From: Methanobrevibacter sp.
Lineage (GTDB): Archaea; Methanobacteriota; Methanobacteria; Methanobacteriales; Methanobacteriaceae
DNA: 56,530 bases
Assembly (NCBI RefSeq): GCF_017431965.1
Contig: NZ_JAFRKB010000058.1
Span: 1-56,530 of the forward strand
Direction: 5' to 3'
Shown here: one piece after another, positions 1 through 56,530 of the stretch
Layout of the letters: each line of letters begins with the position of its first letter
How positions within the stretch are numbered: the stretch's first letter is position 1
The notes under the pieces: generated by a model
Database searches by the model: none
Told to the model about the DNA's origin: nothing
What the model saw: only the letters and a program-made list of their open reading frames with translations
Position numbers and translations under genes: made by a program

Positions 1-141
1 AAGAATTTCTTTAGGAGCGTTAGCAGCAACAACTACAAGTTGGCCTTTTCCTAATTTTAAAGATTGAATTGATTTTTCAGAGCCTAAAGTCACATCACCA
101 GTGTCAACAGCTACCCTGATTCCTCTATCTACGTCCATCAT
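1..141 (-). CDS. rpl30e: Ribosomal protein L30e-like, partial (3' part outside window)
   Basis: About the first 46 residues of an L30e-family protein are visible; the rest runs off the left edge. The reading frame begins with two adjacent Met codons (ATG at 141 and 138) and continues through DVDRGIRVAVDTG and KSIQSLKLGKG, a typical L30e N-terminus. A GGAGG ribosome binding site at 146-150 lies 4 bases from the first ATG and 7 from the second, so the second may be the true start. The gene follows rpoA2 by a few bases. An L30e gene after rpoA2, before the S12/S7 ribosomal genes, is a standard archaeal arrangement, which supports the call. L30e binds kink-turn RNA in the large subunit. Confidence 0.8.
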   Translation of the reverse strand, partial: MMDVDRGIRVAVDTGDVTLGSEKSIQSLKLGKGQLVVVAANAPKEIL

Positions 142-149
142 CTAGCCTC

Positions 150-1340
150 CTATTCATTTTTATAATCCATTTTGACACCGACAGAACCGGTACCAAGAGG
201 TATTGGTTGTCCAATAATAATATTTTCGATGATACCTGTTAAATCATCCACTTCTCCGCGAATACTTGCGCGAAGCAAATGTTTACCAGTTTCTTCAAAA
301 GCTGCACGAGCTAAAACACTTGATTTTTCACCACTAATACCATGTCTTCCAATGGATTTTACAACACCTTCTGAAGTCATGATATCCGCAACTAACATAA
401 TATGTCTTACGTCTACACTAAGACCCTGTTCTGAGAGAGTATTTTGAGCTTCGTTAATAATAGATTGACGAGCTGCTTCGATTCCCAAAACTTCGCCGAT
501 TTCGTGAATATTGTTGGTAGTGGTTCTCACATGGTCAATACCTTCCATGTCAAGGATTTCCTTAAGGTTTGATCCTTCGGTATGGATAATCCATTCATCA
601 TCACGACGAATAATTACTTTTCCAATACCTTTAATACCACTAATCTGCAAATCACGAACTTTATCTGCTAAAAGACGAAGTTCCCTAATTTCAAATTTAG
701 GTTCAGATTTGGAATCGGTTTTTCCTGATGGAATAATAATTTCATCATTATTAATAACAGCTTTCTTGAAAGCCTTTTCAACAATAGCATTAATTTCTTC
801 ACGATTAAGTCTTTTTTCCTCAATCTTTTTGCTGTCTAAAGTTGCTTCAACTTCCATAGTACCATAATTTAAATTGAAATCGGAAAGAATGTCGTTGATT
901 GTACTTTTACCAATTTTATTGGCTAAAGTTCTAACAAACTCTTCATCATCACGTCTTTCTTCATCAAAATAAATGTCCATTGTTGGAGTAGCAATCTCTT
1001 TTCTTGCATCAACAATCTCAATAAGTCTTGGAAGACCTAATGTTACGTTTAACTCAGTTACCCCTGCATAGTGAAAAGTACGCATAGTCATCTGAGTACC
1101 CGGTTCACCTACAGATTGAGCAGCTACTGTTCCAACAGCCTCTCCAGCTTCAACGTGAGCTCGGTCATAGGCATGTTTAAGCTTGATGATAAGTTGTCTT
1201 AATTCATCATCAGTCAAATCATTTTTGATGCAAGCTTTGGCTAAATCTTCGATATAACTATCTGGAAACTCAATGTTAAGGTCTTCAGTTTCGTTAATTT
1301 CTGCAATCATATCATTTATTTTAATTATAATATCATCCAT
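150..1340 (-). CDS. rpoA2: DNA-directed RNA polymerase subunit A''
   Basis: This is the C-terminal third of the archaeal counterpart of bacterial beta-prime, encoded as a separate 396-residue polypeptide, the usual length for archaeal A''. Visible landmarks are the trigger-loop region near residues 65-105 ([19 protein letters not shown] then MRTFHYAGV) and the C-terminal jaw/clamp part with [20 protein letters not shown]. It pairs with A' to form the active-site half of the core enzyme. The start is ATG at 1340, 8 bases after the rpoA1 stop, so the two are translated from one transcript. I see no truncation. Confidence 0.97.
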
Positions 1341-1348
1341 AGTTACAC

Positions 1349-4300
1349 CTACTTACCTTCTACTCCACTTCCCATTCTGATTTCGTCAATAAGTTTATTT
1401 AAATCAGCTGGTTTACCAAAGTCAGATTTTGCTGGGTCTACACCATCTTCACCAAACATGGTTTGGATGACATTGCCCTGATTGTCTGTAACAAGTCCAG
1501 ATGGTTTAACTTGTAAATCTTGAAGCGCATTTACGAGTCTTCTTTGCATGTAACCGGATTGTGCTGTACGAATCGCGGTATCTACAAGACCTTCTCTTCC
1601 TCCCATTGCGTGGAAGAAGAATTCGATTGGGTCAAGACCGGATTTATAACTTGAGTGTACAAATCCTTTAGCTTTAGCCCCTAACTCACCTTTTTTGAAG
1701 TGAGGTAAGGTTCTGTTCAAGTATCCTCTTTCGATACGTCCACCCCTAACCGCTTGTTGTCCTACACAAGCAGTAATCTGAGTAAGGTTCAACATGGATG
1801 CCCTTGCACCGGTACGTGCCATTACTACAGAGTGGTTTTCAACAGCCATCACATGCTCATATGGGTCATCATCAGATTGCTTACCCATGGTAAGGTAGTT
1901 TTCTGCAATTTGACCGGACATGTCCCTAGCTTCCCCGAGAACTTGCATGATTTTCATCTCTAAAGTCTCTTCTAGACTCCTACCAGGCAAAGCTTGGAGA
2001 TATCCTTCTTCATATGATTCTACAAGTTTATCTACTTCAGCCATCTTGTTATCTAAGTGCTCATTAATACGGTCTTGTGCTTCTGAAGGAATTTCTTCAT
2101 CATTTAATGAAGTTGTAATTCCAGTTTTCATGATTCCACAAATCGCAAGGTCAGTGGATCTGTCTAAGAATTCTTTAGCTCTTCCAGGGCCATATTCTTT
2201 AACGATTTTATCTAAGATTTTACCTGAGAATGAACCATAAGCTGATTCATCAATTACCCCTTGAGTCAATATACCGTTTTTGATTACAACAGTAGCGTCC
2301 TCAATTGGGAAAACTGCAGGACATTTTGAAATCTCAGCACTATAAGATAAGTTTAAGTCATTAGGTAACAATAATGAGAACAATTCTTTACCAGTCCATT
2401 TTTCTCCTTTATCCTTATAGATAAATGATTCTTCACTATAATCAGGATCATATTTTAAAATCCATTGACCTGATTTGAATTCAGGTATTTTCAAGTGGGA
2501 TTTACGGATGATTTGGAGAGCGTCTTCCTCTGAAAATTCCACACCATCCCTGGTTAAAAGGTATGCTCCTGAAATGTGGTCGTGAATAGCACCGATAATC
2601 GGTCCACCGAACCTTGGAGACAAGATGTGCTCTTGCACACGCATTAATGATTTAGCTTCTGCACGGGATTCGTCAGTTTGGAAAACGTGCATGTTCATTT
2701 CGTCTCCATCAAAGTCTGCATTGTATGGCGGACATACACAGAGGTTAAGTCTGAATGTTTTGTAAGGAAGTACCCTTACTTCGTGTGCCATCATACTCAT
2801 TCTGTGCAAGGATGGTTGACGATTGAATAAAACCATATCTCCATCTTTCAAGTGTCTTTCAATAATGAAACCTGGTTCTAATTGTTCAAGAATTAATTCT
2901 TTGGTTTCTTCTGTACGTACTCTGATTTTTCTGCCGTCGTTTCTGATTACATAGTTTGCACCAGGGTGTATGTCAGGACCGTTTTGGATGTATTTTTTCA
3001 TCTCTTCAATGTTCCATTCATTTACATAAACTGGTACGGTTACTTCTTTTGCAATCATTTCAGGTACACCGACCTCATTAATACTTATGTTAGGGTCCGG
3101 TGAGATTACCGTACGTGCAGAGAAGTTTACACGTTTACCGGAAAGGTTGGATCTGAATCTTCCTTCTTTTCCTTTTAACCTTTGAGTTAAGGTTTTGAGT
3201 GGTCTTCCTGACCTGTGTCTTGCAGGAGGTACACCACTGGCTTCATTGTCAAAGTATGTGGTAACGTGGTATTGTAATAATTCCCATAAGTCTTCAACGA
3301 TTAATTGTGGAGCTCCCGCTTCCATATTTTCAAGTAAACGTTGGTTAATACGTAAAATATCTACAAGTTTGTGAGTTAAGTCATCCTCAGACCTTTCACC
3401 AGTATCCAAGGTGATTGAAGGCCTTACAGTTACAGGAGGAACAGGAAGTACGGTTAATACCAACCATTCAGGTCTTGCAACTTCAGGGTTAACTCCTAAA
3501 ATGAATGAATCTTCATCACTGATATTTTCAAGTCTTTCCCTTACTTCGGAAGGAGTTAATTTGTAGTCTCCTTGGCGAATGGTAACAGGTTTATCTAAAA
3601 GAATAGGTTCCTGTACTAATTCCTGCAAGTATTGTTTGATATAGTCTTCAATGCGTTTTTTGAATTCTCTTTGAATTTTTTCTTCGGATTTTTCTTCAAA
3701 CTCTTCAACAAGACTTGCTTTTTCCTCATTCAATTTTTTAATTTCTTCATCTAAAGCAGAAATTTCTTCACTTGAGTCAACTTCACCTTCTTCGCCGTCT
3801 TCTGATTCTTCAGGATTTTCAAGTGAATTGATTTTGTCCAAAGCCTTATCAATCTTATTGTCAATTTTTTGAATCTTTTTCTCTTGCTCGTCTTCAATGT
3901 CAGAAACTACCCTTTCATGAATCTTTTGGATATCATCTGAATTTTTAGTTTCGATAAGGTCATAGCTTGCTTCAATGTCAGCTAATGATTTGTTTTTCTT
4001 ACAGTGAGGACAAAGCAATTTAGGATCGATATATTTGAATTGAGGTTTTTCTTCAGTTTCATCCCTTTCCCAGTATGCTTCAGTATATAACTGGTCTAGA
4101 ATTTGTAATAGTATATCTTCCCTATCAGCATCATCTAAATCATCTTCTTCAGGATAGATTTCCTTCATGATTTTATCAACGATTTCATTCTGTTTGGCTT
4201 CAGGCATTTCAACTTTTTTAGTATCCGCTTGTAATTTTTTCAAGAGATCCGCAATGCTTTCCTTGTTTTCCATTGCTTCTGTAATTTTTTCAGTGTATTC

Positions 4301-4642
4301 TTCCAATTCATCTTCAGATAAAAGAACACGACCGCAGTTATTACAAGTTGAACGTAAAATTTTATGAATCACATCACCAAAACCAATGTGAATAACAGGT
4401 CTTGCAAGTTCAATACTTCCGAAATGTCCTTGACAGTCCCCACCTCTGAAACCGCAAGTTCTACAAACTAAACTTGGGTCAATAACACCTAAACGAGGAT
4501 CCATTAAACCTTTTTCAATAGGAAAACCGTCATCCTCATAGGTATCAGGAGTTTCAACAGTTACAACAGACATTTCACGAATGTCCTCAGGAGACATTAG
4601 CCCAAAATTTATTTGCTCAATTTTTTTAATAAAACCTTTCAT
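1349..4642 (-). CDS. rpoA1: DNA-directed RNA polymerase subunit A' with large clamp insertion
   Basis: This is the N-terminal two-thirds of the beta-prime homologue. The metal-binding catalytic motif NADFDGD is at residues 641-647, followed by EMNMHVFQ. A first zinc site is visible at C60, C63, C70, H73. A second pair, C100/C103, is separated from its likely partners C211/C214 by about 107 residues. Residues roughly 110-200 and 230-345 are very rich in Glu, Asp and Lys and predict helices or coiled coil. They make the protein 1,097 residues, against about 860-910 for A' in most archaea I know. The core downstream is intact ([38 protein letters not shown]). The insertion has no splicing motifs, so it is not an intein. 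The start is ATG at 4642 in the rpoB1-rpoA1-rpoA2 operon. Confidence 0.97.
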
Positions 4643-4667
4643 GTGTTGGCTCCTTATATCAATTTAA

Positions 4668-6482
4668 TTATGCTTTGTCTCCTAAAACTAATTTAGGGAA
4701 AATACATAAACTCTTAAGTTCGTCTAATAATAATTTAAATGCGTATGAAATTTCAACAGGATATGTTTCTACATCTCCACAGATTGGACAGTATTTTTTA
4801 TTTTTATTTTTATCGAATACTGCTAACATACCACAGTTTTCACAGACAATTGCTTCATATTTGTCTGATTCATCAAGCAATCTTTCTTTTAAAGTTAATG
4901 CTGCACCGTGTGCAATAAGACAGTCTCTTTCCATTTCTCCAAATCTTAAACCACCTTCACGTGCCCTACCTTCAGTAGGTTGACGTGTAAGCACTTGTAC
5001 TGGACCTCTGGAACGAGCATAAACTTTATCAGTAGTCATGTGGTGTAATTTTTGGTAATATGCCACTCCGACAAATATTTCAGCATCCAATCTTTCACCG
5101 GTTACTCCGCTGTATAGGGATTCGCATCCTGCAGATTCAAATCCATTATCGAGAAGTTGCTGTTTGATTTCAGTTTCCAAATCTTTGTTGAATGGAGTCG
5201 CATCTACTCTTTCACCTTCAAGACAGCCTGCTTTACCTGCAACCATCTCAAGTACCTGTCCAATGGACATCCTGGATGGAATCGCGTGAGGGTTAACTAT
5301 CAAATCAGGAACAACACCGAATTCTGTAAATGGAATATCTTCAGGGGACAATATCAAACCGACAACCCCTTTCTGACCGTGCCTTGATGCAAATTTATCA
5401 CCAAATTCAGGTTGTCTGGTGTCTCTTACTCTGATTTTTGCTAATCTTGAACCTTCAACAGTTTCTGATAAGAGAACTGCATCGACAATACCTTTTTCTC
5501 CGTGTCTTACAGTTACGGAAGTTTCTCTTCTTCTATCAGCAACAGTACCGAAATCTTCTTCTAAGAATCTTGGAGGTGAAGTTTTACCTATCAATACATC
5601 ACCTGATTTGACTTCGGATTCCGGATTGACAACACCGTCATCGTCAAGGTTTCTGTAAGCCTCTTCTGATCTGTATCCTTTAATATTTTTGTCAGGCACT
5701 TCAAATTTGTCTACCTGTCCACCAGCATATCTTTTTTCTGAAGTGTCATAAGCCCTGAAGAAAGAAGACCTGGCTAAACCTCTTTCAAGAGCTCCTTTGT
5801 TGATAACCATTGCGTCTTCCATGTTGTATCCTTCATAAGACATTAATGCTACAACAAAGTTTTGACCGGATGGTCTTAAGTCATAATTAGTTGAATCGAT
5901 AATACGTGTTTTAACAATAGGAGTTTGCGGATGGTGTAGCAAGTGTGCTCTGGTATCGGTACGCAATGCATAGTTTGAAACGTATAAACCTAAAGCCTGT
6001 TTTGTCATTCCCGCTTCCATAGTATTCCTTGGAGAGGAATTATGATCAGAGAATGGAATAATTCCTGCACAGATACCTAACATGGTAGCAGGGTCAATTT
6101 CTAAGTGAGTGTGCTCATCATCTTCGCCATCCAAGTCAGCCAAAGACATTGCAATGTAGGAATTTTCCTCTTCTTCAGCATCCAAATATTCGATTAGACC
6201 GCCTTCGATTAAATCATCCCATTTTAATTTGCCTTTTGCAACTTTATCCAAATGTTCCTCTCTAAGAAGAGGAACGCCTTCTTTAACTATAATCAATGGC
6301 CTTCTTGCTCTACCTGGATCATTAAATATATAAATTTCATTATTGTCTTCGTAATAAGTAATATTCATTTCATGGGAGATTTCGCCATTTCTTCTTTTTT
6401 CTCTCATTTCTTGTGTAAACTCAACTGGATTTTCACAAGCTCCGAGAAGTTCACCATTTATATAAATTTTACACTTTTGCAA
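4668..6482 (-). CDS. rpoB1: DNA-directed RNA polymerase subunit B'
   Basis: This is the C-terminal half of the beta homologue, a separate gene in methanogens. Visible parts are [18 protein letters not shown], the catalytic-side segment [26 protein letters not shown], and the C-terminal zinc ribbon CENCG ... YCPICGD. The frame can open at a TTG at 6503, overlapping rpoB2. I prefer the TTG at 6482 because an AAGGGGGT ribosome binding site lies a suitable distance before it and would be inside the longer version. Both candidate starts are TTG. The length (about 604 residues) fits archaeal B'. It sits between rpoB2 and rpoA1 in one operon. Confidence 0.95.
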
Positions 6483-6495
6483 AAAATTTACCCCC

Positions 6496-8040
6496 TTATT
6501 CAATCAATACACCCATGCTTTCAATGATATCTTTAATTTCTTGTTCATCAGAACCTTCAGAAATATTACACATTAAAGCTAAATTCTTTACCAAACCACA
6601 GTTAGGTCCCTCAGGAGTTTCGTTCGGACATATTTTACCAAACTGAGTTGGATGCAAATCTCTTGCTTCAAAGTGAGGTTGGCTTCTAGTCAATGGAGAT
6701 ACAACACGTCTCAAGTGAGAAAGTGTACCCATGTAACTTGTTCTATCTAATAACTGGCTAACACCAGCTCTTCCACCTACCCAGTTACCTGTTGCAATAG
6801 CATGCTTAATGTTTTCAGTTAAAACATCACTACGTACAGCCTGCTTAATAGAAAGTTCTTTTCCACGAGAAAGACTTCTTTCAAGTTGGTAACTCATATC
6901 TCTAGTTAAATTAGTGAAAGCCACTCTGAATAAATCTTCCATCAAATCTCCAGATACTCTGAGTCTTTTGTTAGTGTAATGGTCCTTATCATGAGGTTCT
7001 CTTTTTTGTTCGATAACTTCCAATAACATCTCTGTCATTTCAGCTAAGTAGATAGCTTTATCATAACATCTTTCTGGTTCAACACCCATATGAGGTAATA
7101 AGTAACGGTTAATTACATCGGTAGCACGTTTTGTACGGTAATCGGTAGGCATGTTTTTAGCTACTCTGTTACCAATGTATTTAATGGCTGCATTTTGCAT
7201 ATATTCCCTTCTTTCTTCAATACTCATGCCATCCATTTCATTTTGGTCTAATTTTAGGGAATCGAGTGAAACCTGAATATCGTCTGCAACCATCATCTGG
7301 AAGTTGTTGTCATCAGAAATCGCTTCGATAATTTCTTGGTCTGTAGCCAATCCAAGAGCTCTTAACAATATTACTAATGGAATTTCACCCGGAAGGTATG
7401 GGAATGAAATTCTCAAGAAAACACCATTTTTACGTGGTTTTTTATATTCCAAAGTAATTCTAGCCCTGAAACCACTTTTGATTGAAGTAACGACAGCTTT
7501 TGCATGTCTGTCTTCAACTTCATCCAAACGTTCAAGGATGATTTTGTTTGGAGCAATTTCTTCCATTGTAACAACAGCCCTTTCGGAACCGTTTACAATG
7601 AAGTAACCTCCTAAATCTTGAGGGTCTTCATGTTTTTCAATTAATTCTTCAGCAGTAAGACCGTTAAGATGGCAAATATCTGATTTGAGCATTACCGGCA
7701 ATTCGCCAATGTATACTTCTTCTAAAGGATTGTCTTCCCCTTCTTCATTTAATGCCATTTCAAGATACATATCTGCGGAATAATTTAAATTTCTAAGTCT
7801 TGCTTCAGTTGGGTCGATAATGCTACTTGACCCATCTGCCTCTTTATTAGATGGTTTTTCAATACGAACTTTACCAGTTTTTAAAGTGTATTTTCCGTCA
7901 TCCAATGTAATAGGGTCAGTAATATCAATAATATTCTGAATCCTATTATTCACAAAGTCATTATATGATTTAATGTGGTGATCCACTAAATCATACTTAT
8001 CGAAAAATGCATCAACTAATTTCCAATTATTCTCTGTCAT
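6496..8040 (-). CDS. rpoB2: DNA-directed RNA polymerase subunit B''
   Basis: This is the N-terminal half of the beta homologue (protrusion, lobe and fork region). Recognisable segments are [15 protein letters not shown], the fork-loop part [25 protein letters not shown], and [25 protein letters not shown] near the C-terminus, where the split from B' falls as in other methanogens. The open frame extends upstream to 8070. The ATG at 8040 (MTENNWKL) is the likely start because GGAGG is placed 7 bases before it. It is the first large gene after rpoH and is separated from it by a 240-base leader, unlike the tight spacing of the rest of the operon. Confidence 0.96.
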
Positions 8041-8280
8041 GGACTTCCTCCAGCATTTACGTAAACGCAATAAAAATAATTAACTAAATAAAAATAAACA
8101 TAAGATAGGCGAAAACCTAACAATTAATTCATTTAATCATTATTCTTAATTTACTCATAACTATCTCCTATAAGATAATTCCTCTCAAACTAAGTTAAAT
8201 TTATTATAATGAATTTCTAAAAAACAAAAAACACAGAAATTATATAATTAAATTTCACTACTCTAAAATTATATTAAATA
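8041..8280 (-). promoter_or_regulatory. Long leader between rpoH and rpoB2
   Basis: This 240-base AT-rich gap is the only long spacer in the polymerase operon. Read on the minus strand it has a TATA-like element at about 8239-8250. A transcript could start near 8217 and run about 175 bases before the rpoB2 ATG. Within it are a strong ribosome binding site plus a nine-codon ORF (8129-8158) and a weak 4-bp stem at 8106-8119. This suggests a second promoter and perhaps leader-based control of rpoB2 (inference). Confidence 0.45.
8129..8158 (-). CDS. Nine-codon leader ORF upstream of rpoB2
   Basis: This is ATG then eight sense codons and TGA, encoding MSKLRIMIK. AGGAG at 8165-8169 is 6 bases before the ATG, which is as good a ribosome binding site as those of the polymerase genes nearby. 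It is far too short for an ordinary gene, and its stop lies about 88 bases before the rpoB2 start. It may be a leader peptide, or a chance occurrence in AT-rich DNA. Conservation across related genomes would decide. I know of no described family for it. Confidence 0.35.
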   Translation of the reverse strand: MSKLRIMIK

Positions 8281-8514
8281 TTAATCTTCCACTATCCTAT
8301 ATGTAACAAACACACCAGCAGTCTGACTTTCACGAGTAATTCTTAAAACATCTCCAGGTTTAGCGCCAATAGCTTTTACTACCGGGTCTTCTGATCTAAT
8401 TCTTGGAAGGTCTTTAAAATCATACTCAACATCACTAAATTCATCAGCAATTTCATCTTCGGTCATGATTTCATGTGTTGGTACAAGCATATGTTCTTGG
8501 ATATCAATTCTCAA
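8281..8514 (-). CDS. rpoH: DNA-directed RNA polymerase subunit H (Rpb5-like)
   Basis: A 77-residue protein that matches the archaeal H subunit, which corresponds to the C-terminal domain of eukaryotic Rpb5. Features include the opening EHMLVPTHEIMT and the conserved second half with DLPRIRSEDPVVKAIGAKPGD, RITRESQTAG and the VTYRIV end. It begins with TTG at 8514, supported by GGAGG placed 7 bases upstream; no ATG is available nearby. It is the first gene of the polymerase operon and follows a TATA-like stretch between it and tRNA-Lys. Confidence 0.95.
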   Translation of the reverse strand: MRIDIQEHMLVPTHEIMTEDEIADEFSDVEYDFKDLPRIRSEDPVVKAIGAKPGDVLRITRESQTAGVFVTYRIVED

Positions 8515-8539
8515 ATTTTTTCCTCCAGATAGAAAAGTT

Positions 8540-8552
8540 AAAATATAAAATT
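8540..8552 (-). promoter_or_regulatory. TATA-like element for rpoH
   Basis: On the minus strand this reads AATTTTATATTTTAA, an A/T block 26-38 bases before the TTG start and just outside tRNA-Lys. It would place transcription start a few bases before the GGAGG ribosome binding site. The match is by eye only. Confidence 0.35.
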
Positions 8553-8557
8553 AGAAA

Positions 8558-8631
<74 letters not shown>

Positions 8632-8666
8632 ATATGACATATACACATACTATTTAGCATTTGAAG

Positions 8667-8738
8667 CGCCCTGGCCGGGATTTGAACCCGAGTCGCGGGC
8701 TCGACAGGCCCACATGATAGCCCCTACACCACCAGGGC
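8667..8738 (-). tRNA. tRNA-Asp (GUC)
   Basis: A 72-base cloverleaf. The acceptor GCCCTGG pairs with CCAGGGC and the discriminator is G. The anticodon loop CTGTCGA gives GUC. No intron, no CCA. A TATA element at 8792-8800 on the minus strand, about 55 bases upstream, is the likely promoter for Asp and Lys. Confidence 0.95.
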
Positions 8739-8791
8739 AGAAATACTTAAACAGTATCATGTAACGTACTAACAATACTCTGAAATTTATC

Positions 8792-8800
8792 ATATATAAA
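8792..8800 (-). promoter_or_regulatory. TATA element for tRNA-Asp/Lys
   Basis: TTTATATAT on the minus strand lies about 54 bases before the tRNA-Asp 5' end. That allows a TSS near 8768 and a 5' leader of about 30 bases for RNase P removal. The same spacing is seen for tRNA-Pro and tRNA-Thr here. Confidence 0.45.
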
Positions 8801-8866
8801 TGTTTTGGAAAAATCCAATATTTTCTAAAAAATGACATATTATGATAAATAAATAAAGTAATGAAA

Positions 8867-8940
<74 letters not shown>

Positions 8941-8944
8941 AAAA

Positions 8945-9019
<75 letters not shown>

Positions 9020-9069
9020 ATATACCACACTGTATGTAAATAACATACTAATAATAATCTATGTATTCT

Positions 9070-9080
9070 TATATATAAAT
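9070..9080 (-). promoter_or_regulatory. TATA element for tRNA-Pro/Tyr
   Basis: ATTTATATAT on the minus strand lies about 52 bases upstream of the tRNA-Pro 5' end, consistent with a promoter driving the Pro-Tyr pair. Confidence 0.45.
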
Positions 9081-9135
9081 TTTACTATGATATATAAAAT
9101 ACTATCAAAAAATGAATATAGAAACATAAATTAAA

Positions 9136-9209
<74 letters not shown>

Positions 9210-9292
9210 TTAGCTCTATATTATAGAACAATATAAAATATGTTAAAGGTACTTTAAATACTTTACTATAAAACACTAAAATCAACTAAAAT

Positions 9293-9302
9293 GTTTAAAT
9301 AG
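9293..9302 (+). promoter_or_regulatory. TATA element of thiM; near-leaderless transcript
   Basis: GTTTAAATAG is centred about 28 bases before the thiM ATG. The usual 25-27 base offset puts the transcript start within a few bases of the start codon, and no ribosome binding site precedes it. thiM is therefore probably translated from a leaderless or almost leaderless mRNA. Confidence 0.45.
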
Positions 9303-9325
9303 TACATCATTTATAATTAATAATC

Positions 9326-10192
9326 ATGATAAATAGTGAAAAAGAATTATTGGAAAAAATTGATGACACATTAACTCAAATCAAAACAAAAAATCCATTA
9401 ACACACTGCATAACCAATTCAGTGACAATAAACGACTGTGCAAATGCAGTACTTGCAATTGGCGGGTCACCATTCATGGCAGAAGATGCAGAAGAACTTG
9501 AAGAAGTGGTGACAATAGCAGACGTGCTAGTGATAAATATTGGTAAATTAAGCAAAGAGCAGATTAATTCCATGAATATAAGCGCCAAAGTTGCAAACGA
9601 TACAAACACTCCAATTGTACTTGACCCCGTTGGAGTAGGAGTAACCCAACTTAGAAACAAAACAACACTTGATTTAATAAACAATTACAAAATAACAGCA
9701 ATCCGCGGAAACATCAGTGAAATAAAAGCAATAGCCAAATTGATTGGAGTAATTGATGAAAATAATGCTGCAAAAGGTGTTGACGTAAATATTGATGATA
9801 TAATTACTGAAGAAAACCTGCATGCAAACGGCGAAATAATAAAAGAGGTTGCACTCAAGCTAGATACAACTATCCTTGCAAGCGGACCAATCGACATATT
9901 AAGTGACGGTGAAACCACAATTGCTATTGACAATGGCGATGACATGATGCCTCTAATTACAGGAAGCGGATGCATGTTATCTTCAATTGTTGGAAGCTGT
10001 GTTGGAGGATCCAGCCCATTGGAAGGAAGTCTGGTGGCAATTCTTGCAATGAATCTTGCGGGTGAAAAAGCAAGAGCAAAAGTAGATGAAAAAGATGAAG
10101 GAACAGGTTCATTTAGAGCATATTTAATCGATTACCTTTACAAAACTAATGCGGATAGCTTAGTTAATGAATCAAACATTAAGATATTATGA
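9326..10192 (+). CDS. thiM: Hydroxyethylthiazole kinase
   Basis: A 288-residue ribokinase-fold enzyme that phosphorylates 4-methyl-5-(2-hydroxyethyl)thiazole in thiamine salvage. Family marks include the N-terminal PLTHCITNSVTINDCAN, the segment GGSPFMAEDAEE, LDPVGVGVTQLRN, RGNISE, and the ATP/anion-hole motif ITGSGCMLSS with its catalytic Cys. The next gene, thiE, starts 4 bases before this stop (ATGA-type overlap), so the two thiamine steps are coupled. It is divergent from the tRNA cluster. I saw no TPP riboswitch upstream; the gap from the TATA box to the ATG is too short for one. Confidence 0.95.
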   Translation: MINSEKELLEKIDDTLTQIKTKNPLTHCITNSVTINDCANAVLAIGGSPFMAEDAEELEEVVTIADVLVINIGKLSKEQINSMNISAKVANDTNTPIVLDPVGVGVTQLRNKTTLDLINNYKITAIRGNISEIKAIAKLIGVIDENNAAKGVDVNIDDIITEENLHANGEIIKEVALKLDTTILASGPIDILSDGETTIAIDNGDDMMPLITGSGCMLSSIVGSCVGGSSPLEGSLVAILAMNLAGEKARAKVDEKDEGTGSFRAYLIDYLYKTNADSLVNESNIKIL

Positions 10193-10809
10193 ATAAAATA
10201 GATTTATCCCTTTATTTGGTAACTGACAACAGCGACGATGAGGAAAAATTCCTCAACACCATTGAAGAAGCAATCAAAGGTGGAGTTAGCGTAGTTCAAA
10301 TCAGAGAAAAAACTGCAGACACTTTGGACTTTTATAATTTAGCCCTAAAGGTTAAGGAAATTACAACAAAATACAATATCCCCTTAATAATTAATGATAG
10401 GGTGGATGTTGCACTTGCCATCGATGCTGACGGGGTTCATGTCGGCCAATCCGACATGCCATGTGACGTTACAAGAAAATTGATTGGACCCGATAAGATA
10501 TTGGGCGTTTCGGCAGCTACAATTGATGAAGCAAAAAAAGCTGAAAGTGATGGTGCGGATTATATTGGAACCGGAGCCGTTTTTCCAACATCAACTAAAG
10601 ATGATGCTCCTTCCGTTACAAAACAAGAGCTAAAAGAAATTGTTGAATCAATAAATATACCAGTCGTTGCAATTGGAGGAATCAATCTGGAAAATGCTTG
10701 TGAACTGATAGACACTGGAATTGCAGGACTATCTGTTGTAAGTGCGATAATGAGCTCTGATAATCCTAAAAAATCATCCGAAGAGCTATTGAAAATATTT
10801 AATAATTAA
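10189..10809 (+). CDS. thiE: Thiamine-phosphate synthase
   Basis: A 206-residue TIM-barrel enzyme that joins thiazole phosphate and HMP pyrophosphate to make thiamine monophosphate. It shows the family opening LYLVTDNSDDEEKFL, VSVVQIREKTAD (pyrophosphate binding), NDRVDVALAIDADGVHVGQSDMP, GADYIGTGAVFPTSTK, and VAIGGINLENA. Its ATG overlaps the thiM stop, so it has no promoter of its own. Full length for the family. Confidence 0.95.
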   Translation: MNKIDLSLYLVTDNSDDEEKFLNTIEEAIKGGVSVVQIREKTADTLDFYNLALKVKEITTKYNIPLIINDRVDVALAIDADGVHVGQSDMPCDVTRKLIGPDKILGVSAATIDEAKKAESDGADYIGTGAVFPTSTKDDAPSVTKQELKEIVESINIPVVAIGGINLENACELIDTGIAGLSVVSAIMSSDNPKKSSEELLKIFNN

Positions 10810-11056
10810 TTTTTTATTTTTAAATATTATTATTTGATAAAGCTTCAACAATCTTTAGAATTAAATCATCAGACTTATTTACTTCATTAGAAGTATAAAA
10901 ATGAAACAAAATAATAAAATCACATTAAATTACAAAATTAATCATCATTCCACAATACTATGAAATATAATTGTTAATCCTAATCTTACTTTAACAAGGA
11001 ACTAATAGAATTTCCCTGCAAAGATTTAAAGTGAAATTTATCCATTGGAGCAAATC
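10810..11056. other. Intergenic, possible decayed coding remnants on minus strand
   Basis: This AT-rich gap separates thiE from the DUF6270-like gene. On the minus strand two short stretches read like protein ends. One directly follows the 11057 gene (GFAPMDKFHFKSLQGNS, frame closing near 10990). The other is at about 10820-10920 (FHFYTSNEVNKSDDLI, ending in TAA). Both are interrupted upstream by stops. They may be remnants of a gene once downstream of the 11057 gene, or chance. I could not name a family. Confidence 0.25.
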
Positions 11057-12382
11057 CTAAAAAGGCAACCATTCAATGTATAATGATAATTTTTGACCAT
11101 CAAAAACATTCATATTATACACATATGGACGCTCATAATATACAACCTCATTATCCTTCAAAATCACATCCCCATTTATTAAAAACTTAGTATACTTAAT
11201 ATAAATAGGGACTCTCTTTTCATTCAATTTAACACTCTCACCACGAAGTTTAATTTTAAGTTGACCATCCCCAATACACTCGATATCCAATTTAAGGAAG
11301 TTATCTTGACTTCTAATAAAAGTTCCCTGGCCTTGAGAATCTTTAAACCAATCAGGAGAACTATACTCTAAATTTTCATCGGAAGAGTAATTTATTTTAA
11401 TATGATTTTCGACGTCAGAATTTTCACCATAATTTTTAATATCAATTCTAGCAGTGTTATATTTGATTAAACTATCCTCAACCAAATTTTTTACTAAATT
11501 TTTTTTATCAACCAACGTTATGTTATTTACATTAATCAAATGAGGTAAATTGAAAGAATTGATTACATCCATACTTTTATTTTTACGGATTTTTCTATTC
11601 ATTTCATTATCAAAACTATTATTACGCTGAATAATTTCTAATAACTGTTCAGTTTTCTTACTAAAATATTCTGGTACAAAATGAGTAGGTGCTAATCCGT
11701 CTATATGATTTTCGTTAGCTAATGTTTTGCAATCAAATGGTAAAACATCAACATCGAAATTTTCTAAGATATATCTATCAAATAAATCTCTAAAGGGATT
11801 GAGTTTATGAGCTAATAGTTTATAGTCTTTTTTAACAGAAATATTATATTGCGAATCCAAATATTTATAGACAGACCTAGTACAGTTCAATATTACTCTA
11901 GTACGATTACAATTTTGGTCAATTAACTTAAAAAAATCATTACATGCATTAGTCCATAATCCATAATATTCATCAAAATCGTTGAAAACATCAATTGAAC
12001 GTTTATTTTTTAAAAGATTATAAAAACCTGTCCTTTTTATTCTGGTTGTTCCTGTTACATATTGATTCTTATCGTATTGAATAACACCAGATTTAACATC
12101 AAATAATGTATCTAATATAATATAATCAATGGAATCTTCTTTAATAAAATCCACAAAACTTTTTGAAAGATCTTCAGTGACACAAAGATTATCATAGCGC
12201 CTATTTGAATTAATTAAACTTTTATCATAATCAATAGGCTTGGACATTATGCTTATTAATGAACTGCCCTCAACTGAATGATTAATTTTAAAATATTTCT
12301 TATAATTTTCATTATTTAGGCTATTGAAAATACCTCTTGAAGAGCATGACCCGAAAACTGAAAATTCTGTGATTTTTCCCAT
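11057..12382 (-). CDS. DUF6270-like (SGNH-type) surface-glycan-associated protein
   Basis: A 441-residue protein opening with SVFGSCSSRGIFNS, which resembles the GSC-S-R start of DUF6270 proteins. Near residues 225-240 is an Asp/His block (NHIDGLAPTHFVPEYF). A Ser near the N-terminus and a late Asp-x-x-His block are the layout of SGNH hydrolases, so an esterase or acyl-transfer role on a glycan is possible but unproven. The C-terminal third (about 330-441) is beta-rich and may be a binding domain. No signal peptide or membrane segment is evident. It stands alone, downstream of pgk on the same strand but behind a terminator. It is probably accessory. Confidence 0.55.
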   Translation of the reverse strand: MGKITEFSVFGSCSSRGIFNSLNNENYKKYFKINHSVEGSSLISIMSKPIDYDKSLINSNRRYDNLCVTEDLSKSFVDFIKEDSIDYIILDTLFDVKSGVIQYDKNQYVTGTTRIKRTGFYNLLKNKRSIDVFNDFDEYYGLWTNACNDFFKLIDQNCNRTRVILNCTRSVYKYLDSQYNISVKKDYKLLAHKLNPFRDLFDRYILENFDVDVLPFDCKTLANENHIDGLAPTHFVPEYFSKKTEQLLEIIQRNNSFDNEMNRKIRKNKSMDVINSFNLPHLINVNNITLVDKKNLVKNLVEDSLIKYNTARIDIKNYGENSDVENHIKINYSSDENLEYSSPDWFKDSQGQGTFIRSQDNFLKLDIECIGDGQLKIKLRGESVKLNEKRVPIYIKYTKFLINGDVILKDNEVVYYERPYVYNMNVFDGQKLSLYIEWLPF

Positions 12383-12516
12383 TGAATCCCCAAATTTATT
12401 TATAAATATGTCATAGTTTTTAATACAATAGTTATTATGAAATTAATAATACATTTTTCTATAAACGTTATATTCTAACTTAAAAAAAAAGAATCAATAA
12501 TACTAGAAAATTATTT

Positions 12517-12557
12517 AAAAAAAAGGAGTCTTAAGATATTTTTTTCTCTTAATCCTT
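12517..12557 (-). terminator. Terminator hairpin with T-tract after pgk
   Basis: On the minus strand AAGGATTAAGA pairs imperfectly with TCTTAAGACTCCTT around a short A-rich loop, followed by a run of eight T. It lies 55-95 bases after the pgk stop. A second perfect 8-bp stem (TGATTTTT/AAAAATCA) is at 12568-12590. Both separate pgk from the DUF6270-like gene. Confidence 0.5.
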
Positions 12558-12611
12558 CTTTCTGAAATGATTTTTTCCTAAGAAAAATCAAAAAGATAAA
12601 AAAAATAAAAA

Positions 12612-13829
12612 TTATTTTTTACTGTTTTTTAAAGCTTCTACAGCAGCTAGTTTTTTACCGGCAAGCATACTGATGCAAGCTCCACCGCCACTACTTAAAT
12701 GGCTCATTTGGTCTTCCAAACCAAGACCTGCAGTAGCAGCTGCAATATGTCCTCCACCAATTAATGAAAACCCTTCAGAACTGGCCATTGCATTAATTAA
12801 ATCTTCTGTGCCCATTGCAAATTTAGGGTCTTCAAACACACCTGCAGGACCATTTGCAAAGATATACTTGGCGTCCCTAATCTCTTTTGCATAAAAAGCA
12901 ATAGTTTTAACGCCAATGTCAAAAATGGCTTCATTTGGAATTTCACCATTGTCAATATCCACTCGCTCACCATCAATTTCACAAGCCACATCAATAGGAT
13001 ATTTTACCTTATCGCCAAATCTTTCGATTAGTTCTTTTGATTTTTCAACCATATCTTCATATCCTCTGCTGGCTATGAAATCTTTATTGACTTGACCAAT
13101 ATCAACTCCGGCAGCCCATAAAACAATATTTCCAACGATACCTGTTGTTAAAATGGAATCTGCAGTACCATTGCTCAATACATTTTCCATAACATCAATT
13201 GAATCATCAGGTTTCATTCCACCAAGCAAAAATACGCAAGGATGCTCCACATTATCCAGAGCGTCTTGAATTACAGTTAATTCCTTTTCCATTACACGGC
13301 CTGCGGCTGAAGGTGTGTTAACTGTAAAACCAACTAATGATGCTTGAGACCTGTGAGCCGCTGCAAATGCATCATTGACAAAATAATCAATTAATGGAGA
13401 TAAATTTCGTACAAGTAAAGTCTTTGATTGCTCTTCAGGAGTTCTTGAAAGAGTTTCCTCAGAAAAGAAACGTGCATTTTCAAGCAATAAAATTTCATGA
13501 GGTTTAAGAGCCTTAATAGCTTCTTTAGCAGCATTAGAAAATAATGCATCCACATATTTTACTCTTAAATTTAAGATATCTGATAGAGCATCAGCATGTT
13601 GAGATAAAGTTGTGAAATCTTTTTTTCCCGGACGGCTTTGATGTGCAAGCAACACTACTTTAGCTCCTTTATTAGACAACTCCTTGACAGTTTGTGCATG
13701 CAGTTTTAACCTTGTATCATCCAATATTATCCCGGAACTTGGATCTACTGGAGCATTAATATCAATTCTAACAAGCACTGTTTTATTTTCAATGTCAAAA
13801 TCATCAATTGTGTTAAATTTGCCAGACAT
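12612..13829 (-). CDS. pgk: Phosphoglycerate kinase
   Basis: A 405-residue archaeal-type kinase that interconverts 1,3-bisphosphoglycerate and 3-phosphoglycerate. Visible are the N-domain opening KTVLVRIDINAPVD, LLAHQSRPG, LLENARF, NDAFAAAHRSQASLVGF (substrate side), the central GGMKPDDS, and the C-domain nucleotide part GPAGVFEDP and SLIGGGHIAAATAGLG. Full length. It follows tpiA by 17 bases on the same strand, so both glycolytic/gluconeogenic enzymes are read together. Confidence 0.96.
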   Translation of the reverse strand: MSGKFNTIDDFDIENKTVLVRIDINAPVDPSSGIILDDTRLKLHAQTVKELSNKGAKVVLLAHQSRPGKKDFTTLSQHADALSDILNLRVKYVDALFSNAAKEAIKALKPHEILLLENARFFSEETLSRTPEEQSKTLLVRNLSPLIDYFVNDAFAAAHRSQASLVGFTVNTPSAAGRVMEKELTVIQDALDNVEHPCVFLLGGMKPDDSIDVMENVLSNGTADSILTTGIVGNIVLWAAGVDIGQVNKDFIASRGYEDMVEKSKELIERFGDKVKYPIDVACEIDGERVDIDNGEIPNEAIFDIGVKTIAFYAKEIRDAKYIFANGPAGVFEDPKFAMGTEDLINAMASSEGFSLIGGGHIAAATAGLGLEDQMSHLSSGGGACISMLAGKKLAAVEALKNSKK

Positions 13830-13846
13830 AATCTCACTTTGAACCT

Positions 13847-14515
13847 TTATAACTTACTTACCAAATCAAGTAAAGCATCTTTTGGACTTTCAGCTTTAAT
13901 AATTCCAGATGCAAGCAATACTCCATCTGCGCCTAAATCCATAGCTGCCTTCATATCATCACCAGTTGTAATACCTGCCCCACATAAAACTTTAATGTCT
14001 TTATTAATGGCTTTGACCTCTTTTACAGTATCTTCAACCACTTCAGGTTGAGCTTGAGATACAGGAATTCCAGTACCAATCAATTCAGGAGGTTCGACAG
14101 CAACAGCATCGGGTGCTAAAGTGGCTACAGCTTTTGAAGTTTCAATATTATTGGTACATACACAGGATTCTATTTCATTAGCCCTGCACATTTTTACAAC
14201 CTCATCAATGTCAGCCAGTTTCATTCTATTTTCAGAATGGTTAATTAAAGACCCACTAATTCCAGCATCAATCAATGTATTGATTAAATTGGAGCCTGTG
14301 TGACCTCCTGGAGAAATCGGATCGATGTGTTGGGCAAAAATTGGAAGAGATGTCTCTTCACGAATCATGTAAATATCAGCTGCTTGAGGTGCTGCAACCA
14401 TAGTGATTCCAGATTCATTAGCAGCGCTTTCCAAGTCATGTGCTAGTTCCAAAGCCTTTATACCACTTGATTCCAAATAAGTTTTATAGTTTAATATCAC
14501 AATTGGTGTGTCCAT
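13847..14515 (-). CDS. tpiA: Triosephosphate isomerase, archaeal type
   Basis: A 222-residue short, archaeal-type TIM that interconverts glyceraldehyde 3-phosphate and dihydroxyacetone phosphate. The catalytic residues are in place: N9/K11 in LNYKTY, H93 in LINHSENR, and the general base E141 in VAVEPPELIGTG. The phosphate loop GAGITTGDD is also present. It is first in the tpiA-pgk operon, divergent from taw1 across a 141-base AT-rich spacer that must hold both promoters. Confidence 0.96.
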   Translation of the reverse strand: MDTPIVILNYKTYLESSGIKALELAHDLESAANESGITMVAAPQAADIYMIREETSLPIFAQHIDPISPGGHTGSNLINTLIDAGISGSLINHSENRMKLADIDEVVKMCRANEIESCVCTNNIETSKAVATLAPDAVAVEPPELIGTGIPVSQAQPEVVEDTVKEVKAINKDIKVLCGAGITTGDDMKAAMDLGADGVLLASGIIKAESPKDALLDLVSKL

Positions 14516-14656
14516 ATAAATCCCACAAAAAACTTTTTTTATAATTAAATATTTGATTTACATTATTAATAAATTTATGATAATTTTTTATAACCCTCCA
14601 ATATACAGATTAAAAAAAATGTATATACTAGCTCAGCTAAAAATAAAACTGATTTT

Positions 14657-15574
14657 ATGTCATTTAATAAAAGCCAAATAGAAAAATTAGAAAAAAGCGG
14701 ATATAGATTCTTAGGCAAACATGGTCATGCTGCTGTTAAAACCTGCCACTGGACACGTCAAAGTATTGTGGATAAGGGAGTTTGCTATAAAGAAAAATTC
14801 TACGGAATCCAATCCCATAGATGTTTGCAAATGTCTCCCGCAGTTCCCAATTGCCAGCAGGAATGTGAATTCTGTTGGAGAGATTTGACTTACACCCAAA
14901 CCAATTGGGAAGATGAGGAGTATGATGACCCTAAAACCATAATCGATGATGCCATTAAAGCTCAAAATAATTTACTATGCGGATTTTATGGAAATGGCAA
15001 AGCAAACAAGAAAAAACTGGAAGAAATAAAAAATCCGACTAATGCCGCAATTTCTCTTGCAGGAGAACCAACTCTTTATCCGAAAATTGATGAGCTGATT
15101 GGAGAGTTTAACAGCCGCGGGTTTACGACATTCGTAGTGAGCAACGGCCAATGTGCTGACAGGTTAAGAAATCTGGAAAACGATCCCTACCAACTATACC
15201 TTTCCTTAGATGCACCTAACGAGAAAATATTTAATGAAGTATGCAGACCTCGAATTAACGATGCTTGGAGCAATTTAAACGAATCTCTTGAAACATTGTC
15301 CAGTTTTAATTCACGTACATGTATACGAAATACATGTGTTCGTGGAAGAAATATGGAAAACCCTGAAGAGTATGCAAAATTAATCCAAAAAGCAGACCCT
15401 GATTTTGTAGAAGTAAAAGCATACATGTGTGTCGGGTCATCACGTGAAAGGCTAACCCTTGATAATATGCCTTTATTCAATGAAGTTAAGGAATTTGCTC
15501 AAAAAATAGGTGATGAATGCGGTAAAGAAATAGTAAATGAATCTGAAATCAGCCGTGTTGTTTTGCTTGAATAG
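14657..15574 (+). CDS. taw1: 4-demethylwyosine synthase (radical SAM)
   Basis: A 305-residue TYW1/Taw1-type enzyme that converts N1-methylguanosine-37 of tRNA-Phe to the tricyclic 4-demethylwyosine using pyruvate. The radical SAM cluster triad is C66-x3-C70-x2-C73. A second [4Fe-4S] site is suggested by C30, C43 and C56, the 13-residue spacing known in the archaeal enzyme. Also present are SLAGEPTLYP, VSNGQ, YLSLDAPNE and VEVKAYMCVGSS. Its 3' end overlaps the convergent flavoprotein gene by 26 bases. Confidence 0.95.
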   Translation: MSFNKSQIEKLEKSGYRFLGKHGHAAVKTCHWTRQSIVDKGVCYKEKFYGIQSHRCLQMSPAVPNCQQECEFCWRDLTYTQTNWEDEEYDDPKTIIDDAIKAQNNLLCGFYGNGKANKKKLEEIKNPTNAAISLAGEPTLYPKIDELIGEFNSRGFTTFVVSNGQCADRLRNLENDPYQLYLSLDAPNEKIFNEVCRPRINDAWSNLNESLETLSSFNSRTCIRNTCVRGRNMENPEEYAKLIQKADPDFVEVKAYMCVGSSRERLTLDNMPLFNEVKEFAQKIGDECGKEIVNESEISRVVLLE

Positions 15575-16211
15575 CTATTTTACGGCCAAGTTCAAATGCA
15601 TTATCCAAATCTTTTGGAAAACGTGTTTTTCTGATATTTTTTCTTTCTTTTTCATCAAAAGCATCTGAAACATATTTCGAATAGTCCTTAAACTGATATG
15701 TTTCATATACATAGAGATTTTCTGGTTTGGTAAACACCATGCTCAATCCCATTTCAAAATGGTCATGAAGATTATGGTAGCCGATTTGGTGTGAAAGCTC
15801 TTCTGAAGCATTCATTGTGTAAATATAAGCTAAAGGCATTTTCTTGTGTTCTACACTTTCAGTTTTGCTATAGGCCACGAATGGAAACATGAACCTTTCT
15901 AAAAAGCACCTCATATTTCCACTAACATCACTAAAGTAGATAGGCGAACCCAAAATGATACCATCAGCTTCAACAATTTTTTCAAGAATAGGCTTCAAAT
16001 CGTCTTTTTGAACGCATCTGCCATAATGTTTTCCATTTTTCCTTTTACATGCAAAGCAACTCCTGCATCCATGAAATGGAAAATCATATAAATCTATCCT
16101 CTCGGCTGAAGCATCCGGGAAAACAGACTTAATGCCTTCCAAAGATTTATCCAACAATTGAGCAGTGTTGCAATTCTTTCTTGGAGAACCATTAATGGCA
16201 AAAAATTCCAT
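15549..16211 (-). CDS. Flavodoxin-fold NADPH-dependent FMN reductase / iron-sulfur flavoprotein
   Basis: A 220-residue flavodoxin-like protein. It opens with the FMN phosphate loop NGSPRKNCNTAQLL. A cysteine cluster C49-x2-C52-x2-C55 with C66 follows, like archaeal iron-sulfur flavoproteins. GIILGSPIYFSDVSGNMRCFLERF is the flavin-ring segment. It would pass electrons between ferredoxin and an unknown acceptor. It starts one base after the sucC stop, at the tail of the kor-sucC operon, so a link to ferredoxin turnover is plausible. Its substrate cannot be told from sequence. Confidence 0.8.
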   Translation of the reverse strand: MEFFAINGSPRKNCNTAQLLDKSLEGIKSVFPDASAERIDLYDFPFHGCRSCFACKRKNGKHYGRCVQKDDLKPILEKIVEADGIILGSPIYFSDVSGNMRCFLERFMFPFVAYSKTESVEHKKMPLAYIYTMNASEELSHQIGYHNLHDHFEMGLSMVFTKPENLYVYETYQFKDYSKYVSDAFDEKERKNIRKTRFPKDLDNAFELGRKIAIQAKQHG

Positions 16212-17330
16212 TTATTTACCTTCCGCCTTCAGTTCTTCACAAATTTCAACAGCTTTTTTAGCTGCCTTTTCCATTGAAGTTTCATATGGAATTCCAGCTT
16301 CCTCTAAAATCCTCTGACCTTCTTTTTCATTGGTACCTGTTAATCTGATTACAATGTGAACTTTACGGTCAGCTTGTTCTAAAGCTTTAATTACACCACG
16401 AGCAACATCATCCGCTTTAGTAATTCCACCTAAAACATTTAAAAATACAACTTTAACAGGATCATAGTTTAAAACAATGCTTAAAGCTTGATTAATAATC
16501 TGTTCTGAAGCTCCACCACCAATATCCAAGAATGTTGCCGGTTCTCCTCCATTGAGCTTAATCATGTCCATAGCAGTTAAAGTCAAACCTGCACCATTAC
16601 CGATTACAGCAATATCTCCATCCAATTGGACAAAGTCAACAGCCTTTTTCTTATAGTTCATTCTTTCAACTAGATCTTCATGTCTGAACAATGAATCGTT
16701 TTCAACAACCAGTTTAGCGTCCGCAGCTATCAGGCCATTTGGTGTTAAAACCAACGGGTTTATCTCAGCGGTGTCTGCATCATATTTGGTAAATACATTG
16801 TACAATTTCCAGATTATATCTCCCATAGAAGAGATTAACTCGGATGGAACTCCCATTTTACGTGCAACTTCACGTGCTTCGTAGGGTAAAAATTCGAGCA
16901 AAGGATTTGGATAATATTTAATAATTTTTTCAGGGTTTGTTTTTGCTAAGTTTTCAATTTCAACCCCACCTTCCTTACTCGCTAAAATTACAGGCCTTCT
17001 TGCACCCCTATCAACTGAAACGGTTACAAAAAATTCATTTAGAATATCAGCTTTTTCTTCAATTAATAAGTGGTTTACCTTTTCTCCTTTAATTTCCATT
17101 CCCAAGATTTCATCCGCAACTTTTAAAGCTTCACCGGGATTGTTTGCAAATTTAACACCACCTGCTTTACCTCTACCACCTGTTAAAACCTGCGCTTTAA
17201 CAACTACAGGCACGTTCATCTCTGAAGAAATGGCCATTGCCTCTTCAGGGTAATTTGCAACGTGACCTTCTAAAATTGGGATACCTTCCTTGTGAAAAAT
17301 TTGTTTTGCTACACTTTCAAAAAATCTCAT
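16212..17330 (-). CDS. sucC: Succinate-CoA ligase, beta subunit
   Basis: A 372-residue ATP-grasp protein, the nucleotide-binding subunit of succinyl-CoA synthetase. It shows KQIFHKEGIPILEGHVA, VVKAQVLTGGRGKAGGVK, ADTAEINPLVLTPNG, GNGAGLTLTAMDMI, LDIGGGA and VFLNVLGGITKADDVARGV. The alpha subunit, which carries the phosphohistidine, is not in the window. It follows korC by 8 bases, so succinyl-CoA formation and its reductive carboxylation to 2-oxoglutarate are encoded together. This fits the partial reductive TCA path of methanogens. Confidence 0.94.
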   Translation of the reverse strand: MRFFESVAKQIFHKEGIPILEGHVANYPEEAMAISSEMNVPVVVKAQVLTGGRGKAGGVKFANNPGEALKVADEILGMEIKGEKVNHLLIEEKADILNEFFVTVSVDRGARRPVILASKEGGVEIENLAKTNPEKIIKYYPNPLLEFLPYEAREVARKMGVPSELISSMGDIIWKLYNVFTKYDADTAEINPLVLTPNGLIAADAKLVVENDSLFRHEDLVERMNYKKKAVDFVQLDGDIAVIGNGAGLTLTAMDMIKLNGGEPATFLDIGGGASEQIINQALSIVLNYDPVKVVFLNVLGGITKADDVARGVIKALEQADRKVHIVIRLTGTNEKEGQRILEEAGIPYETSMEKAAKKAVEICEELKAEGK

Positions 17331-17338
17331 TATAACAC

Positions 17339-17896
17339 CTATTCCGCTAAAGCATATCCTGCTTCAAAAGCCTTAATGTTTTTCTCTTCAGTTCCCTTAG
17401 GAACGCTTGCTTCAATAGCTTTGATAGCTGCTTCCTTAGATATGACTTTAGTAATTTTTGTAATAGCTCCGACCATAACAATATTGGCTACGATTTTTAA
17501 GCCTATTTCATCTGTAGCTGTTTTGGTTGCAGGAGCTTCATAAACTTTAATATTATGCTCATCTATAAATTCCCTAACATCTTCAACATCGGTTGTTCCA
17601 GGATCAACAATCAATATTCCCTCATCCTTTAAATCCACAATATATTTCATTAATGCTTCATTAGACATGGCTACTAAAATATCAGGACTTTGAACTTTTG
17701 GATAATCGACTTCAGTATCACTAATAACAACTTCACATTTAGAAGCTCCACCACGAGCTTCCGGACCGTAAGATTGGGTTTGAACAGCTTCTTTTCCGTC
17801 AAAAAGACTTGCAGATTTACCTAAAATGATACCTGCAAGAATAATTCCTTGACCTCCAAATCCACAAATTCTAATTTCAGTTCTCATTTTATCCAC
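17339..17896 (-). CDS. korC: 2-oxoglutarate:ferredoxin oxidoreductase, gamma subunit
   Basis: A 185-residue gamma-type subunit of the 2-oxoacid:ferredoxin oxidoreductase family. It shows the glycine-rich start CGFGGQGIILAGIILGK, then QTQSYGPEARGGASKCEVVIS and PDILVAMSNEAL. It completes the four-subunit Kor enzyme with korD, A and B, which abut it on the same strand. The enzyme reductively carboxylates succinyl-CoA to 2-oxoglutarate with reduced ferredoxin. The next start codon directly follows the korB stop. Confidence 0.93.
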   Translation of the reverse strand: MDKMRTEIRICGFGGQGIILAGIILGKSASLFDGKEAVQTQSYGPEARGGASKCEVVISDTEVDYPKVQSPDILVAMSNEALMKYIVDLKDEGILIVDPGTTDVEDVREFIDEHNIKVYEAPATKTATDEIGLKIVANIVMVGAITKITKVISKEAAIKAIEASVPKGTEEKNIKAFEAGYALAE

Positions 17897-18760
17897 CTAT
17901 AACTCCACTTCATATGCAGAATTTACAACAGTTTTGCTACCTGACTTTTCTACACTAATCTTGTCTATGTTTTGGGTAAATTCATCTCTTTGAGTATTTG
18001 CAAATTCACCAACGACAATTTTTCCTTCCAATTCTTTTGGCTTCATCCTATCTGCAGCAGATTTAAATACAGTATTGGCTTTCATTACTGCCGCCATTGC
18101 AGTAGGAGTTTTCAGTTTATTTTTACGGCCAAAGTAAGTTGGGCATTGAGTTGCAACTTCAATAAATGAAAATCCAGGATTTTTCAATCCATCTTTAATG
18201 GATAAAACAAGGTTTTCAATTTGAACAGTGGTCCATCTTGCAGAATAAGTTGCACCTGCCGCCGCGACAAGTTCAGCTAATTTAAATGGAGCATCTTGAT
18301 TACCATATGGTGCAGTTGTTCCGAAACTACCTTTAGGAGATGTAGGGCTGATTTGACCCCCAGTCATTCCGTAAATATTATTATTGATACAGATTACTGT
18401 TAAATTAATGTTTCTTCTAGCCGCATGAATCAAATGATTACCACCAATGGATGCTGCATCACCATCACCAGTAAATACAACAACATCCAAATCTTTGTTA
18501 GCTGTTTTTAAACCTGTCGCAAAACTTAATGCTCTTCCATGAGTTGTGTGAAGAGAATCACACTTTAAATATCCTGGAATTCTTGAAGAACATCCAATTC
18601 CTGAAACCATTGCAATATTATCAAAATCCATTTCCGCTTTTTCCATTCCCGCTAAAAATGCGTTGATAATGGCACCGTTTCCACATCCTGGACAGAAAAT
18701 GTGAGGCAATCTGTCTTCTCTTAAGTAAGGGAGAAATCTATTTTGTTTATTATCAGACAT
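17897..18760 (-). CDS. korB: 2-oxoglutarate:ferredoxin oxidoreductase, beta subunit
   Basis: A 287-residue thiamine-diphosphate-binding subunit. The CPGCGNG motif near residue 23 and the TPP-Mg site GDGDAASIGGNHLIHAARRN followed by CINNNIYGMTGGQ are intact. SGIGCSSRIPGYLK and SFIEVATQCPTYFGRKNK are further family features. In the four-subunit enzyme it carries TPP, while the clusters for electron exit are in KorD. It starts one base after korA ends. Confidence 0.95.
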   Translation of the reverse strand: MSDNKQNRFLPYLREDRLPHIFCPGCGNGAIINAFLAGMEKAEMDFDNIAMVSGIGCSSRIPGYLKCDSLHTTHGRALSFATGLKTANKDLDVVVFTGDGDAASIGGNHLIHAARRNINLTVICINNNIYGMTGGQISPTSPKGSFGTTAPYGNQDAPFKLAELVAAAGATYSARWTTVQIENLVLSIKDGLKNPGFSFIEVATQCPTYFGRKNKLKTPTAMAAVMKANTVFKSAADRMKPKELEGKIVVGEFANTQRDEFTQNIDKISVEKSGSKTVVNSAYEVEL

Positions 18761-18761
18761 T

Positions 18762-19880
18762 TTAGTTTCCTCCTATTTCATCAATTTTATCCAATATTTC
18801 ATCAGGGGTTGGCAACAAGCCGCCAATTACTCCCAACAAATGAACATTTTTATCTTTAATGACACGGTCAACTTCATAATACATTTGGCCCAAGTTCATT
18901 TCTACAACAAGCACATCCTTTGCATTTGCTGTTAATTCCTGTATCTGTTCAACAGGGAAAGGCCATGGAGTATCGATTTTTATATAACCCACTTTTTTAT
19001 CAGTCCTGTTTACAGCTTCAACAACGGACCTGACAGGAGCCCCATAAGAAACAATGACAATATCTGCATTATCACAGTTTTCGCTTCTTACAGAACAGAT
19101 TTTATCCCTATTGTTTAAAACCTTATCACATATTCTCTGAATGAGCTTATCGTGGGTTTCAGGATTATTTGTGTCCGGATAACCTCTTTCATCATGAGTA
19201 AGTCCAGTCACATGTATATTGAATCCATCTCCGAAAGCAGGCATTGGAGTTGTTCCATTTTCAATATTTTCAAATGGCAAGTAATCATCTGTTTTTTCAG
19301 GCCTTTTTCTTGCAACAATTTCAATATCATCTTCCACAACAATCTTTTCTCTCATATGCCCAATTACTTCATCAGCCATTACAAATACAGGGACCCTATA
19401 TTCTTCGGCTAGATTAAATGCTTTAATTGTAAAATCAAAGAATTCCTGAACGCTTGATGGAGATAATGCAATTGGTTCATAATCCCCATGAGAACCCCAA
19501 CGTGCTTGCATCATGTCCCCTTGTGCAGCCATAGTCGGCTGAGCGGTTGAAGGAGAACCTCTCTGAACATCCACAATGACAATTGGAGTTTCACTCATGA
19601 ATGCATATCCAATATTTTCCTGCATTAAGGATATGCCCGGTCCGGAGGTTGCAGTCATTGATTTGGCTCCTCCCCAAGAACCACCAATAATAGCTCCCGC
19701 TGATGCGATTTCATCTTCCATCTGGACAAATGAACCTCCAACTTTTGGCAATTCACGAGCTAATGTTTCTGCAACTTCAGTGGACGGAGTAATCGGATAA
19801 CCTGCAAAAAATCTGCATCCAGCAGCTATTGCACCTTTAGCACATGCCTCATTTCCTTGAATAAAAAATTCTTCAGCCAT
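18762..19880 (-). CDS. korA: 2-oxoglutarate:ferredoxin oxidoreductase, alpha subunit
   Basis: A 372-residue alpha subunit. It opens with FIQGNEACAKGAIAAGCRFF and GYPITPSTEVAE, followed by MEDEIASAGAIIGGSWGGAK, TATSGPGISLMQENIGYA and DVQRGSPSTAQPT, the standard pyrimidine-binding domain of the family. The second domain, with VVSYGAPVRSVVEAV and the C-terminal VVEMNLGQMYYEV, is the transketolase-C-like part. The KorA rather than PorA or VorA assignment rests on gene order with korB, korC and sucC. Confidence 0.93.
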   Translation of the reverse strand: MAEEFFIQGNEACAKGAIAAGCRFFAGYPITPSTEVAETLARELPKVGGSFVQMEDEIASAGAIIGGSWGGAKSMTATSGPGISLMQENIGYAFMSETPIVIVDVQRGSPSTAQPTMAAQGDMMQARWGSHGDYEPIALSPSSVQEFFDFTIKAFNLAEEYRVPVFVMADEVIGHMREKIVVEDDIEIVARKRPEKTDDYLPFENIENGTTPMPAFGDGFNIHVTGLTHDERGYPDTNNPETHDKLIQRICDKVLNNRDKICSVRSENCDNADIVIVSYGAPVRSVVEAVNRTDKKVGYIKIDTPWPFPVEQIQELTANAKDVLVVEMNLGQMYYEVDRVIKDKNVHLLGVIGGLLPTPDEILDKIDEIGGN

Positions 19881-19882
19881 TT

Positions 19883-20146
19883 TTATTTCTCCTTTGTAAA
19901 GTTAGGATTGAAGTTAATATCATTGCCTTCTTTCATCCACCAATTCTCAATCAAATCAACTGTAATAGCTTGATCAGGACATGCAACTTCACATGTGCCA
20001 CATTTAGTACACCTCTCTTCAAACTTAACAAAAGGCAATTGAACACCTTTCTTATTAGTTTCCGGAGATATTGCGTATACATTTTGATAGCACATGAATA
20101 AGCAAAGATGACATCCTTTACACAAATTCTCATCAATAATAATCAA
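19883..20146 (-). CDS. korD: 2-oxoglutarate:ferredoxin oxidoreductase, delta (ferredoxin-like) subunit
   Basis: A small protein with two [4Fe-4S] motifs, CKGCHLCLFMC and CTKCGTCEVAC, that passes electrons between KorB and ferredoxin. The open frame extends to 20212. I place the start at the TTG at 20146 (protein begins IIIDENLCKGC) because AGGAG at 20155-20159 is correctly spaced for it, and the upstream extension (FNNRYIHILYLF) has no ribosome binding site and looks like promoter DNA. It is the first gene of korDABC-sucC. Confidence 0.9.
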   Translation of the reverse strand: MIIIDENLCKGCHLCLFMCYQNVYAISPETNKKGVQLPFVKFEERCTKCGTCEVACPDQAITVDLIENWWMKEGNDINFNPNFTKEK

Positions 20147-20305
20147 TTTTAAATCTCCTAATATATTTATCATAAATAAATATAGAATATGTATATATCT
20201 GTTATTAAACATTTAAATATCTTTAACTTTTTGTCAATACACTGCTTTCAAGATATTTTTTTGGTTGAATGGAAATTTGCCAGACACCATTAATAGAAAA
20301 AAAAA

Positions 20306-22057
20306 TTAATTTTTTAATAGGATATATTCTTTATTAAACCCTAATATTACTTCATAATTAAATTCATATCCTAATTTAGATAAATTTACAATATTATCTG
20401 TTTTCATTAGAGTTTCATTTGAAAATGGATTATATGTTTTTCCATCATCAGTAAATGTGATATAAATTTCATCATCAATTGCTCTTATTGTAATGTCTAT
20501 GCTTTGGAGATTTTCATTATTCCTAAAGATATCCTCACATACATCATTTATCGAATTTGAAAGAATGGCCGCACTATCTTTGTGAACGTTTTCAATGTGA
20601 AGCAACACTTCCTTAGATTGACCATCCAAATATTTATCAACTTTTCCGATATCCTTTCTGTGATATGTCCAAGTAACTAATTTTGAATTTTGAAGCATTA
20701 ACACTTTATTTATATAACTTTTATGAGTTTTTTGAAGTTTTGCTGTGTAAAGGATATAAATCAGTACTGGAATACATTCAGCCACTATTATTGAAACCCA
20801 GATGCCCACTCCACCTATTACATTTGTTAATATCAATGCACCCACAACAGCAAACAAAAATTCCTCTAAAAATGAAATAATAGAAGCAATTCTATTTTGT
20901 TCAATAGCCTGTGCATAATTTGTTAATAGATAAGATAAGCAACGGCCCACCAATGAAAAAGAAGTGATGCGAATAGCCACAGTAACTACTTCGGCATGAT
21001 GAGGATTGACAACATTGAATATGGATAACAATATTTGAGGATAAACAAAAAACAGCACACTTATCGGGAATGAAATCAGAAGCAGTTGTTTAAGTGAACG
21101 TACAATTATATAATGTACCGCTTCAAAATCCATCTCTTTATATAGCACTGTTACAATTGGAGACATTGTTTTCATAATCCCTGATAAAAATATGTAAACA
21201 AAAGATTCACTGTTATCATATACTAAAAACGCCAAAAGTCCTGCCACACCATAATGACTTGAACATAAATAGGTTAAAACAGTAATTTTTAAGGAAAAAA
21301 ATATTTTTCCAATTACTTCCGGAGTATTAAGTACAAATTCCTTTAAAGAGAGAATAATCTCTTTAATCTTAAATTTCGCTAATGAAATTAAGTTATAAGA
21401 ACTGTTTTTATCAAATAAATAAGTGGAAATATATATTGCTCCTACAAGATATCCTAAAACAGACGCTAAAGCAGTGGAAGTAATTCCCATATTAAATACT
21501 TTTAAAAATAGGATGTCAAAGATTATATTTAAAATATTGGCCATAAGAACTGCATAAAAAGGCATTTTTGGTCGTCCATCAGAACGAACAAAAAATGAAA
21601 CAACCAACAGATAACAATTTAATGGATAATAAAACATGAATATAAAGAGATATTCCTTACTGACATTAAAAATCTCTGCTGGGGCTTTGAAAAACATCAG
21701 TATATTATCAGTGAAAAAGAATATAAACAAAAGAAATAGTATGGACAATACACATATTCCCAAAATTGAAATCGTAAAATAATAATTCTTTTTTTCATGA
21801 TTTAACTGTGATTGAGCTCTTAATGCTAATAAATTACCTCCCTGGCCAAATAAAATATAAAATATGCCAGTAAAGTAAGTTAAAGGAGATGCTAAATTAA
21901 GTACGGCCAATTGTGAAGAGCCTAAAAAAAAGCCTATAATGATTACATCAACTACAGCGCACATCTTTTCAGACATTACCATGAAAAATGTCGGCAATAG
22001 CAATTCATTATATTTTTTTCTTAAAAAGGAATATTCTCTTTCTAATTTAACATCCAT
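20306..22057 (-). CDS. MATE-family transporter fused to a GHKL ATPase-like C-terminal domain
   Basis: About 583 residues. The first 450 or so are a MATE exporter with about 12 membrane segments. Family features include LPTFFMVMSEKM and AVVDVIIIGFFLGSSQLAVLN, and a second half repeats the fold. The last 110 residues (about 480-591 of the longest frame) are soluble and resemble the RsbW-like histidine-kinase-type ATPase fold: an N-box-like helix SNSINDVCEDIF and a G1-like box DDGKTYNPF. The N-box Asn context is degenerate, so ATP binding is uncertain. I take ATG at 22057 as the start because GGTGG precedes it at the right distance; the frame is open to 22081. No operon partner. Confidence 0.8.
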   Translation of the reverse strand: MDVKLEREYSFLRKKYNELLLPTFFMVMSEKMCAVVDVIIIGFFLGSSQLAVLNLASPLTYFTGIFYILFGQGGNLLALRAQSQLNHEKKNYYFTISILGICVLSILFLLFIFFFTDNILMFFKAPAEIFNVSKEYLFIFMFYYPLNCYLLVVSFFVRSDGRPKMPFYAVLMANILNIIFDILFLKVFNMGITSTALASVLGYLVGAIYISTYLFDKNSSYNLISLAKFKIKEIILSLKEFVLNTPEVIGKIFFSLKITVLTYLCSSHYGVAGLLAFLVYDNSESFVYIFLSGIMKTMSPIVTVLYKEMDFEAVHYIIVRSLKQLLLISFPISVLFFVYPQILLSIFNVVNPHHAEVVTVAIRITSFSLVGRCLSYLLTNYAQAIEQNRIASIISFLEEFLFAVVGALILTNVIGGVGIWVSIIVAECIPVLIYILYTAKLQKTHKSYINKVLMLQNSKLVTWTYHRKDIGKVDKYLDGQSKEVLLHIENVHKDSAAILSNSINDVCEDIFRNNENLQSIDITIRAIDDEIYITFTDDGKTYNPFSNETLMKTDNIVNLSKLGYEFNYEVILGFNKEYILLKN

Positions 22058-22241
22058 ATACTCCACCATATCTAATTTCAAAATTCTTCATCATAAAACA
22101 TTATTATTTGTATTGAGTTCCTCACATTCTAAAATATAATAATACAATGATTATTTATTTAACTTTAAATATTAAAAATATTTGTTATAATAATCACCAT
22201 ACCGACAAAATTTATTAAAAAAATAAAATAAAATTAATATT

Positions 22242-22733
22242 ATGAAACACTTAACAACCCCAATCACCAATGAAGATTTGAATAATCTCAATGTTGGAGA
22301 CAAGATTGTCATTTCCGGGACAATTTATACCGGCCGTGATGCAGCGCTTCCTCAACTTGTCGAGTTAATTAAAGAAGATAAAGTTCCTTTTGATTTGAAC
22401 GGAAGCGTCATTATGCATACTGCCTTTAGCGAAGCAGGGATCGCTCCAACAACAAGCAATAAAGAAGAGATCGAATCAACAATACCAATTTTAAGTGAAA
22501 ATGGTGTGAAAATCCATATTGGAAAGGGAATGTTAAGCGATGAAACAGCAACATCATTAAAAGAAAACAATTCACTTTTTGTAATAACACCACCAGTTGC
22601 AGCACTTCTTACAAGTAAAGTATTGGAAAAGAAATGCGTTTTATTTGAATGGGAAGGTATGGAAGCCATGTTCGAGTTAAAAGTAGACAGTATCCCTGGA
22701 ATAGTGGCCATCCACAAGGGTGAAAAAATATAA
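22242..22733 (+). CDS. fumB: Fumarate hydratase class I, beta subunit
   Basis: A 163-residue protein equal to the C-terminal domain of class I iron-sulfur fumarase, encoded separately as in many archaea. It contains GDKIVISGTIYTGRDAALPQL, HTAFSEAGIAPTTSNKEE, HIGKGMLSDETA, TPPVAALL and the GMEAMFELKVDSIPG end. It hydrates fumarate to malate only with its alpha subunit, which is not in the window. It would serve the same reductive branch as KorABCD and SucC. Confidence 0.9.
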   Translation: MKHLTTPITNEDLNNLNVGDKIVISGTIYTGRDAALPQLVELIKEDKVPFDLNGSVIMHTAFSEAGIAPTTSNKEEIESTIPILSENGVKIHIGKGMLSDETATSLKENNSLFVITPPVAALLTSKVLEKKCVLFEWEGMEAMFELKVDSIPGIVAIHKGEKI

Positions 22734-22759
22734 TTAAAATTTATAAAAAAAATAGAAAA

Positions 22760-22778
22760 GAGTTATTGGAAATAACTC
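22760..22778. terminator. Bidirectional hairpin between fumB and the FKBP gene
   Basis: A perfect 8-bp stem, GAGTTATT with AATAACTC around a 3-base loop, lies in the 59-base gap between two convergent stop codons. That is the place for a shared terminator. Confidence 0.5.
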
Positions 22779-22792
22779 ATAAATGATGAAAA

Positions 22793-23527
22793 CTATTCTT
22801 CATCTTCTTCTTCGCTGGATTCTTCTCTTTTTTCAAATTCATCTACAAAGTTAACTTTGGTGATTTCTTCAATGTTGTCCCAAATATCTTTTGCAATTCT
22901 GAATCTAGCAAAGGTAATGTCCATGTAGGATTGTTGGTCGAATTTGGCCATTTCATCTAATTTGATGTTTGCAACACCATCAACGATGTCGATTTCGGTT
23001 TTCTCAATATCCACATTAGGGTTGGAGTAATGTAACTCAATCATACTTTTGATTTTTTCTGCTTCATCTTCGATGATTTCAGTTACTTCAACATCATAAA
23101 TTAAATCTTTACCTGCTAATTCATGGTTGAAATCAACTTTTACTCTTCCACCGTTTACGGTTAAGATTTTACCTGTGGTTCCTTCGGATGTGATTCTCAT
23201 ACCTGGAACAGGGGTCATGCCTTGTTTTCTGAACTCTTTCATTGGTACTAATTGGATTAATTTAGGGTTACGAGGACCGAAAGCATCATCAGAATCGACT
23301 TCAATGTGTTTAGTTTCACCTGCTTCTAATCCTTTAATAGCTTCTTCAATAGCAGGCAATAAATGATTTCCACCTACAACAATAGGGATTGGTTTATAAG
23401 TTTTGTTTTCTTCGAAAATACCTGCTTCTTGTGCAATTTCATCATAAGTAGTATCAAATACTTCATCATTTTCTTTAACTTTACCAGTAAAATTTACTCT
23501 AACAAAATCTCCGTTATCTATAGCCAT
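22793..23527 (-). CDS. FKBP-type peptidyl-prolyl cis-trans isomerase (SlyD-like, long archaeal form)
   Basis: A 244-residue cytoplasmic isomerase and chaperone. It begins with the FKBP strand GDFVRVNFTGKVKENDEVFDTT, continues with PIVVGGNHLLPAIEEAIKGLEAGE, and has the insert-in-flap region RNPKLIQLVPMKEFRKQG typical of SlyD-like proteins. HELAGKDLIYDVEVTEI closes the FKBP domain at about residue 150. The C-terminal 90 residues are the extra domain of the long archaeal type and end in an acidic tail (SSEEEDEE). Stands alone. Confidence 0.92.
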   Translation of the reverse strand: MAIDNGDFVRVNFTGKVKENDEVFDTTYDEIAQEAGIFEENKTYKPIPIVVGGNHLLPAIEEAIKGLEAGETKHIEVDSDDAFGPRNPKLIQLVPMKEFRKQGMTPVPGMRITSEGTTGKILTVNGGRVKVDFNHELAGKDLIYDVEVTEIIEDEAEKIKSMIELHYSNPNVDIEKTEIDIVDGVANIKLDEMAKFDQQSYMDITFARFRIAKDIWDNIEEITKVNFVDEFEKREESSEEEDEE

Positions 23528-23684
23528 AAAAATTACGCTCCTTAATAATTTTGATTAAATAATTTGTTAATGAATATAACATTTTATAGTTTTAGTAACC
23601 ATCACTTATTAAAGTTTTGCCAAATATACTTTTCAAATGCTCTTTCTAAAATATTAATATTAAATAAAAATAAATTTATATTCC

Positions 23685-24779
23685 ATGCAAAGACGAGGGG
23701 CAGTAAATTTACCACTTCACGGAGGTCATCCTCCAAAATGGTTATTTCAAAGGATGGTTGACCTATCCGGTGCATTGGCTTCAGTCATCATTGAAGAGTA
23801 TAGCTTAAACGAATTTTTAAACAGGATATCAAATCCCTATTGGTTTCAAGCATTCTCATGCGTTTTAGGTTTTGATTGGCACTCATCAGGTACAACCACC
23901 ACAACATTAGGTGCCCTAAAAGCATCATTAAGTCCAGAAGAACACGGAATTTATTTGACTGGAGGTAAAGGTGCAAAATCCAGAAGAACCCCTCAAGGAA
24001 TCGAACATGCTGGAGAGGTATTCAACCTGAAAACAAAAACTACCGAAAAATTAATCGAAACAAGTAAATTATCTGCTAAAATCGATAACTCATGTATCCA
24101 GGACGGATACACACTATATCAACATAATTTCTTCATTACAGAAAGAGGAAATTGGGCTGTTGTCCAACAGGGCCTTAACACGGAAAATAAATATGCCAGA
24201 AGATACCATTGGTTAGGTGAAGAGGTGGATAAACTCCTGAATGATCCCCATAGCGGAATTTCATGTGATAAAATAACTCCAGATACATTGAATATGTCTT
24301 CAAAGGATAGTGAGGAAGCACAAAAAATAAGCGTTGATTTGATTAACGATAATCCCAATCATTTAAGACAGTACTTCAAAAGAAAAGACAATCAAATGCT
24401 TTTGGAGGATTTCACAATGCCAGAACACCACCCTGTTTTGGATATGGATATTTCCGATAAGGAATTTGAAGTGCTCACAAGAGCTTGGGAAATACAGCCT
24501 GAAAACTATGAAGAACTAATTTTGCTTCAGGGAATCGGACCTAAAAAAATAAGGGCCCTTGCACTAATCTCCGATTTGGTTTATGGCGAGCCTGCAAGCT
24601 GGAAAGATCCCGTAAAATATAGTTTTACCCATGGAGGAAAAGACGGTTTTCCATATCCCGTTGACAGAGAAGTCTATGACAACTCCATAGAAACAATACG
24701 GGATGCCCTTGACCAAGCCAGAATTAAAAAAGATGAAAAATTAAAAGCCATCAAGCGATTGGACGATTTCATATCCTAA
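23685..24779 (+). CDS. DUF763 family protein
   Basis: A 364-residue protein that I recognise as DUF763 by its strongly conserved opening RRGAVNLPLHGGHPPKWLFQRM and the block SGTTTTTLGALK. Around residues 285-300 is a helix-hairpin-helix motif (LLQGIGPKKIRALALIS), suggesting DNA or nucleic-acid contact. The segment SFTHGGKDGFPYPVDREVYD is also characteristic. No membrane segments. The biochemical function of the family is unknown to me. It overlaps the convergent trm56 by 4 bases and has no operon partner. Confidence 0.85.
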   Translation: MQRRGAVNLPLHGGHPPKWLFQRMVDLSGALASVIIEEYSLNEFLNRISNPYWFQAFSCVLGFDWHSSGTTTTTLGALKASLSPEEHGIYLTGGKGAKSRRTPQGIEHAGEVFNLKTKTTEKLIETSKLSAKIDNSCIQDGYTLYQHNFFITERGNWAVVQQGLNTENKYARRYHWLGEEVDKLLNDPHSGISCDKITPDTLNMSSKDSEEAQKISVDLINDNPNHLRQYFKRKDNQMLLEDFTMPEHHPVLDMDISDKEFEVLTRAWEIQPENYEELILLQGIGPKKIRALALISDLVYGEPASWKDPVKYSFTHGGKDGFPYPVDREVYDNSIETIRDALDQARIKKDEKLKAIKRLDDFIS

Positions 24780-25315
24780 CGGTTTTCATTGTGAATATTG
24801 ACATTTTTTCCGTGTGCAGTTGGAATGACCTCAAGTACAGGATTTTCAAACTCCAATTCGAACTCCTTGCCATCCATCAACAAGTGTTGGAATACTGCAA
24901 GAGAGGATACTTCAGAATGAGGTTGAGTTGTTACTGAAACATTCCAATCAGCAGCCTTATAAACTTTTCCTGGAACTTTAGAGCCTCCAACAACAATTAG
25001 AATATCTGCTCCAGACTCTCGAACTTCAGGAGCTGTTTCATGAGCTTGAGAACCATACATTGTTAAATGAACCACTTTTCCACCGTCAGCTTTCCATTTA
25101 TTGATAACGCCCATGTAACTTTCAGTGTATTCTATTTCAAAAGAACCTCCAAACCTTGAAGAGGTATCTCTTACATTTTCCATGAGCTTATTGTCCCTCT
25201 CACCCGCAAGATAGATTTTGCTAGCTCCAAAAGCACGGGCGGTTAAACATACATGAGTTGTAATACGAGTATCTCTTTTTAGTCTATGGTCCAATCTTAA
25301 AACATTAACATTCAT
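24776..25315 (-). CDS. trm56: tRNA (cytidine-56-2'-O)-methyltransferase
   Basis: A 179-residue SPOUT-class enzyme that methylates the ribose of C56 in the T-loop of archaeal tRNAs. It matches the aTrm56 start NVLRLDHRLKRDTRITTHVCLTARAFGA, plus LAGERDNKLMENV, LTMYGSQ, LIVVGGSKVPGKVY (the trefoil-knot SAM-binding segment) and NVSVTTQPHSEVSSLAVF. Full length. The start is ATG at 25315. Confidence 0.95.
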   Translation of the reverse strand: MNVNVLRLDHRLKRDTRITTHVCLTARAFGASKIYLAGERDNKLMENVRDTSSRFGGSFEIEYTESYMGVINKWKADGGKVVHLTMYGSQAHETAPEVRESGADILIVVGGSKVPGKVYKAADWNVSVTTQPHSEVSSLAVFQHLLMDGKEFELEFENPVLEVIPTAHGKNVNIHNENR

Positions 25316-25372
25316 AATATCCTTAGAAAATAATCAATTGATAAAAATAATTAATCTAATATTTTGAATTTG

Positions 25373-25384
25373 GAATATATAATG
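25373..25384 (+). promoter_or_regulatory. TATA element for candidate RNA at 25401
   Basis: GAATATATAATG is a good archaeal TATA box. Its centre is about 23 bases before the G at 25401, where the long stem of the candidate RNA begins. It points away from trm56. Confidence 0.45.
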
Positions 25385-25400
25385 ATTTGCTTGATTAAAA

Positions 25401-25488
25401 GATGGGTTCCACTCACTGCACTATGGAGAGGGTGAATTTTGAAAAGAATCTGATGGAGTAATTATTTAGTGAGTGGTTAACCACATCA
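25401..25488 (+). ncRNA. Candidate structured small RNA (possible H/ACA-like)
   Basis: A GC-richer island in an AT-rich spacer forms a long terminal stem. GATG, GGTT and CCACTCACT at 25401-25418 pair with AGTGAGTGG, AACC and CATC at 25469-25487. The central 9 bp are perfect; small bulges (TT, A) separate the blocks. The loop is about 50 bases. On the plus strand a TATA box ends 16 bases before the stem. The 3' side has an ACA trinucleotide at 25483-25485, 15 bases after the inner end of the stem, a spacing seen in archaeal H/ACA guide RNAs. I could not draw a clear upper stem or kink-turn, so that class is only a suggestion. Confidence 0.5.
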
Positions 25489-25579
25489 AAACTAGCTATA
25501 CATTACCCGATTAATAAATGAATGCTTTTTTTCGAATCAATAGTGATTCAAATACATTAAATTTATTTAAAATGAAAAA

Positions 25580-26368
25580 TCAGAAGAAAAATAAAGCTGA
25601 TGCCATGAACAACAATGCCATTAAACGACCTACTTCATTACTCATTCCCAAAACATCCCCATTTGCAATTCCAAAATTGCGCCTTGCAATAATTGAGATG
25701 ATTATTCCCGAAAACATCGCCCCTAAAACGCCGCAAACACCAACGACTTCACCTAATAAAAATGCTATGATGCAAACGAGGACTGTGGAAATCAGATATT
25801 TGGAAGGAGTGGTCTCAAAAATGAAATGACAACCTATTCCGGGAGTTAAAGGTATTGATAACAATGCAGTTGTCAAAAGAGATGTCTTTGCAGCCATTTC
25901 GCATATAATTATCCCAATTATAAAATTATAATCCAAAATGTTGTAAATGCCCGCAACGGTCAAACTGGCCACTAAAAACAAAGTTGCAACTCCCCCTGCA
26001 CCTACAGAAGAATCTTTCATCACTTTAATTTTACGTTCAGGTTCTCCATGAACCATAACCCCATCAGCCATGTCCATAACACCATCCAAATGATTGTAGC
26101 CTGTGATAATCATTAAGAATGCATAAACTATAGCTGCTGTGAAAAATGAATTTAAATGAAGGAAATTCAAAGAAACATAACCGCAAATTGCTGCCAAAAT
26201 ACCTATAAATACATGTAACAAAGGCCAGCACCAAGTTAACTTGGTCATGTATTCAAGAGATGTGTAAACACGAAGCGGCAATATTGTTGAAAATGTTAAA
26301 AGCCCTAAAAGTGATTTAATAGGTGAAAATTCTTCATCTTCAAAGTAGTTATCATCTTCCATAAGCAT
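25580..26368 (-). CDS. cobS: Adenosylcobinamide-GDP ribazoletransferase (cobalamin synthase)
   Basis: A 262-residue membrane protein that joins adenosylcobinamide-GDP to alpha-ribazole (phosphate) in the last assembly step of cobamides. The family signature is present: LLTFSTILPLRV at the start, then NHLDGVMDMADGVMVHG and KIKVMKDSSVGAGG with the metal-binding Asp residues. About six or seven hydrophobic segments fill the rest. Cobamides are needed for the methyltransferase steps of methanogenesis. A CbiS-like cobamide gene lies 2 kb away on the same strand. I saw no cobalamin riboswitch upstream. Confidence 0.94.
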   Translation of the reverse strand: MLMEDDNYFEDEEFSPIKSLLGLLTFSTILPLRVYTSLEYMTKLTWCWPLLHVFIGILAAICGYVSLNFLHLNSFFTAAIVYAFLMIITGYNHLDGVMDMADGVMVHGEPERKIKVMKDSSVGAGGVATLFLVASLTVAGIYNILDYNFIIGIIICEMAAKTSLLTTALLSIPLTPGIGCHFIFETTPSKYLISTVLVCIIAFLLGEVVGVCGVLGAMFSGIIISIIARRNFGIANGDVLGMSNEVGRLMALLFMASALFFF

Positions 26369-26670
26369 TCCCCAACGATTTTATATATCCATCCGAAAGT
26401 TAATTCTATTTCTTAGTTATAGTATATTCTCCATAATATATTATTCTTATCAATCAGAAGCTAATCAGTCTAAACCCAATATGATACAAACAATGTAATT
26501 TTTTGAAACTAATGAAGATGTTCAAATGAGCATCAATCTTCAATTTCCTTCTTAATAATAAATTATAATTAACAAATAAGTGGATAATTTTCATTTAATC
26601 AAAAAATGATTGCATATATAGACCTTAATTTAGAAAAAATTTTATACATAAAAAATAGATATTTTAAATT
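26369..26670. promoter_or_regulatory. Divergent promoter region of cobS and the M50 protease
   Basis: A 302-base AT-rich spacer with no ORF I would support. A TATA-like GCATATATA at 26612-26620 is about 50 bases before the M50 gene. An imperfect hairpin at about 26501-26545 (GAAA, TGAAGA and TG pairing with CA, TCTTCA and TTTC, interrupted) could be an operator or processed RNA, but the pairing is weak. Nothing else is visible. Confidence 0.35.
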
Positions 26671-27312
26671 ATGTTTACATTTACACGTAAAGAAATACTA
26701 AATTTAATCATTGCATTTATCGTGCTTGCAGTTGCTTTTGCAATATCCACTGTCAAACTTGATGTTCACAGATTCATTTCAGTTTTACCTATCGTTATGG
26801 TTGGTGTGGCTATAGGATCCTTATCACATGAGCTCGGACATAAATACGTGGCAATGAAATATGGTTACCAAGCCGAATTTAAAGCCTGGCCCATAGGATT
26901 ATTAATTGCACTCGCTTCATCATTCATTGGTATCGTATTTGCATTTCCCGGTGAAATTCGCACTAATGCAGACAATATAACTGATGAAATGAATGGTAAA
27001 ATTTCAATTGCCGGACCAATGGCCAACATGGTACTTGCATTAATATTTATTGCAATTGCAATACTGGCATATCCTTTAATGTCCTATTCATTAATCTTTA
27101 CATTAATATATTTAATCGGTACTGTAGGTTTCTCCGTTAATGCCTTTTTAGCTACATTTAACCTATTTCCAATTTATAGCTTAGATGGGACTAAAGTCTT
27201 AAAGTGGAACATTGTATATTGGATTATTGCTTTTGCCATCGCCGGAAGTATGCTCTTAATATCCATTGGAATAGGTGCTGAAAATATGGTTAAATTAATC
27301 ATTGAGATGTAA
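26671..27312 (+). CDS. Site-2-protease-type (M50) membrane metalloprotease
   Basis: A 213-residue protein with about five or six membrane segments. The zinc site is H53-E-L-G-H57 in a hydrophobic helix, and the third ligand is D172 in NLFPIYSLDGTKVL. A second family block is ISIAGPMANM near residue 112. This is the compact core-only S2P form without a PDZ domain. It would cut transmembrane substrates within the membrane. The substrate is unknown, and neighbours (cobS, DUF389) give no clear hint. Confidence 0.88.
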   Translation: MFTFTRKEILNLIIAFIVLAVAFAISTVKLDVHRFISVLPIVMVGVAIGSLSHELGHKYVAMKYGYQAEFKAWPIGLLIALASSFIGIVFAFPGEIRTNADNITDEMNGKISIAGPMANMVLALIFIAIAILAYPLMSYSLIFTLIYLIGTVGFSVNAFLATFNLFPIYSLDGTKVLKWNIVYWIIAFAIAGSMLLISIGIGAENMVKLIIEM

Positions 27313-27456
27313 ATGGCATAATATTAAGCTGAAGATGTGATGTAGACAACTAATTATCAAATCTGGATGCAATGAATATTTTTTCTAAAAATTAATGGGC
27401 AAGTTATAGGGATTATTGACAACCCCCACATCTTTTTTTCTCCCACACTCACTTTT

Positions 27457-28233
27457 TTAAAGCATCATATAATATACTGCTGCTATACTTGGCAATGCAA
27501 GGATAATTGTGTTTCTAATCATCTTATAACGACGGATTTTCCATTCTTTTGGTGTCAATTCCCTCACTTTTGGGATTTTCAAAACACTTAAAATAATGCT
27601 CGCTGACAGGAAAATGAAATATGCATTGAGGATAAACAGATATCCTGCACCAAGGAGCATGTCCCACCTGCCGTTTGCAATAGAATATCCGCAGGTACAT
27701 AGCGGAGGCATCAGAGCAGTTGCAATTGCAACACCCGGAATAACAGTATTTGTCTTGTCTATTCTGGTTTGCCCAATGATTCCTGCAAGCCCACCAAAGA
27801 ACGCTATAAGCACATCAAAAAAAGTCGGAGATGTTCTTGCAAGCAACTCTACTGTTGGTTCTTTAACTGGGGAGAAGAGAAAATAAAGCATTGCTGCAGT
27901 AACACTGATTACAATCTGAACTCCAAACCCAAGGGATTGCTTGCGAAGCAAAGAATAATCTGCAGACACACTTGCATATGCTGAAGCAAGGATACTTCCC
28001 ATTATCGGTGAAATCAACATTGCACCAATAATCACTGCTGTTGAACTCATATTGAGACCGACAGAAGCAATTACCATCGCACATACCATCACACACATAT
28101 TAGTTCCAGTGACTTTTCCCCCATCAAGGAGACGTGACCTAATCTCATCATTTGATGCGGAATCTTCTGATAATGAAAACATTCTTTTTATTTTTTCTTT
28201 TATTGTTTCTTCTTGATTACTCTCTCCACTCAT
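27457..28233 (-). CDS. DUF389 / TIGR00341 family membrane protein
   Basis: A 258-residue membrane protein with a soluble N-terminal 40-50 residues and about six hydrophobic segments. The conserved DUF389 block is visible: SSTAVIIGAMLISPIMGSI followed by ASVSADYSLLRKQ, then PGVAIATALMPPLCTCGYSI. The family has no well-established function that I know of. The short form here lacks the longer N-terminal domain of many bacterial members. The gene stands alone between M50 and the CbiS-like gene. Confidence 0.85.
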   Translation of the reverse strand: MSGESNQEETIKEKIKRMFSLSEDSASNDEIRSRLLDGGKVTGTNMCVMVCAMVIASVGLNMSSTAVIIGAMLISPIMGSILASAYASVSADYSLLRKQSLGFGVQIVISVTAAMLYFLFSPVKEPTVELLARTSPTFFDVLIAFFGGLAGIIGQTRIDKTNTVIPGVAIATALMPPLCTCGYSIANGRWDMLLGAGYLFILNAYFIFLSASIILSVLKIPKVRELTPKEWKIRRYKMIRNTIILALPSIAAVYYMML

Positions 28234-28394
28234 ATTGCCATTTCCTTTATCCTTTATGATACGTCAAAAGACGGCTAACTTTGAAAATATTCAGTAAAAT
28301 AATTTCAATTATTATTCCCTATTAAATAATTGATGTTAATATTAATTAAATTGATTGTTATCTCATTGTTTTAATTCTGTTAGGAATATCGCAA

Positions 28395-29472
28395 CTATTC
28401 CTCAAATATCTTTGAAACGCATCCGGCAATCAAACCTGCAAAAATATCATCCAACATAGGAGGTAACCCATAAATAATTCCAGGTTTTGCTTCATCATAC
28501 CTTTTAAAATTAAACGCAGCTTTTGTTCCTGCAATCTGATTTGAAATAGCCAAACCTAAAACATCCCCAGTATACAAATAAGCCGGATCACCAATTGCAT
28601 CAAATTCACGTATGCGATTTCCGGTTAAATCCTGTTCTGTTCTCATTGCCGCAACAAGAAGAGTTGCAACATTAATATCCGCCAAAGACTTGAGAATTTG
28701 TGATTTCATTTTTTCTTTAAGCTCATCAGTTACCTCAATGCCTGAAACAAGCTCCATTCCAGCATCGACCAAGTCTCCAATTTGAATTCCTTCAGCAACA
28801 AGGTAATCTAAAATACCGAATGATAACTCAAGTTGTTTGAATGCATCTTCAATGCTTATTTCAACGGCATCATCGATTCGAATTTTCAATTCATCAAAAT
28901 CAACTTCATCATATTCCGCATTATTAATGTCTAAATCATTTCCATCAGTTTCGGGAATATTTGAAAGCACTGCAAGAAAATCATTGATGTTTAGGATATT
29001 CTGAATATGCAAAGGCAAAGACATATTGGCAAGTACCTTAGCCTTAATATTTGTTACAATCTTAAAGACTTTTAACAAATCTTTTGGAGCCAAAACCCTG
29101 TTAATGTATAGAATATGGCTTAAATTGATTCTCGCATCGCTAAATCCTTTAGGAGAGTTAGCAACCTGAAGATGTTGTGTAAAATCCTGAAGTACAACAT
29201 CATTCGCCATGAATGTAAAAAGAGTCAAATCATCATAAGTGTTTTTAAAATATTGCAGGGATTCTGTGGCTTGTGCAATATATGAACCATGAAAATGGTT
29301 GAAAACTTCTGCTTTTTTAGCGGTAGCTTCAAAATCATCCTTAGCCTTGACAACATTGACATTTTCCACAATGTCAATTCCGTCACCAACAGTGAAATCG
29401 CTGAATGCCAAAAAAATGATTTGGATTGTTAATGCAAATCCCATAATCCTTTTCAATGATATTAATTTTCAT
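28395..29472 (-). CDS. CbiS-like cobamide salvage protein (CbiZ-like + CobZ domains), probable frameshift near 5' end
   Basis: The intact frame (29456 to 28395, 353 residues) ends in a CobZ/PgpA-like phosphatase domain (about 212-353: [56 protein letters not shown]). This is alpha-ribazole-phosphate phosphatase in archaea. The preceding 200 residues look like a diverged CbiZ (amidohydrolase) domain, so the layout resembles CbiS. The TTG start at 29456 has no ribosome binding site. An ATG at 29472, preceded by GGGG, opens another frame ([19 protein letters not shown]) that would join this one if the T7 run (29410-29416) were six T. So the real N-terminus is probably frameshifted, by mutation, sequencing error or slippage. 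The family call is by memory of motifs. Confidence 0.6.
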
Positions 29473-29546
29473 GATATGCCCCAACAAATATGTATATTAA
29501 TTATTTAATTTAAATTTTATATTATCAACTGAAAGGACATTATATT

Positions 29547-30716
29547 ATGACAATCATTATTGACCCTCAATCTAGCGGAATAGCTGGAAATATGATTATT
29601 GGAGCACTTGTCGATTTGGGTGCGAATAAGGATGAATTAAAGGAAATTATGGAAAAATCAGCTGAACCGTTTGGTAAAATTGAAGTGAGCTTCGATAAAG
29701 TTACAAAACATGGAATTGCATCTACATATTGCCATGTGGAAATGCTTGAATGCGAAAATTCCATTAATTATACTGATTTTATTGAAAAAATCAAAAGATT
29801 AAACCTGGAAGAAAATGTTAAAAAAACTTCTATAAAAGTATTTGAAAGAATAGCTAAAGCCGAAAGTGAAGTTCATGGAAAAAGTCTGGAAGAAATCCAT
29901 TTTCATGAAGTCGGATTGAGTGATGCGGTGGCAGATGTGATTGGGTCAATTTATGCTTATTATTCACTTAATTTTAATGAACAAAAGGTCATTGGCCTTC
30001 CTATAGCAGTTGGCGGAGGAAGAATAGAAACTTCACACGGCATACTGCCCGTTCCGGCCCCTGCAGTTGTGGAGATACTGAAAGATACGAAAATTGTTGG
30101 AGGCCCTGTGGAAAGTGAACTTGCAACACCGACCGGAAGTGCAATTTATGCAGAAATCTGTGATGAAACAAAAGAATTCATACCGCCTCTTAAACCTAAA
30201 AAGACAGGATATGGTGCAGGAAAAAAAGATTTTGACCATCCAAATGTTTTAAGAATTATTGAAACCGCAGACATTCAGGAAAGTGATGAAATCGATGTTA
30301 TTGAAACAAACCTCGACCATTTAACAGGAGAAGAGATTGGATACTTATTTGATAAACTTCAAGATGCTGGAGCTAGCGATGTCTCCATCACCCCAATTAT
30401 AATGAAGAAAAACCGTCAAGGAAGTCTTTTAAAGGTAATTTCACCAAGAAACAATAGGGAAAAATTAGTAGACACCATATTTGCTGAAACTGGAAGCTTG
30501 GGAATTAGGATCGCTCCAAACTTACATAGAGGAATCGCTGAAAGAAAATTCATTAAAAAAGAGTTTGAAATTAAAGGCGAAAAATTTGAAGTAACCTTTA
30601 AAATAGGATATGTAAATGGAGAAATTATATCTTCAAGACCAGAATACGAAGATTTAAAGCAGATTGCTGAAAAGACTGGCCTTCCATTGATAAAAGTTAA
30701 GGAGATTGTAAAATGA
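29547..30716 (+). CDS. larC: Nickel-pincer cofactor biosynthesis protein LarC
   Basis: A 389-residue protein of the LarC family, the cyclometallase that inserts nickel into the pincer nucleotide made by LarB and LarE. Marks are IDPQSSGIAGNMIIGALVDLGA at the start, EIHFHEVGLSDAVADVIGS with its metal-binding histidines, and the later IETNLDHLTGEEIGYL and GSLGIRIAP. LarB and LarE are not in the window. In methanogens the enzyme that uses the cofactor is unclear. The queC start overlaps this stop by 4 bases. Confidence 0.92.
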   Translation: MTIIIDPQSSGIAGNMIIGALVDLGANKDELKEIMEKSAEPFGKIEVSFDKVTKHGIASTYCHVEMLECENSINYTDFIEKIKRLNLEENVKKTSIKVFERIAKAESEVHGKSLEEIHFHEVGLSDAVADVIGSIYAYYSLNFNEQKVIGLPIAVGGGRIETSHGILPVPAPAVVEILKDTKIVGGPVESELATPTGSAIYAEICDETKEFIPPLKPKKTGYGAGKKDFDHPNVLRIIETADIQESDEIDVIETNLDHLTGEEIGYLFDKLQDAGASDVSITPIIMKKNRQGSLLKVISPRNNREKLVDTIFAETGSLGIRIAPNLHRGIAERKFIKKEFEIKGEKFEVTFKIGYVNGEIISSRPEYEDLKQIAEKTGLPLIKVKEIVK

Positions 30717-31390
30717 AAAAAGCCATTTCAGTATTATCTGGAGGCCTTGACTGTACTGTTGCAACAAGCGTTTATGCAAAGGAATATGACATTCATGCAA
30801 TAACATTTAATTACGGGCAGAAGAGTTTTGAAAGGGAATTGGAAGCCTCAAAAAAAATCTGCGAGAAGATGGGATTTAAACATAGCATAATTGACCTTCC
30901 GTGGCTGGCCCAAATTAGTGGTTCAACCTTAAATACTGATAAGGATATTCCTGAAGTAAGCGAAGAAGACCTGGATGACATGAAAAAAAGTAGTGAAACC
31001 GCAAGCAGCGTTTGGGTTCCCGCAAGAAATATGGTATTTACTTCAATTGCAACATCATTTGCCGAAAGTGTTGGAGCTGAAATAATAATAGTTGGATGGG
31101 ATGCTGAAGAAGCCGCAACATTTCCAGACAACTCAAAAGAATTTTTAAATGCATTTAATGATTTGATAGAAATTGGTTCACCTGAAAATATTAAAATTGA
31201 AGCACCAGCCATTGATTTAAATAAAGAAGAAATTGCTAAGTTAGGTCTTGAAGTTGGTGCTCCAATGGAAATAAGTTATTCATGTTATGTTGGCAGAGAA
31301 AAACACTGCGGCGTTTGTGAAAGTTGCATGAGACGCAAACGTGCATTTAAAAAATTAAAGATAAAAGACTTAACCGAATATGAAAGGTAA
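30713..31390 (+). CDS. queC: 7-cyano-7-deazaguanine (preQ0) synthase
   Basis: A 225-residue PP-loop ATPase that turns 7-carboxy-7-deazaguanine into preQ0, in archaea the precursor of archaeosine in tRNA. The zinc site C-x8-C-x2-C-x2-C (CYVGREKHCGVCESC) near the C-terminus is complete, and VPARNMVF and GWDAEEAATFPD match the family. The PP-loop reads SGGLDC, with Cys where Ser is usual. It is translationally coupled to larC. Confidence 0.93.
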   Translation: MKKAISVLSGGLDCTVATSVYAKEYDIHAITFNYGQKSFERELEASKKICEKMGFKHSIIDLPWLAQISGSTLNTDKDIPEVSEEDLDDMKKSSETASSVWVPARNMVFTSIATSFAESVGAEIIIVGWDAEEAATFPDNSKEFLNAFNDLIEIGSPENIKIEAPAIDLNKEEIAKLGLEVGAPMEISYSCYVGREKHCGVCESCMRRKRAFKKLKIKDLTEYER

Positions 31391-32002
31391 CTAGTCATAT
31401 TTCTCCAAATCTTTTTTCCAGTTTGCATCATCAAGAGAAACATCATTTCTCAAACAGTATGATGCATTTTCAACAGAAGTGTATAAATCTTCTATACCTT
31501 GTTTTGATTTTTCATAATATGCAGTCCTTGATTTTCTAATGCCTAAAGCGCCTGCCTCAGAGTATGAATCAATATCCGCACCAATGAAAATAAATTCCCA
31601 ACTGTGATTGGAAATCATATTTTTGATTTGTGATTTTGAATATTCAACAGAAGAATTTTCCATCCCATCAGTCATGATGACAAACAAGACTTTATTGTCG
31701 ATTTTATGGTTAAGGGTAGTGATTGTCTTTCCAATCGCATCCAAAAGGGCAGTACAACCTCTTACATAATACTCTTTTTCAGTTAATTCACACACATCAT
31801 TAATTAATCTTCTTTCATAAAGCACTTCATATTCATCATCAAAGAGAATTGTTGTTACATTTGTATTTAATTCCTTTTTCCTTTCCCGTTCAATGAATGA
31901 ATTGAATCCACCGATTGTATCCTTTTCAGACCCATGCATTGATCCGCTTCTATCAATTAAAAATATCAAATCCAAGTCTTGCTTTTGAGGTACTTTTTCC
32001 AT
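31391..32002 (-). CDS. VWA-domain protein
   Basis: A 203-residue single von Willebrand factor A domain. The metal-ion-dependent adhesion site is intact: D17-x-S19-x-S21 in LIDRSGSMHG, then Thr in RGCTALLDAIG, and Asp in VIMTDGMEN. No signal peptide or membrane segment, so it is probably cytoplasmic, unlike adhesin VWA proteins. Such stand-alone VWA proteins often partner MoxR-type ATPases, but none is nearby. It lies 136 bases after the HTH gene on the same strand and converges on queC. Confidence 0.85.
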   Translation of the reverse strand: MEKVPQKQDLDLIFLIDRSGSMHGSEKDTIGGFNSFIERERKKELNTNVTTILFDDEYEVLYERRLINDVCELTEKEYYVRGCTALLDAIGKTITTLNHKIDNKVLFVIMTDGMENSSVEYSKSQIKNMISNHSWEFIFIGADIDSYSEAGALGIRKSRTAYYEKSKQGIEDLYTSVENASYCLRNDVSLDDANWKKDLEKYD

Positions 32003-32138
32003 AATTTCACTTCCTTGAAATTTTTTGGTGTTTAATGAAACCTTGTTAATAAGTTGTTAATAACTTACACACAATATATTAACAAAAACTAGTATATAAA
32101 CATTTCGCTAAAATATGAAAAAAAATAAAAAACAGTGG

Positions 32139-32387
32139 TTAGTCTAATTCATTTAAGACTTTTAAGCCAGTCTCAGATAATCTATAAAGACGACCTTTTC
32201 TGACTTCAGGATTTAAACATTCGACAATGTCTTTTTCTTTTAATTGCCTCAATACATTAGAAATATGGTTTGGCAATATGCCACTATCCTCTGCAATCTC
32301 TTTTGGCATCTTAACATCATCATTAATGGACTTTAAAACTTTGATCCTATAAGATGATTTATTCACAAATCTCACTTTATCTTCCAT
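32139..32387 (-). CDS. Winged-helix transcriptional regulator
   Basis: An 82-residue protein that is almost entirely a winged helix-turn-helix. SSYRIKVLKSIND is the first helix, MPKEIAEDSGILPNHISNVLRQLKEKDIVECL is the HTH, RKGRLYRLSETG is the wing. It resembles ArsR/MarR-like archaeal regulators without a sensor domain. It starts 12 bases after the M48 protease stop, so the two are one transcript, and it may regulate that operon or the VWA gene downstream. Confidence 0.82.
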   Translation of the reverse strand: MEDKVRFVNKSSYRIKVLKSINDDVKMPKEIAEDSGILPNHISNVLRQLKEKDIVECLNPEVRKGRLYRLSETGLKVLNELD

Positions 32388-32399
32388 ATTACATCCTCC

Positions 32400-33416
32400 T
32401 TAGTTAATTTTATTTCCACAGTTCATGCAAAAAGAATCATCGGCACTGATTGGAGCACCACAGTTACTGCATTTTAATTCGACTTCAAAATGAGCTCCGC
32501 AATTTGTGCAGAACTTATCGTTAACATCTGCAACAGCACCGCAATTTTGACAATATTTCTTATCATCACTGACCAAATGAGAAGATTTAAATTCCTCTTT
32601 TGGAGTTGGAACATCACTTAAAACAGGTGCAGAGTAAAAATCTTTTTGATTTTCAATTTCAACAATCAATTCGTTCATTACAGCTATCCTTTTACTGTCT
32701 GATGGGTGTGTTGAGAAAAAATCATGACTATTAGGATTTCCTCCAGCCATACTCTGCCAAAACTGAGGAATTCCTGAAATGTCATAACCTGCCCAATGAA
32801 TTATCATCATACCTAACTTATCGGCTTCCAGTTCCTGGTCCCTTCCCCATGGATTTATTAGGAAAAATTGAGAACCAACACTTGCAACATTTGTAGCAGC
32901 TCTTGTGAGACTTCCAATCTCGCCCAAACCAATCAAATCAAGTGCAAAGCTACCAACCCAAGCTGCAGAAGTAATGGCATTTTGGGCATTTTGAGCACTG
33001 GCACGAGTTCTTGAATGATCCAGAAGAGCATGCGCCATTTCATGACCCAAAATAAAAGCTACCTTTTCTTCAGTGTTTGCAACTGAAAGAATACCTGAAA
33101 ACATTACAATCTTGCCCCCAGGCATGCAATATGCATTTACAGTATCATCAGCCACCAAATGGAAATCCCAATCATAATAATCTTGGGTATAATCGCTTCT
33201 TCCAATTTGAGCAAGGTAATTTTCAACTGCCTGAATCAATCTAATAGCAACATTTCTAACTAACTGACCTTGAGGAGTGTTATCCAGAAGCTGAGCACGG
33301 TTAATCACAGAATAGTATTCATTATAAGATTCCTGCAAAAACTTATCATCATTTACAATATCAAAATGTGATTTCCCAGTAAATGGATTAATTTTACTAC
33401 GATCATCTTTTGCCAT
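32400..33416 (-). CDS. M48-family metalloprotease with two C-terminal zinc ribbons
   Basis: A 338-residue protein. The protease zinc site is H125-E-M-A-H129, with E197 in ELEADKLG as third ligand and the family's STHPSDSKR near residue 235. It has no membrane segment or lipobox, so it is a soluble M48 unlike HtpX or Ste24. The C-terminal 50 residues form two zinc ribbons (C289/C292/C303/C306 and C316/C319/C330/C333). Such ribbons usually bind partners or nucleic acid. It is cotranscribed with a small winged-helix protein. Confidence 0.88.
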   Translation of the reverse strand: MAKDDRSKINPFTGKSHFDIVNDDKFLQESYNEYYSVINRAQLLDNTPQGQLVRNVAIRLIQAVENYLAQIGRSDYTQDYYDWDFHLVADDTVNAYCMPGGKIVMFSGILSVANTEEKVAFILGHEMAHALLDHSRTRASAQNAQNAITSAAWVGSFALDLIGLGEIGSLTRAATNVASVGSQFFLINPWGRDQELEADKLGMMIIHWAGYDISGIPQFWQSMAGGNPNSHDFFSTHPSDSKRIAVMNELIVEIENQKDFYSAPVLSDVPTPKEEFKSSHLVSDDKKYCQNCGAVADVNDKFCTNCGAHFEVELKCSNCGAPISADDSFCMNCGNKIN

Positions 33417-33776
33417 AATTCATCACATCTACATAATTATATTATTAATTTGTGTATAAAAAGTTTTTTGATAAACTAATCAAGAGTCTATTTTAAATAA
33501 TTTGTTTATAAGATCCATCATTTACAAAATATCAAATAATAAATATTGATGAACATTGGGCATATTCTTTAGTAAATCTCCAATTAAAGATGACAAGATT
33601 GTTGCAATTCATGATATCCATTCCACTCTTTACTATTTTATTTTATACCTATTTACCCAATTCATGTTAGAAAACCTCTTAAAACTTCAAAATCATCTAT
33701 TCAAAAGTCTTATGAATGAAATTTACCAATTAAAATAATGCAAATTATTTATAGTATTTCCAATATATACCTTATC
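33417..33776. other. Intergenic with possible decayed coding
   Basis: This 360-base AT-rich stretch lies before the broken glycosyltransferase. Between about 33545 and 33740 there are short protein-like runs in shifting plus-strand frames (IDEHWAYSLVN, then DDKIVAIHDIHST), which suggests another degraded gene, but I cannot name it. The M48 promoter must also lie here on the minus strand. Confidence 0.25.
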
Positions 33777-34122
33777 ATGGATTTTTTGAGTATTGTTGTC
33801 CGTGTTTTAATGATGAAGAGTCAGTTTTTGGATTTTTTTTAAAGAAAATGAAAAATCATTGGCTGACTATGACCATGGAATCATATACCTTAATGATGGA
33901 TTCAATGATAATACTCTAAAAAATATTAAAGAAATAGCCAATGAAAATTCAAATGTTAAAGGTTTTGCTACAATGATGTGTGCCATTTTACTTTTAGGAG
34001 GCATACAATTACTATCAATTGGAATTTTGGGTAAATATTTGGAAAAAACATGCATTGAAACTATAGACCAATTTTCATTGTCAAAGAATCAAATATTGAC
34101 GATTTATAATTATGTGATTTAA
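33777..34122 (+). pseudogene. Decayed family 2 glycosyltransferase (DPM1/GtrB-like)
   Basis: Fragments of a polyprenyl-phosphate glycosyltransferase can be followed through three lesions. MDFLSIVV starts at 33777. A one-base loss near 33801 shifts the frame to PCFNDEESVFGFF. A second shift occurs in a run of eight T at 33833-33840, giving KENEKSLADYDHGIIYLNDG. NSNVK then jumps straight to GFATMMCAILLLGGIQLLSIGILGKYLEK, the C-terminal membrane part. The whole catalytic middle, about 200 codons including the DxD site, is missing. The last residues also drift from family sequence. A working gtrA follows at once. Confidence 0.8.
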
Positions 34123-34500
34123 ATGAGATTAGATAGGGAACTGATTTTATATGTTTTTTTCGGGACTTTGACATTTTTTGTTAATGTTATTGTTTATTTC
34201 CTTTTTGAAAACATATTTGGTGTCAATTATATCATTTCAAATATTATAGCATGGTTTTTTTCAGTCCTGTTTGCATATATCACCAATAGAATTTGGGTAT
34301 TCGAAAGTAAAAGCTCCAACATTATAAAAGAAATGTCCCTATTCTTTGGAGGGAGAATATTTTCAGGCGTAGTGGATACTGGGTTGATGTACCTTTTTAT
34401 TGATATTTTAACAATAGGAGATTTAATCTCAAAAATTGTTGTTCAAGTCATTGTAGTGATTTTGAATTATGTCTTTTCAAAATTGATTGTTTTTAAATGA
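34123..34500 (+). CDS. GtrA family membrane protein
   Basis: A 125-residue protein with four membrane segments, full length for GtrA. It has the conserved FGTLTFFVNVIVYFLFE, the AWFFSVLFAYITNRIWVFES block, and a last segment ending NYVFSKLIVFK. GtrA-like proteins are thought to help move polyprenyl-phosphate-linked sugars across the membrane, normally with a GtrB glycosyltransferase. Here the partner gene directly upstream is broken, so this copy is orphaned, or pairs with a transferase elsewhere. Confidence 0.88.
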   Translation: MRLDRELILYVFFGTLTFFVNVIVYFLFENIFGVNYIISNIIAWFFSVLFAYITNRIWVFESKSSNIIKEMSLFFGGRIFSGVVDTGLMYLFIDILTIGDLISKIVVQVIVVILNYVFSKLIVFK

Positions 34501-34513
34501 AAAAATAGAATGA

Positions 34514-34532
34514 TTAGAGAAATAATCTCTAA
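34514..34532. terminator. Hairpin between gtrA and the OYE gene
   Basis: A perfect 7-bp stem, TTAGAGA with TCTCTAA around AATAA, sits between two convergent stop codons. Likely a shared terminator. Confidence 0.45.
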
Positions 34533-34565
34533 ATTAAATTTATATATTGTTTGAATGAAAACTTC

Positions 34566-35564
34566 TTAATACTTGAAACAAGTACTTTTCTTTTTACTGT
34601 AGCAGTTATTGCAACTTTGACAAATTGCAACGCCTTCACCGTCACGTTTCCAATCGGCTAGGAAATCAGCTTGAGCAACAAACGGTTTGGACATTGAAAC
34701 AAATTCCACTTTTGAATTATTTAATACATCGTTGATTTTAGCCATTTCCCTTAAAGATCCACCTAAAATAACTGGAATGTCAACTGCATCTATCAAATCA
34801 TCAACATAAACCAAGAACGGATGTTTTTCACCCTTATCATAAATCTGTGAAATGGTACGTGCGGTCAGCTGAATGCTGTCTGTACCTGCCTTTTCAAGCT
34901 CACGTGCAATAGCAATGCTTTCATCAGCAGTGATTCCTCCTTTTCTAACATCCCATGGATTAATTCGGCAACTTACATGTATATCCATTGTCTTTTTAAT
35001 GACTTTTATGATTTCAGAGGAAATTCTAACACGATTTTCAGTGTTTCCACCATATTGGTCTTCTCTCTGATTGAAATAAGGATTCATGAACCTTGCCAAA
35101 TAAAAATTATTACCCATATTGATTTGAATACCATCAAATCCTGCAAATGAAAATTTTTTAGCAGCCATTATGACTTCTGCCTGTAACTTTCTTATGCCCT
35201 CCGGAGTAATATCATTGGCTTCAACTTTTTGATTCTCGCCATCATCATAATAGAAAAATGCCAATTGCCCCAAAATAGGAACATCGAATTCATGAGCAAT
35301 ATCTGTAACCATTTTATATTCTTTAATAAAACCAGGATAGTTTAAACTAGTGGAATAAGGGAAAAATCTGTCTTTATAATCAAGCGCAAATATTTCAGAA
35401 ACGATAGCTCCAACACCACTAGATGCAATTTTTTCATATCTATCATAAACAGCAGGTGTTAAAAAGCCCCCTTCTTCAGTTTCGGTTTCCCATGTGCCTG
35501 TTCTGACAATCCTGCTTTTAAGCTTTAAATCACCTAAACTACATTCATCAAAAATATCCTTCAT
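34566..35564 (-). CDS. Old-yellow-enzyme family NADH:flavin oxidoreductase
   Basis: About 332 residues forming the FMN-binding TIM barrel of the OYE family. LKSRIVRTGTWETET is the start of the barrel, and FDGIQINMGNNFYLARFMNPYFNQREDQYGGNTENRVR is the active-site block (the usual His pair is replaced by Asn residues, NMGNN). The C-terminal CQSCNNC suggests an Fe-S cluster as in the larger dienoyl-CoA reductase types, but the following FAD domain is absent. The frame opens at 35579; ATG at 35564 has GGAG in position. Substrate unknown. Confidence 0.85.
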   Translation of the reverse strand: MKDIFDECSLGDLKLKSRIVRTGTWETETEEGGFLTPAVYDRYEKIASSGVGAIVSEIFALDYKDRFFPYSTSLNYPGFIKEYKMVTDIAHEFDVPILGQLAFFYYDDGENQKVEANDITPEGIRKLQAEVIMAAKKFSFAGFDGIQINMGNNFYLARFMNPYFNQREDQYGGNTENRVRISSEIIKVIKKTMDIHVSCRINPWDVRKGGITADESIAIARELEKAGTDSIQLTARTISQIYDKGEKHPFLVYVDDLIDAVDIPVILGGSLREMAKINDVLNNSKVEFVSMSKPFVAQADFLADWKRDGEGVAICQSCNNCYSKKKSTCFKY

Positions 35565-35606
35565 AAAAACCACTCCCAAAAAATAAAAATAAAATTATAA
35601 AAAAAG

Positions 35607-35634
35607 TAAAAAAAAGGTAATCTATTTGATTACC
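35607..35634 (-). terminator. pycB terminator hairpin overlapping the stop codon
   Basis: On the minus strand GGTAATC and GATTACC form a perfect 7-bp stem whose loop contains the pycB TAG, followed by eight T. The stem therefore includes the last sense codons of pycB. Confidence 0.55.
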
Positions 35635-37334
35635 ATTAAAGTGTCACCAGCGCTTACTGCATCACCAGGTTCTACAAAGATTTCCTCTACAACACCATCC
35701 ACTTCAGATTGAATGTCGTTTTCCATCTTCATAGCTTCAATAACACAGATTGTTGAGCCGGCAGTAACTTTGTCTCCAACATTGACATTGAGTTTGATTA
35801 CCATACCCTGCATGGAAGAAGTGACTCCTCCTTCAACCGGTTTGAAAGTTCCATTTGCAGTTTCCTCGATTTCCATAAATCCGGTAGGCATGATTTTAAC
35901 TTCAAATACGTCTCCATCAACTTCGACATTGTATTGAGTTGGAATTCCAATACCCTCATCCTCACCAAATGCACGGGCCGGTTTAAGCTCTTCTTCTTCA
36001 GCTTCACCTTTGAGGAATTTTGGTGCTATAGGAGGGTACATTGCGTAAGTCAAAGCATCTTCATCGGATTTTACAAATCCTTTTTCTTCGCCTTCAGCTT
36101 TGAATTTATCAAATTCAGGTTCTAATAAATCTGCAGGCCTGCAGGTAATGACTTCTTCATCACCTATGATTTTACCTGCAATTTTTTCATCTACAGGCGC
36201 TGGAGGTTTACCGTACATTCCTTTCATGTATTCTTTTACTTCGTTGGAAACAGTTTTGTATCTTTCCCCACCTAAAACATTCATTACAGATTGAATACCT
36301 ACAATTTGACTGGTTGGAGTTACAAGAGGTGGGTAACCCATATCTTTTCTAACACGAGGCATTTCATCAAGCACATCATTGTATCTGTCTAGTGCATTTT
36401 GTTCTTTGAGTTGAGAAATTAAGTTTGAAAGCATACCACCAGGAATTTGGTATAATAAAACATCAGCATCAATACTTTCAGAAATTGGGTCTAAAATTCC
36501 AGAATATTTCTCCTTAATATCTTCAAAGTACTTTTTAATATGAGCCAATAACTTCAAGTCAAGGCCAGTGTCGAATTCAGTGCCCTGCAATGCTGCAACC
36601 ATACTTTCTGTTGGTGGCTGGGAAGTTCCCCAAGCAAGTGGTGAAATTGCAGTATCCAAAATATCCACACCTGCCTGACATGCAGCATAATAACTAATAG
36701 GAGTCATACCGCTAGTACAATGACAATGTAAATCCACAAGCAAGTCAGTTTCTTCTTTTAATGCAGAAACCAAGTCATAAGCAGCAGTAGGAGTAATTAA
36801 ACCCGCCATATCCTTAATAGCTACTGAATCACAATCAAGAGCTTCCAAATTCTTTGCCAAATCTACGAAATCTTCTAATGTGTGAACAGGACTAATGGTG
36901 TAACTTATAGTTCCCTGAACATGGGCTCCTTGATCTTTAGCAACCTTAATTGCTTTTTCCATGTTCCTAATATCATTCAATGCATCGAAAACTCTAAAAA
37001 TGTCCACACCGTTTTCATATGATTTTTCAACGAATTTTTCAACAATGTCATCAGGATAATGTTTATAACCCACTAAGTTTTGCCCTCTTAAAAGCATTTG
37101 AATTGGAGTTTTGTTAAATTCAGATTTTAACTGTCTTAATCTTTCCCATGGGTCTTCATTTAAATATCTGATACAAGTATCAAAAGTAGCTCCACCCCAT
37201 GCTTCTACTGAAAAATAGCCAACTTTATCCATTTCTTCTGCAATAGGAATCATGTCTCTTGTTCTCATCCTAGTTGCAAGCAAAGATTGGTGAGCATCCC
37301 TAAGTGCTGTTTCAGTAAATCTCACTTTAGCCAT
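35622..37334 (-). CDS. pycB: Pyruvate carboxylase subunit B
   Basis: A 570-residue biotin-carrying subunit of the two-subunit archaeal pyruvate carboxylase. It opens with the carboxyltransferase barrel (FTETALRDAHQSLLATRMRTRDM, AWGGATFDTCIRYL, LLRGQNLVGY). DLHCHCTSGM carries metal-binding histidines. The C-terminal 70 residues are a biotinyl domain with the AMKM lysine in CVIEAMKMEND. It makes oxaloacetate from pyruvate at the head of the reductive TCA branch. Subunit A and biotin ligase are not in the window. The NeuB/GT region is unrelated. Confidence 0.94.
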   Translation of the reverse strand: MAKVRFTETALRDAHQSLLATRMRTRDMIPIAEEMDKVGYFSVEAWGGATFDTCIRYLNEDPWERLRQLKSEFNKTPIQMLLRGQNLVGYKHYPDDIVEKFVEKSYENGVDIFRVFDALNDIRNMEKAIKVAKDQGAHVQGTISYTISPVHTLEDFVDLAKNLEALDCDSVAIKDMAGLITPTAAYDLVSALKEETDLLVDLHCHCTSGMTPISYYAACQAGVDILDTAISPLAWGTSQPPTESMVAALQGTEFDTGLDLKLLAHIKKYFEDIKEKYSGILDPISESIDADVLLYQIPGGMLSNLISQLKEQNALDRYNDVLDEMPRVRKDMGYPPLVTPTSQIVGIQSVMNVLGGERYKTVSNEVKEYMKGMYGKPPAPVDEKIAGKIIGDEEVITCRPADLLEPEFDKFKAEGEEKGFVKSDEDALTYAMYPPIAPKFLKGEAEEEELKPARAFGEDEGIGIPTQYNVEVDGDVFEVKIMPTGFMEIEETANGTFKPVEGGVTSSMQGMVIKLNVNVGDKVTAGSTICVIEAMKMENDIQSEVDGVVEEIFVEPGDAVSAGDTLMVIK

Positions 37335-37547
37335 TATTTTGCACCTCTTTTAAAATTATTTATTAAAATTCCTAAAATATCCAACTATAATATATGTCTT
37401 TATTATTATATAAAGTATACTAAAAAATGAATACTATCTATTTTTCAGATACGAATAAAATAAAAAAAACAGAATTTAGAACGAATATAATGGATATTCA
37501 TTCAATATTAACTTAAAAAAATAAAATAAAAAAAGAAAATAGAAAAA

Positions 37548-38642
37548 TTATCTTTCCAATTCACCGGAAATGAATTTTTCAACATTTTCATATGCTTCAT
37601 CATCATCGAATTGGATTGGAGGATGTTTCATAGTATATGAAGAAATAGATGTCAATTGTCCTCCAACACCTCTTTCCAAACCGATTTTGCAACATCTAAC
37701 AGCATCAATTACACATCCTGCTGAGTTTGGAGAGTCTTCTACACTCAATCTAAGTTCAATATTCATTGGAACATCACCGAATGTACGGCCTTCCATTCTG
37801 AGGAAACATAATTTATTATCATTTTGCCATGGGACATAATCACTAGGTCCAATGTGAATGTCACGATCATCCATTCTTTCATCTAAAACTGATTGGACAG
37901 CTTCAGTTTTGGATTCCTTTTTGGAGTCTAGTCTTTCCCTATTGAGCATATTTAAAAAGTCAGTATTACCACCTGTATTGATTTGATAGGTCCTATCTAA
38001 TTTTACACCCCTATCCATAAATAAACTAGCTAATGTTCTGTGAGTAATTGTGGCTCCAATTTGGGCTTTAATATCATCTCCCACAATAGGAATTCCTTTT
38101 TCTCTAAATTTAGCATCCCATTCATCATCACTGACAATAAATACCGGCATACAGTTTACATAAGCAATTTCAGCATCAAGTGCACATTTCGCATAGTATC
38201 TTGCAGCCTCTTCAGAACCTACCGGCAAGTAGTTGACTAAAATTTCAGCACCACTTTCCTTTAAAACACTTACGACATCAACAGGTTCTTCATCACTTAC
38301 AACAAATGTGTATTCATCATCATAATTGGACATGTGTTCAGCAACACCATCCAAAACATGACCCATACTTACTTTAACATCATATTTCGGAATATCTTTC
38401 TGAAATATGGTTGTACAGTTGGGTTTTGCGAAAATTGCTTCATCAATAGTTTTTCCAACTTTTCTTGCATCTACATCAAAAGCCGCTACAACTTCAATGT
38501 CACTTGGTTCATATCCCCCAATATCCCAGTGCATAAGTCCAATTGCATCTTCCGGCTTTTTACCATCATAATAGTGAATTCCTTGAATGAGGGAACTGGC
38601 ACAATTACCAATTCCAACAATTGCTATTTTAATTTTGTTCAT
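37548..38642 (-). CDS. Inositol-3-phosphate synthase
   Basis: A 364-residue enzyme that cyclises glucose 6-phosphate to inositol 3-phosphate with NAD. It has the Rossmann start KIAIVGIGNCASSLIQGI and the short archaeal/actinobacterial form, with VSDEEPVDVVSVLKE, NYLPVGSEEAARYYA, PIVGDDIKAQIGATITHR and NTGGNTDFLNML. The product would feed archaetidylinositol lipid headgroups. It is divergent from the glycan region, and the ether-lipid prenyltransferase is two genes away. Confidence 0.92.
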   Translation of the reverse strand: MNKIKIAIVGIGNCASSLIQGIHYYDGKKPEDAIGLMHWDIGGYEPSDIEVVAAFDVDARKVGKTIDEAIFAKPNCTTIFQKDIPKYDVKVSMGHVLDGVAEHMSNYDDEYTFVVSDEEPVDVVSVLKESGAEILVNYLPVGSEEAARYYAKCALDAEIAYVNCMPVFIVSDDEWDAKFREKGIPIVGDDIKAQIGATITHRTLASLFMDRGVKLDRTYQINTGGNTDFLNMLNRERLDSKKESKTEAVQSVLDERMDDRDIHIGPSDYVPWQNDNKLCFLRMEGRTFGDVPMNIELRLSVEDSPNSAGCVIDAVRCCKIGLERGVGGQLTSISSYTMKHPPIQFDDDEAYENVEKFISGELER

Positions 38643-38741
38643 TTATAACACCAGCTAATTTAAAGTAATACTTTAAATAAATATAATACTAATATATCTT
38701 TAAAATATAGTTAATAAAATTATTGTTTCATAGGAGAAAAA

Positions 38742-39998
38742 ATGGATAAAGTTATCTTCATTTCATTTTATTATAATCATGAAAATGAAATCGCATCAAA
38801 AAGATTGCAGGGAATAGCAAAATATTTGCCGAAAAACGGCTGGCAACCTGTTGTTATCGTTCCAAAAACCCAAAATGAAACTGTTAATTTTAAAGGCGTG
38901 AGAGTAATTGAAACTGAATATGAAGATATGCTTTCCAAATTTCTACCAAAATCTAAAGTAAATAAAACAAGCCTCAAGATTACCTCACAAAGCCAACCCA
39001 ATAAACTTGTATCCAAAGCCATTTCCATTGCAGGAGAAATATTTGCGTATCCCGACGGTATGAAATACTGGGCCAAGCCAGCGTTTAAGACATGCAGTGA
39101 AATCATTGAAAGTGAAGACATAAAAGGTATAATCTCATCATCATTCCCAATTACTGCACACACAATTGCCCATGATTTAAAAGAAAAATATGATATCCCC
39201 TGGATTGCTGATTTAAGAGATTTATGGAACTTAAATCCATATGTTAACCATACATTTATCAGAAATTATTTTGAAAAAAGATTGGAATTGAAAACATTTG
39301 AAAACGTTGATATTTTAACTACAACCACCCCTCTTGCAAAAAAAACCTTACAGAGTTTGCATCCAACAAAAAAAATAGTTTCGATTGTTTCAGGTTATGA
39401 CCCTCAAGATTTTAAAGACTTAAAGCAAACCAAAAAAAGTGACAAATTGACATTGATGTATGCAGGTTCCCTTTACAATGGAAAAAGAAACCCTTCCATA
39501 CTGTTTGAAGCAGTTTCCCAGCTAATTGAAGAAAATAAAATTGATTCAGATAAAATAACTATCGATTTTTATGGAGACGCCGCGAATCTGGAGGAATTAT
39601 CCAAAAAATACAATATTGAATCAATTGTAAGTATCCATGGGAAAGTAAGCCATGACGAAGTGCTTCAAAACCAAATGAACAGTGACGTTTTATTATTGAT
39701 CTCATGGATGAACGAAAAGGAGAAAATGTTCATGCCTGGAAAGGTTTATGAATACATGGGGTCTAAAAAACCAATCCTATCAATCGGTTATAAAGAAGGA
39801 TCCCTTAAAGAGTTAATCGAAAAAACTAATATCGGTTATCACATATCTTCACTTGAAGATAATAAAAAAGCTATTTATGATTATTATCTAAAATATATTA
39901 ATAACGAATTAAAATATACTGGAAATGAATTTGCAGATGAATATTCTATGGAAAATACTGCAAAGAACTTTTCAAAACTACTTGAGGAATTGCAATGA
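38742..39998 (+). CDS. Family 4 glycosyltransferase
   Basis: A 418-residue GT-B enzyme. The N-terminal half has FYYNHENEIASKRLQGIAKYLPKNGWQPVVI. The donor-binding half shows LMYAGSLYNGKRNP, then HGKVSHDEVL and MPGKVYEYMGSKKPIL, the usual GT4 sugar-nucleotide site. No signal or membrane segment. The sugar is unknown. The DGGGP synthase start overlaps its stop by 4 bases, which couples a glycosyltransferase to core lipid synthesis and hints at a glycolipid or polyprenyl-linked product (inference). Confidence 0.85.
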   Translation: MDKVIFISFYYNHENEIASKRLQGIAKYLPKNGWQPVVIVPKTQNETVNFKGVRVIETEYEDMLSKFLPKSKVNKTSLKITSQSQPNKLVSKAISIAGEIFAYPDGMKYWAKPAFKTCSEIIESEDIKGIISSSFPITAHTIAHDLKEKYDIPWIADLRDLWNLNPYVNHTFIRNYFEKRLELKTFENVDILTTTTPLAKKTLQSLHPTKKIVSIVSGYDPQDFKDLKQTKKSDKLTLMYAGSLYNGKRNPSILFEAVSQLIEENKIDSDKITIDFYGDAANLEELSKKYNIESIVSIHGKVSHDEVLQNQMNSDVLLLISWMNEKEKMFMPGKVYEYMGSKKPILSIGYKEGSLKELIEKTNIGYHISSLEDNKKAIYDYYLKYINNELKYTGNEFADEYSMENTAKNFSKLLEELQ

Positions 39999-40837
39999 AT
40001 CCATATATCGAAATATTAAGGCCAGGTAATGCCGTAATGGGCGCAATAGCAATTATTTTAATTGCAATTATTGATAAAACAATTAGCATACCAATTATCC
40101 TTGCCATGCTTGCAGTATTTTTTGAAACTGCTGCTGGAAATGTAATCAACGATTACTTCGATTACAAAATCGATTTGATTAACAAACCCGAAAGACCACT
40201 GCCATCCGGAAGAATATCTCTTAAAGCTGGGCGAAACTATGGTTACTTGCAATTTTTACTAGGAACAATATGCGGGTTTTTAATTAGCTATCTAACTAAT
40301 AACTGGATTCCTTTTGTTATTGTATTGATTTCAGATGTAATTCTTTACTTGTACGCATATAAATTAAAGTCAACACCTCTGATTGGAAATTTGATTGTTG
40401 GCTTTATGACAGGTTTTGGATTCGTGTTCGGTGGTTTTACAATCAATACTCCCGAAATCATTTCAATTTCAATATTTTTAGGATTTTTTGCATTTGTAAT
40501 GACAACAGCCCGTGAAATAATTAAAGACATTGAAGATGTTGAAGGGGATAAAGCAGAGGGTGCAAAAACCCTACCAATCCTAATTGGAACAAAAACACCT
40601 GCAATACTCGCAGTAGCTTTAATCGTTATCGACAGCGCATTATGCCCTATTCTTTACTTCAATCATATTTTTGGAATTTATTATCTTGTTGTAATAGCCA
40701 TTGCAGTAATATTATTCTTATACTCAGCAGTTTTAATTTTAAAATCACAAGATAGGGAAACTGCCCATAAAGCATCCAAATATTTAAAAATAGGAATGCT
40801 CATAGCATTCGTTGCATTTATATTTGGATCATTTTAA
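39995..40837 (+). CDS. Digeranylgeranylglyceryl phosphate synthase (UbiA family)
   Basis: A 280-residue membrane prenyltransferase with about eight membrane segments that adds the second geranylgeranyl chain in archaeal ether-lipid synthesis. The prenyl-diphosphate motif is NVINDYFDYKIDLINKPERPLPSG near residues 50-72, with EIIKDIEDVEGDKAEGAKTLP as the second Asp-rich motif. Its ATG lies in the end of the preceding GT4 gene. It meets the convergent GT39-like gene with a 4-base overlap. Confidence 0.92.
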   Translation: MNPYIEILRPGNAVMGAIAIILIAIIDKTISIPIILAMLAVFFETAAGNVINDYFDYKIDLINKPERPLPSGRISLKAGRNYGYLQFLLGTICGFLISYLTNNWIPFVIVLISDVILYLYAYKLKSTPLIGNLIVGFMTGFGFVFGGFTINTPEIISISIFLGFFAFVMTTAREIIKDIEDVEGDKAEGAKTLPILIGTKTPAILAVALIVIDSALCPILYFNHIFGIYYLVVIAIAVILFLYSAVLILKSQDRETAHKASKYLKIGMLIAFVAFIFGSF

Positions 40838-42534
40838 TTTTTCTGATAGATAACTACATCTCCGAACTCTTTAACTGTAGAGTAATCAGTGAAATTATAT
40901 TTATATGTCATGGCAACATAATAAGTTACATTATTGTCCACTAATTCCTGATTCGTGGTGTTTCCATCCGTAGCATGTTTAACATAACCCACTTCTTTTT
41001 GCAAATACCAAGTGTAAATTGGAGCCCTATCAGAAAATATGATCCCTTCCTTATCATTTAGCCAATCGGCAGCCTGTCTTTCTGAAATAACCAATCCGTC
41101 ATCATAATAATCAGATAAATAATCGGCAGCACTGAACAGCATTAAACACATTATGAAAATCGGGACCAAATATGTTAAGTTAAAATTTTTAACCTTAAGA
41201 AAACTCATTTTATTTGTTAACATCTCAAAAGAGAATGTAACTAAGAATACGAATCCCGGAGCCATTGAAGTGAAGTACCTGAATGTTTTTGTCAAATGAG
41301 CTGTGAAAAAGATTAAAAAGGACAAAAACAAACCTGCCATTGCAATATTAATCGCCAAGTAAGGATAGCTGCTTAACCAAATATTGTCAACATGTTCATA
41401 GCCAATAATGATTTTTGTAAAAGAATATGCAAGCAAATACAATCCTGAGAACAGCAATAACTCCGAATACACAAATGAAAACATACTAGCTGTAAAAAAT
41501 GATGTGGCAATCATAATAACTGATAAAATCAATAAGACATAAAATAACTTTATCGAAACGCTCCATTTATAAATACAAGAATCAGAGTCCTTGATTTTCA
41601 AAAAAGAATCAACTAAAGCATATATTAACATGAGAACTACTAAAACCAACCCTATAACTAAAATGGCCAATATCAATCGTGCTGCAATAATATTATTAAT
41701 AGAGGAGATATTGCGAATCAGTCCATCAAAATAGTAAAATAAATTATTATCAATTAGTTTTCCTCCGTGAGATGCAGTTAAAGAAGTAGTGGAAGAAATA
41801 TCTTCAGCCTGATTTAAAAACCCCAAGGGAATATTATTTAAAAAGAAATAAGCAAAAAATGGAATTGAAGTGATTATTCCGGCAATTATCCCCCCGACAA
41901 TATTTTTAAAATATTTTTGAATGTTTTTTGAAATGTTGGTTCTGCTCATAAAATATAAAAGCATGACCCCAACAATAATCGCCCCAACATATTTTGTAAA
42001 GAAACATAAAACAGCGAATGGGAATGCAAGATAAAAATATTTCTGATTTTTTTCCATGCCCTGAATAAAGAAATACAATGCCCAAATCATTAATGCAACA
42101 AAAGGAATGTCCAATGTTCCATTTCCAACCCACAAAAGGTTAATCCATAATGTTCCATAAAGAAAAGCTCCGAAAAATGCAAAGAAATTATTGAATCTTA
42201 ACCGTAGAATACGAAACATGCCCACAATTGCTATAAAAAAGAAAATACCTGAAGTGATGAAAATACTGGATTCAGATACAAAACCTAATTTAAATAGAAT
42301 TGATGTTAAAAAGGGCAAAAATGGGGGGAAATAATTAATAAAGAAATATCCATCAAAATTTACTCCGGACATGCGTAAAGCTTCCAATAAATAAAAATAT
42401 ACATCACGATAAGAATGGCCTAAAATCGCATGTGTTGAATTTAAATAAATAATGGAAGCAGTAATGACAAAAGCAAATATGATAACCAGTGCCAAAGTAA
42501 ATTTATTCTCAGTTTTCTTATCAAAATTTAACAA
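40834..42534 (-). CDS. GT39-like membrane glycosyltransferase (ArnT/PMT type), copy 1
   Basis: A 566-residue protein with about 11-13 membrane segments and a short soluble C-terminal part (residues about 490-566, with WYLQKEVGYVKH). The first extracytoplasmic loop has SYRDVYFYLLEALRMSG, with the acidic residue where GT39/GT-C enzymes keep a catalytic Asp. Such enzymes use a polyprenyl-phosphate sugar outside the membrane. The substrate is unknown. It is a distant paralogue of the divergent gene at 42628 (shared DVY-x-YLL-x-AL). Confidence 0.75.
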   Translation of the reverse strand: MLNFDKKTENKFTLALVIIFAFVITASIIYLNSTHAILGHSYRDVYFYLLEALRMSGVNFDGYFFINYFPPFLPFLTSILFKLGFVSESSIFITSGIFFFIAIVGMFRILRLRFNNFFAFFGAFLYGTLWINLLWVGNGTLDIPFVALMIWALYFFIQGMEKNQKYFYLAFPFAVLCFFTKYVGAIIVGVMLLYFMSRTNISKNIQKYFKNIVGGIIAGIITSIPFFAYFFLNNIPLGFLNQAEDISSTTSLTASHGGKLIDNNLFYYFDGLIRNISSINNIIAARLILAILVIGLVLVVLMLIYALVDSFLKIKDSDSCIYKWSVSIKLFYVLLILSVIMIATSFFTASMFSFVYSELLLFSGLYLLAYSFTKIIIGYEHVDNIWLSSYPYLAINIAMAGLFLSFLIFFTAHLTKTFRYFTSMAPGFVFLVTFSFEMLTNKMSFLKVKNFNLTYLVPIFIMCLMLFSAADYLSDYYDDGLVISERQAADWLNDKEGIIFSDRAPIYTWYLQKEVGYVKHATDGNTTNQELVDNNVTYYVAMTYKYNFTDYSTVKEFGDVVIYQKN

Positions 42535-42627
42535 TCTAATCCCCTTTACACATATTTTGGAATATAGTATAATTTAAAATTTTTGAAAAAGGATTATCTA
42601 TCATAAAAAATAAAACAATAAACAATT

Positions 42628-44205
42628 ATGTTTTTAGAAGAATTTGCATTTGAAAAAAAAGATAAATACATTCTACTACTGATAACACTATTTAGTTTGG
42701 TATTGACAAGTTATTACATTAGCTTTAATCAAAATTTGGGGATTTACTGCAGTGATGTTTATGTTTATCTTTTAAATGCCCTTTATTTTACCGGCCACAA
42801 CAATCATTCAATTCTAACGATTTATTTATCCCCTACAATATGTTTTTTAACATCACTACTTATGGACATTGGAATTAGAAGTTCTATTTCTATTTGTATC
42901 GTGACTGGATTATTTGCAGTTATTGGAAATATAGGCCTTTATTTTCTTTTAAGAATGAAATTTGATAGTCTATTAAGTTTAACTGGAGTTATATTATATG
43001 CAACATTTGCACTTAACTTAACTTGGTTGGCCAACGGCAGTATTGACATTCCCGGCGTGAGCATTACTATTTGGACAGTTGTTTTTACAATTCTTGCAAT
43101 TGATAAAAATCCAAAATATTATCATTATGCATTTCCAGTATTCGTTATTGCATTTTTTACAAGATATCAAATAATTTTCATTATGCCCGTCCTGATTTTA
43201 TATTACCTATACAAAAATGGATTTAAAATTGAAAAAAATGATATAAAATTTATTAAAAAGGGCGTTTTAATAGCAGCGATACTTGCAATCATTATCTTAA
43301 TACCTGTCCTGATTATGGGTCATGGACATTTCGAACCAGTTTCCCAAATGATGGGAGGAGTTTCCGGAAGCCAAGGCCGTTCTTATGATCCTGCCTACAG
43401 TACTGATGCCGGATATTATTTATCAAATTTCTTAAATTTCATCTCTTCTTCAAAAGTTACTTATGAACGAAGCACCCCAACTTTGCAAAATCCAACAATA
43501 TTGTCATTCCTGATTATTGGAATTTTGGCAATAGGAAGCATATTATTCATTGTAAAGAGAGATTATGAATTGGATAAAAGAAAGTTGATTCCAATAGCAT
43601 TATTCTTGATTGCAATTTTAACATTTAAAAGGACCAGTTCAGTAATAACCATTTCAATTGCATTTCTTGGATTGTTATTGATTGGACAAAACAGCAAAAA
43701 TCAAAAAGGGCTTTTGATGTTAAGTTGGATTTTAGTCAATCTGATTTTCTATAGCTATTATAACCTTAAAGTCAATAGATATATTATTCCTGCAATTCCG
43801 CCTTTAATCTATTTGATTTTGGCAAGCATTGAACTGATTAATGAAAAAATCACAATTAACAAAAATATAATACCTGTTGTTTTGATTGTTCTATTTGCAA
43901 TACAGGGATTTACATTTTGCTTTGCATTTGAACAGACAAATGACTTTACGGCCCCTCAAGAAATAAGCGAGTATATAATTCAGGAAGTTCCAGACTATGA
44001 AAATTGCAATATCGGAGTTTACAATATTAGGCCATATCGATGGTATTTGGGCGATAATATAATTGGGATACCAAATTCCGAAATTACAAAAGCCGATACG
44101 AGCAATATCAGTTATTATATTTCAAATGTGAAAATAGATGATTTTAATAATTTTACAGAAATAAAGAATATCGGTAAATTATATCTATACGAAAAGAGTG
44201 TTTGA
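42628..44205 (+). CDS. GT39-like membrane glycosyltransferase, copy 2
   Basis: A 525-residue protein with about 11-12 membrane segments. The first loop has CSDVYVYLLNALYFTGHNNHS, matching the 40834 copy in position and spacing. NGSIDIPGVSITIW also corresponds to NGTLDIPFVALMIW there. The C-terminal 70 residues are soluble and outside. It starts 93 bases from its divergent paralogue, with no ribosome binding site apparent. The following GT4 overlaps its end by 8 bases, so these two are one unit. Confidence 0.75.
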   Translation: MFLEEFAFEKKDKYILLLITLFSLVLTSYYISFNQNLGIYCSDVYVYLLNALYFTGHNNHSILTIYLSPTICFLTSLLMDIGIRSSISICIVTGLFAVIGNIGLYFLLRMKFDSLLSLTGVILYATFALNLTWLANGSIDIPGVSITIWTVVFTILAIDKNPKYYHYAFPVFVIAFFTRYQIIFIMPVLILYYLYKNGFKIEKNDIKFIKKGVLIAAILAIIILIPVLIMGHGHFEPVSQMMGGVSGSQGRSYDPAYSTDAGYYLSNFLNFISSSKVTYERSTPTLQNPTILSFLIIGILAIGSILFIVKRDYELDKRKLIPIALFLIAILTFKRTSSVITISIAFLGLLLIGQNSKNQKGLLMLSWILVNLIFYSYYNLKVNRYIIPAIPPLIYLILASIELINEKITINKNIIPVVLIVLFAIQGFTFCFAFEQTNDFTAPQEISEYIIQEVPDYENCNIGVYNIRPYRWYLGDNIIGIPNSEITKADTSNISYYISNVKIDDFNNFTEIKNIGKLYLYEKSV

Positions 44206-45373
44206 TATGAAAATTTTACATGTAGTGCCTTCTTTTACTCCTTGTTTTTCAGCTGGAGGAGTCGTTAATGCTTCTTACCAAATGGCTAAACAACAAGTAA
44301 AAAACGGACATGATGTATGCGTATACACCACAGACAGCTGTCAAGAACGTTTGAAACTCAAAAAAAATTACAATGTCGATGTTGAAGGAATAAAAGTTTT
44401 CTACTTTAAAAATATTTCAAATACCGTTAAAAACAAGATTACAATTGATACTCCAGTAGGTTCAATAAATTATTTGAAAAAGACAATCCCTGATTTTGAC
44501 ATCATCCATATTCATGAACATAGGCATTCCCTAGCCATCGCAACGCACAGATATGCTAAAAAAAATAAAATTCCCTATGTTCTTCAAGCCCACGGATCCG
44601 TTTTGCCATTTTTTCAAAAAGAAAAAATGAAAGAGCTTTTCGATAAACTTTGGGGATTTGATATATTATACGATGCATGTAAAGTTTTTGCCCTAACAGA
44701 AGTTGAAAAACAGCAATACCTAAAAATGGGCATTCAAGAATCGAAAATTGAAATTGTACCTCTTGGAATCAATTTAGATGAATATAAAACATTGCCTTCA
44801 AATGGACATTTTAAATCCAAGTATGGAATCAATGAGAACGAAAAGTTAATATTATTTTTAGGAAGAATTCATGAAATTAAAGGTTTAGATTTATTGATTA
44901 AAGCATTTAATAAAATTTCAGAAGATAACGTGAAATTGGCAATTGTTGGTGGAAACTATGGCTTTTTAGATGAAGTCAAATCCTTGATAAAAGAATTGAA
45001 TATTGAAGACAAGGTAATAATTCCGGGAGTTTTAACAGGTGAAAATAAAAAAGAGGCATTGGTTGACTGCGACATATTCGTTATGCCCTCAAGATATGAA
45101 TCATTTACAACCAGCGGCCTTGAGGCAATGGCCTGTTTTAAGCCACTGATACTAACCAAAAATAATCATATCCATGACTGGGTAAAGGATAATGTGGGAC
45201 TTATATGTGAATTTGATGAGGAAGAATTGTCCAACTGCTTTGAAAAATTATTAAATGATGAAAAATTATGTGAACAATTCGGAAAAATGGGCAGAGACTT
45301 AATTGAAACAAAATATGATTGGGATAAAATTGAAAAGCAGATTTTCGATATATACCTAACATGTTTAGACTAA
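44198..45373 (+). CDS. Family 4 glycosyltransferase
   Basis: A 391-residue GT-B enzyme. It has the start LHVVPSFTPCFSAGGVVNASYQMA, the switch region VPLGINLDEYK, FLGRIHEIKGLDLLI in the donor domain, and the E-x7-E motif in PSRYESFTTSGLEAMACFKPLI. Cytoplasmic. The ATG at 44207 (MKILHVV) is more likely than the TTG at 44198 because a GTG TTTGATATG context puts it just after the previous stop. Together with the GT39-like gene before it, it may build and then transfer a surface sugar. Confidence 0.88.
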   Translation: MFDMKILHVVPSFTPCFSAGGVVNASYQMAKQQVKNGHDVCVYTTDSCQERLKLKKNYNVDVEGIKVFYFKNISNTVKNKITIDTPVGSINYLKKTIPDFDIIHIHEHRHSLAIATHRYAKKNKIPYVLQAHGSVLPFFQKEKMKELFDKLWGFDILYDACKVFALTEVEKQQYLKMGIQESKIEIVPLGINLDEYKTLPSNGHFKSKYGINENEKLILFLGRIHEIKGLDLLIKAFNKISEDNVKLAIVGGNYGFLDEVKSLIKELNIEDKVIIPGVLTGENKKEALVDCDIFVMPSRYESFTTSGLEAMACFKPLILTKNNHIHDWVKDNVGLICEFDEEELSNCFEKLLNDEKLCEQFGKMGRDLIETKYDWDKIEKQIFDIYLTCLD

Positions 45374-45444
45374 TTTTTAGAAAGATATATAATAAAAAAA
45401 ATAAAAAAAATATATAACATAAAAATGCATTTAAAGAGGATAAT

Positions 45445-46971
45445 ATGAAAGTTGTATGCTGTAAGAACTGTGGTGCAAAATACCAACTCGATGATGATGA
45501 CGACATTACTACATTCGAGTGTTCTTCATGTGCAGGAGAGTTAGAATATTTAGAAGAATATTCTGATGGCGAAAAAAAATCTCGTTCTTCTTTCATGGAT
45601 TCATTCAAGTATGACAATTCTTATATTGTTCAATGTGAAGACTGTGGATTGAAATATAAGATTAAAAGTAGTGATAGCATACTTGATTATGAGTGCGATA
45701 GTTGTGGAGGTTCTTTAAGATATCTTGATGATGAAATGAACAAAGAACTTGATAATTATCTCAAAGAAAGAAAAGCAGAGGCTGAAAAATTTAGAGCCCA
45801 ATCACAATCTAATGAACCGACACCTGAAGAACCTAAAACAGAAGATAACATATCCTTAAAGTCAATTACCGATAGACTCGAAAACTTTTTCTCTGAAGAA
45901 CGCATGTTAGAAATTGCAGATGATGAGAAAAACCAACATGAACTAGAAGAAGAACTTTATGTAAAAACTGCAAGAACCACCATTCCAGATGATATCCAAT
46001 CTAAATTTGGTAAAGAATTTGCCCTTCCTAAAACCGATGATTACAACATCTTGAAAAATTTCTTAAAAGATGAATTCATGAAAGGAATGCGCGAATATTA
46101 TCCAAACACACCTATAAACAAAAGTTCTAGTGGAAGTTTCCTTGATAGAATTAGTTTGAAGGAACCAACAATGGGCGCCACTGGAGTGGAAGAAGTTAGT
46201 GAAAGTGATTTTAATTTTAATATTAAAAACTTGGACTCCAACAATACATTGATTGCCGTTGGAGCAGTAATTTGTATTTTAAGCATAATTGAAGTATTCT
46301 TCATAAATTCCGGTATTGGTCTTGTGGCTTTAGTTATAGGCATAGTTATCTTGTTTTATGGATTATATAAAACTCGAGATGTAAAAGAACATGAAGAAAG
46401 AACCAGAATTATTAGAGAACATTTATTAACTCTTTCTGATGAATACTATGTCTTTTACAATGTGAAAACCCCAACTTCACCGGACAGCATCAACCATTTA
46501 GTTGTAGGTCCAACCGGAATCTATGCGCTTCTCTCACAGAAATACAATCCAAAGCTTAGATTAGAATCTGAAAATGAAAATTTAAACCTAATCGGATCTA
46601 GCGAATTAGACGAAGATAAAATTGAGGAAGTTGCACTTTCCAATAATACAAGAAGATTCAGATACACAACTAAACAAGCAAAATTCTCACAAGACAATAA
46701 AGTCAAACAAAAAGCATTGACTTTAGGTGAAGATTTAATTAATTTCCTTAATGACAACAACATTAGAAACTGTTTTGTCGAACCTTTAGTTGGTTTTATA
46801 AACAACGAAGTTGTTGTAATAAACATGCCTTTAACTGATGAAGACTTATTTATTGAGGAATTATTAAACAAAATCGAAACAAGTACAATTAAATTAGATT
46901 CTGAAACAATAGACAAATGCGCTGTTTTAATTAACAAGTATTCTGCCGATTGTTCTTTTGAAATAATTTAA
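45445..46971 (+). CDS. Zinc-ribbon / transmembrane / NERD-like protein
   Basis: A 508-residue protein with three parts. Two N-terminal zinc ribbons have C6/C9/C26/C29 and C64/C67/C84/C87. A middle low-complexity and helical part (about 95-260) follows. Two membrane segments lie at about 267-287 and 290-308. The rest (about 330-508) resembles a NERD nuclease-related domain: FYNVKTPTSPDSINHLVVGPTGIYALLSQK. Where NERD nucleases have D-H and E-x-K, this has NH and L-x-QK, so catalysis is doubtful. I do not know its function. A stand-alone gene in the glycan region, preceded by GAGGATA. Confidence 0.6.
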   Translation: MKVVCCKNCGAKYQLDDDDDITTFECSSCAGELEYLEEYSDGEKKSRSSFMDSFKYDNSYIVQCEDCGLKYKIKSSDSILDYECDSCGGSLRYLDDEMNKELDNYLKERKAEAEKFRAQSQSNEPTPEEPKTEDNISLKSITDRLENFFSEERMLEIADDEKNQHELEEELYVKTARTTIPDDIQSKFGKEFALPKTDDYNILKNFLKDEFMKGMREYYPNTPINKSSSGSFLDRISLKEPTMGATGVEEVSESDFNFNIKNLDSNNTLIAVGAVICILSIIEVFFINSGIGLVALVIGIVILFYGLYKTRDVKEHEERTRIIREHLLTLSDEYYVFYNVKTPTSPDSINHLVVGPTGIYALLSQKYNPKLRLESENENLNLIGSSELDEDKIEEVALSNNTRRFRYTTKQAKFSQDNKVKQKALTLGEDLINFLNDNNIRNCFVEPLVGFINNEVVVINMPLTDEDLFIEELLNKIETSTIKLDSETIDKCAVLINKYSADCSFEII

Positions 46972-46996
46972 TTTCTTTTTTTATTTTTTAGATACC

Positions 46997-47494
46997 ATGA
47001 TTAATGTTATCAACAAACTTAAGAAAAAAATATATCTGCATAAGGTTCGAAGAGTGGCAAAAAGCTATGGAAATAACCTCAAAGTAAATGGTGACAGTTA
47101 CGTTACACCAAACACCACTTTGGGAGATAATGTTAATTTTAATGGAATGAAAATTCAAGGATCAGGCAAGATAATTATTGGGGATAATTTCCATTCAGGT
47201 ATTGAATGCATGATAATTACAAGCATACACAATTATGATAAAGGAAATGCAATCCCCTATGATGACACCATTATCTCAAAAGATGTTGTTATCGAAGATA
47301 ATGTTTGGCTTGGAAATAGAGTAACTATTCTGCCGGGAGTAAAAATTGGAGAAGGTGCAATCATCCAAGCCGGAAGCGTTGTTGTAAGAGATATTCCAAA
47401 ATATGCAATAGCTGGGGGCCATCCTGCAGAAGTGTTTAAAACAAGAGATATTGAACACTATGAAAAATTAAAAAAAGAAGGAAAATTCCATTAA
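46997..47494 (+). CDS. Hexapeptide-repeat (LbH) acyltransferase
   Basis: A 165-residue left-handed beta-helix protein of the maltose/galactoside O-acetyltransferase type. Repeated isoleucine/valine hexapeptides run from about residue 45 to 140 (IGDNFHSGIEC, VIEDNVWLGNRVTILPGVKIGEGAIIQAGSVVVRDIPKYAIAGGHPAEV). The conserved His in TSIHNYD is the usual catalytic base. It would acetylate a sugar or sugar nucleotide, which fits the glycan genes on both sides. Acceptor unknown. Confidence 0.85.
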   Translation: MINVINKLKKKIYLHKVRRVAKSYGNNLKVNGDSYVTPNTTLGDNVNFNGMKIQGSGKIIIGDNFHSGIECMIITSIHNYDKGNAIPYDDTIISKDVVIEDNVWLGNRVTILPGVKIGEGAIIQAGSVVVRDIPKYAIAGGHPAEVFKTRDIEHYEKLKKEGKFH

Positions 47495-47548
47495 ATTAAA
47501 ATATCAAAAAATTGATAAAAGAGTATATAAAAATTTGGAGATTGAAAA

Positions 47549-47728
47549 ATGGCTGACATTACAATAAATTTTGAAAAATGCGATGACTGCGGGGACTGTA
47601 CTGATGTTTGTCCAATGGAAGTATTGATTCTTGAAGACGGCAAACTAACCATTACTGATCCGGAAGAATGCAGTTATTGCGAAACATGTGTGGACATCTG
47701 TCCAAACGAATGCATTAAAATTGATTAA
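47549..47728 (+). CDS. Small 2[4Fe-4S] ferredoxin
   Basis: A 59-residue ferredoxin encoded by a short frame not usually caught by length cut-offs. Two cluster motifs are CDDCGDCTDVC and CSYCETCVDIC, each followed by Pro. GGAG at 47537-47540 is 8 bases before the ATG. It belongs to the ordinary clostridial-type family and could serve Kor or hydrogenase enzymes. Its location inside glycan genes gives no pathway. Its stop is 3 bases from the convergent flippase stop. Confidence 0.9.
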   Translation: MADITINFEKCDDCGDCTDVCPMEVLILEDGKLTITDPEECSYCETCVDICPNECIKID

Positions 47729-47731
47729 GGG

Positions 47732-49174
47732 CTAAATCATGCCTTTAATTAAATTTATTTCTTTTTTATCTATTCCCTTAAGAAGGAACAACACCACAAA
47801 GTAAATTACTGCGGCAATCACAATTACAACTAAAATATTAAATATGCCTGTTGGATTAGCCATTTTTACGAAAATTCCCATTATAACCGTTGCAACCACT
47901 ATTTTAATGATTGCTTTATAGTCAAAAGGCAAATTAGCATATTTTTTTGAATAAATAAGAGTTACTGCAAAAGCGAAGAAATAACAGACCAATGTTACAA
48001 GGCCCGCACCATAAATTCCAAGATAAGGCACAGCCACAATATTGAATATTATATTCAAAACAGCTACAGATATCCAAATATAGCCCAAAATAGTTGTTTT
48101 TTTCTCTAAAATAATTATATTATTCACAATTCCATAAATTCCCATAAATATTGCTCCAAGTGCCACCAACGGAGTAATCATATATCCCTGATTTGCAATG
48201 ATTTCAGTTGTTAACACATATAACAGAGGTTTTGAAAGTAAACTCATTCCAACCGCTGCAGGAATTGTCAAAAGCAAATAATATTTCATAGAATAAGTTA
48301 AAAATGTATTAACTTTATCCATATCTCCTTTTTCAAAATACTCAGGCAATACTGCTGGAAGCAAAACCGCAAATGGTGTCAAAAACATTAAAAGAATACT
48401 TCCTAAAGCATATCCCGGAGAGTAACAGCCAACTGCAGCAGAGCCAAGAAAAATACCAATGACAAATTTATCGCTTGAATCAACCACCCATGAAGATACA
48501 TTGTTCGGAACTGTAGGAAGGGCAAATTTTAATTCTTCCTTTAAAGTTTTAAGCTTAGTTGCAAACCCTAATTCCCTTATTATTAAAATCGCCATGACTA
48601 TAAAAACAAATAAATATCCGGTTAAAAGACCCAAAACAACAACCTCGATTGGATATTTCATCAAGGTAAGTACAATGCTTGCACCCACACCAATATAGGT
48701 TTGCAATACTAGAAATGTAGAATAAAAAGCAATCTTTTGAAAAGTCCTGAAATAGCTGAGCAACATTAAATTCAAACATGCCAAAAATGAAATTACAGTT
48801 ACAATCAACATTATTTGCATGCTTCCATCAAACAGGGCATTTGCTATCTGTTGTGAAAATATCAAAAATACAAGAATCATGACAACTGTTGAAGCAAAAA
48901 CCAACAGCATCATTGAATAAAAAGACTGTTTGATTATTTGTTTATCTTTTTCAGCTGCTAAAAATCTGACCATAGTATATGGAAGGCCTAAGTTAACAAC
49001 ATTCGGAACTAATGCGACAAGAGTATTGACTTGTGCCCAAACGCCATAATCTGCAGTTGAAAAATTCTTAGTAATGATTGGAATGAATATTAAACCACTA
49101 AGAGATATTAATATATTGGCAATGCCCACTATACCTATCCTTTTTACAAATTGGACATATTCATTCATTATCAA
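47732..49174 (-). CDS. Polysaccharide flippase (Wzx/MOP superfamily)
   Basis: A 480-residue protein with about 12-14 membrane segments. The opening IGIVGIANILISLSGLIFIPIITKNFSTADYGVWAQVN is typical of the PST/Wzx branch of the MOP exporters, as is VVDSSDKFVIGIFLGSAAVGCYS near the middle. It would flip a lipid-linked glycan across the membrane. It is the last gene of the minus-strand operon that makes a nonulosonate-type sugar, and its start overlaps the preceding gene by 14 bases. The specific glycan is inferred from neighbours. Confidence 0.9.
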   Translation of the reverse strand: MIMNEYVQFVKRIGIVGIANILISLSGLIFIPIITKNFSTADYGVWAQVNTLVALVPNVVNLGLPYTMVRFLAAEKDKQIIKQSFYSMMLLVFASTVVMILVFLIFSQQIANALFDGSMQIMLIVTVISFLACLNLMLLSYFRTFQKIAFYSTFLVLQTYIGVGASIVLTLMKYPIEVVVLGLLTGYLFVFIVMAILIIRELGFATKLKTLKEELKFALPTVPNNVSSWVVDSSDKFVIGIFLGSAAVGCYSPGYALGSILLMFLTPFAVLLPAVLPEYFEKGDMDKVNTFLTYSMKYYLLLTIPAAVGMSLLSKPLLYVLTTEIIANQGYMITPLVALGAIFMGIYGIVNNIIILEKKTTILGYIWISVAVLNIIFNIVAVPYLGIYGAGLVTLVCYFFAFAVTLIYSKKYANLPFDYKAIIKIVVATVIMGIFVKMANPTGIFNILVVIVIAAVIYFVVLFLLKGIDKKEINLIKGMI

Positions 49175-50582
49175 TCACCTTTTTCAATAATCCCTTATCA
49201 AAATTTTTAAAGAAAAAGTCTTTATCATACTCGTTAGGATCAAAAATCTCTAGATTATCTACTAATTCTTTTGAATCTTTAACTTTACAGACATAATTCC
49301 TTTCAATCAAATCATTCAAATATTCTACACCAGGCACATCTACGATAAAAGTTTTGCAATTAAACATCAATCCTTCATATATTGCAGTTGAAAAAGCACC
49401 AATTTGATAGCTTGATTCTGCAAAAAATTGGTATAATGGTGTTTTACCATTATCAACAACAGTGAAATTATCCGATTTATCCGCTTTAACAAGTTCAGGA
49501 TAATTACTTCTCCAGGTTTCATATTCGCCGGGATGCAACTTATAAATTATATTAAAATCTTTTAAATTTGTTGAGACATCATAGGCTATTTTTGATAAAT
49601 ATTTGCCTATTACCCCCTGAGATATGAATAAAATTTGCTTATCTTTTTTAGCGATATTTAAAAAATCTTTTGATTGAGCTTCAAAATATGGAAAACCAAT
49701 TGGAATGATATTTTTTGAATCAATAGGGCAGGTTTCATCATTAATCCAATAGTTTCCAAAAGTGAGAAGTTTATCCGGAAAATAAGCAATTTCCCCATTT
49801 AATCTTGACTTTGTAGGATAAGAATAACCTAAATGATAATCAGTGATAGTTCCGTGTTGAAGTTCAATCACTTCAATACCCAAATCTTTTGCAGCCTTAA
49901 CAATAGCTTGATTTTCATAAGCCACAACGACAAAAATCATTTTAGGTTTTCTTTTTTCAAACAACACTGTGTATTTTTTATAATCGTATTTAAAATTTAA
50001 TATGTGAGTTTCTAAAATCCATTCCAAATTAATTTCTAAATTAAAAATTTTTTCAATGTCCTTTTTGACATTGGAAATTAAATCTTTTTCAGACTCAGTG
50101 AAATCAATTTTATGGAATTTTTTAAAGATATATGAACCTAACTGAATCCTATCAGTATATTTAATATAATCTTTATGATTTGTAAAATGTTTATTGAAAT
50201 ATGGAGCTTCCATAACTTCAAAAGAATAATCATCTTTAAGTAAATCTACCAGAAAATAGCTGTAAATATCAACATACTCATTATTAAGCATGGTTTTTCT
50301 AGGATGGTCAAAAATTAATATGTCCCTATTATAATCACCTTGAAAAGGATTGTATAATAAGCTATTTTTAAAAAAAGGAATAAATGATTTTACCTTATCA
50401 AAAATAGATAATGATTGTTGTTGAGCTGAACCAAAAGTGTTTAAACGCCTAGCAACATCATAATAAAGATACATCCTTATTAATTGCCAAGGAAAACAGC
50501 CTTGAACTTCCCAATAATTCAAATTATATTTTTCTTCAAGACTAAAAAAAACTTCACAAATCTCCCCAACACTATGCGACAT
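49161..50582 (-). CDS. Capsule-type glycosyltransferase (polysialyltransferase/CDP-glycerol transferase-like)
   Basis: A 473-residue GT-B-type protein without membrane segments. Marks are VIELQHGTITDYHLGY near residue 240, IYKLHPGEYETW near 350 (the HP pair), and GAFSTAIYEGLMF near 400 (donor phosphate site). These are found in capsule polymerases and teichoic-type transferases and in sialic-acid-linked surface glycosyltransferases. It sits between NeuB and the flippase, so a nonulosonate (or a sugar next to it) is the likely donor. The exact linkage cannot be told. Confidence 0.7.
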   Translation of the reverse strand: MSHSVGEICEVFFSLEEKYNLNYWEVQGCFPWQLIRMYLYYDVARRLNTFGSAQQQSLSIFDKVKSFIPFFKNSLLYNPFQGDYNRDILIFDHPRKTMLNNEYVDIYSYFLVDLLKDDYSFEVMEAPYFNKHFTNHKDYIKYTDRIQLGSYIFKKFHKIDFTESEKDLISNVKKDIEKIFNLEINLEWILETHILNFKYDYKKYTVLFEKRKPKMIFVVVAYENQAIVKAAKDLGIEVIELQHGTITDYHLGYSYPTKSRLNGEIAYFPDKLLTFGNYWINDETCPIDSKNIIPIGFPYFEAQSKDFLNIAKKDKQILFISQGVIGKYLSKIAYDVSTNLKDFNIIYKLHPGEYETWRSNYPELVKADKSDNFTVVDNGKTPLYQFFAESSYQIGAFSTAIYEGLMFNCKTFIVDVPGVEYLNDLIERNYVCKVKDSKELVDNLEIFDPNEYDKDFFFKNFDKGLLKKVIDNE

Positions 50583-50593
50583 TAAAACACCAA

Positions 50594-51655
50594 TTATTGT
50601 AACATTTCAAAATCAATTAATGTATCCTCACAAATATCAGTCTTTGCAGTTTTTCCTATGACACTATCAATCTCAGATGGAGAAATACCAGTACCCGGTC
50701 TTTTGAATGTGACATCCTCTAATGAAATACTTTCTCCTTTTTTAATGTCTTTTTTGGCAACAATAGACCTTCTTGCTTCTCTTCTTGCAGAAGATTCGCA
50801 GATTAAGGGTTGTTTATTTGAACTTCCATTGATTTTTGATAAAAATTCAACATTTTTTCGGAATTTAGAAACATCACTAGGATCCATTGCGTGATAATGG
50901 TCATTTCCCGCCAATGTTTTATCTAATGTGAAATGTTTTTCTAAAATTACGGCGCCGTAATTATAGGCAGTTGTTAAAATCATCATATTTTCATCAGGCT
51001 TTGTGTGGTCCGAATATCCAATTTCATAATCGGGAAACTGTTTAACCAAGTCTTTAATCATTAACAGATTTGCATCTTCATATGAGGTAGGATACGATAA
51101 AACACAATGCATTACTGCAATATCGACAGTTGATACATCTTCAATTGCCCTAACAGCATCTTTAATTTCTTTGATAGTGGATGCGCCAGTTGAAAGTAAG
51201 ATTGGCTTATTTTTACTTGCAATATATTTAATAAATGGAATATTGGTTAAATCAGAAGAAGAAATTTTGTAAATATCCATAAATTCATCCAAATAATCTA
51301 CAGAATCAAAATCAAATGGAGTGGATAAAAACACTATCCCCACTTCCCTACAATAATCCGCTAACTCCCTATACTCTTCAGCGCCAAATTTATCAAATTT
51401 TTTAAATAACTCGAATTGGGATGTTGTGGGCTCTTCTGATAAATCCCAGTAAGCAGGAGAATTGCGGGAAGCAATTGTTTCTGCTTTATATGATTGAAAC
51501 TTAACTGCATCAACACCACATGCCTTAGCTTCATCAATCATCAGCTTTGCAGCATCCATATCAGACATTCCATCTTTTTCGGCAATATCATAAAAGTTAA
51601 CGCCGATTTCCGCAATTAAAAATGGCTTCTTATTAAAAATATTCAAAATAAACAC
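50594..51655 (-). CDS. neuB: Nonulosonic acid synthase (NeuB family)
   Basis: A 353-residue NeuB-family enzyme that condenses phosphoenolpyruvate with a six-carbon sugar to make a sialic, legionaminic or pseudaminic acid. It shows FLIAEIGVNFYDIAE, VDAVKFQSYKAETI, FLSTPFDFDSVDYL, ILLSTGAS, MHCVLSYPT, IGYSDHT and LEKHFTLDKTLAGNDHYHAMDP. The last 60 residues are the antifreeze-like SAF domain (ARRSIVAKKDIKKGE). It follows the NeuA-PseG fusion by 1-2 bases. The exact product is uncertain; the PseG-like domain next to it favours a 5,7-diamino sugar rather than ordinary sialic acid. Confidence 0.9.
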   Translation of the reverse strand: MFILNIFNKKPFLIAEIGVNFYDIAEKDGMSDMDAAKLMIDEAKACGVDAVKFQSYKAETIASRNSPAYWDLSEEPTTSQFELFKKFDKFGAEEYRELADYCREVGIVFLSTPFDFDSVDYLDEFMDIYKISSSDLTNIPFIKYIASKNKPILLSTGASTIKEIKDAVRAIEDVSTVDIAVMHCVLSYPTSYEDANLLMIKDLVKQFPDYEIGYSDHTKPDENMMILTTAYNYGAVILEKHFTLDKTLAGNDHYHAMDPSDVSKFRKNVEFLSKINGSSNKQPLICESSARREARRSIVAKKDIKKGESISLEDVTFKRPGTGISPSEIDSVIGKTAKTDICEDTLIDFEMLQ

Positions 51656-51656
51656 C

Positions 51657-53327
51657 TTACGATTTATTATTCAATTCAAATTTTCTATATTCCTCTTTAA
51701 TAATGACCCAAATATTTTCAAATCCATTTTTCAAATCGATGGACAGCATCTTTTCGTTCATGTCAATTCTTTTATCATAATCATTAACCAATTCAATAAA
51801 CTGATTCATAATTTCCGAATCATCAACATTTATGCCCAAACCCATATTAATAAATCCATTAGCATTAGTGCCAAATACATGAGTTAATTCCCTTTCATTT
51901 TGACATAAACATATTGTAGGGACACCTAATGAACATATTTCATACATTGTTCTGCCAGCAGATGTGAAAATAATGTCTGCTTTAAACATGAACTCGCTAA
52001 TATTTGACACATTAGTATAAACCTGAATGGATGGATTTGATTCAATTCTGGAAATCAAACCTTCTTTATCCGAATAACCTAATCCTAAAATTACATTAAT
52101 ACGTCCCTCATAACTTGTTTTTGTAATTGCATTAATGACCCTTTCCGTAAAATTATTAGGATCGGTTCCACCAAACGTGATTAAAATATTTTCCACATTC
52201 TGAGTAATGATTTTTTTAGGCTGGAAATAGAATTCATCTTTTAAAACATAATATTTATGACCTGTGAAAATGTGATTTTCAGATAAATCGTGCTCATACA
52301 ATGCATCAAATACCACATCTGCAAATTCAGTGCCGGTTCCTAAATCTTCAAAGTTAACAACAAAATATCCTTTAGTTTTTAATTTAAGAACATAATCTGT
52401 TGAAGTATCTAAAATATCATTAATAACAATTTGAGGATTATACTGCTCTAATTTATCAAATAACTCATTTTCACCATTATAAATTTCATAAGGGTAATTG
52501 TAACTATCTACAATATTAATTCCCAATTGATGTGATCCATCTAGCAAAAACAATACTTCATGGAAAACCAGTTTTGAAGCAATTGATAAACATCTGTAAA
52601 TATGGCCGGTTCCGATTTCGTTGTATGCATTGACCACAACAGCTATTCTTTTCCTATTAAGATAATTTTCAGCTAACCACCAATCTTCATAAGTATCAAT
52701 GTCAATGCTTTCTTCCCTTGAAACTTCAATTATGGAAATATTTTCTCCAAGACGGGAAGTTTCATTAACAAAAGCTCTTCTTGTAGCCAGAATAGCTCCA
52801 GTTTCTCTAAATGATTTTGGCAAATATTGTCTGTTAACCCGCTGCATGTAAAGTGGGAAATATCTCTGGTTATCATCATCATAGCCCCACTTCAAGTGTC
52901 TATCATCCACTACAGAAATTACGCTATCCACTGAAAAATCTTCGAATTTTTCAATAGCTTTATCTAAGGTTTGTGTTTTAAGTAATGGTGAAGTAGGTTG
53001 GAGAGTAATTACAATGTCATATTCATCAAATGCCAACTTTTCTTTTTGAATCATTGCATTATAAACAACTGGATCAAGGGGAATTTCATCACTGGCCAAT
53101 TCTGAAGAGCGTCTAACAACACTAGCTCCGAATTTTTCGGCTATCAATGTAATTTCGGAATCATCAGTAGTTACTACAACATCATCCACATATTGGGATG
53201 ACCTGGCAACACCAATTGCATAAGAAATTAAAGGTCGATTATTCAGCAGCCGGATATTCTTGCGAGGAATCCCTTTAGAACCGCCTCTTGCAGGAATAAC
53301 TACTAAAATTTTATTATTATTAAACAT
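51657..53327 (-). CDS. Fusion: CMP-nonulosonate cytidylyltransferase (NeuA/PseF) + PseG-like hydrolase
   Basis: About 556 residues joining two enzymes. Residues 1-226 are a NeuA-type cytidylyltransferase (ILVVIPARGGSKGIPRKNIR, then TTDDSEI and LQPTSPLL). Residues 228-558 are a GT-B protein like PseG, the UDP-sugar hydrolase that releases the hexose for the synthase. It opens with G241-T-G-H-x-x-R247 and has ITFGGTDPNN and IFTSAGRTMYEICSLGVP. One chain thus catalyses the step before and the step after NeuB. The frame opens at 53333 with ATG GTT ATG. AGGG fits the second ATG, at 53327. It heads the four-gene operon. Confidence 0.85.
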   Translation of the reverse strand: MFNNNKILVVIPARGGSKGIPRKNIRLLNNRPLISYAIGVARSSQYVDDVVVTTDDSEITLIAEKFGASVVRRSSELASDEIPLDPVVYNAMIQKEKLAFDEYDIVITLQPTSPLLKTQTLDKAIEKFEDFSVDSVISVVDDRHLKWGYDDDNQRYFPLYMQRVNRQYLPKSFRETGAILATRRAFVNETSRLGENISIIEVSREESIDIDTYEDWWLAENYLNRKRIAVVVNAYNEIGTGHIYRCLSIASKLVFHEVLFLLDGSHQLGINIVDSYNYPYEIYNGENELFDKLEQYNPQIVINDILDTSTDYVLKLKTKGYFVVNFEDLGTGTEFADVVFDALYEHDLSENHIFTGHKYYVLKDEFYFQPKKIITQNVENILITFGGTDPNNFTERVINAITKTSYEGRINVILGLGYSDKEGLISRIESNPSIQVYTNVSNISEFMFKADIIFTSAGRTMYEICSLGVPTICLCQNERELTHVFGTNANGFINMGLGINVDDSEIMNQFIELVNDYDKRIDMNEKMLSIDLKNGFENIWVIIKEEYRKFELNNKS

Positions 53328-53411
53328 AACCATCCCTAAAAAATTACAATAAATTTAATTAATGCAATAGTAAATATATCTATAATATAATATTAAATCT
53401 TCGGTGTTAAT

Positions 53412-54461
53412 ATGAAAAATATGTCAAAAGAATTAATAGATAGGATAAACAACTTAGCCACACCCGTCAAAATAATGCACGTTTGTGGGTCTCATGAGCA
53501 TACAATAATGGAAAATGGAATTAGAAGTTTGCTTCCAGAAGAAGTGGAGATTGTTGCAGGCCCGGGATGTCCAGTTTGTGTGGTGCCTTCACGTGAAATT
53601 GATGAAGCATTGGAGCTTATTGACAAAGGAGTGACAATCACCACATTTGGGGATATGTTAAGAGTTCCTGGTTCACATTCATCCCTTGCAGATGCAAAAG
53701 CAGAGGGTGGAGATGTTAGAGTAGTTTATGGAATCAACAGAGCTATCGAGATTGCGGAAAAAGAAGACAATGACGTAGTATTTATAGCTGCAGGATTTGA
53801 AACTACAGCACCTACAACAGCCGCTGAATTATTAGCTACACCTCCTGAAAACTTCTCAGTACTTTCATGCCACAGATTGATTCCACCAGCAATTGATTTT
53901 TTAATTAATTCCGGGCAAACTAATTTGAATGCATTAATCCAGCCAGGACATGTATGTACAATTATCGGGACAAAACCGTTCGAATACTTCTCAACTGACT
54001 TCGGAATACCACAAGCAGTAGCAGGATTTAACCCATTAGACATATTAATGTCTGTTTACATGATTTTAAGACAAATTCATAACGAAACACCGAAAATAGA
54101 TAATGAATACAACCGAGCAGTGCGTGAAGAAGGAAATGTTATTGCACAGGACATGATTGACCAAGTATTTGACATTACCTCTAGAGAATGGAGGGGATTT
54201 CCCAAAATACCAAATTCCATATTAGAAATTAAAGATGAATTTAGCGAATTCAATGCCCGTGAAAAATATGACATTGAAGTTAAAGAGGTTAATGAAGCAC
54301 CTAAAGGATGTATTTGCGGACCAATCTTAAGGGGACTTGCCCGTCCTGAAGATTGCAAGTTATTTAGAAATGAATGTAATCCGCTCCATCCAATCGGAGC
54401 CTGTATGGTAAGTAAAGAAGGAACATGCAATATAGCACACAGATATTCCAAAAGACAGTGA
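53412..54461 (+). CDS. hypD: Hydrogenase maturation factor HypD
   Basis: A 349-residue iron-sulfur protein that, with HypC, assembles the Fe(CN)2CO group of [NiFe] hydrogenases. Conserved pieces are MHVCGSHEHTIMENGI, AGPGCPVCVVPSREID, the CO/CN site region GFETTAPTTA and LLSCHRLIPPA-like VLSCHRLIPPAI, and the C-terminal cysteine set GCICGPILRG, LFRNECNPL. A methanogen needs it for Frh, Eha/Ehb and Mvh hydrogenases. It is divergent from the nonulosonate operon across 78 bases. Confidence 0.96.
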   Translation: MKNMSKELIDRINNLATPVKIMHVCGSHEHTIMENGIRSLLPEEVEIVAGPGCPVCVVPSREIDEALELIDKGVTITTFGDMLRVPGSHSSLADAKAEGGDVRVVYGINRAIEIAEKEDNDVVFIAAGFETTAPTTAAELLATPPENFSVLSCHRLIPPAIDFLINSGQTNLNALIQPGHVCTIIGTKPFEYFSTDFGIPQAVAGFNPLDILMSVYMILRQIHNETPKIDNEYNRAVREEGNVIAQDMIDQVFDITSREWRGFPKIPNSILEIKDEFSEFNAREKYDIEVKEVNEAPKGCICGPILRGLARPEDCKLFRNECNPLHPIGACMVSKEGTCNIAHRYSKRQ

Positions 54462-54465
54462 TAAA

Positions 54466-55170
54466 ATGACCATAGAAGCAATTGCTGTAGATATTGACGG
54501 GACAATAACTGATGAAAAAAGACAGATATGCATATCAGCTATCGAAGCTTTAAGAAAAGCGGAAAATGCAGGAATTCCAACAATAATCGTTACCGGAAAT
54601 GTTGTTAATTACGCATATGCAACAGAAGTACTTATTGGATGCAGTGGTGGACTTGTAGCCGAAAATGGAGGAGTTGTTTTCAAAGAAGGAGAAAATGACA
54701 ATGCTGTTGAAACATTAGTTGAAAGAGATTTTGTCACATCTGCTGAAAAGCACTTGAAAGAAAAATTAGGTGAAAAATTTAACCAGCATGCTTCTCATGA
54801 CAATATGTATAGATTAACTGAAACAGTTTTCTATAAAACAATAGCCCGCGAAGAATTAGAAGAAGCTTTAAAAGATTTCAAATACTTGAATGAACTTGAA
54901 ATTTATGACAGCGGCTTTGCACTTCACATAACCGATAAACGAGTGAATAAAGGGACTTCCCTTAAGTATTTATGTGAAAGAAATGGGATAAATATGGAAA
55001 ATGTAATGGCCATTGGAGATAGCCAAAACGATGAAGATTTCTTAAAACAGGTCGGTTATAGAATAGCAGTTGGAAACGCTGAAGATAAATTAAAAGAAAT
55101 CAGCACTTACACCTGTGAAAAATTCTTTGGCGATGGAGTGGCCGAAGCTATTGAAAAATTTGCACTATAG
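54466..55170 (+). CDS. Phosphoglycolate phosphatase, archaeal type
   Basis: A 234-residue HAD hydrolase of the archaeal phosphoglycolate phosphatase type. Motif I is DIDGTITDE at residues 9-17 with the two catalytic Asp residues. Motif II lies in TIIVTGNVVNYAYA, the Lys in NKGTSLKYLC, and motif IV in AIGDSQNDEDF. It dephosphorylates phosphoglycolate or related phosphates. It starts 4 bases after the hypD stop and is read with hypD and the TldD-like gene. Confidence 0.9.
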   Translation: MTIEAIAVDIDGTITDEKRQICISAIEALRKAENAGIPTIIVTGNVVNYAYATEVLIGCSGGLVAENGGVVFKEGENDNAVETLVERDFVTSAEKHLKEKLGEKFNQHASHDNMYRLTETVFYKTIAREELEEALKDFKYLNELEIYDSGFALHITDKRVNKGTSLKYLCERNGINMENVMAIGDSQNDEDFLKQVGYRIAVGNAEDKLKEISTYTCEKFFGDGVAEAIEKFAL

Positions 55171-55177
55171 TGATAAT

Positions 55178-56488
55178 ATGTTATACGAAATAGCAGAAAC
55201 TGCAAAAAAAGAAGTTGAAAATATTTGTGATGAATACGAAATTTATGTTGATGAAGCAAAATCAATAGAACTCGATTCCAGAAAAGAAGAATTGAACTTC
55301 GCAAAAGAAGAAATCGAAAAGGGAATCGGAATTCGCGTAATCAAAGACAATAAAATTGGTTTTGCATTTACTTCAAACTTGGATAAAATAGCTCAAACTG
55401 CAAAACAAGCTGTTGAAAACACTAAATTAAATAAGATTGATGAAAATTATGCCTTTTCTGAAGTAGAAAGTGTAAATGATGTCAAACAGGTTTATGACAA
55501 AAAATTCAATGATTTAAGCATTGATGAAACTGTTGAATTATTGAAAAATGTCATTTCCCTAGCAAGCGACAGCGGATGTGAAGTAACCGGGTCAGGATTT
55601 TCTGCAAGTGCGGGCAAATCACTAATCATGAATTCAAACGGAGTTTCCATAGAAAATGTTGGAACCGGATTTGGCATTGGTTTATCTGTAACAATCCAAA
55701 AAGAAGGTCAAATCGCAACTGCCTATAACTCCATGTCTTCAAGATTTTATGATTTGGATGGAGATAAACTAGCTAATGAAGTATGCAATTTAGCTAAAAG
55801 CTCTCTTGATACAAAACCTATTGAAACTAATGACTATGATGTAGTTTTAGATTATTATGCTGCTACAGGACTGCTTCAAACATTTTTAAATGCATTTGAT
55901 GGAGAAAATGTGAGAAGAGGCAGATCCATTCTAAAAGACAAAATCGGCAGCGAAATCGCCAATCCGACACTTTCAATTATCGATAACCCGTTACTTGAAA
56001 AAGGAATGTATTCAACAAAATGTGACGGGGAAGGAAGTGTCTCCAAATCTACTGATTTAATCAAAAACGGAGTTTTGAATTCATTTATTTATGACATTTA
56101 TACCGCAAACAAGGAAGGTGTTAAAACAACTTCAAACGGTTATAGAGGCAGTTTTTTAACAACACCGATGATTTCACCTTCAAATCTTGAGTTTAAATTT
56201 AGTGAAATGAAAGATTTAACCGAAATTGAAAAAGGTGTCCTGACCACCAGCGTTTTGGGAGCCCATACTGCAAACCCGATTTCAGGCGATTTTTCAGTGG
56301 AAGCCAGCAATGCATTTAAAATAGAAAACGGAGAACTTACAGACCCAATTAATAAAGCCATGATTTCCGGAAATATCTTTGAAATCATGAAAAAAGTAGA
56401 AGGTTTAAATTCAGAAATAAAACAATATGGGTCATTCATCATTCCTAAACTATTAGTGCATGATTTAAGAGTAGTTGGTCAAAATTAA
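55178..56488 (+). CDS. TldD/PmbA family metalloprotease-associated protein (TldE/PmbA-like)
   Basis: About 436 residues. ATG at 55178 (MLYEIAETAKKEVENIC) is preferred over the upstream TTG because it follows the phosphatase stop by 7 bases with a GTGAT site. It has SIELDSRKEELNFAKEEIEKGIGIRVI, VLDYYAATGLLQTFLNAFDGENVRRG and the PmbA-type end GDFSVEASNAFKIENGEL. It lacks the HExxxH zinc site of TldD, so this is the TldE/PmbA (non-catalytic partner) type; TldD is not in the window. Together they degrade modified or unfolded peptides. Confidence 0.85.
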   Translation: MLYEIAETAKKEVENICDEYEIYVDEAKSIELDSRKEELNFAKEEIEKGIGIRVIKDNKIGFAFTSNLDKIAQTAKQAVENTKLNKIDENYAFSEVESVNDVKQVYDKKFNDLSIDETVELLKNVISLASDSGCEVTGSGFSASAGKSLIMNSNGVSIENVGTGFGIGLSVTIQKEGQIATAYNSMSSRFYDLDGDKLANEVCNLAKSSLDTKPIETNDYDVVLDYYAATGLLQTFLNAFDGENVRRGRSILKDKIGSEIANPTLSIIDNPLLEKGMYSTKCDGEGSVSKSTDLIKNGVLNSFIYDIYTANKEGVKTTSNGYRGSFLTTPMISPSNLEFKFSEMKDLTEIEKGVLTTSVLGAHTANPISGDFSVEASNAFKIENGELTDPINKAMISGNIFEIMKKVEGLNSEIKQYGSFIIPKLLVHDLRVVGQN

Positions 56489-56493
56489 AAAAA

Positions 56494-56522
56494 GGAAATA
56501 TTAAATTCTCTTTAATTTTTCC
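56494..56522 (+). terminator. Imperfect terminator-like hairpin after the TldE-like gene
   Basis: GGAAATATTAAA and TTTAATTTTTCC form an imperfect stem six bases after the stop, with a preceding A run. Likely a 3' end, but the pairing is partial. Confidence 0.35.
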
Positions 56523-56530
56523 CTATATCT

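What the first reader, a model, noticed from the sequence alone, without database searches (positions are those of the whole stretch)
28395..29472. Homopolymer frameshift at the 5' end of a CbiS-like cobamide gene
The annotatable 353-residue frame begins with a TTG lacking a ribosome binding site. Sixteen bases earlier an ATG with a GGGG site opens another frame coding [19 protein letters not shown], and the two would fuse smoothly if the T7 run at 29410-29416 were T6. The gene may be phase-variable or disrupted, or the assembly may have a one-base error. The C-terminal half carries CobZ/PgpA-like motifs and the N-terminal half a diverged CbiZ-like domain.
Basis: partly seen in the sequence, partly recalled or inferred. 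Interest (0 to 1): 0.55.

Follow-up and report, generated by a model that had tools for sequence, protein, structure and literature searches.

The report
One-base break in methanogen vitamin-B12 gene
A vitamin-B12 gene of a gut methanogen carries one extra T that cuts off its first twenty codons, a defect not seen in the relatives examined and probably a reading error or a recent private mutation; comparing those relatives also suggests that the enzyme's presumed active site has been wearing away across much of the genus.

Summary
In detail: the A7 run (T7 on the gene strand) at 29410-29416 separates an ATG-started peptide ([20 protein letters not shown]..., closed after 29 codons) from the long frame 28395-29456. 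In 63 of 63 other genus loci examined both parts lie in one frame, so the start is 29472 and the break is private to this assembly. Phase variation has no support: the tract varies from 3 to 8 T between species and is in frame in all others. The rest of the gene shows no decay and a survey of 350 kb of the assembly found no other frameshift, so I favour a consensus over-call (0.55) over a recent real slip (0.38); reads would decide. The protein descends from a CbiZ-CobZ (CbiS-type) fusion. Its CbiZ half has lost the CbiZ signatures, and five acidic residues of the CobZ/PgpA half, complete in 22 of 22 outgroup rows, are complete in only 15 of 62 genus rows, while the frame stays open, dN/dS stays low and the partner CobS stays. 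The window reads G-D-D-D-D instead of D-E-D-D-D. That erosion is the interesting part; whether activity is lost is untested.

The parts
29383..29472 (-). Ancestral 5' end: ATG-started frame, 29 codons before TGA; its first 20 codons are homologous to residues 1-20 of relatives
29410..29416 (-). T7 run (A7 on +) at which the frame changes
28395..29456 (-). Long frame (353 aa from TTG); its residues from about 16 on are in frame with relatives
28833..29411 (-). CbiZ-type N-terminal domain (DmpA/NylC/ornithine acetyltransferase fold in the model of relative L003), CbiZ signature motifs lost; strands 4-8 and most of 11-24 of that model lie upstream of the break
28401..28808 (-). CobZ/PgpA-type C-terminal domain
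28563..28568 (-). Gly-Asp codons in place of the D-E pair that is invariant in the outgroup rows (L003 positions 302-303; coordinates computed from the five-residue offset between window and L003)
25580..26368 (-). cobS, the pathway partner, 262-aa open frame, separated here from the cobZ-type gene by two genes

Best explanation
The gene is the single CobZ-type gene of a Methanobrevibacter-like methanogen and descends from a CbiZ-CobZ (CbiS-type) fusion. Its true start is the ATG at 29472. The assembly has one T more than the reading frame allows in the run at 29410-29416, so translation from the true start would end after 29 residues, and translation from an internal start would lack the first strands of the N-terminal domain. 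Most likely (0.55) the extra T is a consensus/assembly over-call; next (0.38) a recent real slip that this strain carries. The weaker statement, that the break is private to this assembly and is not a phase switch, I hold at 0.9. Shown: the frame break, its privacy among the loci examined, the conserved upstream peptide. Inferred: its cause and its effect on the protein.
For: 63 of 63 other genus loci read through the site in one frame. Run length at the site differs freely between species, with T7 and T8 in frame. The rest of the gene carries no other stop or frame break. The window lineage does not evolve faster over residues 22-358: Tajima chi2 1.33, 0.18 and 0.92 in the three trios that include it. 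dN/dS of window pairs is 0.05-0.09 where dS could be estimated, so the gene was under constraint until recently. Survey of the same assembly: of 85 G009 ORFs tested against 350 kb of it, 2 frameshift candidates, this gene and one antisense shadow ORF. Of 32 A/T runs of 7 or more inside 74 non-overlapping alignments (76,224 bases), 24 are well aligned in one frame on both sides, this one is broken, and 7 could not be judged: four at alignment ends, two in weakly aligned stretches, one upstream of a true start. The genome holds one copy. A null allele of a gene found in 65 of 67 genus genomes is unlikely a priori (judgement).
Against: No reads, coverage or second strain could be examined. The low frameshift count in the survey fits a single real mutation as well as an isolated error. 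The window lies in a clade in which the CobZ site is eroding, so a real null allele is less implausible than for an ordinary conserved gene. The bin has 8.34% estimated contamination, so strain mixing may matter. Frameshifts near alignment ends would have been missed in the survey.
Confidence: 0.55

Rival explanations
1. A real, recent slip in the T run has inactivated the gene, or left only an N-truncated product from an internal start, in this strain.
For: The clean single break and the absence of other frameshifts in the surveyed assembly; the phosphatase site is already eroded in this clade, window GDDDD, so loss may cost little.
Against: Frame kept in 63 of 63 others, low dN/dS in both domains, no faster evolution of the window lineage, no second lesion.
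Confidence: 0.38
2. Phase-variable gene: the T run slips reversibly and switches the protein on and off.
For: A homopolymer near the 5' end is where such switches sit in bacteria (general knowledge).
Against: Tract only 7 long; run lengths 3-8 over the 63 loci with the site found, in many interrupted by C, and the frame kept in all others; 36 runs of exactly seven A or T in this window alone, so such runs are common.
Confidence: 0.03
3. Programmed or transcriptional slippage at the T run restores the frame, so the gene is functional as it stands.
For: U-rich run that could slip (general knowledge).
Against: The shift needed from the ATG frame is +1 (or -2), whereas a U-UUU-UUU run favours -1 (recalled); no relative examined needs it.
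Confidence: 0.04
4. Genus-wide reading, not exclusive of the above: in much of this genus the protein has become a pseudoenzyme in both halves and is kept for a non-catalytic role, with another phosphatase finishing cobamide synthesis.
For: 22 of 22 outgroup rows but 15 of 62 genus rows keep all five acidic residues; 43 of 62 have at least one non-acidic replacement, 9 of 62 at the E; positions such as G306, N311, G331, L336, G346, A349 and G350 stay at 100%; the acids align with DE, D and DD in three bacterial relatives of known structure; CbiZ signatures lost in the N-terminal half; the 40 listed close pairs (of 129) have dN/dS under 0.55 in both domains; CobS found in 66 of 67; CobC in 0 of 25, 16 of them of this genus.
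Against: The catalytic role of these acids is inferred from conservation, not shown, and I picked the five after seeing the alignment. Three other outgroup-conserved acids are kept (D222 100%, D265 98%, E279 90%). Non-acidic invariant positions erode too (P296 36%, M352 39%, K323 69%, R324 73%), so the change is not confined to the acids. D326 is lost in half of the genus and may be dispensable; E-to-D changes may keep activity. No activity data.
Confidence: 0.35

Closest known systems
CbiS of Methanopyrus kandleri (bifunctional CbiZ-CobZ; Woodson and Escalante-Semerena 2006, title seen in a reference list only)
   Same: Same domain order and descent; L065, a Methanopyri contig, scores 290.8 bits with NF038002 (cut-off 250) and matches CobZ as well.
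   Different: Window scores 65.5 bits, C-terminal part only; the CbiZ signatures are absent in its relatives' N-terminal domains; CobZ D-E pair changed to G-D.
[quoted passage not shown] TIGR03161)
   Same: C-terminal domain, 132-135 bits; about 50 bases from cobS in many genus genomes, for example G001, G014 and G079 (coordinates).
   Different: Below the 152.5-bit cut-off, as are all 67 genus genomes and even the CbiS control; acidic site incomplete; carries a 200-residue N-terminal domain.
CbiZ adenosylcobinamide amidohydrolase (PF01955), present as a separate gene in this genome (G000:C4:15294-15893)
   Same: Same fold set in both models (NylC, DmpA, ornithine acetyltransferase); bridge protein L058 scores CbiZ 83.8 bits and PgpA 47.9 bits in one chain.
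   Different: The window and L003 give no CbiZ match, and the genus rows shown lack its GTIN and GTGTD motifs.
Bacterial YpjQ / LtrC, PgpA-like structures 1tlq, 1y9i, 1rfz
   Same: C-terminal fold, Z 17.8-18.5, and the DE, D, DD acids aligned (E 3.7e-6 for 1tlq, only 0.016 and 0.02 for the others).
   Different: No CbiZ-type N-terminal domain.

Membership tests
CobZ (TIGR03161) | Score over curated cut-off 152.5 bits | tested here: not met
   132.0 and 135.2. Weak test: 0 of 67 genus genomes reach it, nor do L058 (152.0) and the CbiS control L065 (150.4)
CobZ (TIGR03161) | PgpA-type helical fold | tested here: met
   Model of relative L003: 1rfz Z 18.5, rmsd 2.6, 142 aligned; the window protein itself was not modelled
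CobZ (TIGR03161) | Acidic residues D302 E303 D326 D341 D342 (L003 numbering), chosen here from conservation | tested here: not met
   Window G D D D D
CobZ (TIGR03161) | Phosphatase activity | not testable with these tools
   needs an enzyme assay
CbiS (NF038002) | Score over curated cut-off 250 bits across both halves | tested here: not met
   65.5 bits, profile 206-334 only; control L065 290.8 bits
CbiZ (PF01955) | Family match of the N-terminal domain | tested here: not met
   no match at E 0.001; hhalign of genus N-terminal domains to CbiZ 79.5% over 88 columns, of other genera 96.2% over 204 (no negative control was run for these two)
CbiZ (PF01955) | GTIN and GTGTD signatures (read from the CbiZ alignments here) | tested here: not met
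   replaced by e.g. INLSH and HIQNILN in the genus rows shown; the window reads INLSH and HIQNILN too
CbiZ (PF01955) | Fold shared with true CbiZ | tested here: met
   L003 N-terminal domain and CbiZ L080 both match NylC/DmpA/OAT, Z about 13 and 14-16; models only; Foldseek TM-scores are low, about 0.3
Phase-variable contingency gene | Repeat tract kept, and out-of-frame states seen, among relatives | tested here: not met
   63 of 63 others in frame, tract length 3-8
Phase-variable contingency gene | Mixed tract lengths within one clone | not testable with these tools
   needs reads

The most novel reading that the evidence does not exclude
In much of Methanobrevibacter the only recognisable CobZ protein is a double pseudoenzyme: a CbiS-type fusion whose amidohydrolase half died early and whose phosphatase half has been losing its acidic site repeatedly, yet which is kept in frame and under purifying selection beside an intact CobS. 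It would then serve as a structural or regulatory subunit of the cobamide-assembly step, and an unknown phosphatase would finish the coenzyme. The window frame break, if real, would be the extreme of that relaxation.
Probability: 0.35. Interest if true: 0.6.

Novelty: new variant of a known kind. Interest (0 to 1): 0.38.

Why it matters
The frame break itself matters little: it warns that a TTG start would be wrong and that this gene should not be called phase-variable without reads. The erosion matters more: methanogenesis needs cobamides (general knowledge), the last step is assigned to CobZ by homology, and in 47 of 62 genus rows the residues conserved elsewhere are incomplete while the partner CobS is kept. 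Either the catalytic residues of CobZ/PgpA enzymes are misjudged, or the final phosphatase of cobamide synthesis in these gut methanogens is still unknown; both can be tested.

Tried and rejected
Reciprocal decay of a duplicated CbiS: the separate CbiZ protein of the genome has an extra C-terminal helical part, and I asked whether it is a CobZ remnant. NF038002 aligned into the CobZ half, but profile comparison gave 0.3% and 0.2%, no better than reversed-sequence controls at 0.5-0.6%; of five C-terminal pieces three had no NCBIfam match and two only unrelated weak ones; no PgpA structure was listed for its model (that absence is inconclusive). Not claimed.

Link between a missing separate CbiZ and complete CobZ acids: 5 of 9 against 10 of 53, Fisher p 0.03; not corrected for kinship, several genomes incomplete; not claimed.

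Sister strains: a viral-contig scan found no relative, and the two genome collections hold one genome per species by their descriptions, so no second strain was available. The metagenome collection had no scan allotted.

A second suspected frame break in the window, at the T7 run at 14534, came up when I rechecked the survey; it lies upstream of the true start of a triose-phosphate-isomerase-like gene (14515; name recalled) and is no frameshift. Other in-frame stops in the survey were antisense ORFs or lay near the 5' end, as far as position and overlap tell; I did not examine each one. Frameshifts close to an HSP end would be missed.

Papers: the primary CbiS and CobZ papers (PMC1482944, PMC1428423) are not held. 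PMC3087415, PMC3541065 and PMC3223730: passages only. Search listings only: CobZ, CbiS, PgpA active site, Methanobrevibacter with cobamide or CobZ, CbiZ with fold terms, pseudoenzyme with cobamide (none found), CbiZ with Methanobrevibacter (2 papers), CobZ with catalytic residues. I saw no report of this erosion in those listings; they do not cover most subscription journals.

Rows dropped: G005 (gene split over contig ends) from the genus table; L130 and L179 (unresolved bases) from the acid count, leaving 62; the 22-row outgroup was chosen by hand from the loci; L027, L029, L062, L065 were left out of it, as were the loci that look like genus members (L031-L043, L060).

Full report
Observation. 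The window is contig C28 of a 2.05-Mb, 78-contig assembly (94.98% complete, 8.34% contamination); the best matches in the genome collection come from records titled uncultured Methanobrevibacter. The gene lies on the minus strand. The 353-codon frame 28395-29456 starts with a TTG without an obvious ribosome-binding sequence; 16 bases upstream an ATG preceded by GGGG opens [29 protein letters not shown], closed by a TGA at 29383-29385. Between them lies A7 on the plus strand at 29410-29416. The coordinates of the finding are right.

Relatives. 39 of 41 genomes searched, own included, and 35 loci of the genome collection hold relatives. Against the window frame the alignment starts at residue 14 or 15 in 15 of 23 genus loci and at 1 to 6 in the other 8, but in the relatives the sequence in frame before that point is the window's other-frame peptide, for instance [27 protein letters not shown] in L003. 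In the genus 65 of 67 genomes have a CobZ match. I had 64 loci (G005 left out, its gene is cut by contig ends): in 63 of 63 others the stretch from residue 6 or earlier to 100 or later aligns as one piece; only the window needs two. Mean pairwise identity in the genus is 69.7% for residues 1-19, 63.5% for 20-200 and 68.3% for 217-357. In the model of L003 (mean pLDDT 90.5, pTM 0.85) the part upstream of the break is strand 4-8 and most of strand 11-24.

Cause of the break. The run at this site is 6 T in 36 of 63 loci with the site found, and 3 to 8 in the rest; L020 and L153 have T7 and L018 has T8, all in frame. Runs of exactly seven A or T occur 36 times in this window. To see whether the assembly is indel-rich I compared 400 kb of relative G009 with about 350 kb of this genome, window included: 85 ORFs tested, two frameshift candidates, one of them an antisense shadow, the other this gene; in the reverse direction 100 tested and no candidate. 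Of 32 A/T runs of seven or more inside 74 non-overlapping alignments (76 kb), 24 are well aligned in one frame on both sides, this one is broken, and 7 could not be judged, one of which proved to lie upstream of a gene start. The window lineage does not evolve faster over residues 22-358 (Tajima chi2 1.33, 0.18, 0.92), and its dN/dS with near relatives is 0.05-0.09 where computable. So the break is isolated and either recent or not real. I lean to an over-called base because a null allele of a gene kept across the genus is a priori rare; this is judgement, not a result. The shift needed to join the frames is +1, which does not fit the usual -1 slip on U runs (recalled).

What the protein is. 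The C-terminal domain matches PgpA (30.8 bits, cut-off 28) and CobZ (132 bits, cut-off 152.5), and in the L003 model the PgpA-like structures 1rfz, 1y9i and 1tlq (Z 17.8-18.5). The missed CobZ cut-off is a weak argument, since no genus genome reaches it and the CbiS control L065 stays just below it. The N-terminal domain of the window has no direct family match, but its counterparts in other genera align with CbiZ (hhalign 96.2%, E 2e-9; the genus rows alone 79.5%), the bridge protein L058 carries both a CbiZ (83.8 bits) and a PgpA match, 4 of 40 members of the alignment match CbiZ, the control L065 being among the 40, and the models of L003 and of the genome's separate CbiZ (L080, pLDDT 83.1) hit the same NylC/DmpA/ornithine-acetyltransferase folds (Z about 13 and 14-16; low Foldseek TM-scores). 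A joint alignment shows graded loss of the CbiZ signatures: GTIN is GSIN in L058 and gone in the genus rows; GTGTD is gone in all 16 Methanobacteriales fusions shown. So the fusion appears to descend from a CbiS-type protein whose amidohydrolase half has decayed, while a separate CbiZ gene exists in 57 of 67 genus genomes, this one included.

Erosion of the second site. Five acidic positions (D302, E303, D326, D341, D342 in L003) are complete in 22 of 22 outgroup rows that I chose and align with DE, D and DD in three bacterial structures, but are complete in only 15 of 62 genus rows; 43 of 62 have at least one non-acidic replacement: 19 at D302, 9 at E303, 31 at D326, 7 at D341, 12 at D342. 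I picked these five after seeing the alignment. Against a purely catalytic reading: three other conserved acids are kept (D222, D265, E279 at 90-100%), and some non-acidic invariant positions erode as well (P296 36%, M352 39%, K323 69%, R324 73%), while others stay at 98-100%. The window reads G-D-D-D-D. On a quick tree seven genus rows that branch off first are complete, an eighth (L140) stands at an unresolved fork, and the losses lie in two groups of 12 and 42 rows, 11 and 36 of them incomplete; parsimony needs 8 changes between complete and incomplete and 15 state changes at E303, but well-supported branches alone force only 2, so the number of losses is uncertain. CobZ model scores fall from a mean of 143 bits (no change) to about 104 (three or four changes), which is partly circular. 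Yet frames stay open, and the 40 closest pairs listed, of 129 under the dS limit, have dN/dS below 0.55 in both domains. The C-terminal domain evolves more slowly than the N-terminal one in complete pairs such as L002/L005 (0.032 against 0.166) and faster in some incomplete ones such as L155/L169 (0.24 against 0.059), though not in all. CobS is found in 66 of 67 genomes, 63 over its cut-off. The other known alpha-ribazole phosphatase, CobC, was found in 0 of 25 genomes, 16 of them of this genus.

Reading. The frame break is real in the sequence, private among the loci examined, and probably trivial. The gene around it belongs by descent to the CbiS/CobZ group but fails features of CbiS, CbiZ and CobZ tested here. 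Whether it still works as a phosphatase is open. The boldest reading not excluded is a doubly dead enzyme kept for another role, with the final phosphatase of cobamide synthesis unknown in these methanogens. The catalytic role of the five acids is inferred from conservation; no assay was seen.

Noticed in passing
G000:C4:15294-15893 (L080:1165-2178, minus strand): The separate, motif-complete CbiZ carries about 110 extra C-terminal residues, predicted helical, without a convincing family match; neighbouring frames look like thermosome and exonuclease VII large subunit (thermosome by eye).
   Followed up: partly
window 33859-34500: An 87-codon TTG frame without a Pfam match directly precedes a GtrA-type membrane protein gene and may be the end of a longer gene.
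   Followed up: no
G055:C4:18901-19607: The first CobS match in this genome has four stops inside and is followed by a second piece; cause not examined.
   Followed up: no
L043:3001-4109, L130, L179: Breaks in the cobZ-type gene of other assemblies (L043 and L130 may be the same genome); in L130 and L179 they coincide with unresolved bases.
   Followed up: partly
window 25580-29472: The cobZ-type gene and cobS are about 50 bases apart in genus genomes such as G001, G014 and G079 but are separated in the window by a frame that looks like an M50-type peptidase (by eye) and a DUF389 gene.
   Followed up: partly
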